From assembly GCA_020073185.1 (NCBI GenBank), contig JAIQFT010000038.1:1-38065 (forward strand): a DNA stretch of 38,065 nucleotides, written 5' to 3'. Positions 1 to 38,065 of the stretch are shown here, one piece after another. A program made the position numbers and the translations under genes. Below the pieces are notes generated by a model. The model saw only the letters and a list, made by a program, of their open reading frames with translations. It was not told where the DNA came from and did not search any database. The DNA is from Terriglobia bacterium (lineage in GTDB: Bacteria > Acidobacteriota > Terriglobia > Terriglobales > Acidobacteriaceae). The first letter of the stretch is position 1; each line of letters opens with the position of its first letter.

Positions 1-2
1 TG

Positions 3-86
3 GGCTGGAAGGACATCTGGCAACTGAGAGCAATCCTAGGAAGAGGAGAAACAGAAAAAGCTGCGACTAAGCAGGAGGTCGCGTAA
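3..86 (+). CDS. C-terminal end of an unidentified protein (5' end outside window)
   Basis: An open frame enters from the left edge and stops with TAA at 84-86, giving 27 residues ending in ATKQEVA. The composition (WKDIWQLRAILGRG, charged tail) looks like a real soluble protein end, but it is too short to assign a family. It lies just inside the proposed right end of an integrated element, where integrase or excisionase genes are often found; nothing in the visible residues proves that. A second frame (2-70) is also open, so this call is weak. Confidence 0.25.
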   Translation, partial: GWKDIWQLRAILGRGETEKAATKQEVA

Positions 87-106
87 CATGATCCCGAGCG
101 CCGCTC

Positions 107-235
107 TTCAACCTCCAACTAAAAGCGGGACACTCTCCACCAGACTTCAACAAGGTTCAATAGCTTTCAACTACCGAGCCGCAACAGGTTCAACAGCAAT
201 CACTTAGAATCCACAAAATTCCATAGACGTTCAAC
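107..235 (+). repeat. Cluster of TTCAAC direct repeats next to a tRNA fragment
   Basis: TTCAAC occurs at 107-112, 146-151, 166-171, 189-194 and 230-235, with a one-mismatch copy (TTCAAT) at 156-161. The copies at 146, 156 and 166 are spaced exactly 10 bp, about one helical turn. All have the same orientation. Tyrosine recombinases often bind short direct repeats (arm-type sites) beside the core attachment site, and the tRNA 3' fragment follows directly at 247. Reading these as arm sites is inference. Confidence 0.5.
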
Positions 236-246
236 AAGCTGAAAAA

Positions 247-296
<50 letters not shown>

Positions 297-517
297 ATAA
301 ACCCCGCCTTCTGGTTGCCATGGCTCATCATCCGGCCATCGCTCGGTTTTGGCTTGCTGCGCGTTTCCGGTTACTACAGTCACCTTGTGGACTGCCAGCG
401 CGGCGAAATATCCTAACCGTGCAGATGCGGCTTTCCCAAACGTTTGCAATTGGTTCTTGTGTGCGGAACCGTGGCCCATTCGGCCCTTTGTAACGTTGCA
501 GTTGAGGAGGAGTCCAT

Positions 518-1252
518 ATGGGCCGTCGCGACCGCGAGCGTGTGGCAGCCATAGTGCCGGTTCGAATCTGGGGAACCAATCGCGAGGGGACCCCCTTCTC
601 CGAGCACGTTTGCACCGTAAACATCAGTGGCACAGGCGCACGACTGGGGGGAGTTCATATCCCATTATCGAGCGGCGACACCGTCGGACTGCAATATCGC
701 AACCGACAGGCTCGCTTCCGAGTTGTCTGGCTCGTGGAGAGCGGCACGTCCTGGGGCAATGAAGTGGGCCTTGAGTGCCTGCAGCCCGAGAAGAACATCT
801 GGCAGACCGATCTACCGCAACCTGCACTGGACAGCTACCAAATTCCCGGCGCGAATGGCCACCAGTACGTACGCCGCCGCCTCAGAGACCGACGGTCGCG
901 CACTCGGTTCCCGGTCTCTGGCGATGTCTTTGTTGCGAGCGCACGCGGCAGCACTGGCTTCGCGGCGAGACTGGGCGATATCAGTCTCACTGGTTGCTAT
1001 GTGGAAACCGGTAATCCATTGCCAGCAGGCCGCACCCTGACGCTTTTGCTCAAGATCGGCAACCATGAAATCTCGGCCGCAGGCGTGGTTCGAGTCTTCT
1101 ACGCGGACATGGCCATGGGCATTGAGTTCACTCATCTGAATCCAGCCGACCAAAGTACCCTCACTAAGCTGATCGCACGGCTGCACGCTGCCGAGACTCC
1201 GCTCCCGCTGCTGGATCCCATGACACGGCCTCGGCTGAACGACCAAACGTAA
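518..1252 (+). CDS. Tandem PilZ-domain protein
   Basis: A 244-residue soluble protein with two PilZ-like units. The first (about residues 2-90) begins RDRERVAAIVPVRIW and has TVNISGTGARL. The second (about 118-230) has the arginine-rich entry RRRLRDRRSRTRFPV and GDISLTGCYVE, matching the RxxxR and D/NxSxxG binding motifs for cyclic di-GMP. The second unit is the more canonical; the first has N in place of D. PilZ proteins act as cytoplasmic c-di-GMP receptors, but the output here cannot be told. No output domain or membrane segment is visible. The start is supported by GAGGAGG at about 505-511, upstream of the ATG. It is the first gene downstream of the tRNA scar; 297-517 shows no other gene. 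Confidence 0.85.
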   Translation: MGRRDRERVAAIVPVRIWGTNREGTPFSEHVCTVNISGTGARLGGVHIPLSSGDTVGLQYRNRQARFRVVWLVESGTSWGNEVGLECLQPEKNIWQTDLPQPALDSYQIPGANGHQYVRRRLRDRRSRTRFPVSGDVFVASARGSTGFAARLGDISLTGCYVETGNPLPAGRTLTLLLKIGNHEISAAGVVRVFYADMAMGIEFTHLNPADQSTLTKLIARLHAAETPLPLLDPMTRPRLNDQT

Positions 1253-1342
1253 CATCGGTGAAGGGCCTTCCTGGCCTCACGCCGCTTTGTCCGGATACCG
1301 CTTATACTTTCCGGTGACCGCTCGAGTAGCGGTGTCTTAGCC

Positions 1343-2722
1343 ATGCCGCAATTCTTCGCCACCCTTCTTCGTAGCCTGCGCGGTGCTCGCGGCACCGACA
1401 TGCGCCTGCTGTGCACCCAGCTTCTCTCGCAGCGCGGCGAAGCTTCGCAGACCGTGCTGGCACAGCACATTCTGGAGCAGTACAAGCAACTCGACTCCGC
1501 CCAGCAGTTGGCGTTTTTTCAGATGCTGGCCTTCGACTTCGCGGCCAGCCGCGACGCCGTACAGCGCGCGCTGGAGGAGTACCGGCGCGCCCCCACAGCG
1601 GCCAGCGTTGCCGGGCTGGCCCAGGCCGCCGAGCCGCCCCGCCAGGAACTGTTCCGCCGCATCAACACCGCGCCCGCCGGCACCGACGGCCTGGTCGCCA
1701 TGCGCGCCGACCTGATGCGCTTCTCGCAGGCTCATCCCGACCTCGCCGTCGTCGACGCCGATCTCAAGCACCTGTTCCGCTCCTGGTTCAATCGCGGCTT
1801 TCTGCGCCTGGAGCGCATCGGCTGGCACACCTCGGCGCTGACTTTGGAAAAGCTGATCGAGTATGAGTCGGTGCACGAGATCAACGGCTGGCCCGACCTG
1901 CGCCGCCGCCTCGAAACCGACCGCCGCTGCTTCGCTTTCTTTCAGCCCGCTCTGGCCGGCGAGCCGGTCATCTTCGTCGAAGTAGCGCTCACCAAGGGCC
2001 TGGCGCGCCACCTCGATCCGCTGCTCGACATCACCGCTCCCGTGCTCCCGCCCGAGCAAGCGGATTCCGCCATCTTTTATTCCATCAACAACTGTCTCGA
2101 CGGCCTGCGCGGAATTCCCTTTGGAAATTTTCTGATCAAGCAGGTAGTCGACGAGCTCGGCGCGGAACTACCCAAGATCGATAACTACAGCACCCTCTCG
2201 CCGGTAGCACACCTGGCCCGGGTGGTGCATGCCCATCACCTTCCCTACGGATTCACGCAGGACCGACTCGCGCGCCTGCTGGACGACTTCGCCTCCGACC
2301 TGGTCGGCGCCTCCGGACAGTCCAACCCCGTGGACGCGCTCTTCCACTTGCTCAAGGACCCCATCGCGCACCAGAAAGAGCTGGGCGCCCCACTGCGCCG
2401 CTTGACGTTGGTTTACCTCACCCAATTCCGCCACGGCGACAAGCCTTGCGATCCCGTCGCCCAGTTCCATTTCTCCAACGGCGCGCGCCTGGAATCCATT
2501 AATCCCTTCGCCAACCTGCGGCCCTACGGCCTGCGCGACTCTTTCGGCGTGATGGTCAACTACCGCTATGTTCCCAGCGAATTGGAGGAGAACCACGAGC
2601 GGTTCATGGGCAGCGGAGAAATGAGGGTCTCACCCTCGTTGTCGCACGAGCAAAAAGTGACCGCTGCCCTGTGGCGCGGCGAAACCAAAAAGCAGACCAG
2701 GCACACGCAGGCTGCCGGCTAG
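1343..2722 (+). CDS. Malonyl-CoA decarboxylase
   Basis: A 459-residue protein of the malonyl-CoA decarboxylase family, which converts malonyl-CoA to acetyl-CoA and CO2. Family hallmarks run in order: an N-terminal helical domain; INGWPDLRRRLETDRRCFAFF; EPVIFVEVALTKG; SINNCLDGLRGIPFGNFLIKQV; the serine-containing segment YSTLSP at 282-287; and HFSNGARLESIN with the conserved histidine at 376. The family uses a Ser/His pair, and both candidate residues are present. Length fits bacterial members. No acyl-CoA synthetase or malonate transporter lies beside it, so it is not part of a mat-type malonate operon; it may instead adjust the malonyl-CoA pool. A TATACT hexamer lies at 1303-1308, about 35 bases before the start. 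No strong ribosome site is seen. Confidence 0.93.
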   Translation: MPQFFATLLRSLRGARGTDMRLLCTQLLSQRGEASQTVLAQHILEQYKQLDSAQQLAFFQMLAFDFAASRDAVQRALEEYRRAPTAASVAGLAQAAEPPRQELFRRINTAPAGTDGLVAMRADLMRFSQAHPDLAVVDADLKHLFRSWFNRGFLRLERIGWHTSALTLEKLIEYESVHEINGWPDLRRRLETDRRCFAFFQPALAGEPVIFVEVALTKGLARHLDPLLDITAPVLPPEQADSAIFYSINNCLDGLRGIPFGNFLIKQVVDELGAELPKIDNYSTLSPVAHLARVVHAHHLPYGFTQDRLARLLDDFASDLVGASGQSNPVDALFHLLKDPIAHQKELGAPLRRLTLVYLTQFRHGDKPCDPVAQFHFSNGARLESINPFANLRPYGLRDSFGVMVNYRYVPSELEENHERFMGSGEMRVSPSLSHEQKVTAALWRGETKKQTRHTQAAG

Positions 2723-2771
2723 GAACAACGGCAACCGCGCCGTTCCTGCTTCGCCCGTGCCGAAGTCAGGC

Positions 2772-2777
2772 TACAAT
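2772..2777 (+). promoter_or_regulatory. -10-like hexamer TACAAT
   Basis: TACAAT followed by GTC, 18 bases before the ATG at 2796. A second TACAATGTC occurs at 6591, just before a DinB gene. If used, transcription starts near 2784, which rules out the upstream GTG at 2757. No clear -35 box is seen. Confidence 0.4.
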
Positions 2778-2795
2778 GTCGTGAGCACTGCTGGG

Positions 2796-3446
2796 ATGGG
2801 CATGTTCGCGCTGGCTCCAACCTCAAGACGCCGCTGGAACAGTTCGCTGCTGGTGTCGTTCGTTCTGCACTGTGTTGTGGTGTACTTCCTGGTACGCCCG
2901 CCGCGGCCCATCTTCGTCACGCCGTCCCAGATCGCCTTCGGGCACGGCGGCACGACAACCGAACTCGTCTATTTTTCGCATCGTGGTGCCTCCACCGCGC
3001 CAGACTCGACCACAGTTCCCGCCACACGGCAGATCTCGCTCACCCGCACCGCTCCGCGTCGGAAGCCAAGCCCTAGACCCGCGGCCCTAAACACTGCCAC
3101 CGGCCAGCCCGTCGCCTCCGAGTCCGCGCGCGCCGGCTCTCCGTTTGGCTCGCTCGCGCAAGGCCCCAGCAGCGGCCATGATGTCCGGCCCGCCCTACCG
3201 GTTGTCTTCCCAGATCCCGGCATCCTGCCATGGCAGATTCCTTCCGGCATCGAAGGCAACGTAATCGTGGAGATCACCATTGACACGCAGGGCAACGTCA
3301 CCGAAACCAGGGTTCTGCAGGGCCTCGGCCACGGCATCGAGGAAAAGTGCGTCGCCGCGGTTCGTAATTGGCGCTTCCGTCCCGCCATGATGGATGGCCG
3401 CCCCATCCCCTCGCAGCAGGACGTCTACTTCCATTTCCCCAGTTAG
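2796..3446 (+). CDS. TonB C-terminal-domain protein
   Basis: A 216-residue protein with a membrane anchor at about residues 16-33 (SLLVSFVLHCVVVYFLV). A proline- and alanine-rich linker (about 75-135) follows, then a C-terminal TonB-like domain (about 145-214) containing IEGNVIVEITIDTQGNVTETRVLQG and AVRNWRFRPA, typical of the TonB family. Such proteins span the periplasm and pass inner-membrane energy to outer-membrane transporters, or act as related periplasmic partners. No ExbB or ExbD lies nearby, so its partner is unknown. An upstream GTG at 2757 would add 13 residues. The ATG at 2796 is preferred because a TACAAT box at 2772 would put the transcript start after 2757. Confidence 0.8.
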   Translation: MGMFALAPTSRRRWNSSLLVSFVLHCVVVYFLVRPPRPIFVTPSQIAFGHGGTTTELVYFSHRGASTAPDSTTVPATRQISLTRTAPRRKPSPRPAALNTATGQPVASESARAGSPFGSLAQGPSSGHDVRPALPVVFPDPGILPWQIPSGIEGNVIVEITIDTQGNVTETRVLQGLGHGIEEKCVAAVRNWRFRPAMMDGRPIPSQQDVYFHFPS

Positions 3447-3453
3447 TCAGGCC

Positions 3454-3459
3454 TATAAT
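3454..3459 (+). promoter_or_regulatory. -10-like hexamer TATAAT
   Basis: A perfect TATAAT lies 17 bases before the ATG at 3477. The GTG at 3462 starts only two bases after it and would precede the expected transcript start, so this site argues for the ATG at 3477. No good -35 box is seen. Confidence 0.45.
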
Positions 3460-3476
3460 CGGTGCGGTTAACCGCC

Positions 3477-4034
3477 ATGCAATTTCTGTTCCGCGCATTG
3501 CCGCTCTTCACTCTGCTGATCGCCGCCATCGGCCTGCTCGCGCAGGAAAAACCCAAAGACAAAGCTGAGCCACCGCCGAACAACCCCGCCCTGGTTTCCC
3601 CAGCTGCGCGCCTTGCCGCCGCCAAGACCGCGGTTGTGCAGAACGCCGGCGGCAGCGAAATTCCCTTCAACGTCATCTCCTCGGGACTGGAAGGCTGGGG
3701 ACGCTTCCGCCTGGTGGAGTCGCGCACCGAGGCCGACGTCATCATCGAAGTCACTTCTCCCGACGAGGAAAGCACTTCCGTCTCCAGCAAGACGCGCGTC
3801 GGTCCCTCCGGCCGCACGGAGGATTCCTCCTCCACTACCCGCAATCTCTCCAACGGCGCCATCAAGCTCGTAGTCTACGACGCCAAGACCCACATCCCGC
3901 TCTGGTCCGCCTCCGAACAGCCCAAGGGCGGCTTCCGCCAGCGCACGCGCTCCGACCATCTCGTCGAAGCCGCCTCGCGCCTGGTCACAAAGCTCCGTGA
4001 GCGCATCGAGCCTCCGCCTCCGGCGCCGAAGTAA
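3477..4034 (+). CDS. Secreted protein of unknown function
   Basis: A 185-residue protein starting MQFLFRALPLFTLLIAAIGLLAQ, a clear signal peptide with probable cleavage after the LLAQ region. The mature part holds a proline-rich stretch, then a mixed alpha/beta domain with EADVIIEVTSPDEE, IKLVVYDAKTHIPLWSASEQPKGG and a helical end ERIEPPPPAPK. The pattern (strand, polar loop, 'YDAKTHIPLWSA' strand, helix) resembles small periplasmic domains common in Acidobacteriota, but I do not recognise a family. It probably acts in the periplasm. The ATG at 3477 is chosen over GTG 3462 because of the TATAAT at 3454 and because it gives a clean signal peptide. The next gene is convergent. Confidence 0.65.
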   Translation: MQFLFRALPLFTLLIAAIGLLAQEKPKDKAEPPPNNPALVSPAARLAAAKTAVVQNAGGSEIPFNVISSGLEGWGRFRLVESRTEADVIIEVTSPDEESTSVSSKTRVGPSGRTEDSSSTTRNLSNGAIKLVVYDAKTHIPLWSASEQPKGGFRQRTRSDHLVEAASRLVTKLRERIEPPPPAPK

Positions 4035-4059
4035 CCTCAAGCATGGATGGATGGAAGAA

Positions 4060-4491
4060 CTAGGGTTCAGCCGGCTGCTGGACTGCAGCCTTCGCCGCCC
4101 GCCGGTGATCTTCCTCGAAGGCGTGCCGCACCCACTTTTCGATCACCGCGCGCCGGCGGTGTGTGGGATCGAACTTCACCCCGAACAACTCGCCTCGTTG
4201 GTGGCACACCACGGCGGGAATCTCAACCAGAGTTGTTTCCGGAAGGGTAAAGGAGAGATGCACCGGCTGCGCGACCTTTACGGGCGCTTTCGCCTTCAAC
4301 AACATGCCACCGCGGCTGATGTCCTGGCTGGCGGCGTTAAACACTTCTCCGAAACATTCCACTTCCACCGGCACGGCCAGTTGAATGCGCGCATTCGAGC
4401 GCCGCGATTCTGGTGATTTCCCTTCGCCGGCCATGATCAGCCAGACGGTCACCGCCACCGCTACTATGGCGCACAGAATAACCAGGTACAT
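4060..4491 (-). CDS. Membrane-anchored PilZ-domain protein
   Basis: A 143-residue protein with an N-terminal membrane helix (MYLVILCAIVAVAVTVWLIM) followed by a PilZ domain. The entry motif is ESRRSNARIQLAVPVEVE and the second motif ASQDISRGGMLLKA fits D/NxSxxGG. The family binds c-di-GMP; the domain would face the cytoplasm after the single anchor. The C-terminal tail is alanine-rich and may be disordered. An upstream GTG at 4518 is open. The ATG at 4491 is preferred because a TATACT hexamer (minus strand, 4500-4505) sits between the two and the ATG begins the membrane helix directly. It is convergent with the secreted protein gene and is the second PilZ gene within 4 kb. Confidence 0.78.
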   Translation of the reverse strand: MYLVILCAIVAVAVTVWLIMAGEGKSPESRRSNARIQLAVPVEVECFGEVFNAASQDISRGGMLLKAKAPVKVAQPVHLSFTLPETTLVEIPAVVCHQRGELFGVKFDPTHRRRAVIEKWVRHAFEEDHRRAAKAAVQQPAEP

Positions 4492-4499
4492 GGCTCGGA

Positions 4500-4505
4500 A
4501 GTATA
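4500..4505 (-). promoter_or_regulatory. -10-like hexamer TATACT
   Basis: On the minus strand TATACT ends 8 bases before the ATG at 4491, matching the start-proximal pattern seen at other genes in the window. Weak evidence taken alone. Confidence 0.35.
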
Positions 4506-4555
4506 TGTCACAGATCACGCACCGGCGCTAGGTCACCCCGGTACGTGCCGTCAAC

Positions 4556-5521
4556 TCACTTTCGCTCCAACCCCTTCATCTCCGCCTCGTCATCCGGCAA
4601 AAAATACCCGACCACGATCGCCATCCCCTCCGCGTGGGTCACCTGCGGCTTTCCGTATCGCGCCTCGACCAGAACCGCATCGCCTTTCTGCAACGGAAAC
4701 CCGCCACGATCCATGAACACCGCTACGGGCATGGACCGTATGTGTCCCTGCTCATCCAGGGTCGCGCGCAACGACGCTATGGGCTGTTTCTGCGTCTCAT
4801 CGGAGATCACAAGCTGCTCGCCGTAGTCGTGCATGTGCCCGCCGACGCCCAGCAGCCGCCCGGAAAAATTCACCGGTATCTCTGCCTGCAACGCGATTCC
4901 CACCGCCGGCACCGGGAACAAGGAATCGCCGCACTTTTTCACGTCAAACCACGCCGGGTACACGCTCTTCAGCCGCGCGCTCTCCGGCTGATACTCCATC
5001 CGCACCACCAGCCACGCGCTCGAGTAACTCTGGTCGGTGGGATTGTGAAACATGGTGGTGACGCGAATCCGGTCGCCCTTGTGCACGCGATATCCGAACC
5101 CGGGCAGCGCCGGCCAGTCGTTCATCTCCCCGCCCGCGCCAAAAATGTGCTCTTCTTTGTTGCGACAGAGAAAATCCGAGCGCGCTGAGTTCCAGAACGC
5201 CACGTGATGCAGCATGCGCCCCGGCAGCAGGTTGCCTGCCTCATCTTGCAGCGACGGATGATACGCGGTGATCCACCCGTCGAACGGAATTTCCATGAAC
5301 TGCGGCTTCGGTTGCGCGGTCGCCATGTGATCAGTGAGCGCCGGCAACTTCAGCGGTCCCAGCTTCGCCACCATTTCGTGTTTGTCGGGATCGGTGCTCA
5401 CCGCCAGCTTCGCCGCCGACACCTTCCCCATCGCCTGGTGCTCATGCGGCGCCCACCCTTGCGCCGGCAAACTTGCCAGCAGCAGCGCGCAAATCATGCG
5501 TTTGATTTCATTCGCGGTCAT
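4556..5521 (-). CDS. Secreted copper type II monooxygenase-like protein (PHM/DBM fold)
   Basis: A 321-residue protein with a signal peptide (MICALLLASLPAQGWA). It shows all six copper ligands expected of peptidylglycine alpha-hydroxylating and dopamine beta-monooxygenases, in order. His105-His106 are in GRMLHHVAFW and His159 in VTTMFHNPTD (CuH site). His229-x-His231 are in GGHMHDYGE and Met300 in HAEGMAIVVGY (CuM site). The rat PHM ligands 107/108/172/242/244/314 have the same order and close spacing. Such enzymes hydroxylate carbon with O2 and a reductant such as ascorbate. The substrate here is unknown, and the protein could instead be a copper-binding relative without activity. It would act in the periplasm or outside the cell. 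A MerR gene lies 67 bases upstream on the same strand. Confidence 0.62.
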   Translation of the reverse strand: MTANEIKRMICALLLASLPAQGWAPHEHQAMGKVSAAKLAVSTDPDKHEMVAKLGPLKLPALTDHMATAQPKPQFMEIPFDGWITAYHPSLQDEAGNLLPGRMLHHVAFWNSARSDFLCRNKEEHIFGAGGEMNDWPALPGFGYRVHKGDRIRVTTMFHNPTDQSYSSAWLVVRMEYQPESARLKSVYPAWFDVKKCGDSLFPVPAVGIALQAEIPVNFSGRLLGVGGHMHDYGEQLVISDETQKQPIASLRATLDEQGHIRSMPVAVFMDRGGFPLQKGDAVLVEARYGKPQVTHAEGMAIVVGYFLPDDEAEMKGLERK

Positions 5522-5588
5522 GTTGTCTCTGATGAAAGGAAACTGGGTTTTTGTTGCTGCTGAAACTGCGACTCGACCTGGAACTGTC

Positions 5589-6017
5589 CTACGCCCTCGC
5601 TCGCTTGGCGCTGCTGGAGAGGATAACCAGGATCTCCTGCAGTCCCTGGCGCAAACGCTTCAGCCCGTCGGACGGCGCCCGCCGCGGGAACGGCAGTCCC
5701 ACCTGCGTCTTGAGCGCCTTCGATTCCGATCGCAGTTGCTGGCGCGCCCCCGCGATCGTGTAGCCATCGTCGTACAGCAGGGTTTTGATCCGCAGCGCGT
5801 TTTCCAGGTCGCGACGCCGGTACATGCGCTGCCCGGTGCTGCTCTTGGCCGGCTTCAGTTGCGGGAACTCGGTCTCCCAGAACCGCAGCACGTAGGCCGG
5901 CAGCCGGCACAGCCGCGACACCTCCCCAATGCGGAAGTACAGCTTGTCGGGGATCAGCACTTCCTCCCGCTTGTGTTTCCCGGATTTCCTTGCCGTCGCC
6001 ATCCTGTTAACCGGCAT
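5589..6017 (-). CDS. MerR-family transcriptional regulator
   Basis: A 142-residue regulator. After a basic N-terminus comes the MerR winged-helix domain: KLYFRIGEVSRLCRLPAYVLRFWETEFPQLKP (helix-turn-helix), then GQRMYRRRDLENALRIKTLLYDDGYTIAGARQQL (wing and helices), at about residues 25-95. The C-terminal part is short and basic and has no cysteine cluster, so it is not a metal-sensing MerR of the classic kind. It resembles the MlrA-like 'RIGEVSxxxxxxxxVLRFWExEF' group common in Acidobacteriota and Deltaproteobacteria. The start may be the ATG at 6017 or the ATG at 6002. A TAGAAA hexamer at 6048-6053 (minus) is a possible -10. Targets are unknown. Confidence 0.88.
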   Translation of the reverse strand: MPVNRMATARKSGKHKREEVLIPDKLYFRIGEVSRLCRLPAYVLRFWETEFPQLKPAKSSTGQRMYRRRDLENALRIKTLLYDDGYTIAGARQQLRSESKALKTQVGLPFPRRAPSDGLKRLRQGLQEILVILSSSAKRARA

Positions 6018-6251
6018 CAGCCTGCGTTGCCTTCTCCCAGCTTGCGTTTTCTAGCACGGAGTGAGCCGCATAACAACTCCGATGTTGGCGCCCGCTCCAC
6101 TTTCCACAGGCGCCAATTTCTTGGATGCAGGCCTCAGCCTGAGTTTGCTCCGGTTGAGCTTCCCTGAGCACGCAACCCAGCGCCTCATTCCCACGACTCG
6201 GCGCCGCCACCAGATAGTTCACTCGCAACTCCGAACCGGCAAAGATTTCTG

Positions 6252-6281
6252 TTGACTTGATTACACATAAGACCCTATATC
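6252..6281 (+). promoter_or_regulatory. Sigma-70-type promoter of the small lysine-rich ORF
   Basis: TTGACT at 6252-6257 and TATATC at 6276-6281 are separated by 18 bases (or CTATAT after 17). This is the best two-box promoter in the window. Transcription would start near 6288 and give a leader of about 92 bases before the ATG at 6380. The leader contains short complementary stretches (TCTCC with GGAGA), so it may fold. Confidence 0.6.
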
Positions 6282-6379
6282 TTGTGTCAGAGTAAAGGGT
6301 CATACTGCAAATGGTTTGGCCCCTTGGTCTCCGGGCTCTGAAGCAAGGGAGAAAACGTTCCTTAGGAGGAACCACAACC

Positions 6380-6424
6380 ATGCCAATGAAGAAGAAGGCA
6401 AAAAAGAAAGCCAAAAAGCACTAA
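6380..6424 (+). CDS. 14-residue lysine-rich small protein
   Basis: A tiny ORF encoding MPMKKKAKKKAKKH: nine of 14 residues are lysine. It has a strong ribosome site (TAGGAGGA at about 6363-6370) about nine bases before the ATG. A two-box promoter lies upstream (6252-6281) and an intrinsic terminator (6456-6482) follows 31 bases after the stop, so it forms a complete one-gene unit. The product is extremely basic and could bind nucleic acid, ribosome or membrane; that is inference. The ORF could also be a leader peptide or a translated part of a small RNA. Nothing longer is open in this frame. Confidence 0.5.
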   Translation: MPMKKKAKKKAKKH

Positions 6425-6455
6425 CGTTCACAGGGCTCCCGAAGAGGGTTTGAAT

Positions 6456-6482
6456 GGGCTTCCGCCGTCGGAAGCCCTCTTT
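6456..6482 (+). terminator. Intrinsic terminator after the small lysine-rich ORF
   Basis: A perfect 9-bp stem GGGCTTCCG/CGGAAGCCC (6456-6464, 6469-6477) with a 4-base loop, followed by TCTTT. Confidence 0.8.
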
Positions 6483-6490
6483 GCTCAGGT

Positions 6491-6567
6491 GAGAATTGAG
6501 AAGTAAGAAGGAACCGCCCGCGATCCCGATCTTCCCCCTTCGGAAACTGCACTTCTGACTTCTTGCC
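6491..6567 (+). repeat. Imperfect inverted repeat, AGAAGT/ACTTCT type
   Basis: The left arm around 6491-6511 carries GAGAAGTAAGAAGG, and the right arm 6550-6567 carries CACTTCTGACTTCTT, its approximate reverse complement. The same words recur at 7121-7221, 26980-27080 and 36656-36759. It lies just upstream of a DinB gene. Confidence 0.5.
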
Positions 6568-6590
6568 GCTATTGACTTTCCGTTCCCTAC

Positions 6591-6596
6591 TACAAT
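6591..6596 (+). promoter_or_regulatory. -10-like hexamer TACAAT near a DinB start
   Basis: TACAAT ends six bases before the ATG at 6603, so the message would be leaderless or nearly so. TTGACT lies at 6572-6577, but the 13-base spacing is too short for a standard -35. Confidence 0.4.
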
Positions 6597-6602
6597 GTCT
6601 TC

Positions 6603-7148
6603 ATGGATACCGGCACCGCCTACCTCGATGAAGCCCGTCGCGCCCTGCGCGGCCACAAGCGCCTCGCCGAAGGCGCCATCGCCCAGCTCCGCGACGACGA
6701 ACTCTTCCTCCAACTCGACCCCGAATCCAACAGCATCGCCGTGCTGATGAAGCACATCGCCGGCAACCTGCGTTCTCGCTTCACCGACTTCCTCACCAGC
6801 GATGGCGAAAAGCCCGATCGTCATCGCGACCAGGAATTCGAAATTTCCGCCTCCACCACCCGCGCCCAGCTCCTGGAAATGTGGGAATCCGGCTGGAAGA
6901 TCGTTTTCGACACGCTGGCCTCGCTCCAGCCTGCCGACCTGGAGCGCGCGGTCACAATCCGCGGCGAACCCTTGACCGTCCTGCAGGCGGCGCACCGCGC
7001 CGTAGCGCATTACGCCTACCACATCGGCCAGATCGTTTTTCTTGCCAAGCATTTCCGTGGCGCCGAATGGAAGACGCTCAGCATCGCGCGCGGCCAGTCC
7101 GAGCAATTCAACGCCGCCAGGAAGTCAGAAGTAAGAAGTCAAAAGTAA
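6603..7148 (+). CDS. DinB-like protein (DUF1572 type)
   Basis: A 181-residue DinB-fold protein: four helices with a metal site. The likely ligands are His51 (AVLMKHIAGN), His136 and His140 (HRAVAHYAYHIGQIVFLAKH). The 'HYAYHIGQIV' helix and the length fit the DUF1572 group. Related proteins include thiol S-transferases, but the reaction here is not known. No ribosome site is visible and a TACAAT box sits six bases before the ATG. The last residues (SEVRSQK) and stop are encoded by the AGAAGT repeat at 7121-7221, so the repeat appears to have replaced or extended the natural C-terminus. It is one of three DinB genes here, all touching repeats. Confidence 0.85.
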   Translation: MDTGTAYLDEARRALRGHKRLAEGAIAQLRDDELFLQLDPESNSIAVLMKHIAGNLRSRFTDFLTSDGEKPDRHRDQEFEISASTTRAQLLEMWESGWKIVFDTLASLQPADLERAVTIRGEPLTVLQAAHRAVAHYAYHIGQIVFLAKHFRGAEWKTLSIARGQSEQFNAARKSEVRSQK

Positions 7149-7221
7149 GAAGTACCAACAAGGAGCACGCATCGCCGACGGTATTGCTTTGCCTTTCTGA
7201 CTTCTCACTCCTGACTTTTCC
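7121..7221 (+). repeat. Inverted repeat, AGAAGT/ACTTCT type, overlapping a gene end
   Basis: The left arm 7121-7154 is built of AGAAGT(A/C)A units, and the right arm 7194-7221 reads TTTCTGACTTCTCACTCCTG onward, an imperfect reverse complement. The left arm encodes the last residues of the DinB protein and its stop codon. Confidence 0.6.
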
Positions 7222-7258
7222 TTTGCGTCCTTGGCGTGCTTTGCGGTAAAGCTTTTCG

Positions 7259-7290
7259 CTCGCAACTCGCCACTCGGAACTCGCAACTTG
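7259..7290 (+). repeat. Short tandem motif CTCGCAACT
   Basis: CTCGCAACT, CGCCACTCGGAACT and CTCGCAACT follow one another in a 9-10 bp period just before the preferred MFS start. A related CTCACAACTCACAACTCGC run lies at 10123-10140. Confidence 0.4.
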
Positions 7291-8643
7291 TCCACCAATC
7301 CCGAAACCGCGCTCGAGTTCAGCGCCTCCGCCGCAGAGCGCATCTCACCCTCCGCCTACTGGCGCCTGGTACGCGGCAACCGCAACTTCCGCCGCCTCTG
7401 GCTGGCGCAGATCGTTAGCGAAATCGGCGACTGGTTCTACACCGTCACCCTGTACACGCTGCTGCTGCAATTCACCGGACGCGCGCAATCCGTCGGCCTC
7501 GCCCTGGTTCTGCAAGTCCTGCCGCAAACGCTGGTCGGCCCCTCCGCCGGCGTGGTCAACGACCGCGTTCGCCGCAAACGCGTCATGATTACCGCCGACC
7601 TGCTCCGCGCCGGCATTGTCCTGTCGATGTTGCTCGTCCGCTCGCGCTCCACCGTCTGGTTGATTTACCCGCTGCTGGTGATGGAAACCGTCGCCGCCGC
7701 CTTCTTCGAGCCCGCGCGCAACTCCGTCATTCCCAACATCACCCGGCGCGAAGAGGTCATCGTCGCCAACACGCTGTCGTCCATCACCTGGTCATTCGAC
7801 CTCGCCGTCGGGGCCACGCTCGGCGGCATCGTCGCCGTTTTCCTCGGGCGTGAAGCCGTGTTCATCCTCAATGCGCTTTCCTTCGTCGCCTCCGCTCTGC
7901 TCATCGGCGGCATGAGATTTCACGAGCCCCACGCCGCCGGACTGCCACGCCTGCGCCCGCGCGAGGTAGTGGATTTCTCGCCCATGATGGAAGGTCTGCG
8001 CTACCTGCAAGATCGCCCGCGCCTGCTCGCCACCGTACTGGTGAAGGGCGGCCTCGGCCTGATGATCGGCGCCACCTGGATCATCTACACCATCCTCGGC
8101 GAGCGCGAATTCTCCCTCCGCTTCGGCGGCTCCGCCGGCCAAGCTGCCATGCTCGGAATGGGTGTCCTGATCGGTGCGCGCGGCATCGGCGCCCTGCTCG
8201 GCCCGCTCATCGGCGCCACCTGGGCCGGTCAGCGCGACTCCCGCCTTCGCCGCGGCATTCTCTTCGGATTCATTGCCGCCGCCTGCGGCGTGGGCTCGAT
8301 CTCCGTCGCGCCCAACGTCTGGATCGCAATGCTCTGCGTCATCGTCGCCCACTGCGGCGGCTCCATCATTTGGACTTTCTCGACCACCCTGCTCCAGCTC
8401 TACAGCGACGACCAATTCCGCGGGCGCGTCTTCTCCGCCGACCTCGGCATTTGCATGGCCACCATCTCCCTCACCGCCTGGGCCGCTTCCGCCGCCATTG
8501 ACGCCGCCATCCCCGTGCGCCTCCTTGCGGCCATCACCGGCGCCGCCATCCTCATCCCCGCCGGCGCCTGGGCACTCGCCCAGCGTTTCTGGAAATCGAG
8601 TCTCTCGGTGGATTCCTCCATCCGTCGTTCACCTGCAGACTGA
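7288..8643 (+). CDS. MFS transporter (EntS/MFS_3-like exporter)
   Basis: A membrane protein of about 450 residues with roughly 12 hydrophobic helices. The N-terminal half shows RNFRRLWLAQIVSEIGDWFYTVTL, typical of MFS exporters related to EntS/BacE. A motif A-like loop GVVNDRVRRKRVMITADLLRAG follows helix 2, and then FFEPARNSVIPNI, a signature of this subgroup. It sits in the inner membrane and probably exports a small molecule; the substrate is unknown. The frame is open from TTG 7231, but the first 19 codons lie in short-repeat DNA and give an odd N-terminus. TTG 7288 (STNPETALEF...) is therefore preferred. No strong ribosome site is seen, so the start is uncertain. Confidence 0.83.
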   Translation: MSTNPETALEFSASAAERISPSAYWRLVRGNRNFRRLWLAQIVSEIGDWFYTVTLYTLLLQFTGRAQSVGLALVLQVLPQTLVGPSAGVVNDRVRRKRVMITADLLRAGIVLSMLLVRSRSTVWLIYPLLVMETVAAAFFEPARNSVIPNITRREEVIVANTLSSITWSFDLAVGATLGGIVAVFLGREAVFILNALSFVASALLIGGMRFHEPHAAGLPRLRPREVVDFSPMMEGLRYLQDRPRLLATVLVKGGLGLMIGATWIIYTILGEREFSLRFGGSAGQAAMLGMGVLIGARGIGALLGPLIGATWAGQRDSRLRRGILFGFIAAACGVGSISVAPNVWIAMLCVIVAHCGGSIIWTFSTTLLQLYSDDQFRGRVFSADLGICMATISLTAWAASAAIDAAIPVRLLAAITGAAILIPAGAWALAQRFWKSSLSVDSSIRRSPAD

Positions 8644-8644
8644 T

Positions 8645-8677
8645 CGACCGAAAGACCGATAGACCGGCGGACCGCCT
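8645..8677 (+). repeat. Short tandem motif GACCG(A/G)
   Basis: GACCG recurs at an 8-10 bp period (GACCGAAA, GACCGATA, GACCGGCG, GACCG), directly between the MFS stop and a TATAAT box. It is another example of short-period intergenic DNA. Confidence 0.4.
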
Positions 8678-8682
8678 GACCA

Positions 8683-8688
8683 TATAAT
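8683..8688 (+). promoter_or_regulatory. -10-like hexamer TATAAT
   Basis: A perfect TATAAT followed by CCGCCCC, 14 bases before the GTG at 8703. The CCGC(G/C)CC extension recurs after TAGAAT at 28788 and 29638. Confidence 0.5.
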
Positions 8689-8702
8689 CCGCCCCATCCC
8701 TC

Positions 8703-9947
8703 GTGACCACAGCCTCGGCCACCGCGCCTGCTTCCCCGCAACTCGCAACCCCGCGCCTCTCCCGCATCCTCACCCTGGTGCTCGCCTGGCGCGTCGTGCT
8801 TTTGTTGACCTTTGCCGCTTGCGCGCATTTCCTCCCCGCGCAGCCCGACGAAATCGCCTTCACCACCAACCACGAGCCACAGATCGAAGCCGCCATGCGC
8901 TCGCCGGGCACCGGCGCTGTCCGCTGGGACGCCTACTACTACCTCCACATCTCCGCCCACGGTTATCGGGCCGACGAACCCCGCGACTTCGCCTTCTTCC
9001 CGCTCTTTCCACTCGCCGTCGCCGCATTGCATCGTCTCGGGCTACCGCTGATCGCCGCCGGACTCCTGCTCAACCTCATCGCCACCGCGCTCGCCGCTGT
9101 CTTCCTCTACCTCCTCGCGCTCGATTACACCCGCGACGACCTCAAGGCACAGCGCGCCGTCCTCCTCTTCCTGGTATTCCCCTCGGCCTACTTCCTCGCC
9201 GCCTATTACGCCGAAGCCGTTTTCTGCGCGCTCGGTTTCGCGGCGTTCTACCTTGCACGCCGCCGCCGCTGGTTCGCCGCCAACATCCTGCTCGGGCTGC
9301 TCACCGCATCGCGCCCGCCGGCCTTCTGTTTTGTGCTAGCTATCGCCGCAGAATTTCTGCTCAGCCAGTGGCACAGGTCTCCGACGCGTGACGGAGCAAT
9401 GGGGAGATTGGGGAAGGTGGGGCGCGGATCTCCGGCCGGTGTTCTTCACAGCGCGCTCTCATTTTTTCTTGCCCCGCTCGGCCTGGTCGCTCACTTCGTC
9501 TACCTGCACGACCGCTGGGGAGACGCGCTGCTCTACACTCGCGTCCTGGGAAAATACTGGCGACACACGCAATGGACTCCGAACCTGCTGCGCCCGCTCT
9601 GGACCACAGCACAAAGCGCCGCAGCCCACGGCCACTTCGATTTCTGGACCGAAGCCATCCACCTCTGGACCGTCCTTGCCTGCACCCTCGCGGCGCTCAT
9701 CATTCTCCTCCACGCCGCGCGCCGTCTTCCCATCAGCTACTCCGTGCTGCTTGCCTCCACGCTCGTCGTGACGCTCTCCTCCGGAACCCTCGTCTCGGCG
9801 CACCGCTACCTCCTGCCGCTCTTCCCCCTCTACCTCGTCCTCGCCGACGAACTCTCCACCCTGCGCCGCCGCGCCTGGCTCGCCACCTCCGCCGCGCTCA
9901 TGACGTTCCTCCTCGCCGCCTTCGTCAATTTCCGATTCACCGGGTGA
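8703..9947 (+). CDS. PIG-V-like GT-C mannosyltransferase family protein
   Basis: A 414-residue polytopic membrane protein. After the first helix it carries RWDAYYYLHISAHGY (73-88) and FAFFPLFPLAVAAL (97-110), then FPSAYFLAAYYAEAVF. These are hallmarks of the PIG-V / GPI mannosyltransferase 2 family, whose WD pair (Trp75-Asp76) sits in the first outer loop. Eukaryotic PIG-V adds mannose from dolichol-P-mannose. Bacterial relatives presumably use a polyprenyl-phosphate sugar to modify a lipid or protein; the acceptor is unknown. The start is GTG 8703, supported by TATAAT at 8683. A charged insert (about residues 222-245) interrupts the middle. It is convergent with the racemase gene. Confidence 0.8.
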   Translation: MTTASATAPASPQLATPRLSRILTLVLAWRVVLLLTFAACAHFLPAQPDEIAFTTNHEPQIEAAMRSPGTGAVRWDAYYYLHISAHGYRADEPRDFAFFPLFPLAVAALHRLGLPLIAAGLLLNLIATALAAVFLYLLALDYTRDDLKAQRAVLLFLVFPSAYFLAAYYAEAVFCALGFAAFYLARRRRWFAANILLGLLTASRPPAFCFVLAIAAEFLLSQWHRSPTRDGAMGRLGKVGRGSPAGVLHSALSFFLAPLGLVAHFVYLHDRWGDALLYTRVLGKYWRHTQWTPNLLRPLWTTAQSAAAHGHFDFWTEAIHLWTVLACTLAALIILLHAARRLPISYSVLLASTLVVTLSSGTLVSAHRYLLPLFPLYLVLADELSTLRRRAWLATSAALMTFLLAAFVNFRFTG

Positions 9948-9996
9948 CCGCTCGACGTGACAAAGACTTTCACTTTGTCCCCACAAAATAACGGGT

Positions 9997-10075
9997 GTCA
10001 TCCTGAGCGAGGACGCGCCAACTAACCAGCACGCCCAGCTTGGGCGTGCGGGTTGGCGCGTCCGAGTCGAAGGAC
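9997..10075 (+). repeat. Long hairpin of the GTCATCCTGAGC repeat type between convergent genes
   Basis: The unit begins GTGTCATCCTGAGCGA. It contains a 12-bp perfect stem GGACGCGCCAAC/GTTGGCGCGTCC (10011-10022, 10052-10063), and inside that a 9-bp stem GCACGCCCA/TGGGCGTGC (10029-10037, 10041-10049). It ends with GTCGAAGGACCTG. It lies between convergent genes and could end transcription in both directions, although it lacks a T tract. A second unit starting with the same word lies inverted at 22553-22594. Confidence 0.7.
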
Positions 10076-10122
10076 CTGCTTTTCTCCAACCCTCCGCACG
10101 GTCTGCGTTGATCTTTTTTCGC

Positions 10123-10821
10123 TCACAACTCACAACTCGCCCGTAGCGCAGCCCTCGCCAGCAACCGCGTCGAATCCAGCACCGGCAGCGGCGAATTCTC
10201 GTTATTCACCAGCAATGGAATCTCCGTGCACCCCAGCACCACGGCGTCGCACCCGCGCCGCTTCAGGCTTTCGATGACCTGCTGAAAATAACTCAGCGCC
10301 TCCGGCGTAAACCTGGCGCGCACCAACTCGTCAAAAATGATCCGGTTGATCTCCTCGCGCTCGTCGTCCTTCGGCCGCAGCCACCCGATGCCCCGCTTCT
10401 CCAGCTCCTGCGGATACACGCTGCTCTCCACCAGGTATTTCGTCCCCGTGATCCCCAACTGCCGGTACCCGCGCCGGATCGCTTCAGTGCCTACCGCACC
10501 TGCGATATGGAGCCACGGCAGCGGCGAGCGCGGCCGCACCAGAGGCATTGCCTGGTGAATCGTATTGTCCGGGCAGATCAGAAACTCCGCGCCGCACTTC
10601 GCCAGCTTCTCCGCCGACGACAGCATCAACTCCGCCACGCCTTGCCAGTTCTTCTCGTCGATGCACTTCATGTACTCGGCCAGCGAGTGCGTGTGCATCG
10701 ACACCTCGGGATGATCGTGTTTGCCCATCATCTCCTCGGCCTCGACACAAATCGTGCGATAGCACAGCGCCGCGCCTTCCGCGCTGCAGGCCACGATTCC
10801 GATATGTTTTGCCTTGCTCAT
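10123..10821 (-). CDS. Aspartate/glutamate racemase family protein
   Basis: A 232-residue cytosolic enzyme of the Asp/Glu racemase superfamily. It has two active-site cysteines in their usual motifs: Cys83 in FLICPDNTIH and Cys198 in AVVLGCTEIPLL. The N-terminus KHIGIVACSAEGAALCYRTI is the first strand and substrate loop. These enzymes use the cysteine pair for cofactor-free inversion at the alpha carbon. Motif details are closer to aspartate racemase than to glutamate racemase MurI, but the substrate is inferred. It supplies a D-amino acid or handles a related acid. It is 53 bases downstream of the M1-like peptidase gene on the same strand, with a small CAATTCTG tandem repeat between. Confidence 0.85.
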   Translation of the reverse strand: MSKAKHIGIVACSAEGAALCYRTICVEAEEMMGKHDHPEVSMHTHSLAEYMKCIDEKNWQGVAELMLSSAEKLAKCGAEFLICPDNTIHQAMPLVRPRSPLPWLHIAGAVGTEAIRRGYRQLGITGTKYLVESSVYPQELEKRGIGWLRPKDDEREEINRIIFDELVRARFTPEALSYFQQVIESLKRRGCDAVVLGCTEIPLLVNNENSPLPVLDSTRLLARAALRASCEL

Positions 10822-10834
10822 GCCTTGAATCCGT

Positions 10835-10856
10835 CAATTCTGCAATTCTGCAATTC
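10835..10856 (+). repeat. Tandem CAATTCTG repeat
   Basis: CAATTC at 10835, 10843 and 10851, exactly 8 bp apart. It lies in the gap between two minus-strand genes. Confidence 0.5.
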
Positions 10857-10874
10857 GAAAATTGTCGGCGGTTC

Positions 10875-13388
10875 TTACCTCGTCAACACCGTCCCATACG
10901 GATCCAGCACCACGTTCTTCGCCCCCGCCGGTGCATGCAAACGGAACTCGCTCTCTTTGCCGTCGGCGAACACATATCCCAGCAGCGCCTGACGCCCTCG
11001 CACCGAGGCGTACACCGGCACCGCCGTTACCAGATCATCGGTCGCTTCTTTCTGCAGGATCGTGCCCGTCACCACCGCGCCCGCACCCTGCTTGCGGATT
11101 TTGACGTTCTTCGTTTCCAGCTTCGGGATGGCCATCCCGTTGACCCACGATTCATAGAACCACTGCAGCGACTTGCTTCCCTCGTAGCGCAGCGACTCCG
11201 GCATTTCCTCCTCCATGGCGCGCAGGAAATCCGCCGTCGACATTTCCTTCCCGGCAAACCGGTCGCGTAATGTCCGCAGCGCGCGCAGGAACGGCTCGCC
11301 TTCCTTCTTCTGACCCGGCGCATCCCGCATCATGGTGCGCAGCATGTGCATCAGCCACGCGCCGCGCCCGTAGCTGACCACGTCAAACCCATCCGGGAAA
11401 TGCGACGACGACAACCTCAGGCCCAGCGTCACCGGCCCGGCATGTGCGTATTCCTCGTCCTCGGCATTTTTCGACAGCAGCTCCGCCCGGTAGTCCTGCA
11501 GCATCTGCTTGCAGTCCGCCGGGCGCTCTTTCTCCAGCGCCAGGATCGCGGAGTAGTTTGCCAGCGCCTCCACCAGCCACTGGTCGCGATAGGTTTTCCA
11601 ACCGATCAGGTCGCCCCACCACTGGTGTGCCGTCTCGTGCGCCTGCATGAAGCCGCTGAACTGCAGCGCCGCCATCGGCCCAACCCGTGCCTGCCGCAAC
11701 TGCTCCGGGGTGAGAAACGCGTAGCTGGAAAGGAACACCAGTCCCGGCCAGCCTTGGCTGCTGCGGCCCGGCATCTGCGACAGCGCCAGCGAGCTGTAGG
11801 GAAACGCTCCGAAGCTGCGCGAGAAAAAATCAATCTCGCGCGCCGACCTCTGCGCCACCTCTTCCGCCTTCGTCTTGGGCGCGGGAGCCGGACGCGCCAT
11901 CACGATCACTGGCGGCAGCCGCGGATCGCGTCGCGGCGACGGTGGCTGGATGGGCAAGATCACCGCCGGCCGCTGGGCTCCGAACGTGCTCTCCATGGCC
12001 GCCGTCGCGTACGCTTCCACCCGCACGCCGCCGGCGCTGGCGCTGGCCACCGAGTAACGCCCCAGGTTGAATCCCGCCACCGGGATGGGCCGCTCCGCAA
12101 CGTAGTGTGCAACCTGCTCTCCCGCGGCGTGCTCATGCGACACCAGCTTGCCAGTCGCCACCAGCGTCCATTCCTGCGGATAGTGGAATTCCAGGTCGTA
12201 ATCGGCCATCGTCAACCCACGGTTGGGATACCACACGCCGCGCGCTCCCACGTACAGCAGCCCGCCACCCGCGTCCGACAAGACATTTCCCGCGTAGGTA
12301 AACTTCAACCGCAACTTCTGGCCCCTGCGCAGCGGCTCCGGAAACAATACCGCCGCCACGTCGTTGCCGCGACGCGCCAGTGCGCTGCCCTCGATGGCTT
12401 CGTTCTGCAGGAACTCCACTGGCTTTCCGTCTGCTTCCACCGCCGTCAGCTTCAGGTAGCGCGACAGTTCGAAGAACTCAATCCTCTCTCCTCCCTGCTG
12501 CACCTCAATATCGAGCTGCGCCTCCGCCGCCAGCACGTGCGGTGGCTCGATCCTCGCCTTCACCGTGTACTTCGTAACTTTCAGCGCGGATGTCCCACCC
12601 CTGTCACCTCCCGGGTTTGGCGCCGGGGTTTTCTCGATTGCGTCTGAACCCCTGGACCTCGCCGACCTCATCGGAAACGAACACAATACGTCGTAATACC
12701 CCGTTCCTCCCGCGTACGTCAGCTTCAGCACCGCGATCTGTTCGGCGCTCAGCGTGTCGAAATAAACGTCGAACACGCCCAGCTTCACGCCCTGCAGGCG
12801 CGCGCGAAACAGGCGGTCTTCCCCATCCGTCGGCTGGTTCAGATAAGAGGTCATCAGACGCAGCGCGTCCGCCTCCGCCAGCGTGCGCACCACCTTGTCG
12901 TATTTTTCGACGAAGGCCTGCGCCTCCTCCTCCGGACGCAGCGCCGGCTTCAGTTCCTCCGCCGTGTTGTCGTTGAATCGGAAGTACGCGTTGGTGAACT
13001 TCTCTTCCAGCACCGCCGCACCGGTGAACAGGGCCAGCGAGCCGCGCTCCGCCAAGTCAGGCGGAATCAGCAGCACTTCACCCTCGCCCTCGAAGAACGC
13101 GCCCGTGATCTTTCCGTCCACCGCGCGCACAAACGCCAGCGTGCCGTCGTCGAGCGTGATGTGCAGGTCTTCGCGGTCGATGGCCGCGTCGCGCACGTTG
13201 TACACCGCCGCCGGATCCAGCCCCACCGCGCGCAGTTTGCGGTAGAGCGCCAGGCCCGCGCCGGGCGCCGACGCGGTTTCACGCGCGGTGGGCGCCGCCG
13301 GCGCCGACGTCGCCGGCTGCGGGGCGTTGGCGCCCGTCTGCGCCCAGGCGCCGCAGGCGACCAGCAGCAGGCACCAAAGTCCCGGCAC
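10875..13388 (-). CDS. Secreted M1-family aminopeptidase-like protein
   Basis: An 837-residue protein with a signal peptide (MPGLWCLLLVACGAWAQ). A long N-terminal region of its own type (about 30-270) precedes an M1-like beta domain. The catalytic domain has HETAHQWWGDLIGW at 584-597 and Glu607 in WLVEALANY, a perfect HExxH-x18-E zinc site. The usual GxMEN exopeptidase motif is missing: the matching strand reads SSQGWPGLVFLSSYAF. The usual NEG/GEG is VEA. Peptidase activity is therefore likely but aminopeptidase specificity is doubtful. The frame is open to ATG 13505, but that would overlap the divergent gene. GTG 13388 gives a clean signal peptide and leaves room for a shared promoter. Cytoplasmic removal of the signal peptide would place it in the periplasm. 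Confidence 0.8.
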   Translation of the reverse strand: MPGLWCLLLVACGAWAQTGANAPQPATSAPAAPTARETASAPGAGLALYRKLRAVGLDPAAVYNVRDAAIDREDLHITLDDGTLAFVRAVDGKITGAFFEGEGEVLLIPPDLAERGSLALFTGAAVLEEKFTNAYFRFNDNTAEELKPALRPEEEAQAFVEKYDKVVRTLAEADALRLMTSYLNQPTDGEDRLFRARLQGVKLGVFDVYFDTLSAEQIAVLKLTYAGGTGYYDVLCSFPMRSARSRGSDAIEKTPAPNPGGDRGGTSALKVTKYTVKARIEPPHVLAAEAQLDIEVQQGGERIEFFELSRYLKLTAVEADGKPVEFLQNEAIEGSALARRGNDVAAVLFPEPLRRGQKLRLKFTYAGNVLSDAGGGLLYVGARGVWYPNRGLTMADYDLEFHYPQEWTLVATGKLVSHEHAAGEQVAHYVAERPIPVAGFNLGRYSVASASAGGVRVEAYATAAMESTFGAQRPAVILPIQPPSPRRDPRLPPVIVMARPAPAPKTKAEEVAQRSAREIDFFSRSFGAFPYSSLALSQMPGRSSQGWPGLVFLSSYAFLTPEQLRQARVGPMAALQFSGFMQAHETAHQWWGDLIGWKTYRDQWLVEALANYSAILALEKERPADCKQMLQDYRAELLSKNAEDEEYAHAGPVTLGLRLSSSHFPDGFDVVSYGRGAWLMHMLRTMMRDAPGQKKEGEPFLRALRTLRDRFAGKEMSTADFLRAMEEEMPESLRYEGSKSLQWFYESWVNGMAIPKLETKNVKIRKQGAGAVVTGTILQKEATDDLVTAVPVYASVRGRQALLGYVFADGKESEFRLHAPAGAKNVVLDPYGTVLTR

Positions 13389-13425
13389 CGCCGTGGTACT
13401 CGGCGCGCGGCAGCGGCAAAAAGCA

Positions 13426-13435
13426 ATGCTAGAAT
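13426..13435. promoter_or_regulatory. Overlapping divergent -10-like hexamers
   Basis: TAGCAT on the minus strand (13426-13431) and TAGAAT on the plus strand (13430-13435) overlap by two bases. They lie between the starts of the M1-like gene (13388) and the TPR peptidase gene (13444). The plus-strand box ends eight bases before the GTG, implying an almost leaderless message. Confidence 0.45.
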
Positions 13436-13443
13436 GCGCCAGC

Positions 13444-14856
13444 GTGCGAGCTTTCTGGATCATCGCCTTAATCACTTGTTCCGGCCTCGCTTCGGCGGAC
13501 ACCATCTATCTGAAGAACGGGCGGACCATCGCCGCCGACAAGGTCACCGTCAATGGTCCGCGCGTCTATTATGAGGTCGGCGAGGACACCTATGCCATTC
13601 CCAAGTCGATGGTCGACCGCATCGAATCCGGCGGGGAGCCCCCGCTTCGCTCCTCGTCTGGCGCGCCCGCCAAGCCCGCCGTGGTCCCCAATATCGCCGC
13701 CAGCATAGTCGGCTCCGACGCGGTCGCGCTCAAGATCATCAAGGACGGCCGCGTTGACACCGAAGCCCTGGCCCTGATCGAGCGCGCCGGCAATGCCGAT
13801 CAAACCGCCGCCGCCTACTTTCTCGCCGGACGCCACGAATACGAGCGCGGCGACCGCGAGCGCGCCCGCTACTACTTCGATCGCGCCCTCCCCTTCGCGC
13901 CGCAGAACGACGTGGTCCTGGTCAGCTATGCCGCCGTGTTGATTCAACTGGCCCGTCCCGCCGACGCCATTCCGCTTGCCGAACGCGCCACTCGCGCCGC
14001 GCCCAATTCCGCCGACGCTTGGATGATCCTCGGCTTCGCCCATTACTCGGCCGACCGCCTCGCGCCCGCCATCGCCGCCTGGAAGCGCTCGCTCGTCCTG
14101 CGCCCCGAAGACAACGTCCGGAAATATCTCGCCCGCGCGCAGCGCGAACTCGCCGCCGAATCCGACTTCTCCCAGTCCGAGACCGGTCACTTCAGCATCC
14201 ACTACGAAGGCGCCACCACCTCCGCCAGCCTCCGCCAGCAAATCCAGGCGTCGCTCGAAAACGGCTACAACGACCTGGTGCGCGATCTCGGCATCTCGCC
14301 GCGTCAGAACATCTCCGTTTCCCTTTACACCAACCAGGCCTTCTTCGACGTCACCGAAGCTCCCGCCTGGATCGGCGCCATCAACGACGGCAAGCTGCGC
14401 ATTCCCATCCAGGGCCTCGCCTCCGTCACGCCGGAGCTGGCCCGCGTCCTCAAGCACGAAATCGCGCACTCCTTCATCAACCAGGCTTCCCGCGGACGCT
14501 GCCCGCAGTGGCTCAATGAAGGGATCGCGCAACTGGTCGAGCCCAAGTCGCTCGGCCCCATGCGCGGGCGCCGCCTCGCCGACCTCTACCGCGGCGGGCG
14601 CCAGATCCCGCTCGCCTTCCTCGAGAGCTCCTTCCTCAGCTTCTCGCCGTTTGAGGCCGTACTCGCCTACGACGAATCCCTCGCCGCTGCCGAGTACATC
14701 CACGACACCTACGGCATGTCCGAGCTGCGCTCCATCCTCGAGCGCCTGGGCGACGGCGCCTCCTCCGAAAGCGCCCTCCGCGTCACCATCCACTCCGGCT
14801 ACGCCGACCTCGAAGAACAACTGGCGCGGCATCTCTACCTGAAATACGGCAAGTAG
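13444..14856 (+). CDS. Secreted TPR protein with a peptidase MA-like zinc site
   Basis: A 470-residue protein with a signal peptide (VRAFWIIALITCSGLASA). A small N-terminal unit DTIYLKNGRTIAADKVTVNG...YAIPKSMVDRIE follows, of a type seen in many acidobacterial secreted proteins. Then come TPR-like helices (about 115-240), and a C-terminal gluzincin domain with HEIAH at 338-342 and Glu359 in QWLNEGIAQLVE. This fits peptidase MA-type enzymes. It probably acts in the periplasm; the substrate is unknown. The start is GTG 13444, just after a TAGAAT box; an in-frame ATG at 13426 is possible but lies over that box. It is divergent from the M1-like gene, so two gluzincins share one control region. 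Confidence 0.82.
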   Translation: MRAFWIIALITCSGLASADTIYLKNGRTIAADKVTVNGPRVYYEVGEDTYAIPKSMVDRIESGGEPPLRSSSGAPAKPAVVPNIAASIVGSDAVALKIIKDGRVDTEALALIERAGNADQTAAAYFLAGRHEYERGDRERARYYFDRALPFAPQNDVVLVSYAAVLIQLARPADAIPLAERATRAAPNSADAWMILGFAHYSADRLAPAIAAWKRSLVLRPEDNVRKYLARAQRELAAESDFSQSETGHFSIHYEGATTSASLRQQIQASLENGYNDLVRDLGISPRQNISVSLYTNQAFFDVTEAPAWIGAINDGKLRIPIQGLASVTPELARVLKHEIAHSFINQASRGRCPQWLNEGIAQLVEPKSLGPMRGRRLADLYRGGRQIPLAFLESSFLSFSPFEAVLAYDESLAAAEYIHDTYGMSELRSILERLGDGASSESALRVTIHSGYADLEEQLARHLYLKYGK

Positions 14857-14860
14857 CCGA

Positions 14861-14939
14861 GCCCGTTGTCCCCTACATCGAAGTCCGGGCCGCGCCGACT
14901 GCCAACTACGGTTATCGGCAGTCGGAACCAACAACGGGC
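14861..14939 (+). repeat. Nested inverted repeats downstream of the TPR peptidase
   Basis: The outer 9-bp arms are GCCCGTTGT/ACAACGGGC (14861-14869, 14931-14939). The inner 9-bp arms are CCGACTGCC/GGCAGTCGG (14895-14903, 14917-14925). A CCGACAACC short-period run follows at about 14943-14970. It may help end transcription; no T tract is present. Confidence 0.6.
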
Positions 14940-15005
14940 CGAACACCGGCACTGACAACCGACAACCACCTGTGTTAACTTTCCCGCACCTTCGACGGGG
15001 TACGA

Positions 15006-15821
15006 ATGAAGATTTTCTTCCGCAATCGCGCTCCGGCGCGCGAGCTTCGCAAGCCGGCGCCGGCCAAGTTTCCCGAGCTTCCCACCGTCCGCGTCGGCGC
15101 TCTGTACCGCGGCGCCCGCGTTGGCGGCGACTTCTTCGACTTCATCCAGGTGGGTTCCGCGCGCCTTCTCGTTCTCCTGCTCGACATCGCCGGCAAGCGC
15201 GACGAAGCCCTGAACATCGCCGCCGCCGTCCAGGACGTTTTCCACGGCGCCGCCGACATCTTCTACGCCGACGACGTCAACGAGCCCGTTGCCCTCATCA
15301 GCATGCTTCTCGACATCAACCGCGCCATCATGGACGCCGCCGGCGGCGTGCGTTGTGCTCCCGCTTTCCTCGCCTGCTACAACGAGGTTCTTGGCACCGT
15401 CTGCTACATCAACGCCGGGCACACGCCCGCCCTCCTCAAGGACCACGACGACATCAGCCCCCTCGAAGCCGGCGGCCTGCCGCTTGGCCTGTTCTCCCAC
15501 GCCACCCACGACGCGCAAATCTGCGCCATGCCGCTCGGCTCCTCCCTGATTATGGTTTCCCGCGGCCTGGTGGAAGCCAAGGGGCACAAAGAAGAGTTCG
15601 GCCTCGACCGCGTCAAGCAGGCGCTGCAGGAAGACCCGGGCCGCGACGCGAATCAGCTCTGCCGTAACGTCCTCTCCAGCGTCACCGAATTCCTCGAAAG
15701 CCAGCACAAGCATCGCCTGCTCGCCCGCGGCGAGCTCCAGATCGCCGAATCCGATCCCCTCGGCGACAACGACGCCACCACCCTCGCCCTGGTCCGCACT
15801 GCCGCCGCCACGGCGCCATGA
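15006..15821 (+). CDS. SpoIIE-type PP2C serine phosphatase
   Basis: A 271-residue protein that is essentially one SpoIIE/RsbU-type phosphatase domain. The metal-binding motif is RVGGDFFDF (Gly40-Gly41-Asp42), followed by VLLLDIAGKRDEA. Then come GTVCYINAGHTPALL (substrate strand), GGLPLGLF, LIMVSRGLVEAKG and the C-terminal DNDATTLALV. These enzymes dephosphorylate anti-sigma antagonists or similar proteins. No sensor domain is attached and no anti-sigma or antagonist gene lies nearby, so its pathway is unknown. The usual 'DGL/DGV' aspartate near MVS is replaced by RGL, so metal binding may be altered. ATG 15006 fits a weak ribosome site (GACGGGG). Confidence 0.84.
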   Translation: MKIFFRNRAPARELRKPAPAKFPELPTVRVGALYRGARVGGDFFDFIQVGSARLLVLLLDIAGKRDEALNIAAAVQDVFHGAADIFYADDVNEPVALISMLLDINRAIMDAAGGVRCAPAFLACYNEVLGTVCYINAGHTPALLKDHDDISPLEAGGLPLGLFSHATHDAQICAMPLGSSLIMVSRGLVEAKGHKEEFGLDRVKQALQEDPGRDANQLCRNVLSSVTEFLESQHKHRLLARGELQIAESDPLGDNDATTLALVRTAAATAP

Positions 15822-15915
15822 CCCGGACTAACTTTTCACGACCGCCATCCTGAACCGACGACCATCAACCATCGACCCGACGCGATCCACTAGCCACTAG
15901 CCGCTCGGCAGGATT

Positions 15916-17532
15916 ATGCTTCCGCTCGCCATGAAGCGCGCGCTCATCATCATCGGTATCGTCGTTGCCGTCCTCGTCATCATCGTCATCGCCCTTCCCC
16001 TGCTCTTCGACGCCGACTCGTTTCGCCCCCGCATCGAGTCCGAACTCCGCACCGCCCTCGCCCGCGAGGTCAAAATCGGACACCTCTCGCTCTCCCTGAT
16101 GGCCGGGGGCGTCACCGCCGAAAACATCTCCATCGCCGACGATCCCGCTTTCAGCGCCAATCCCTTCCTCCACGCCAAATCGCTCGACGTCGGACTCGAC
16201 CTGCCCGCGCTCCTCTTCTCCCGCGCCCTCAACATCCACTCCATCACCATCGTCGAACCCGAAGTCGCCCTGGTCCACAGCAACGCACAATGGAACTTCT
16301 CCTCTCTTGGCGCGACCAGGGAATCGCCCGCCAAGCCGGCCGCCGCCGGGCCCGGCTTCTCCGTACAGAAACTCCGCGTCGTCCACGGACGCATCTCGGT
16401 CGCCGCCGTCGGCAAAGCGCCGACCACCTACGACGACCTCACCTTGGACGCCGGCAACATCTCCTACACCTCGCCCATCCCGTTCACCATCGAAGCCAAT
16501 ACCCCCGGCGGCGGCAAGCTGAAGATTGACGGCCACGCCGGCCCCATTGACCGCGCCGACGCCGCGCGCACTCCGCTGCAGACCTCCGTCGTCATCACCG
16601 GCATGGACCTCGCCAAAACCGGCCTCCTCCCCGCCGATTCCGGCGTCGCCGGCCTGCTGGATTTCACCGGCACGCTCTCCTCCGACGGCAAGACCCTGCA
16701 CAGCGAGGGCGCCGTCAAGACGCAGCAGTTGCGCTTGGTGAAGACCGGATCGCCGGCGCGCCAGCCGGTTAGCCTGTCCTATATATCGGACTACGACCTA
16801 AAGCGCCAGGTCGGCTCGCTCGCCCGCGGTGAAGTCCGCACCGGCAACTGCGTCGCGCATGTCAGCGGCAACTACGACGCCCGCGGCCAAGACGCCGTCG
16901 TCCACCTTAAGCTCAACGGCCAGAACCTTCCCATCACCGACCTCGCCGGACTTCTGCCCGCGCTCGGCGTCGCGCTGCCTGCGGGCTCCTCGCTGCAGGC
17001 CGGAGCCGTGACCGCCAACCTCGCGCTCGACGGCGCCCTCGACAAGCTGGTCACCACCGGCACGCTCGATGCCGCCAACCTCAAGCTCGCCAACTTCAAC
17101 CTCGGCTCCAAAATGAGCGCCATTGCCTTGCTCGCCGGCCTCCGCACCGGCTCCGACACCACCATCCAGACCATGACCTCGCGCCTGCGGATCGCGCCCG
17201 AAGGCATGCGCGCCGACTCGCTCTCCATCCTCATTCCCGAGCTCGGCGCCATCACCGGCGCGGGCACGCTGTCCAACACCAACGCGCTGAACTTCCGCAT
17301 GGCCGCCAAGCTCAACAACAACGCCAGCCTCGTCGGCGGACTGCAGCGCGTCACCGGCCTCGGCCAGGCTAATAAGCCGATCCCTTTCCTCATCCAGGGC
17401 ACCACCCAGAATCCGGTCTTTCTCCCCGACGTCGGCGGCTTCATCGGCAACACCGTCCCCGTGCCCGCGCAAGGCATGCAGCAAGGCATTGGCGGAATCC
17501 TTGGAATCTTTCAGAAGAAGAAAAAGCAATAG
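15916..17532 (+). CDS. AsmA-family protein
   Basis: A 538-residue protein with one N-terminal membrane helix (RALIIIGIVVAVLVIIVIALPLLF). A long periplasmic part follows with the AsmA pattern: DADSFRPRIESELRTALAREVKIGHLSLSLMAGGVTAENISI at the start, and an AsmA-2-like C-terminal region with MTSRLRIAPEGMRADSLSILIPELGAITGAGTLS. Family members are bridge-like or envelope proteins tied to phospholipid movement and outer-membrane assembly. The C-terminus ends in a lysine run (QKKKKQ). ATG 15916 has AGGA three bases before it; ATG 15931 would also work. Upstream (15822-15915) is short-period DNA (CATCAACCATCGACC, CACTAGCCACTAGCC). Confidence 0.85.
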   Translation: MLPLAMKRALIIIGIVVAVLVIIVIALPLLFDADSFRPRIESELRTALAREVKIGHLSLSLMAGGVTAENISIADDPAFSANPFLHAKSLDVGLDLPALLFSRALNIHSITIVEPEVALVHSNAQWNFSSLGATRESPAKPAAAGPGFSVQKLRVVHGRISVAAVGKAPTTYDDLTLDAGNISYTSPIPFTIEANTPGGGKLKIDGHAGPIDRADAARTPLQTSVVITGMDLAKTGLLPADSGVAGLLDFTGTLSSDGKTLHSEGAVKTQQLRLVKTGSPARQPVSLSYISDYDLKRQVGSLARGEVRTGNCVAHVSGNYDARGQDAVVHLKLNGQNLPITDLAGLLPALGVALPAGSSLQAGAVTANLALDGALDKLVTTGTLDAANLKLANFNLGSKMSAIALLAGLRTGSDTTIQTMTSRLRIAPEGMRADSLSILIPELGAITGAGTLSNTNALNFRMAAKLNNNASLVGGLQRVTGLGQANKPIPFLIQGTTQNPVFLPDVGGFIGNTVPVPAQGMQQGIGGILGIFQKKKKQ

Positions 17533-17533
17533 G

Positions 17534-17706
17534 ATTCACCACAGATTCCCACGGATGAACACGGATAAAGCAATTGAGAATCCAAGAGTGCAGCGTGAAG
17601 AATAGCAACGCCGGACTCACAGGTTTTCATTCGAATTTTTTCTGACCTCTGATTTCTTGATTCTGACTTCGTCTGATCCGTGTGTGCATCGTGCAAATCC
17701 GTGGAT
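17534..17706 (+). repeat. Inverted repeat, CCACGGAT/ATCCGTGG type
   Basis: The left arm 17534-17570 holds CCCACGGATGAACACGGAT, and the right arm 17676-17704 holds ATCCGTGTGTGCATCGTGCA then ATCCGTGG. Between them are AGAAT/ATTCT and CTGATTTCTTGATTCTGACT words. It is the same composite build as at 26948-27099. The stretch contains no other gene. Confidence 0.65.
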
Positions 17707-17727
17707 AACCTTTTCTTGGGAGCGACC

Positions 17728-18204
17728 ATGAATCCTGACAAATCTCTCCGCCACTGGCTCACCTGGCTACTCTCGGGCGGCGGCGCCCACGCCTCCTTCG
17801 ACCAAGCCGTTCGCGGGCTCCCGCCCAAGCTCCGCGGCATCAAGCCGCCCAACCTGCCGCACACAGCCTGGCAATTGCTGGAGCATATGCGCATTGCGCA
17901 GTGGGACATCCTGGACTTCAGCCGCAACTCGCAATACCGGCCGCTCGCCTGGCCCGCAGGCTACTGGCCGAAAACGGCAGCGCCACCGCCAGGTGGGTGG
18001 GTGAAAAGCGTGCGCCAGTTCCGCACCGATCTGGCGTCCATGCGCAAGCTCGTGACCAATCCCAAGACCGACCTGCTTGCACCTATCCTCTGGGGAGACG
18101 GCCAAACCATCCTCCGCGAAGCCTTGCTGGTCGCCGACCACAACTCCTACCACCTAGGCCAGCTCATCCTTGTGCGCAAGGCGCTGGGGGCATGGAAGGG
18201 CTGA
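17728..18204 (+). CDS. DinB-like protein
   Basis: A 158-residue DinB-fold protein with probable metal ligands His53 (HTAWQLLEHMRIAQWDIL), His138 and His142 (LLVADHNSYHLGQLILVRKAL). This is the classic DinB_2 layout: first ligand at the end of helix 2, and an HxxxH pair in the last helix. Function is unknown; relatives include thiol transferases and stress-linked proteins. A longer frame opens at 17680, but those 16 codons lie inside the CCACGGAT repeat. ATG 17728, preceded by GGGAG, is the better start. The gene begins 22 bases after the repeat ends. Confidence 0.85.
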   Translation: MNPDKSLRHWLTWLLSGGGAHASFDQAVRGLPPKLRGIKPPNLPHTAWQLLEHMRIAQWDILDFSRNSQYRPLAWPAGYWPKTAAPPPGGWVKSVRQFRTDLASMRKLVTNPKTDLLAPILWGDGQTILREALLVADHNSYHLGQLILVRKALGAWKG

Positions 18205-18455
18205 AAGCCTGGTGTTGAAAAACTCATCGCCCTGCCCGCTCACCCCGGCACCATCCCCAAAGGTGGGATTTCGTTGGACCGGAAGTTGCAAGAATTTGCC
18301 CATTCGCCGCGCCCTGGACGCCAAAAGGTCAGGAAGCACAAGCGAATAAAGACTTTCGGGAGTGGCGTGTAAATTGCTGGTAACACTAGCGCAGAGCGCA
18401 GATTTCACCTCCTCTGGGCCGATCCAAATGCCTCTGTGAGGGGAGAATTAACCAA

Positions 18456-19040
18456 ATGCGCAAACTAGTTCTGGCTGCCCTGACGATGATGTTGCTAGTG
18501 GCGGTTCCCATGCTCGCAGACAGTTTCAACCCTGGGGACTTCACGTTGGGCCAATCAGCTAGCTCCAATGGTTTTGTAACACCCGACTGTCCAGCGCGTG
18601 CCAGCACGTGCACAAGTGACCCTTCGAGCGGGTTCTACATGCAGGGCGCCGACTATGGTGTTGCCTTTTGGGATTCTTGGGGTTTTCCCAGCAGCACGAA
18701 CTATTTCACCACCTTCGCCTCAGCCGGCACGGTCAGCTTCACTTGGAGCGCGGTCACGCAGGACTCGGATTTCATGTTCGATCCCTTTGCCGTACTGCTG
18801 AACGGCAACTCGTTGCTCACCGTCAATAACGGTATGAGCGCTAGCGGTTTGCTGTCCTTCGTCGTGAGCGCCGGCGACGTGCTGGAGTTTCAGATCAATT
18901 CGCTTGATTCCTCCTGGGGTCCGGGAACGGCGACGATCGACAGCTACACCTACAATGTTCCGGAACCGGGCACCCTTGTCCTAATGGCCACGGGTGTGTT
19001 GGGATTGGCCGGAAGCTTCCGCCGCAGGTTGTCGCGGTAA
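18456..19040 (+). CDS. PEP-CTERM sorted exported protein
   Basis: A 194-residue exported protein with an N-terminal signal peptide (MRKLVLAALTMMLLVAVPMLA). It carries a textbook PEP-CTERM tail at 167-194: VPEP, then TLVLMATGVLGLAG, then FRRRLSR. The tail targets it to an exosortase, which cleaves and anchors or releases it at the cell surface. No exosortase is in the window, so it must be elsewhere. The mature part is rich in Ser, Thr, Gly and aromatic residues with a beta-sandwich feel (GTVSFTWSAVTQDSDFMFDPFAVLLNG). It has one Cys pair in the segment CPARASTC. GGGGAG precedes the ATG. The 251-base gap upstream shows no gene. A terminator follows. Confidence 0.88.
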   Translation: MRKLVLAALTMMLLVAVPMLADSFNPGDFTLGQSASSNGFVTPDCPARASTCTSDPSSGFYMQGADYGVAFWDSWGFPSSTNYFTTFASAGTVSFTWSAVTQDSDFMFDPFAVLLNGNSLLTVNNGMSASGLLSFVVSAGDVLEFQINSLDSSWGPGTATIDSYTYNVPEPGTLVLMATGVLGLAGSFRRRLSR

Positions 19041-19063
19041 ACGAAATCTCCATCGGAGCCTGC

Positions 19064-19089
19064 GCCGGGGCAGCATGCCCCGGCCTTCT
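19064..19089 (+). terminator. Intrinsic terminator after the PEP-CTERM gene
   Basis: A 9-bp perfect stem GCCGGGGCA/TGCCCCGGC (19064-19072, 19076-19084) with a 3-base loop, followed by CTTCTC. The T tract is weak. Confidence 0.65.
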
Positions 19090-19157
19090 CGCTCCGCCGG
19101 ACGCTGGGAGGAACCGTAGCACTTCGGTTTCATGCGGCTCAGCGGACTTTCATCTGC

Positions 19158-19163
19158 GATAAT
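19158..19163 (+). promoter_or_regulatory. -10-like hexamer GATAAT
   Basis: GATAAT, 37 bases before the ATG at 19201. It lies downstream of ATG 19132 and so favours the shorter protein. No clear -35. Confidence 0.3.
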
Positions 19164-19200
19164 CGAGCGAGCGCGCCTCAACTTTGCCGAGCGCACTTCG

Positions 19201-19416
19201 ATGTCGAAGCCGGGCGTTGTCTATCGCCTATTTGCGCTGTTCATGCCCATCTCGCGTTGCCCGCGCTGTGGCAGCTCGCGGATTGATCGCTTACCATCTG
19301 GAAAACCGACAGCGCGCGCACTGAGCTTTATCGGGCTGCATCTGAGCAGTTGCCATGAGTGCCTGCTGCGGCTGTATTCGTGGCGCAGCGTGTCCAAACG
19401 CGCATCGCGGTTGTAA
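19201..19416 (+). CDS. Small zinc-ribbon-like protein
   Basis: A 71-residue basic protein with two CxxC knuckles 28 residues apart: Cys20-x2-Cys23 (RCPRCGSSRIDR) and Cys51-x2-Cys54 (SCHECLLRLY). This fits a zinc ribbon. The short hydrophobic stretch before the first knuckle (VVYRLFALFMP) may be a helix. The fold suggests nucleic acid or protein binding, but no function can be given. An upstream ATG at 19132 would add 23 residues; the shorter start is preferred because GATAAT at 19158 lies between the two. The next gene is convergent. Confidence 0.6.
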   Translation: MSKPGVVYRLFALFMPISRCPRCGSSRIDRLPSGKPTARALSFIGLHLSSCHECLLRLYSWRSVSKRASRL

Positions 19417-19467
19417 GCGGCCCTTCCCACCGATCTCTTACCGAAAACTGTGAACCGCTAACGCCTC

Positions 19468-21234
19468 CTACTGCCGGCGGCGGGGCTTGCGGCGCGAGTT
19501 GGAAGATTTGCCCTTGTGCCGGGTGACTTGCTTGCCGGGTTCGGGTGCGAGTTCGTCGGCGGTGACGAAGATGGGCTCGATGTCCACGGGCACGTTGCCG
19601 AGCTTCGCCAACTGTTGGGCGACGTTGGGGCGAATGACGGCGAGGGCCAGCATCTTCTGCGCGCCGGCGTAGTCGCCGGTCGCTTCCACGGTGAGCAGGT
19701 CGTGGGTGAGCTCGCGAACCGCCTGCTTGATCTTCGTGGAGTCCACGGCGAAGGCGCCATCGGGCTGCTGCACGAAGCCGCCGCGGTCGGCGATGTAGTT
19801 GAACTGCATTGCCATGCCTTTGCCGTGCGCATCGCTGGAGCCGAAGCGCAGCGAGCGGAATGACGAAGCCAGAAAAGTCGTGTAGAGCTGGCGCTCGGCG
19901 GCCGGACCGCTGTGCAGCAGCGAGGTGAGATTCAGTTCCGTGGCGTGGTCCATCATGAATTGCAGCGCCCACAGGCCGGTCGCGTCGGCCTTGGCTTCTT
20001 CAATCGCTCCGTAGAGCTCTTTGAGCTGCTGCCGCGGGTTGGTGCTCTGGCCGTTGACGGTGATTTGGCGCGGGCCCAGTCCGTGCATGAGCTCGTGCGC
20101 CAGGATATGCGTGAAAAACTGCTCGAAGCTGACGTCGGCGCGCTCGCGGGGCGCCAGCATGCGCGACGCGATGGAAATCAGCACGGTGCGGAACTTGGCT
20201 TCCTGCACGTTCTTCAGCATGACGCGCTTGGAACCTTTTTGCGCCACCACGCGCTCGTCGTTGGGCAGATTGTAGGCGGCGGTGGTGATGCCATGGGCGC
20301 CGTCGCCGGAGGCGATGATTTCATTGACCACGCGGATGGGAGCCGAGGCGCCGAGTTTCGAGTTGCGATACTGCGGGTCTTCCGGAAGATTGTTCTCGAT
20401 GGTCTGTAGCGCGTGCGAGAAGGCCGCAAGCTTGGCGGATTCGGCGTCGTCGCGGATGTTGATGTAAGCCTCGTAGGCGGCCTTGTAGCCAAACAGTTCG
20501 TCGGTGTAGGTCTCGTAGGGGCCGATAGTTATGTCGAGCGGCGCGTCCAGGTCCATCCAGGCAAGGTCGCTCTGGTAGTAGTCGTCGGAGAGGAAGGCGT
20601 CGGCGCGGGTGCTGAGGAAGCGCTGGAGCGAGGCGTTGTCGGTAAGGGCGGCGGCCTGGCGCAGGAGCGCGGCGCATTTTTCCAGATCGGCGCGGTACTC
20701 CTGGTTGTAGGGCATGAGGCTCATGACCGTGCCGCGCTTGTGGATGACGCTGAAGAAGCCCTTCGCCTGCTCCTGCTGGTCGGCGGGAACCGTGGCGAGC
20801 CATTGCTCGAAGCCGTCCTTCGTCATGTCGAGCGGATAAAAGTTGGCGCCGAGCGGCTTGCGCGCGGGCACGTCGGGAATGAAGGCGCGGAATTCGTCGA
20901 GATCGGACCAGGGGCCTCTGTTGAGCCAGAAATAGTGCAGGCGCGCCCGGCCGAGCGCAGTTTTATCCGCCTGGAGCTTCTTATAGAGGGCAAGGTCACC
21001 GCTCCAGAGCTGGTTCATGTAGATGGTGTCGAGGAGGCGCGCCGCCTGGATGAGTTTGACCAGCGCTTTCCGGTCGCCGGTGGAGAGGCGGGCAGTGTCC
21101 ACGTGCAGGGGCGTGGGCGCGAAGCGGGCGGCCATGGCGTTGAGCCGGGCGAGGTCGGGAATTTTCTCTTCGCCGACTTGCGCGGCGGACATGCAGGCCA
21201 GGAGAAGCGCGATCAGGAGCAAACGGGTTTTCAT
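19468..21234 (-). CDS. Secreted M49-like (dipeptidyl-peptidase III-type) metallopeptidase
   Basis: A 588-residue protein with a signal peptide (MKTRLLLIALLLACMSAAQ). The zinc site is HELMH at 380-384 in THILAHELMHGLGP. It is followed by ELYGAIEEAKADATGLWAL with Glu412-Glu413 and Asp417, which matches the second helix of M49-related peptidases. Classic DPP III has HEllGH with an extra residue; here the plain HExxH form is present, as in the bacterial M49-like group. It is predicted to act in the periplasm or outside on peptides. The C-terminus is strongly basic (RHKGKSSNSRRKPRRRQ). The frame is open from TTG 21240, but ATG 21234, with GAGG upstream and a TATGCT hexamer at 21256-21261, is the likely start. 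Confidence 0.8.
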   Translation of the reverse strand: MKTRLLLIALLLACMSAAQVGEEKIPDLARLNAMAARFAPTPLHVDTARLSTGDRKALVKLIQAARLLDTIYMNQLWSGDLALYKKLQADKTALGRARLHYFWLNRGPWSDLDEFRAFIPDVPARKPLGANFYPLDMTKDGFEQWLATVPADQQEQAKGFFSVIHKRGTVMSLMPYNQEYRADLEKCAALLRQAAALTDNASLQRFLSTRADAFLSDDYYQSDLAWMDLDAPLDITIGPYETYTDELFGYKAAYEAYINIRDDAESAKLAAFSHALQTIENNLPEDPQYRNSKLGASAPIRVVNEIIASGDGAHGITTAAYNLPNDERVVAQKGSKRVMLKNVQEAKFRTVLISIASRMLAPRERADVSFEQFFTHILAHELMHGLGPRQITVNGQSTNPRQQLKELYGAIEEAKADATGLWALQFMMDHATELNLTSLLHSGPAAERQLYTTFLASSFRSLRFGSSDAHGKGMAMQFNYIADRGGFVQQPDGAFAVDSTKIKQAVRELTHDLLTVEATGDYAGAQKMLALAVIRPNVAQQLAKLGNVPVDIEPIFVTADELAPEPGKQVTRHKGKSSNSRRKPRRRQ

Positions 21235-21347
21235 GCGCAACCTCGGGAGTTGGAAAGCATAGCAAAAAGCCGCTCCCTCGCTAGCCCGCGGCTGCCCCCG
21301 CCATGTAAAATTCAGATGCAGTCCTGGGAAATCCGAGCGGGTAGGCC

Positions 21348-22466
21348 ATGAAACGTATTCTAAGAAAATCCGTCGTATTGCTGGCCGGCGCTGGCCTGGT
21401 GTGCGCCGCCGCCTTCGCCGCCGATTCGGTGGTCGAGGAAATCATCGTACGCGTGAACAGCGGCATCATCACCCGGTCCGAGGTGCTGAAGAGCCTGGAG
21501 GAGACCAAGCGCGAGGTGGCGGAGAAGCTTGGCACCGGGACTGCGGCCGACCAGGAGCTGGCCAAGCGCACCAAGGATTTGCTGCGCGACATGATCGACC
21601 AGCAACTGCTGGTGCAGAAGGCGCAGGACCTGGGCATCACGGGGGACACGGAGCTGATCAAGCGGCTGGATGAAATTCGGAAATCCATGAACCTGGACAG
21701 CATGGAGGCGCTGGAAAAGGCGGCGCAAGCCCAGGGAGTGTCCTACGAGGATTTTAAGCAGAACCTGAAGAATCAGATCGTCACCCAGCAAGTGATCCAG
21801 CGCGACGTCGGGTCGCACGTGCAGGTCACGCCGGACGAGATCAAGGCTTTTTACGACGGGCACCAGAATGAGTTCACGCGTCCGGAGACAGTGCGCTTGA
21901 GCGAGATCCTGATTTCGACGCAACAGCCCAGCGTGGACAAGAACAACCCGGCGCAGCCCGATACGCAAACTCTGGAATCGGCGCAGAAGAAAGCGGAAGC
22001 GGCGCTGGCGGCGATCAAGCGTGGCGAACACTTCGAGGACGTGGCGAAGAAGTATTCCGACGGGCCGTCGGCGCAGCAGGGCGGTGACCTGGGCGAGTTC
22101 AAGCGCGGCACGATGGCAAAGGAACTGGAAGACCGCACGTTCGCCATGAAGCCGGGCGATGTCACCGACGTGATCCGCACCAAGCAGGGATTCGTCATCC
22201 TGAAGGTGACGGAGCACTTGGCGGCCGGCGTGCCTCCGCTGAAAACCGTGGAGCCCAATATCCAGGAAGCGATTTACTTCCAGAAATTGCAGCCCGCGCT
22301 GCGCGACTACCTGACCAAGCTGCGAGAGCAGGCGTACATCGACATCAAGCCGGGATTCGTGGACTCCGGCGCCAGCCCGAACCAGACCAAGCCCATCCTC
22401 ACCACGGCGGAGGTGCACGGAGCGAAGGACAAGCTGAAGAAAAAGAAGAGATTTGTCTTGTTCTGA
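21348..22466 (+). CDS. SurA/PpiC-type periplasmic peptidyl-prolyl isomerase
   Basis: A 372-residue protein with a signal peptide (SVVLLAGAGLVCAAAFA). A SurA-like N-terminal chaperone region follows (about 25-180), starting VVEEIIVRVNSGIITRSEVLKSLEETK. One parvulin domain (about 181-297) holds RLSEILIST, HFEDVAKKYSDGPSAQQGGDLGEFKRG and VIRTKQGFVILKVTE. Parvulins speed proline isomerisation, and SurA-like proteins guide outer-membrane proteins through the periplasm. The C-terminal part (about 300-372) ends in a lysine run (DKLKKKKRFVLF), which is odd for a secreted protein. A strong terminator follows, so it ends its transcription unit. Confidence 0.9.
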   Translation: MKRILRKSVVLLAGAGLVCAAAFAADSVVEEIIVRVNSGIITRSEVLKSLEETKREVAEKLGTGTAADQELAKRTKDLLRDMIDQQLLVQKAQDLGITGDTELIKRLDEIRKSMNLDSMEALEKAAQAQGVSYEDFKQNLKNQIVTQQVIQRDVGSHVQVTPDEIKAFYDGHQNEFTRPETVRLSEILISTQQPSVDKNNPAQPDTQTLESAQKKAEAALAAIKRGEHFEDVAKKYSDGPSAQQGGDLGEFKRGTMAKELEDRTFAMKPGDVTDVIRTKQGFVILKVTEHLAAGVPPLKTVEPNIQEAIYFQKLQPALRDYLTKLREQAYIDIKPGFVDSGASPNQTKPILTTAEVHGAKDKLKKKKRFVLF

Positions 22467-22487
22467 GTTTCGGCTTCAGTTCTAGAA

Positions 22488-22514
22488 AGCTCGGCGAAGA
22501 GGCCGGGCTTTTTT
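22488..22514 (+). terminator. Intrinsic terminator after the SurA/PpiC gene
   Basis: Stem AGCTCGGC/GCCGGGCT (22488-22495, 22502-22509, one T-G pair) with a 6-base loop, followed by six T residues at 22509-22514. Confidence 0.85.
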
Positions 22515-22552
22515 GTCGATGGTGGTTGGCGCGGGCGTAAGGAAATTACAAG

Positions 22553-22594
22553 ATCCTGAACTCGCGCGATCAGCGTGCGCGAGCTCAGGATGAC
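22553..22594 (-). repeat. Hairpin of the GTCATCCTGAGC repeat type between convergent genes
   Basis: Arms ATCCTGA-A-CTCGCGC and GCGCGAG-C-TCAGGAT (22553-22567, 22577-22591) pair perfectly apart from one mismatch, with a 9-base loop. Read on the minus strand it begins GTCATCCTGAGC, the same word that opens the hairpin at 9997. Both copies sit between convergent genes. Confidence 0.7.
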
Positions 22595-22623
22595 GACCTT
22601 CTCGGGCGTGTGCCGCACTGCCG

Positions 22624-24684
22624 TTACCAGACGCGGCAGGCGTTGGCGCGGACCATCGGCTGGCCCGGCTTGCAGCCCCAAGTCTGCTGAAACTCCGGCA
22701 TGTTCGACACCACGCCGTTGACGCGGTAGCGGCCTGGCGAATGCGGATCGGTGAGCGCACGCAACCGCGCCTGCGCGGGGTTGACGTTTTGGCACCAGAT
22801 CTGGGCAAAGGAGAGGAAGAAGCGCTGCTCAGGGGAAAAGCCGTCAATCGGCTTGGGCGTGTGCTTTTCTTCTGCCATCTTGTTGCGCAGCGCCATCAGC
22901 GAGAGGCGGATGCCGCCGTTGTCGGCGGTGTTCTCACCGAGCGTGAGCCGCCCCTTGAGGTGCACGTCTTCCACTGCGACGAACTGGTCGTACTCGTCGG
23001 AGATGCAGGAGGTGCGTTTTTCGAACTCGGCCTTGTCGGCCTCAGTCCACCAATTGCGCAGATCGCCCACCGCGTCGTACTTGCTGCCCTGGTCGTCAAA
23101 GCCGTGGGTAAGTTCGTGGCCAATCACCGCACCAATGCCGCCGAAGTTCACTGCGTCGTCCATCTTGTTGTCATAGAAGGGCGGCTGGAGGATGCCGGCG
23201 GGGAAATTGATGTTGTTCTGCGGCGGGTTGTAGTAGGCGTTGACGGTGGGCGGCGACATGCCCCACTCCAGTTTGTCGGTGGGCTTGCCGATCTTGTTCA
23301 ACTGGCGCATGCGCTCGAAGTTGTCGGCGCGGTTGAGGTTGCCAAGGAAGTCGCCGCGAACGACGTTGACCTTGGAATAGTCGCGCCACTTGTCAGGATA
23401 GCCAATCTTGTTGCTGATCCCGGCGAGCTTGACGGCGGCGGCCTTCCTTGTCTCCGGCGTCATCCAGGAGAGGGACTGCAGGTCTTCGCCCATGGCCTTC
23501 TCGATTTCCTCCACCATTTTGAGGGTGCGTTGTTTGCCTTCCGCGCCGAAGGTGAGGTCCACGTAGGGCTGGCCGAGAGCTTCGCCGAGCTTTTGGTCGG
23601 TCAACCGTACGCAGCGCTTCCAGCGCGCCTGTTGTTCTTTCTGTCCTTGCAGGTACTGCTGGTAGAACCCGAATTCCTCCGTCACAAAGGGAGTGGAGAG
23701 CCATGGCGACGCGTGGCGAACTACATGCCAGCGCAGGTACGATTTCCAGTCGTTCAGAGAGATGGACTCGAGCTGGGCGCTGGTCTGCTTGAAGAATTCG
23801 GGATTGGTGACGTTCACCTTCTCCAACGGTGGCGCCGAGGTGGCTACGAAGTACCGCTGGAAATCGAAGGCCGGCGCGAGCTGCGCAAGCTGCTGCGGCG
23901 TCATGGGATGGTCGCGGTTTTCCGGCTTGCGAAACTCCACGCGGTCCATCGATGCCTTGGCCAGCGCGGTTTCGATGCTCATGACGGCCTTGGCTTCAGC
24001 AGCAGCGGTTCGGGGATTATCGCCCAGCAACTCGAGCGACTTCGTGACGTGGGCCAGGTACTTCTCGCGGGTCTCGACGGACTTGGCATCGTCCTTGAGG
24101 TAGTAATCGCGGTCGGGCAGGCTCAGGCCACCCTGGTTGACCTGGCCAATGGTCAGGCTGGCTTTGTGTAAGTCCGCCGAGGGCCCGAACTGGAAGAGCA
24201 CGGGGACGCCGACGCTCTGCAGATACGCCACCGTGGTGATGAGTTCAGCGCGGCTGGCAATTTTGCCGATGCGGTCGAGTTGCGATTGCAAGGGCTTGGC
24301 GCCGAGGGTATTCGCCTTCGCCTCATCCATGCAGGAGGCGTAGAAGTCGCCGATTTTCTGGACCACGGCGCTGCGCTTGGCATCCGGCTGCGCGGCCTTT
24401 TCCAGGATGGCGTGCAGCACGTCGCGATTGCGCTCCTGGAGTTGGCTGAAGCGTCCCCAGATGGCCTGGTCGGGAGGAACCGGATTCTTGGCCATCCAGC
24501 CGCCACAAGCGTATTGGTAGAAGTCGGTGCAGGCATCCACGGATTTATCCATGGCGCTGACGTCGAAGGCTGTGATGGTGGGCAGGTCGGAGGGTAGCGA
24601 GAAGCCGGATGGGTTGGATGCGGTCTGCGCACCGCACACCGACACCAAGAACAGCAGCACCGGAATAAATCGAAGACAGCGCAT
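22624..24684 (-). CDS. Secreted M13-family metallopeptidase (neprilysin/PepO-like)
   Basis: A 686-residue protein with a signal peptide (FIPVLLFLVSVCGAQ). The full M13 layout is present: DACTDFYQYACGGWMAKNPVP near the N-terminus, NAYYNPPQNNINFPAGILQPPFYD, the zinc motif HELTH at 523-527, GENTADNGG with Glu584 and Asp588, and the C-terminal PGRYRVNGVVSNMPEFQQTWGCKPG and CRVW ending. M13 enzymes cleave small to medium peptides outside the cytoplasm. It has no lipobox. The longer frame starts at 24753, but ATG 24684 has GAGG seven bases upstream and begins the signal peptide. TACACT at 24717-24722 is a candidate -10. Confidence 0.95.
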   Translation of the reverse strand: MRCLRFIPVLLFLVSVCGAQTASNPSGFSLPSDLPTITAFDVSAMDKSVDACTDFYQYACGGWMAKNPVPPDQAIWGRFSQLQERNRDVLHAILEKAAQPDAKRSAVVQKIGDFYASCMDEAKANTLGAKPLQSQLDRIGKIASRAELITTVAYLQSVGVPVLFQFGPSADLHKASLTIGQVNQGGLSLPDRDYYLKDDAKSVETREKYLAHVTKSLELLGDNPRTAAAEAKAVMSIETALAKASMDRVEFRKPENRDHPMTPQQLAQLAPAFDFQRYFVATSAPPLEKVNVTNPEFFKQTSAQLESISLNDWKSYLRWHVVRHASPWLSTPFVTEEFGFYQQYLQGQKEQQARWKRCVRLTDQKLGEALGQPYVDLTFGAEGKQRTLKMVEEIEKAMGEDLQSLSWMTPETRKAAAVKLAGISNKIGYPDKWRDYSKVNVVRGDFLGNLNRADNFERMRQLNKIGKPTDKLEWGMSPPTVNAYYNPPQNNINFPAGILQPPFYDNKMDDAVNFGGIGAVIGHELTHGFDDQGSKYDAVGDLRNWWTEADKAEFEKRTSCISDEYDQFVAVEDVHLKGRLTLGENTADNGGIRLSLMALRNKMAEEKHTPKPIDGFSPEQRFFLSFAQIWCQNVNPAQARLRALTDPHSPGRYRVNGVVSNMPEFQQTWGCKPGQPMVRANACRVW

Positions 24685-24716
24685 AGGAAACCTCGGAGTG
24701 GATATGTGAACCGATG

Positions 24717-24722
24717 AGTGTA
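24717..24722 (-). promoter_or_regulatory. -10-like hexamer TACACT upstream of the M13 gene
   Basis: TACACT on the minus strand, 32 bases before ATG 24684; the same hexamer precedes lpxI. The 128-base gap to the toxin gene holds no other gene. Confidence 0.35.
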
Positions 24723-24812
24723 CAGCCGCAAAGCGGAAGGGTAAAGCGCCCATGGCCGATAGCTAAGAACACCCTGGCACGCGCGATCATGATCGGCTGT
24801 GATTATCCCCGG

Positions 24813-25196
24813 TTACCAGATGCGTCTGACGCCGTAGCGGTCGAACACGGCGTCATTACTGAGGATGGGAAGATGCTCTGCCTGAGCCTGCGCGACCAAC
24901 ATGCGGTCAAACGGATCTCGGTGGTGCTCGACGAGCGCTCCAGCCCGGAGCGCGTGTTCAATCGAGATGGGCAGCACGCGGAAGCCTTCTTCCTCCAGTT
25001 CCTGCGTCAAACGATCGAGCAGGTCCTGAACGTCCAGCTTCCCGCGCTTGTTCTTGATTGCCATTTCCCACGGGGACGCGGCAGAAACAAAGATTTCATT
25101 GTCGGTCGTCGCGATGGCGCGGCGCGCCTTGGCTGACAGCGATGGATCGTCCAACAACCACCAAAGCAGCGCGTGGGTGTCGAGCAACAGCCTCAC
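24813..25196 (-). CDS. PIN-domain ribonuclease toxin (VapC-like)
   Basis: A 127-residue PIN-domain protein with the acidic site in order: Asp6 (LLLDTHALLWWL), Glu44 (SPWEMAIKN), Asp94 and Asp97 (HHRDPFDRMLVAQA) and Asp115 (ILSNDAVFDRYG). The LDTHALLWW entry and DPFDRMLVAQA are typical of the VapC group paired with Phd/YefM antitoxins. These toxins are Mg-dependent RNases. The start ATG overlaps the antitoxin gene end by four bases, so translation is coupled. All catalytic residues are present, so it should be active. Confidence 0.92.
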   Translation of the reverse strand: MRLLLDTHALLWWLLDDPSLSAKARRAIATTDNEIFVSAASPWEMAIKNKRGKLDVQDLLDRLTQELEEEGFRVLPISIEHALRAGALVEHHRDPFDRMLVAQAQAEHLPILSNDAVFDRYGVRRIW

Positions 25197-25423
25197 TCGT
25201 AGCCCCAGTCCTTCAACTCTTCATCGGTCATCGGGTTGAAAAACGAGGGTTTGATCGAGATGCGGCCCTTATATTTCCCCGGAATGCGCCTCTTGCGGCT
25301 GCTGCCGACAGCAACCAGCTTAACGACCGGAGTCTTGCCGCGTGCAATCACCACTTCCTTGCCGGCTTGAGCATCGGCGATGAGGCGAGACAGGTTGGTT
25401 TTCGCTTGATGTACGGTATACAT
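25193..25423 (-). CDS. Phd/YefM-type antitoxin (VapB-like)
   Basis: A 76-residue antitoxin. The N-terminal half MYTVHQAKTNLSRLIADAQAGKEVVIARGKTPVVKLVAV is the Phd/YefM DNA-binding fold. The C-terminal half (GKYKGRISIKPSFFNPMTDEELKDWGYE) wraps the toxin; DEEL-DW is a common ending in this group. It neutralises the PIN toxin and represses the operon. It lies first, with the toxin overlapping its stop. An AGCTAA-rich operator sits directly upstream (25427-25453), leaving a leader of only about ten bases. Confidence 0.9.
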   Translation of the reverse strand: MYTVHQAKTNLSRLIADAQAGKEVVIARGKTPVVKLVAVGSSRKRRIPGKYKGRISIKPSFFNPMTDEELKDWGYE

Positions 25424-25426
25424 ACC

Positions 25427-25453
25427 TAGCTAACCATATTAGCTAATTAGCTT
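25427..25453 (-). promoter_or_regulatory. Operator/promoter of the first toxin-antitoxin pair
   Basis: A perfect 12-bp palindrome AGCTAATTAGCT (25441-25452) and a further AGCTAA at 25428-25433 flank TAATAT (minus strand, 25436-25441), a likely -10. Repressor binding here would block the promoter, the usual autoregulation of such pairs. Confidence 0.6.
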
Positions 25454-25490
25454 ATCGTCAACTGCTCCCAGGCCAGCGCCCGCGAACCTC

Positions 25491-26564
25491 TTAGAAAATC
25501 TTGAAGTGGATGGTGAGGTACTTCTTGGGATTTTCGCGGATGGCTTTGACCAGGTTGCGGGTTTCCACCAGCATCTGTTCGGTGTTGTTATAGACCTTGG
25601 GATCGGTGAGGAGCAGGCCGGCGGTGCCCTTGTCGGAATCGATCTTGTCGGCGATGGAGGACAGCTTGGTCATGGTGTTGTCGAGCTTGCGCGCGAACTC
25701 GGGATCGGCGGCGAACTTGCCCAACGCGCCCTTGCCGGCGTTGATGTCGCCGATTAGGGTGTTGGCCTTGGCGATGGTAGCGTTGGCGTTGTCAAACAGC
25801 GTGGGATCCTTGAGGAACTTGCCGAAGCTGCCCTTGCCCTGGTTGACCTCGTCGATGATCTTGTCGAGGCTGTCCAGCGACGCTTTGGCCTTGTCGTAGA
25901 GTTCCTCGCTGTAGATGAGCTTGCCGACGCTGCCCTTGCCCTCGCTGATCTGCGTCACCATGCTCTGCACTTCCGTGAGGGTGTTGTTGAGGCGGGCGTA
26001 CAGGGCCTCGTCGTAAATCAACTTGCCGATGGAACCGTTGCCGCTCTCGATCTGGGTGAGGATGCGGTCCACGCGGCGGACCAGGATGTCCACGTTCTCC
26101 AGCGTGCTCTGGCTGGAGCGTACCACATCCTGCAATTGCGGGCTGACCTTGGTGGGCAGGATGTCGCCGGTTTGAGCCGGAGGGCCGGTGGCGGCGCGGG
26201 AGTCAATGTCCATGAAGGTTTCGCCGAGCACGCCGGCGGTGGACAGGCTGGCGACGGAGTCCTTCTTCAACGCGCCCTTGTACTTGGTGCTGAGCTTCAT
26301 GGTGACCTGGACCGGGGTCAGGCCGTGACTGGGGACGACCGTGATGGCGGTGATGTTGCCGATGTCCACCCCCTCCAGGCGCACCGGGGCGCCGACGCGC
26401 AAGCCGCCGGCGTTGTCGACGTAGGCGCTGACCAGGATTTTCTTGGTGAACATCCCGCTGGGGCCGGTCATCAGGAAAATCAGGACCGCCAGAGCGATGC
26501 TGGCGAAAATTACCAACAGACCCACGCGCAATTGCGCCCATCTGACCTGTCGCTGACTAGGCAA
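25491..26564 (-). CDS. MCE/MlaD-domain protein with five 34-residue repeats
   Basis: A 357-residue protein with one N-terminal membrane helix (VGLLVIFASIALAVLIFLM). An MCE/MlaD domain follows (about 42-122: ILVSAYVDNAGGLRVGAPVRLEGVDIGNI ... GVLGETFMDID), then a helical tail. MlaD proteins form hexameric rings that carry lipids between membranes, with MlaE and MlaF. No MlaE or MlaF gene lies nearby, so it is an orphan here. The tail has five repeats of G-x-G-(S/A)-x-G-K starting at residues 175, 209, 243, 277 and 311, exactly 34 residues apart. The last is degenerate (DKGTAGLLLTD). The start is TTG 26564 with GGGGGAG just upstream. Confidence 0.87.
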   Translation of the reverse strand: MPSQRQVRWAQLRVGLLVIFASIALAVLIFLMTGPSGMFTKKILVSAYVDNAGGLRVGAPVRLEGVDIGNITAITVVPSHGLTPVQVTMKLSTKYKGALKKDSVASLSTAGVLGETFMDIDSRAATGPPAQTGDILPTKVSPQLQDVVRSSQSTLENVDILVRRVDRILTQIESGNGSIGKLIYDEALYARLNNTLTEVQSMVTQISEGKGSVGKLIYSEELYDKAKASLDSLDKIIDEVNQGKGSFGKFLKDPTLFDNANATIAKANTLIGDINAGKGALGKFAADPEFARKLDNTMTKLSSIADKIDSDKGTAGLLLTDPKVYNNTEQMLVETRNLVKAIRENPKKYLTIHFKIF

Positions 26565-26669
26565 GTCTCCCCCGTAGCCGTCCCGTTGGTCGGGAAGTGG
26601 GAAATGATAGCAGACGGGTCAAGGTAAGGCACAGCAAGTATCAGCGAGCCAGTACCCGGCCTGACCTGC

Positions 26670-26675
26670 TAGAAT
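26670..26675 (+). promoter_or_regulatory. -10-like hexamer TAGAAT
   Basis: TAGAATCC, 31 bases before ATG 26707, with the ribosome site between. It shares the first eight bases with the copies at 28788 and 29638. Confidence 0.45.
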
Positions 26676-26706
26676 CCCTGCCGCACTCCTCGTAGGGAGG
26701 CTCGAC

Positions 26707-26934
26707 ATGGCGCTGAAACGTTATCTGGTGTTCGCCTTCGACCCGGCGGCCGCGGCCGGCGGCTGGCGCGATTTTAAGGGCGATGCCGACACCAAGGAAG
26801 AAGCCGAACACATCGCCGAACAGCAACACGGGCGCATTCAAATTGTGGACACCGCGTACCAGGAAAAGGTCGCCGGAGCCACCACTTACCTGGTGTACAC
26901 CCTGTACCGAGAGTACGAGTACCACCAGCACTAA
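26707..26934 (+). CDS. Small conserved-looking protein of unknown function
   Basis: A 75-residue acidic protein, MALKRYLVFAFDPAAAAGGWRDFKGDADTKEEAEHIAEQQ and on, ending YREYEYHQH. It begins with a beta strand (KRYLVFAFD), then a helix (TKEEAEHIAEQQ), then strands (GRIQIVDTAYQ, TYLVYTLYREYEY). This is a compact beta-alpha-beta-beta plan. AGGGAGG at 26694-26700 is a strong ribosome site and TAGAAT lies at 26670, so expression is well supported. It has no signal or membrane segment. I do not recognise the family. It is divergent from the MlaD gene. Confidence 0.7.
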   Translation: MALKRYLVFAFDPAAAAGGWRDFKGDADTKEEAEHIAEQQHGRIQIVDTAYQEKVAGATTYLVYTLYREYEYHQH

Positions 26935-26947
26935 GACCGAAAACAAA

Positions 26948-27099
26948 CCACGGATCGCCACGGATTTACACGGATCTGAAAGAAGTAAGATTTAAGAAGT
27001 CCGGAAGTCAGAATGAGAAAGCAAACGGCGACCGCAGTTCCATTCTCCATTCTGCATTCTTAATTCTTCATTTCTTTTCCGATCCGTGTGCATCCGTGG
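26948..27099 (+). repeat. Composite inverted repeat, CCACGGAT outside and AGAAGT inside
   Basis: The left arm has CCACGGAT at 26948 and 26958 and CACGGAT at 26969, then AGAAGTAAGATTTAAGAAGT. The right arm has ATTCTTAATTCTTCATTTCTT, then ATCCGTG (27082) and ATCCGTGG (27092). It lies between convergent genes and covers nearly the whole 176-base gap. Confidence 0.7.
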
Positions 27100-27110
27100 T
27101 CAATCTTCTT

Positions 27111-28502
27111 CTACGCCCCGGAATACGCCGCCCGTTTCAGGAAGTTTCCCGTGCCCGGCTTGCCGTGAAATTTATCTCCCTCCACCACCACGCGCCCGCG
27201 TGACATCACCAGGTCCGGCATGCCGGTGACCGTGATCCCTTCGAACATGCTGTAGTCCACCCTCATGTGGTGCGTCTTGGCGCTGATGGTGTGCTTGCGC
27301 TTGGCATCGAAAACGACGAGGTCAGCGTCGCTGCCGACAGCAATCGCGCCCTTGCGCGGGTAGAGGCCGAACAGTTTCGCGGGCGTGGTGGAGACGATTT
27401 CGACGAAGCGGTTGACGTTGAAGCGTCCCGAGGCGACTCCGCCGGAATAGACCAGGCTCAGGCGGTGCTCGATGCCGGGGCCGCCGTTGGGAATCTTGGT
27501 GAAATCGCCCTTGCCCATTTCCTTCTGCTCCTTGTAGCAGAACGGGCAGTGGTCGGTGGAAACCACTTGCAGTTGGTCGTGCTTCAGCCCTTGCCAGAGC
27601 TTGTCCTGGTGCCACTTCTCACGCAGCGGCGGAGTGAAGACGTACTTGGCGCCTTCGAAGCCGGGCACATCGAAATTTTCGATCGAAAGATAAAGATATT
27701 GCGGACAGGTTTCGGCGTAAACCGGCAGACCGCGATCGCGCGCCTCGCGGACTTTTCCCAGCGCGTCGTTGCAACTGAGGTGGACGATGTACAACGGCGC
27801 GCCCGCCATTTCGGCTAGCGCGATGGCGCGGCTGACCGCCTCCGCTTCCGCCGTGGTCGGGCGGGTGAGAGCGTGATACTTGGGCGCGGTTTTTCCTTCC
27901 GCCAGCGCCTGCTGCACGATCACGTCAATGGCGTTGCCGTTTTCCGCGTGCATGCAGACCATGCCGCCGTTTTTCGCGGTGGCGCGCAGCGCCTTGAAGA
28001 TGCTGCCATCGTCGAGCATCAGCACGCCGGGATAGGCCATGAACAACTTAAACGTCGAAACGCCCTCGCGCACCATCTGGCCCATTTCCTCGATGCAGGC
28101 GTCGGGCAGGTCGGTGATGATGCAGTGGAACCCGTAATCGCAATGCGCCTTGCCGTCGGCCTTTTTCATCCAGGTATCGAAGGCGGTGCGCAGGCTCTGG
28201 CCCTTGCCCTGGATGGCAAAATCGATCAGCGTGGTGGTGCCGCCGTAGAGCGCGGCGCGCGTGCCGGTAGCGAAATCGTCGGAGCTGGTGGTGCCGCCGA
28301 AAGGCATGTCGAGATGGGTGTGGACGTCAATGCCGCCGGGAAAAACGTACTTGCCCCTGGCATCAATGACGTTCTTGCCCTGCTCGCGCGGGAGCGAGGC
28401 GGCGATGGAGGCGATCTTGCCGTCCGTGATGCCGATGTCGGCGTTGTAGGTATCTACGGCGGTTGCAATCGTGCCGTTGGCGATGATCGTGTCGAATGCC
28501 AT
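27111..28502 (-). CDS. Dihydropyrimidinase/D-hydantoinase
   Basis: A 463-residue cyclic amidohydrolase with every metal ligand of the hydantoinase group: His61 and His63 (VHTHLD), carbamylated Lys152 (TFKLFMAYPG), His185 (CMHAENG), His241 (YIVHLSCNDA) and Asp317 (VSTDHCPF). GIEHRLSLVY near the end is also typical. It opens the ring of dihydropyrimidines or 5-substituted hydantoins; the true substrate is not known. It works in the cytoplasm as a tetramer in relatives. It follows a small membrane protein gene by one base, so the two are co-transcribed. A neighbouring LLM oxidoreductase may share its pathway. No beta-ureidopropionase or dihydropyrimidine dehydrogenase is seen here. Confidence 0.95.
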   Translation of the reverse strand: MAFDTIIANGTIATAVDTYNADIGITDGKIASIAASLPREQGKNVIDARGKYVFPGGIDVHTHLDMPFGGTTSSDDFATGTRAALYGGTTTLIDFAIQGKGQSLRTAFDTWMKKADGKAHCDYGFHCIITDLPDACIEEMGQMVREGVSTFKLFMAYPGVLMLDDGSIFKALRATAKNGGMVCMHAENGNAIDVIVQQALAEGKTAPKYHALTRPTTAEAEAVSRAIALAEMAGAPLYIVHLSCNDALGKVREARDRGLPVYAETCPQYLYLSIENFDVPGFEGAKYVFTPPLREKWHQDKLWQGLKHDQLQVVSTDHCPFCYKEQKEMGKGDFTKIPNGGPGIEHRLSLVYSGGVASGRFNVNRFVEIVSTTPAKLFGLYPRKGAIAVGSDADLVVFDAKRKHTISAKTHHMRVDYSMFEGITVTGMPDLVMSRGRVVVEGDKFHGKPGTGNFLKRAAYSGA

Positions 28503-28503
28503 T

Positions 28504-28749
28504 TCAGCGCTCCGGGAACAGAGGTTGCCAGTTCTCGAAATATCTCTTCAAGTACCGGTAAATGCGAAACGAAATCCAAGCTGCGGCGAGCGGAGCGACA
28601 ACAAGTGCAATGTAAGGCGGCCGCTCCCATTGCACGCTCCGCAGGATGGTCCACTTAAGCAGGAAGACTAAGAGATAGAACCCAAATACCCACAGGAAGG
28701 GAAACAACATGATGGCAATTACAAGTGCCTTGATAGAGGCTGCCTTCAT
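28504..28749 (-). CDS. Small membrane protein upstream of hydantoinase
   Basis: An 81-residue protein with two hydrophobic segments (KALVIAIMLFPFLWVFGFYLLVFLL and YIALVVAPLAAAWISFRIY) and basic loops. It is likely an inner-membrane hairpin. I recognise no family. Its stop is one base from the hydantoinase start, so they form an operon. A TAGAAT hexamer (minus strand, 28779-28784) lies 29 bases before the ATG. A role in substrate uptake is possible but not shown; two helices are few for a transporter. Confidence 0.65.
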   Translation of the reverse strand: MKAASIKALVIAIMLFPFLWVFGFYLLVFLLKWTILRSVQWERPPYIALVVAPLAAAWISFRIYRYLKRYFENWQPLFPER

Positions 28750-28778
28750 AACCGTTTTTTAGAAACTGGCGACTTGCC

Positions 28779-28793
28779 ATTCTACGCTAGAAT
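28779..28793. promoter_or_regulatory. Palindromic pair of divergent TAGAAT boxes
   Basis: ATTCTA-CGC-TAGAAT: a minus-strand TAGAAT (28779-28784) facing the membrane protein/hydantoinase operon, and a plus-strand TAGAAT (28788-28793) facing the toxin-antitoxin pair. They are three bases apart. Confidence 0.5.
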
Positions 28794-28803
28794 CCGCGCC
28801 TCT
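28788..28803 (+). repeat. 16-bp direct repeat, left copy, flanking the second toxin-antitoxin pair
   Basis: TAGAATCCGCGCCTCT, identical to 29638-29653. The two copies are 850 bp apart and bracket the toxin-antitoxin cassette. Similarity seems to continue loosely (TTCGGTTGGAG against TTCTGGGGGAG). Confidence 0.7.
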
Positions 28804-28864
28804 CGAGTATTCGGTTGGAGTGCGTGCTCGCCCGCGTCCGCCTTTGTGGTACCCCTCTCCGGGA

Positions 28865-28910
28865 TTGACGTATCTCCCGTCGTCGCGCTATCGTAGCCAT
28901 ATCGGCTACG
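28865..28910 (+). promoter_or_regulatory. Promoter and operator of the second toxin-antitoxin pair
   Basis: TTGACG (28865-28870) and TATCGT (28889-28894) are 18 bases apart. A perfect 7-bp inverted repeat CGTAGCC/GGCTACG (28892-28898, 28904-28910) overlaps the -10 and start region, a likely antitoxin binding site. GGAGG at 28910-28914 serves the ATG at 28921. Confidence 0.65.
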
Positions 28911-28920
28911 GAGGTGCGCC

Positions 28921-29208
28921 ATGAAATTTCTGACTACGCGAGAGCTGCGGAATCGGCCGGGCTACGTGCGCAAGCTGGTGCAAAAAGAGGACCTGGTGCT
29001 GACGGCGAACGGCAAGCCGATCGCCATGATGCTCGGCGTCAAGGAAGACGATCTGGAGGAAACGGCCCACATCATCCGCCAGGCAAGAGCCCAACGGGCG
29101 CTCTCGCGGATACGCAAAGAAGCGGCCCGCCGCGGCCTGGGAAAGCTTTCGCCGGCCGACATTGACGCGGAGATTCGCGCGGTCCGCGCCAAGCGTAAAT
29201 CGTCATGA
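28921..29208 (+). CDS. Antitoxin of a PIN-toxin pair (Phd/AbrB-like)
   Basis: A 95-residue protein, MKFLTTRELRNRPGYVRKLVQKEDLVLTANGKPIAMML and on. The N-terminal part has the Phd/YefM pattern (TTRELRN ... LVLTANGKPIAMM). The rest is a long, basic helical tail (RQARAQRALSRIRKEAARRGLGKLSPADIDAEIRAVRAKRKSS). The LSPADIDAEIRAVR end is common in antitoxins paired with PIN_3 toxins. Its stop overlaps the toxin start by four bases. A palindromic operator (28892-28910) lies just upstream, fitting self-repression. Confidence 0.86.
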   Translation: MKFLTTRELRNRPGYVRKLVQKEDLVLTANGKPIAMMLGVKEDDLEETAHIIRQARAQRALSRIRKEAARRGLGKLSPADIDAEIRAVRAKRKSS

Positions 29209-29609
29209 GGGTCGTGTTGGACACGAACGTTCTCGTGTCTGGCCTCCTCAAGTCTCACGGCCCTCCCGGTAGAATCCTGGAATTCATGGTTGCCGACGTC
29301 TTTGTTGTGCTGTACGACCATCGCATCGTGAGTGAATACCTCGAGGTTCTGGCTCGTCCCGCGTTCGGTTTTCACACCTTCGAGGTTGATCGCATTCTCG
29401 AATACATAATCCGAGACGGGGAACAGGTCACTGCTGGAGTCTTGGATGTGTGGTTGCCCGATTCAACCGACCTTCCGTTCCTTGAGGTCGCCGCTGCCGG
29501 CCAGGCCGATGCCCTGATTACCGGTAACATTCGAGACTTTAAGCCGACGCGCGGCCGCCACTCCGTGAATGTCTGCTCACCCGCCGACTTCCTCCGCCAA
29601 CTCCCTTAA
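29205..29609 (+). CDS. PIN-domain toxin (PIN_3 type)
   Basis: A 134-residue PIN-domain protein: Asp6 in VVLDTNVLVSGLL, an acidic middle helix (VSEYLEVLARPAF), and ADALITGNIRDF for the last acidic cluster. The VLDTNVLVSGLL start and the SEYxEVLxRP helix are typical of the 'putative toxin component, PIN family' group. It is probably an RNase held in check by the upstream protein. Motifs look complete. It overlaps the antitoxin by ATGA. The gap to the next gene (29610-29674) holds the right copy of the 16-bp repeat. Confidence 0.9.
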   Translation: MRVVLDTNVLVSGLLKSHGPPGRILEFMVADVFVVLYDHRIVSEYLEVLARPAFGFHTFEVDRILEYIIRDGEQVTAGVLDVWLPDSTDLPFLEVAAAGQADALITGNIRDFKPTRGRHSVNVCSPADFLRQLP

Positions 29610-29637
29610 GCTACTGGCTTGTGAATCTCCGTTGTAA

Positions 29638-29653
29638 TAGAATCCGCGCCTCT
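29638..29653 (+). repeat. 16-bp direct repeat, right copy, with a TAGAAT -10 box
   Basis: TAGAATCCGCGCCTCT, identical to 28788-28803. Its first six bases are a -10-like hexamer ending 31 bases before ATG 29675 of the LLM gene. GGGGGAGG follows as ribosome site. Confidence 0.7.
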
Positions 29654-29674
29654 TGGGGTTCTGGGGGAGGGCGC

Positions 29675-30685
29675 ATGAAGTTCGGCATTACGTTCAAGCC
29701 CGACATGACCGTGGATCGCATCCTCAGCCTGACGCGGCAGGCGGAGGTAGCCGGCTTCGAGTACGGCTGGATCTTCGACTCCCACGTGCTGTGGATGGAC
29801 CCCTACCCGCTGATGACGCTCATGGCCGCCAACACCCACCGCATGAAGATCGGACCCTGCGTCACCAACCCCGCAGTGCGGGACATCACGGTGACCGCGA
29901 GCATGTTCGCGACGCTGGACCTGATTTCCGGACGGCGCATGCAGCTTGGCATCGGGCGCGGCGACAGTTCGCGGCGCGTGCTTGGGAAAAAGCCGGTGAC
30001 GGTCGCACAACTCGGTAATGCGATCGAGCAGTTCCGCGCGCTCACCTCCGGCAAGGAAATTGAGTACGACGGGCAGCCGGCGAAATTGACGTGGTCGCCG
30101 GGCGCGCCGCCGGTGTGGATCGCTGGCTACGGCCCCAAGGTGCTGAACCTGGCCGGGCGCATCGCGGACGGTGTCATCCTGCAATTTGCCGAGCCTGACC
30201 TGATCGAGTGGTGCGTCGGATTCGTGCGCCAGGGCGCCCAGGAAGCGGGCCGCGATCCCAAGGCGATCGAAATCATGGCGGCGGCGCCAGTTTGGGTGTC
30301 CGGCGACCTGAAGACGGCGCGCGAGCACGTGCGCTGGTTTCCGGCGCTGGTCTCCAACCACGTCGTGGATTTGCTGGCGAAGTATCCGCAGGACCAATTG
30401 CCGCCGGCGCTGACCTCCTACGTGCAGAACCGCGGCGGATACGACTACCTGCACCATTGCGAGGTGGGCAGCAACAACGCGGAATTCGTGAATGACGATG
30501 TCGTGGACCGTTTCTGCCTTGTCGGGCCGGTGGAGGCGCATCGCGAGAAGCTGCGCAAGCTGGCTTCGCTCGGCGTGACCCAGTTCAACATTTATCTCAT
30601 GTGCGGCGAGGAAGAGCAGACGCTGGAGATCTACGAGCGCGACGTACTGCCGCAGTTCCGCGAAGCCGCGCACGCCGCTTCCTGA
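29675..30685 (+). CDS. LLM-class (probably F420-dependent) oxidoreductase
   Basis: A 336-residue TIM-barrel protein of the luciferase-like monooxygenase class. It begins MKFGITFKPDMTVDRILSLTRQAEVAGFEYGWIFDSH. It has MKIGPCVTNPAVRDITVTASMFATLDLISGRRMQLGIGRGDSSRRVLG, typical of the mer-like F420 group. Such enzymes use F420 or FMN to reduce or oxidise small organics; the substrate here is unknown. The length fits the mer-like subgroup. The true start is ATG 29675 after GGGGGAGG; a longer frame from 29621 runs through the promoter. It may act with the hydantoinase, which lies on the other side of the toxin-antitoxin pair. Confidence 0.86.
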   Translation: MKFGITFKPDMTVDRILSLTRQAEVAGFEYGWIFDSHVLWMDPYPLMTLMAANTHRMKIGPCVTNPAVRDITVTASMFATLDLISGRRMQLGIGRGDSSRRVLGKKPVTVAQLGNAIEQFRALTSGKEIEYDGQPAKLTWSPGAPPVWIAGYGPKVLNLAGRIADGVILQFAEPDLIEWCVGFVRQGAQEAGRDPKAIEIMAAAPVWVSGDLKTAREHVRWFPALVSNHVVDLLAKYPQDQLPPALTSYVQNRGGYDYLHHCEVGSNNAEFVNDDVVDRFCLVGPVEAHREKLRKLASLGVTQFNIYLMCGEEEQTLEIYERDVLPQFREAAHAAS

Positions 30686-30702
30686 GCTTGAACAAACTGA
30701 CG

Positions 30703-30768
30703 AACACAGAGCCACGGAGACAGAGTTTCTTGATCTGCGACCTCTGTGTCTCCGCGTCTCTGTGTTTT
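30703..30768 (+). repeat. Inverted repeat, CACAGAG/CTCTGTG type, between convergent genes
   Basis: The left arm AACACAGAGCCACGGAGACA and on (30703-30725) is nearly the reverse complement of the right arm CTCTGTGTCTCCGCGTCTCT and on (30742-30768), with a 16-base loop. It lies between the LLM gene and emrB-like gene ends and may end both transcripts. Confidence 0.7.
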
Positions 30769-30794
30769 TCATTCGGGGTCTCGCGAACAAAACT

Positions 30795-32345
30795 CTAGTG
30801 CATCGGCGCCGCTCCACCCGCATGGCGCGGCTTCTTCATCAAGAAAATCAGCGGGATCACGCACAGAAACATAATCCCCAACAAGCGAAAAGCTCCGACA
30901 AACGACACCATGGCGGCGTGTTGTTGCACCATGCCGAACACCGCCGCGTACGCCGCCCGGGTCGCCGTGTAAGCATCCATCCCCTTGGCCATGAAGCCGG
31001 CGCGAGCGGCCGCGATCAACTGCTGCGCTGAGGGGCTGAACGGGGTGACGTTGGCACCGAAGATGTTGATGTTGGCCTGGCTGCGGCGGGCCACAATGGT
31101 GGTTACCATGGCGATGCCGACGCTGCCCCCGATGTTGCGCATCAGGTTAAACACGCTGGTGGCGTTGCCCATGCGTTCTTTCGGGATGGGATCGTGCGTG
31201 ATGGTGGTCAGCGGCACGAACAGGAAGCCCATGGCCACGCCCTGGATGAACTGCGGCCAGAACACGTCCCAGTAGCCCGCGTTCAGGTTGATGCTGCCCA
31301 GGTCCCACATCGAGTACGCCGCTACCAGGAAACCGAGAAACAGCAGCTTGCGGGGCTCCACCTTCGACATCAGCACGCCGATGAACGGCATGGCTATAAA
31401 TGCGCCGAGACCGCGCGGCAGCATCGCCCATCCGGCTTGCAGCGAGGGGTAGCCGAGGAGTGTCTGCAGGAAAATCGGGACCAGCACGATGCTGCCGTAG
31501 AGAACGAAGCCCACCACGGACATGAGAAAAACGCCGGCGGCGTAGGTGCGGACCTTGAAGACGCGCAGGTCCACAATCGGCTGGCTCTCCCGGAGCTCGC
31601 GCATGACGAACAACACCAGGCCGGCGGCGGTGATGACCATCAGCACGCGGATGAAGTCGGAGGAAAACCAGTCCTCCTCCTGGCCCTTGTCGAGCATGAT
31701 CTGGAGCGCACCGATGCCCAGCGCCAGGAAAGAAATGCCCCACCAGTCCACGCGCGTTTTGCGGCCGATGTAGTGGGGATCGAAGATGAAGAGCTTGGAC
31801 ATGACCATGGCCGCGATACCGACCGGCAGATTGAGATAAAAAATCCAGCGCCAACTGTAGTTGTCGGTGATCCAACCGCCGAGCACCGGCCCGAGCATGG
31901 GCGCGACCACGATGCCCAGCCCCCAGAAGGCCATCGCCTTGCCGCGGTCTTCCGGCGGAAACGCTTCCAGCATGATGGCCTGCGACAGCGGTTGCAGCCC
32001 GCCGCCGGTGGCGCCCTGGATGATGCGGAAGACGATCAAGAAGGGCAGGGTCGGCGCCATGCCGCAGAGAAAAGAAGACAGGGTAAACCCGATGATCGAA
32101 GTCATCAGGATGCGCTTGCGTCCGAACTGGTTGGAGAGCCAGCCGGTCATGGGCAGCACGATGGCGTTGGCCACCAGATAAGAGGTGAGGACCCAGGTCG
32201 CCTCGTCTACGGTCGCGCCGACGTTGCCCGCGATGTGCGGCAGCGACACATTGACCACGGTGGTGTCGAGCACTTCCATGAACGTGCCCAGCATCACCGA
32301 GATGGCGATGATCCACGGATTGACGGCTGCGTCGCGCTGCGGCAT
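30795..32345 (-). CDS. emrB: EmrB-type MFS drug efflux transporter (DHA2)
   Basis: A 516-residue membrane protein with 14 predicted helices, the DHA2 length. It has LDTTVVNVSLPHIAG at 26-40 (motif D1, Asp27), GWLSNQFGRKRIL at 68-80 (motif A) and APMLGPVLGGWI at 149-160 (antiporter motif C). It exports hydrophobic drugs by proton exchange together with EmrA and TolC. It is the last gene of a three-gene minus-strand operon, nine bases after the EmrA gene. The drug range cannot be read from sequence. A CACAGAG inverted repeat follows the stop. Confidence 0.93.
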   Translation of the reverse strand: MPQRDAAVNPWIIAISVMLGTFMEVLDTTVVNVSLPHIAGNVGATVDEATWVLTSYLVANAIVLPMTGWLSNQFGRKRILMTSIIGFTLSSFLCGMAPTLPFLIVFRIIQGATGGGLQPLSQAIMLEAFPPEDRGKAMAFWGLGIVVAPMLGPVLGGWITDNYSWRWIFYLNLPVGIAAMVMSKLFIFDPHYIGRKTRVDWWGISFLALGIGALQIMLDKGQEEDWFSSDFIRVLMVITAAGLVLFVMRELRESQPIVDLRVFKVRTYAAGVFLMSVVGFVLYGSIVLVPIFLQTLLGYPSLQAGWAMLPRGLGAFIAMPFIGVLMSKVEPRKLLFLGFLVAAYSMWDLGSINLNAGYWDVFWPQFIQGVAMGFLFVPLTTITHDPIPKERMGNATSVFNLMRNIGGSVGIAMVTTIVARRSQANINIFGANVTPFSPSAQQLIAAARAGFMAKGMDAYTATRAAYAAVFGMVQQHAAMVSFVGAFRLLGIMFLCVIPLIFLMKKPRHAGGAAPMH

Positions 32346-32354
32346 CGCCCTTAC

Positions 32355-33581
32355 TTATTTCACAATGACCGTCGTAATGACCGACATGCCGGGGCGCAGG
32401 CCGGTGAGGTCTTGTTGCGGCTCGAAGACAACTTTCACCGGCACGCGCTGCACCACTTTCACATAGTTGCCGGTGGCGTTTTCCGGCGGCAGCAGGCTGA
32501 AACGCGCGCCCGTGCCGCCGCCGATGGAATCCACGTGGCCCTTGTAATCGCGGTTGTAGGCGTCCACGTGGACGGTCGCGCGTTGGCCGACTTTCATGTA
32601 CTCGAGCTGCGTTTCTTTGTAATTGGCCGTGACCCAGATGTCGTCCAGGTTGACGATGGACATCAGCGGCTGGCCGGGCTGCACCACCTGGCCGGGCTCG
32701 ACGTTGCGCTTGCTGACCACCCCGTTCACCGGCGCCTTGATGGTGGTGTACTGCAAATTGAGTTCGGCCTGCGCCACCGTCGCCTCGTACTTCTGGACGT
32801 TCGCACCGGCTGCGCCAGCTCGCGCTTCCGTGACGGCGACCTGCTGTGGGGCGGTCCGCGCGGAGCGAACCTGGGCCTCGGCCTGCGCCACGTGACTGCG
32901 CGCGCTGGCGACGCCGGCTTGCGCCGCGTCCACCGCGGCTCGCCCGGACTCCTCGGCGGCGACCGCGGTGTCGTACTGCTGGCGCGACACTTCATCTTTG
33001 GCGACCAGTTCCTTCATGCGCTCCAGATCCTGGGCCGCCTTGGTGTGGTTGGCTTCGGCCTCGCGCAGCCGTGCCTCCGCCACGCTGACATCCTTTTGCG
33101 CCGCGACGAGGGTGGCCCGCGCGGCTTCCAAGGCGCTCGCCGTGTTGGTGTGGGTGATAGGCACCGCGGTTCTTGCCGCGCGATGTCCGGCGACGGCGTC
33201 GGCGAGGTCGGCCTTGGCCCGCTCCAGCGCGACCTGGTAATCCTTGCGGTCGAGTTGCACCAGCACTTGGCCGGCTTTCAGGATTTGGTTGTCATCAACA
33301 TTGACCGCCACCACCGTGCCGCTGACGCGAGCGCTGACCGGCGCGATGTGCGCGTCCACCTGGGCGTCGTCGGTGGTTTCGCGCGCGGCGTAATAGCGCC
33401 AGACCGCAGCCGTAATCGCCGCCAGGGCAATCACGGCGAGCAGCAGGCCCCACTTGGCCCCGGGATGCCGCTGAGAATAGGAATGCGCCCGTCGCCGCGC
33501 CGAAGGCTCTTCCTCCTCGGGAAACGGCTCGCGGGCCGCAGGCGCCGGGACGTGATTCAGCTCAACTTCCGAGTCTGCCAC
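32355..33581 (-). CDS. emrA: EmrA/HlyD-family membrane fusion protein
   Basis: A 408-residue adaptor with a cytoplasmic acidic N-terminus, one membrane helix (about 43-61) and a lipoyl half-motif ARVSGTVVAVNVDDNQILKAGQVLVQLD. A long alanine-rich coiled-coil hairpin follows (about 112-270). The second lipoyl half is TTIKAPVNGVVSKRNVEPGQVVQPGQPL, and the beta-barrel is VWVTANYKETQL-like (IWVTANYKETQLEYMKVGQRATVHVD). It bridges EmrB and TolC across the periplasm. The GTG start shares one base with the stop of the TolC gene (TAGTG), so translation is coupled. The coiled coil is long, as in EmrA. Confidence 0.93.
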   Translation of the reverse strand: MADSEVELNHVPAPAAREPFPEEEEPSARRRAHSYSQRHPGAKWGLLLAVIALAAITAAVWRYYAARETTDDAQVDAHIAPVSARVSGTVVAVNVDDNQILKAGQVLVQLDRKDYQVALERAKADLADAVAGHRAARTAVPITHTNTASALEAARATLVAAQKDVSVAEARLREAEANHTKAAQDLERMKELVAKDEVSRQQYDTAVAAEESGRAAVDAAQAGVASARSHVAQAEAQVRSARTAPQQVAVTEARAGAAGANVQKYEATVAQAELNLQYTTIKAPVNGVVSKRNVEPGQVVQPGQPLMSIVNLDDIWVTANYKETQLEYMKVGQRATVHVDAYNRDYKGHVDSIGGGTGARFSLLPPENATGNYVKVVQRVPVKVVFEPQQDLTGLRPGMSVITTVIVK

Positions 33582-35068
33582 TATGGCTTTCCTCCAAGAA
33601 AATCCTTGACCGCGCGCTCCGCGACTCCGAGCGAACGCGCCAGCGTAAGCTTGGCCACGTTGTAGGCGAAGGTGCTGTTGATGTAGTTCTCGTTGCTGGA
33701 GGCCAGCGCTTCCTGCGCCTGCACCACATCGACCGTGGTCGCCACGCCGGCGCGAAAACGGTCGCGCGCCTGGGTGAGCGTCTCTTCCGACAGCTTGATC
33801 GAGCTTTGCGCCACCTGCACCTGCTCGGCGGCGGACTGCAGGTCGAGAAACGAGGTGTGAATCTCGAACTCGATCTGGCCGCGGAGATCGTCGAGCGCAG
33901 CCTCGCGCTGGCGCAGCAGCGCGTCCGCCTGCATCACCTCGCCTTTCACCTTGCCGCCCTGGAAGATCGGGATGTTCAAGGCGGCCGCTGTCGTGTAGGT
34001 CGGATGATTTTCGCTGGGTCGGCGCCCCAGAATCCCGTAATCGGCGTTGAAGCGCACCGTGGGCAGCGCCTGGCTGATGGCGGCCTTGCGGCGGAGCTGG
34101 GCGGCGCGCACCTGCGCCTCGGCGGCGTGGTAGTCGGGGCGATCGCGATAGGCGCGCCCCAGCGCCTGGTCGAGGGTAAGCGGCGCCGCTGGCGTGACCG
34201 GAATTTTTTCCGTCAGGGTGATTTCCTGGCCGGCGGAAAGACCGATAATGCGCTCCAGAGTGAGCTTCTGCTTGGCGAAGTCGTTGCGCGCGGCGACCAG
34301 CCGCTGCTGCTGCGCCTGCATCTCGACTTGCGTGCGCAGCACGTCAATGCCGGGCGCTACGCCGGCGTTTTTCATGTCGAGCGCCTGCTGGTAGAGCGCC
34401 TGCGCGGTCTGCAGCTGCGCTTCCACCGACGCGATGCGCGCCTGCCCGGCCAGCGCCTGCATGTAAGTGCCGCCCACCACCAGCACGATCAGGTCGCGGA
34501 CATTTTGCAGGTCGAGCTGCGCGGCGTTGACATCTTCGCTGCGCGCATGCAGTTGGTTGAGGGCGTGGAGGTCAAGAAGGCTGCCGCTGGCCAGCACGCG
34601 GGCGTCGAACACGCTGAACGGGCCGATGATCGGGCCGGTGCCCGCGGGCGCGGGAATGCCGAAGGCCGAAAGGTTGATCTCCTGCACGGATTCGGCGACA
34701 TGCGAGGTCAGCGTGGGCAGCACATCGGCGAGCGCGCGATAGCGCGCGCCGCGGGCGGCCGTGGTCGCCTGCGCGGACAGGATCAGCGAGAGGTTGTACT
34801 TCAGCCCGCGATCGATTGCCTCCAGCGCGCTCAACGGCATGACACCCGGCGTCGGCTTGCCCGAGGAAACGCTGCCGAACAGTGGATTTTGCGACGGCGT
34901 CAATGTCGATGGCAGGGATTGCGTCGGCGCCGGGGCGCTGGGATTCACCGCAATTGAGGTGGGCAGGCCCTGCCCCAGGGCGGTCGCGCACAACAGCGTG
35001 CCGCAGACGACCAGGATTCTTACCAGGGCTTGCGAGCGACTATGAAGATGGCAACGATCACCGCTCAA
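33581..35068 (-). CDS. TolC-family outer membrane efflux protein
   Basis: A protein of about 495 residues with a signal peptide (ALVRILVVCGTLLCATALGQG). Two outer-membrane-efflux repeats follow: one with LSALEAIDRGLKYNLSLILSAQATTAARGARYRALADVLPTL, and a second with LTLDQALGRAYRDRPDYHAAEAQVRAAQLRRKAAISQALPTV. Each is followed by long helices (QARIASVEAQLQTAQALYQQAL; LSEETLTQARDRFRAGVATTVDVVQAQEAL). It forms the outer-membrane and periplasmic tunnel for EmrAB. The frame stays open far upstream to 36103, antisense to lpxI, but that part is not real. TTG 35068, with AGAGGA upstream, gives a clean signal peptide; ATG 35164 is the alternative. It is first in the operon. Confidence 0.9.
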   Translation of the reverse strand: MSGDRCHLHSRSQALVRILVVCGTLLCATALGQGLPTSIAVNPSAPAPTQSLPSTLTPSQNPLFGSVSSGKPTPGVMPLSALEAIDRGLKYNLSLILSAQATTAARGARYRALADVLPTLTSHVAESVQEINLSAFGIPAPAGTGPIIGPFSVFDARVLASGSLLDLHALNQLHARSEDVNAAQLDLQNVRDLIVLVVGGTYMQALAGQARIASVEAQLQTAQALYQQALDMKNAGVAPGIDVLRTQVEMQAQQQRLVAARNDFAKQKLTLERIIGLSAGQEITLTEKIPVTPAAPLTLDQALGRAYRDRPDYHAAEAQVRAAQLRRKAAISQALPTVRFNADYGILGRRPSENHPTYTTAAALNIPIFQGGKVKGEVMQADALLRQREAALDDLRGQIEFEIHTSFLDLQSAAEQVQVAQSSIKLSEETLTQARDRFRAGVATTVDVVQAQEALASSNENYINSTFAYNVAKLTLARSLGVAERAVKDFLGGKP

Positions 35069-35279
35069 CGGTGTTCCTCTTTCTTTCTTTCTGGCAGCGG
35101 CGTCCTGCCGGCGACGGCGCTTGCCACTGCCCAACTGATACTGCGCTGGCGAACTCCGCACCATGTTGCGATACGGATAGCGTCGGTCCGGGTTGTCGGA
35201 CCCAACAGGGTAAATGGTTCCCGGCGCAAGCGCACCGATTTTGAGATGCGGAAGCTTCCCGGCGCGTGTGGCCCGCGAG

Positions 35280-35285
35280 TACACT
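35280..35285 (+). promoter_or_regulatory. -10-like hexamer TACACT upstream of lpxI
   Basis: TACACT ends nine bases before ATG 35295. The 226-base divergent gap with the TolC gene shows no other clear signal. Confidence 0.35.
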
Positions 35286-35294
35286 GATGCACCC

Positions 35295-36134
35295 ATGGCA
35301 GCGGAAAAAATTGGGCTCATCGCGGGTAACGGCAGCTTCCCACTGTTGGTGCTGGACGCGGCCCGCGCCCGCGGACTGGACGTGGTGGTGGCCGCCATCC
35401 GGGAAGAGACGTTGCCCGATATCGAGCTGCATGGCGCCGTCTCGGTGCATTGGCTGTCGCTGGGGGAATTGTCGAAGCTGATTGAAATCCTGAAGCGTGC
35501 GGGCGTGCGGCGCGCGGTCATGGCGGGGCAGGTCAAGCACAAGCAGATTTTTTCCAGCATCCGCCCGGATTGGAGATTGGCCAAGCTGCTACTCTCACTG
35601 ACCACGCGCAATACCGACTCGCTGATCGGCGCCATCGCCAAGGTCCTCGAGGAAGAAGGCATCATGCTGATGAATTCCACCGAACTGCTGGAGCCCTTGT
35701 TGGCGCGCGCCGGAGTGCTGACGCGGCGCGGGCCTACCGAGCAGGAGTTAAGCGACGCAGCGTACGGGCGAAGCGTGGGGCGGCACCTGGCGCGGTACGA
35801 CATCGGGCAGACGGTGGTGATTGCCGGCGCGGCTTGCGTCGCCGTGGAAGCGATGGAGGGCACCGACGCCACCATCGAGCGCGCCGCCCAGATCATGCGC
35901 GCCATGACCGGCGACGCTTCCACCTTGAGCCGGAACTTGACGGTGGTGAAGGTGGCAAAGCCGCAACAGGACATGCGTTTCGACGTGCCGGTAGTGGGCG
36001 TGAGGACGATTGAGACGATGCGGGCCGCGGACGCAACCTGCCTGGCGATTGATGCCGGCAAGTGCTTGCTGATTGACGGCGAGCAGGTGATCGAGGCGGC
36101 CAACGCGGCGGGGATTTGCGTGCTGGCGGATTAG
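35295..36134 (+). CDS. lpxI: UDP-2,3-diacylglucosamine diphosphatase LpxI
   Basis: A 279-residue protein matching LpxI (formerly DUF1009) along its whole length. It begins IGLIAGNGSFPLLVLDAARARG, with VRRAVMAGQVKHKQIFSSIRPDW, RNTDSLIGAIAKVLEEEGI and STELLEPLLARAGVLT. The C-terminal domain holds GQTVVIAGAACVAVEAMEGTDATIERA and DMRFDVPVVGVRTIETM. LpxI cleaves UDP-2,3-diacylglucosamine to lipid X and UMP in lipid A synthesis, in place of LpxH. Asp230 in FDVPVVG probably matches the known essential Asp of the Caulobacter enzyme. ATG 35295 is chosen over upstream GTG 35214 because homologues start at this point. Its presence implies a lipid A-bearing outer membrane. Confidence 0.94.
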   Translation: MAAEKIGLIAGNGSFPLLVLDAARARGLDVVVAAIREETLPDIELHGAVSVHWLSLGELSKLIEILKRAGVRRAVMAGQVKHKQIFSSIRPDWRLAKLLLSLTTRNTDSLIGAIAKVLEEEGIMLMNSTELLEPLLARAGVLTRRGPTEQELSDAAYGRSVGRHLARYDIGQTVVIAGAACVAVEAMEGTDATIERAAQIMRAMTGDASTLSRNLTVVKVAKPQQDMRFDVPVVGVRTIETMRAADATCLAIDAGKCLLIDGEQVIEAANAAGICVLAD

Positions 36135-36197
36135 GCCGTTTTCGGCACTCTAGACGCTATCGCAATCCGTGGTACCGTCTCTACGGAGAGTTTTCAT

Positions 36198-36665
36198 ATG
36201 GCAGCGGAAATCGTACGTATTGCCGAGCAGCTTCGTCGTGCCGTAGAAGGCAACGCGTGGCACGGGCCTGCGGTGCTGGAGATCCTCCAGGACGTGGACG
36301 CGCCCACGGCGGCGGCACATCCCATTGCCGACGCGCACAGCATCTGGGAAATCCTGAACCACATCACCGTCTGGACCCGCGCCCCGATACTCCGCCTCGG
36401 CGGACAAGCCGTCGAACTCGACGGCGCCGACGACTGGCCGCCGGTCAGCGACACCAGCGAGGCATCCTGGCAAGAGGCGGTCGCGCGCTTCCGTGCGGCA
36501 CAGCAGGAGCTGCTCGCCAAGCTCAAATCGATGAGCAATGACGAACTCGGAATGACTGTGCCGGGAAAAAATTACAGTAACTCGTTCATGCTGTACGGCG
36601 TCGTGCAACATCATCTGTATCACGCTGGGCAGATGGCGGTGCTGAAGAAGGCAACGAAGAAATGA
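36198..36665 (+). CDS. DinB-like protein
   Basis: A 155-residue DinB_2-type protein with probable metal ligands His55 (SIWEILNHITVW), His138 and His142 (GVVQHHLYHAGQMAVLKK). The ligand spacing is almost identical to that of the DinB protein at 17728. It is probably soluble and metal-binding; the reaction is unknown. GGAGAG precedes ATG 36198. The C-terminal end and stop run into the AGAAGT repeat (36656-36759), as at the DinB gene ending at 7148. It sits between lpxI and the Gfo/Idh gene, 63 bases after lpxI. Confidence 0.87.
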   Translation: MAAEIVRIAEQLRRAVEGNAWHGPAVLEILQDVDAPTAAAHPIADAHSIWEILNHITVWTRAPILRLGGQAVELDGADDWPPVSDTSEASWQEAVARFRAAQQELLAKLKSMSNDELGMTVPGKNYSNSFMLYGVVQHHLYHAGQMAVLKKATKK

Positions 36666-36759
36666 AGAAGTAAGAAGTTAAGAATTAATGACAACTGCGC
36701 ACGGCGGCTCTGAATCCTGACTCCTGAATTCTTACTTCTTACTTCTTGATTCTTCATTC
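36656..36759 (+). repeat. Inverted repeat, AGAAGT/ACTTCT type
   Basis: The left arm 36656-36692 contains AATGAAGAAGTAAGAAGTTA; the right arm 36726-36759 contains TTCTTACTTCTTACTTCTTG and ends TCTTCATTC. The arms pair over about 30 bases with one 5-base offset. It spans from the DinB stop to the start codon of the next gene. Confidence 0.72.
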
Positions 36760-36761
36760 CC

Positions 36762-37856
36762 GTGACTGGCCAATCGCAAGATCTCCGACTCGCGGTAGCG
36801 GTCGTCGGCGCCGGGGCGTTCGGGCGCAACCACGCGCGCGTCTATCACGAGTTGCAGAAGCGCGGTGAGGCCGTCGAGTTGGTGGCGATCGTGGACAGCG
36901 ACGCCGCCCGCGCCGAGGCCCTCGCCCGACAGTTCGGCGCGCGCGCTTACCGCTCGCTCCAGGAATTGCTCGACACCGTGCGCGTGGACGCCGCCTCCGT
37001 CGCGGTACCCACGGTGCAACACTGCGCGGTCGCCAAGGCGCTCCTGCAGGCCGGCGCGCATGTGCTCATCGAAAAGCCACTTGCCGCGACCCTGGAGGAA
37101 GCCGATGACCTGATCCGCGCCGCGCGCGAGGCCGGCCGTATTGCTCAGGTCGGCCATCTGGAGCGCTTCAATCCGGCGGTGCGCGCCACCATCCCCATCG
37201 TCACCCGGCCGATGTTCTTCGAAGTCCACCGCCTCAGCCCGTTCGGCCCGCGCGCGCTCGACGTGGACGTGGTGCTCGACCTGATGATCCACGATTTGGA
37301 CATCGTGCTCTCCTTCGTCAATTCGCCGGTGACCGAGGTGCGTGCCGTCGGCCTTCCGATCCTGTCCGAGAAGGTGGACATCGCCAACGTGCGCATGGAA
37401 TTCGAAAGCGGGTGCGTGGCCAACTTCACCGCCAGCCGCGTCAGCACCGAGCGCGTGCGCAAGCTGCGCTTTTTCCAGCCGCGGCAATATGTGTCGGTGG
37501 ATTATTCGCGCCAGGATGTGCTGGTGATCAGCGTCGACCCGCAGATTCAGGAAGCTGCCGCCTCGCGCGCCAAAGGCAAAGCCGGCATGTTCAACCTGGA
37601 AGAGATCCAGCGAGCCGTCGCCACCCACGCAAAAAAAGCGCTGGGAATTCCGCCGCAATTCAAGATCGAGAAGCCCAAGGTCACGCAGCAAGAGCCGCTG
37701 CAGGCGGAGCTGTCATCTTTCCTCGATGCGGTTCGCCGCCGCACACCTCCGGTAGTGTCACTGGAGGACGGAAGGCGGGCGCTCAAGGCGGCGCTGGATA
37801 TCCTGGAGGCGATCCGCTCGCACGCCGAGCGAGCCAAACTGGGCCCGATCGCGTGA
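36762..37856 (+). CDS. Gfo/Idh/MocA-family oxidoreductase
   Basis: A 364-residue NAD(P)-dependent oxidoreductase. The Rossmann motif AVVGAGAFGRNHARVY (Gly16-x-Gly-x-x-Gly21) is followed by VAIVDSD, and HVLIEKPLA (Glu104-Lys105-Pro106) carries the conserved lysine of the family. AQVGHLERFNPAVRA and DLMIHDLDIVLSFV hold the usual substrate-site His and Asp residues. The family oxidises or reduces sugars, often nucleotide sugars. Near lpxI, a role in envelope sugar synthesis is plausible but unproved. The start is GTG 36762, directly after the repeat, with no ribosome site, so a weak or unusual initiation is likely. Confidence 0.9.
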   Translation: MTGQSQDLRLAVAVVGAGAFGRNHARVYHELQKRGEAVELVAIVDSDAARAEALARQFGARAYRSLQELLDTVRVDAASVAVPTVQHCAVAKALLQAGAHVLIEKPLAATLEEADDLIRAAREAGRIAQVGHLERFNPAVRATIPIVTRPMFFEVHRLSPFGPRALDVDVVLDLMIHDLDIVLSFVNSPVTEVRAVGLPILSEKVDIANVRMEFESGCVANFTASRVSTERVRKLRFFQPRQYVSVDYSRQDVLVISVDPQIQEAAASRAKGKAGMFNLEEIQRAVATHAKKALGIPPQFKIEKPKVTQQEPLQAELSSFLDAVRRRTPPVVSLEDGRRALKAALDILEAIRSHAERAKLGPIA

Positions 37857-37965
37857 TTGGTAATTTCGTAAGGTAGTGATTTGGTAGTTTTTCTGCGACC
37901 AAACGAACGTTGCGGCGATTGAAATTACTAGAGCGGATTCATGGTTGCTGTACCCTGTAGCCGCA

Positions 37966-38065
37966 GTGGCGGAACCAAGCGACAGCGTTGTCGGCAGTAA
38001 TCGACGAGATCGCTTCCGCAGCGGCCTGTTCCAGGGCTTCCGCAAGTCGTGCTTTGGCACTGCGG
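37966..38065 (+). CDS. N-terminal start of an unidentified protein (runs off the window)
   Basis: From GTG 37966 a frame is open to the right edge: VAEPSDSVVGSNRRDRFRSGLFQGFRKSCFGTA. TACCCT at 37951-37956 sits 9 bases upstream, like the start-proximal -10 boxes elsewhere in the window. The polar, basic start could be the cytoplasmic end of a membrane protein, but too little is visible to say. The 109 bases before it hold short GGTAATTT/GGTAGT words and no gene. Confidence 0.35.
   Translation, partial: MAEPSDSVVGSNRRDRFRSGLFQGFRKSCFGTA

Follow-up and report, generated by a model that had tools for sequence, protein, structure and literature searches.

A window of 38,065 nucleotides (the whole stretch of DNA analysed; contig C38 of a 4.66-Mb genome) carries a stand-alone gene for a lysine-rich peptide of 14 residues, MPMKKKAKKKAKKH. 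The gene is confirmed as real and not the product of chance, it is widely conserved in the family Acidobacteriaceae with selection on its encoded residues, and the same genome holds a second gene of this kind. Judging by its sequence the peptide is probably a tiny nucleic-acid-binding protein, and the reading we favour, with a probability of roughly 0.55, is that of a monocistronic polybasic microprotein which binds DNA or RNA like a free-standing histone-H1 tail.

A complete gene unit around 14 codons

The features of the unit and its two neighbours are as follows.

6252 to 6257, + strand: −35 element TTGACT, read directly from the bases
6275 to 6281, + strand: −10 region CTATATC (commonest form among relatives CAATATC), from the bases and alignments
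6288 to 6379, + strand: leader of about 92 nt, counted from a predicted start of transcription
6344 to 6360, + strand: conserved leader element CAAGGGAGAAAACGTTC, from alignments
6357 to 6372, + strand: small hairpin GTTCC/GGAAC enclosing the ribosome site, from the bases and the fold
6364 to 6369, + strand: ribosome-binding site AGGAGG, from the bases
6380 to 6424, + strand: ORF MPMKKKAKKKAKKH, 14 aa, with ATG at 6380 and stop TAA, from the bases and the codon-position test
6456 to 6485, + strand: intrinsic terminator, a 9-pair stem (6456-6477) with its tail, by terminator prediction
5589 to 6017, − strand: MerR-family regulator (Pfam MerR_1), divergent neighbour outside the transcript
6603 to 7148, + strand: DUF1572/DinB-superfamily gene (domain match), downstream neighbour outside the unit

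A first-pass annotation of this DNA had described a complete promoter, leader, ribosome site, ORF and terminator within 231 bases, and such a unit is indeed present, as read from the bases and by terminator prediction. The TTGACT/TATATC promoter that it proposed stands in part: both elements are there, TTGACT at 6252-6257 and TATATC at 6276-6281 with a spacer of 18 bp, but the relatives favour a CTATAT-type −10 at 17 bp (the better-conserved form is C(A/T)ATAT, in the window CTATAT at 6275-6280), and a strict promoter scan returned no promoter sites in 5900-7300. The 9-bp terminator was recovered as a 9-pair stem, although the T-tract of its tail, TCTTTGCT, is modest. The lysine content, given as 9 of 14 residues, is 8 of 14. 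The ribosome site, 10 bases from the ATG, is a good one, but its rank among the best in the window is shared, as AGGAGG occurs 27 times on both strands together and in 13 placements lies 4-12 bases 5′ of a start codon. When the RNA from 6285 to 6490 was folded, a z-score of −2.1 was obtained, 5 of 200 shuffles being equally good or better.

An ORF so short and of such low complexity could in principle have arisen by chance inside an intergenic stretch between a promoter and a terminator. This explanation has next to no probability and was rejected on three grounds. Firstly, when ATG-started frames of 12-40 codons were required to hold 57% Lys or more, the window had two, both belonging to this gene as nested in-frame starts, and 500 first-order Markov simulations of it had none, in agreement with the earlier judgement that chance was unlikely. 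Secondly, 276 of 398 family genomes contained a general pattern of a ribosome site and a K-rich start, and no match to the reversed control is among those listed. Thirdly, codon positions are biased among the relatives of the window's type, as described below.

Two gene types and selection on the peptide

A DNA similarity search of 61 genomes, including the window's own, matched 14, and the unit order was present in the three other genomes of the genus among those searched (G001-G003), with the peptides MPMKKKKAAKKAKKH, MPAKKKAKKKAKKH and MPMKKKKAAKKAKKH. Most short K-rich ORFs of the family can be assigned to one of two types, and the window's gene belongs to type I. Type I consists of TTGAC, a spacer of usually 17 bp, CAATATCTTG, a leader with CAAGGGARAA..GTTC, GGAGG, the ORF and a terminator; its peptides have 12-18 residues, with Lys blocks spaced by Ala or Thr and mostly a terminal His. 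Type II has CTTGAC..CTATAC, a TGCAAC/GTTGC leader stem, AAGGGAGAATAG, an ORF of 12-25 aa and a GGGGACGC..GCGTCCCC terminator. The window's genome carries one further microgene rich in Lys, MATKKGGKKAAKKTKKH (L049; G000:C7, near 94268-94296, − strand). It is of type II, with a promoter, a leader stem and a GGGGACGC/GCGTCCCC terminator to itself, and its promoter and leader are largely unlike those of type I.

The type I pattern matched 48 of 200 family genomes (21 of 62 genera) and the type II pattern 155 of 200 (54 of 62 genera), each with one match to the reversed control; by a hand count from the tables, 47 of the 48 also match type II. The type I figure is an undercount, the pattern missing G003 and G014, both of which carry the gene. 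A scan of contigs with the pattern gave at least 118 stretches, under names listed that include Candidatus Sulfotelmatobacter, Terriglobia and Acidobacteriaceae MAGs.

For comparison, a set was compiled of 76 type I loci, all distinct, and 48 of type II. The former derive from 81 loci (10 from the DNA search, 5 from family patterns or regions and 66 from the contig-pattern scan) after removal of five duplicates, among them L002, the G001 copy, which duplicates L131. The 66 scan loci comprise 45 under acidobacterial titles and 21 (L178 onwards) chosen by their short K-rich peptide; longer proteins, other phyla and L171, an acidobacterial ORF of 44 aa, were left out. The 76 are taken to be acidobacterial, a looser grouping than the window's GTDB family, and as the set is largely pattern-selected and hand-picked for K-rich sequences it is biased towards K-rich peptides. 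Among the type II loci genus g29 is over-represented, and L029 is cut by a contig end.

The codon test compared equal-length type I pairs from codon 7 to the end. Over all 76 loci, differences at codon positions 1, 2 and 3 numbered 424, 422 and 2169 of 6640 each. A second test excluded three loci for which the search pattern had reached codon 9; in the 73 that remained, outside the search patterns, the counts were 366, 364 and 1923 of 6172 (5.9, 5.9 and 31.2%), and the rate at third positions is thus roughly fivefold that at either of the others. The 10 loci found by DNA similarity only, compared from codon 2 on, gave 4, 2 and 18 of 50 in the same direction, over four comparable pairs. An identical peptide, MATKKKAKKKKH, is encoded at 24 loci in 14 DNA versions that vary at third positions alone. 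The frame holds to the last codon, with a terminal Lys-His in most type I loci: His is the final residue of 71 of the 76 type I peptides and of 28 of the 48 of type II. These comparisons show selection on the encoded residues, and on such sequence evidence the unit can be classed as a putative microprotein gene. The first-pass annotation had proposed to look in relatives for the promoter-ORF-terminator order and for a K-rich peptide with synonymous changes, and both were found; the opposite case, a kept leader with a broken ORF, was seen at none of the loci inspected.

The signals around the ORF are conserved as well. In type I, TTGAC stands in the 150 nt before 75 of the 76 ORFs (against a mean of 10.3 in shuffles) and CAATATCTTG upstream of 52 (mean 0.0 in shuffles), and TTGAC with a −10 at 16-18 bp is found in all 74 type I loci with enough flank, by a loose and uncontrolled definition of the −10; for type II, a stricter promoter definition (TTGAC, 16-18 bp, TATAC) fits 41 of 47 loci. 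Some type I promoters contain inverted repeats centred on the −10, such as CTACCCCAATATCTTGGGGTAG (L056, L009 and L254), which were noted by eye, are not present in all, and are perhaps a putative operator. In the leader, AAGGGARA lies upstream of 51 of 76 type I and 34 of 48 type II ORFs, and AAGGGAGAA, a part of the type I leader element, is common to the type II paralogue. The GTTC hairpin arm is present in 14 of 15 aligned type I loci, with an inconstant other arm, and is missing from several loci that were located through MerR. A purine-rich ribosome site precedes the ORF in the aligned loci (15 and 32 of type I, 22 and 23 of type II), a feature demanded by most of the searches behind them, the DNA similarity search making no such demand. 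Among loci with enough flank, a terminator-like hairpin stands behind all 47 type II ORFs and 73 of the 74 of type I, against 161 of 400 random stretches.

Dual-function small RNAs are RNAs that carry a small ORF, and the unit resembles them in its short transcript, conserved leader and ORF. Under this explanation a structured transcript would act by base-pairing, with the peptide secondary. The conserved leader elements fit it, as does the type II leader stem, in which three of six pairs are kept through changes on both sides in 23 of 48 loci; with four terminator pairs, this makes 7 of 15 pairs in those aligned loci. We nonetheless consider it rather improbable. Selection on the encoded residues is plain, the two leaders differ save for AAGGGAGAA while the kind of peptide is common to both, and in the 32 of 76 type I loci aligned there is no consensus structure except the terminator, to which all three of the five predicted pairs with both-side changes belong. 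No Rfam family matched the unit when the window was scanned at the gathering score, nor 6200-6560 at E-values up to 5, and from eight related loci there came only two tRNAs and one hit below threshold. In the unit, unlike known dual-function RNAs, coding constraint is clear. Conservation also extends to the leader and the 3′ parts, so that the RNA may have a role in its own right, and a translated leader in a small RNA may be an added function.

Neighbouring genes

Amino-acid attenuator leader peptides are encoded by short ORFs rich in one amino acid and followed by a terminator, and the unit is similar in all three respects. Here, translation of the Lys codons would decide read-through of the terminator into MerR, a proposal that agrees with the commonest gene order: one MerR gene adjoins type I in 66 of 76 loci, and in 63 of the 76 it lies 3′ of the ORF on the same strand, at a median of 229 nt from the stop. 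In three (L001, L131 and L003, which are the window and two loci of the same genus) MerR is upstream and divergent, and in 10 it was not detected in the flanking DNA examined. Attenuation is disfavoured, and to our minds improbable, because MerR is divergent in the window's genus, where the unit is intact, and absent beside type II (0 of 48 loci in the flanking DNA examined), which encodes the same kind of peptide and has a convergent gene downstream in 24 of 48. No gene is fixed downstream on the same strand across the types, unlike in attenuators, and Ala and the terminal His are conserved besides Lys. MerR moreover occurs in nearly all family genomes (78 of 80), and among 20 that were inspected there are 7 in which no K-rich ORF precedes it.

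These 20 were taken from about 54 MerR-positive genomes negative for the type I pattern, and were chosen non-randomly for their higher scores. An intact K-rich ORF was found upstream of MerR in 13, in some cases very different (MKKKKKAKKKKR, MKKKKMMKKKKKK), with the composition kept and the spacing drifting. The other seven had neither of two leader motifs; the absence of motifs proves little, as L246 and L250, with an intact ORF, also lack both. As MerR is near-universal in the family, its adjacency to type I is no proof of a link, and a MerR-specific link was rejected on that account.

Other neighbours vary. A hydantoinase-B-type gene (Pfam) is divergent upstream of type I in 36 loci. Beside type II there is, in 31 of 48 loci, a divergent gene whose sequence reads as thiolase-like, and the convergent downstream gene is PD-(D/E)XK/UvrD-like (Pfam in L049). 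The gene 3′ of the unit may encode an aldo/keto reductase (L166), a beta-lactamase-like protein (L108) or MerR (L150), and in view of such differences among loci a fixed operon partner was rejected.

Nature of the peptide and relatives beyond the family

As the 14-residue peptide is too short for scans of protein libraries, longer relatives were scanned instead. No Pfam or NCBIfam model matched the short relatives scanned at its cut-off; below threshold there were H1-like matches and one to a valine-tRNA ligase model. Two of five relatives (22-58 aa) matched HC2 (PF07382) with 13.2 and 10.6 bits against a cut-off of 40, and the other three had no HC2 match. The peptides share with HC2 and NCBIfam NF038053 a K/A-rich, polybasic and presumably disordered character, but these models span 194 and 195 positions and the ORFs here encode 12-25 aa, with every match staying below its cut-off. 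The two sub-threshold matches may reflect mere composition; they support the reading as a polybasic microprotein. None of the five relatives qualifies for the H1-like HC2 family, the scores being below the curated cut-off. On its sequence, then, the product is a predicted microprotein that resembles H1-like tails and whose scanned relatives fall within none of the H1-like families compared.

Small size and charge also recall eL41, a tiny basic ribosomal protein of eukaryotes with a gene of its own. Such a peptide would dock on rRNA, and like eL41 the peptides here are short, mostly basic and encoded by their own gene, in many genomes. We regard a ribosome-associated mini-protein as unlikely, however, for length, spacing and non-Lys residues drift a lot, unlike what a single rRNA pocket would impose. 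The composition is K/A where that of eL41 is R/K. A search of the PDB with the 25-aa type II relative gave no matches up to an E-value of 10, which counts for little with so short a query. No literature on such peptides in Acidobacteria, and no expression data for them, came up in a search that lay outside most subscription journals, and two passages of PMC11636273 had no bearing on them.

We return to the nucleic-acid-binding microprotein, a reading supported by the type II paralogue, which combines a largely different leader with the same kind of peptide. A sigma-70-like promoter of its own would give a short mRNA of about 190-200 nt, ending at its own terminator, from which a strong ribosome site would direct synthesis of a type I peptide of 12-18 residues. 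With no hydrophobic core the peptide would be disordered, and its charge would allow electrostatic binding to the backbone of DNA (or RNA). Like the tail of an H1-type or lysine-rich nucleoid protein, it could neutralise charge and compact the nucleic acid; DNA binding and compaction are here predicted from charge alone. As the ribosome site lies partly in the leader hairpin, the level of expression may be set there, perhaps by feedback.

Short K-rich ORFs also occur further afield. The general pattern matched 63 of 396 genomes across the phylum (one reversed-control match), and outside the family many of the proteins behind the matches are longer. Within the same order and class it matched 1 of 24 genomes (G053), which has MAAKKKAKKKKR in a type II-like unit, and in another acidobacterial class 31 of 147, part of the proteins being long. 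The phylum and other-class matches include 18 loci with short K/A/G ORFs; 17 of these ORFs are complete, with 23-36 aa, and that of L222 is truncated at the end of its contig. ATCTTGTGG lies upstream in 17 of the 18 and in 16 of 76 type I loci; since it overlaps the −10 in type I, the motif is no proof of homology between the K/A/G set and type I. TGCGCC is upstream in 12 of the 18, and in 10 of these 12 a complementary GGCGCA follows within 90 nt after the ORF. In ten other-class K/A/G genes of 29-34 aa (L071, L072, L217, L223, L227 and L229-L233) the leader has TGCGCC and the stretch behind the ORF GGCGCA, so that a long-range pairing could enclose the ORF; an inverted repeat, ACAAG..TCTTGTGG, is also present in their leaders.

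The K/A ORFs found in Myxococcota encode 21-29 aa and come with a promoter containing TTGAC, a hairpin of the GTCCATTC/GAATGGAC type and a terminator rich in GC. The set consists of L113, L127, L116 and L129, assigned by title, and L202, assigned by similarity; in all five the ribosome site lies between GTTCC and GGAAC, the GTTC..GGAGG stretch having been a requirement of the search. Among the matches listed there were single short cases under the titles Eisenbacteria, Bdellovibrio and Verrucomicrobia.

Some longer proteins were also observed. L062 (G366) encodes 58 aa of repeated K/A/P blocks, between the micro ORFs and full-length H1-like proteins. L065, L066 and L090 are family proteins of 79-105 aa with the same K/A start and a later shared stretch close to NPKQAIAIGLSEARKKG. 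L081-L083 are proteins of 83 aa with a K-rich N-terminal tail resembling the micropeptides, and the part after this tail has what we take to be a resemblance to a histone-type domain.

A gene of 12-18 codons is thus kept in many soil bacteria far below the usual annotation cut-offs, and genes this short are overlooked by standard gene finders. Tentatively, and with less confidence than for the peptide itself, such genes may form a class of free-standing 'histone tails': K-rich genes for 12-36 residues without a fold, each with its own promoter, leader and terminator, in several phyla (Acidobacteriota, in at least two classes, Myxococcota and perhaps others) and with one or more paralogues per genome, which would rank with the smallest known nucleoid proteins. 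Most of them would be too short for the cut-offs used in annotation. Should the peptide bind nucleic acid, a bare charged tail would here be all that is left of a nucleoid or RNA-binding function, and annotation may lack a layer of such genes.
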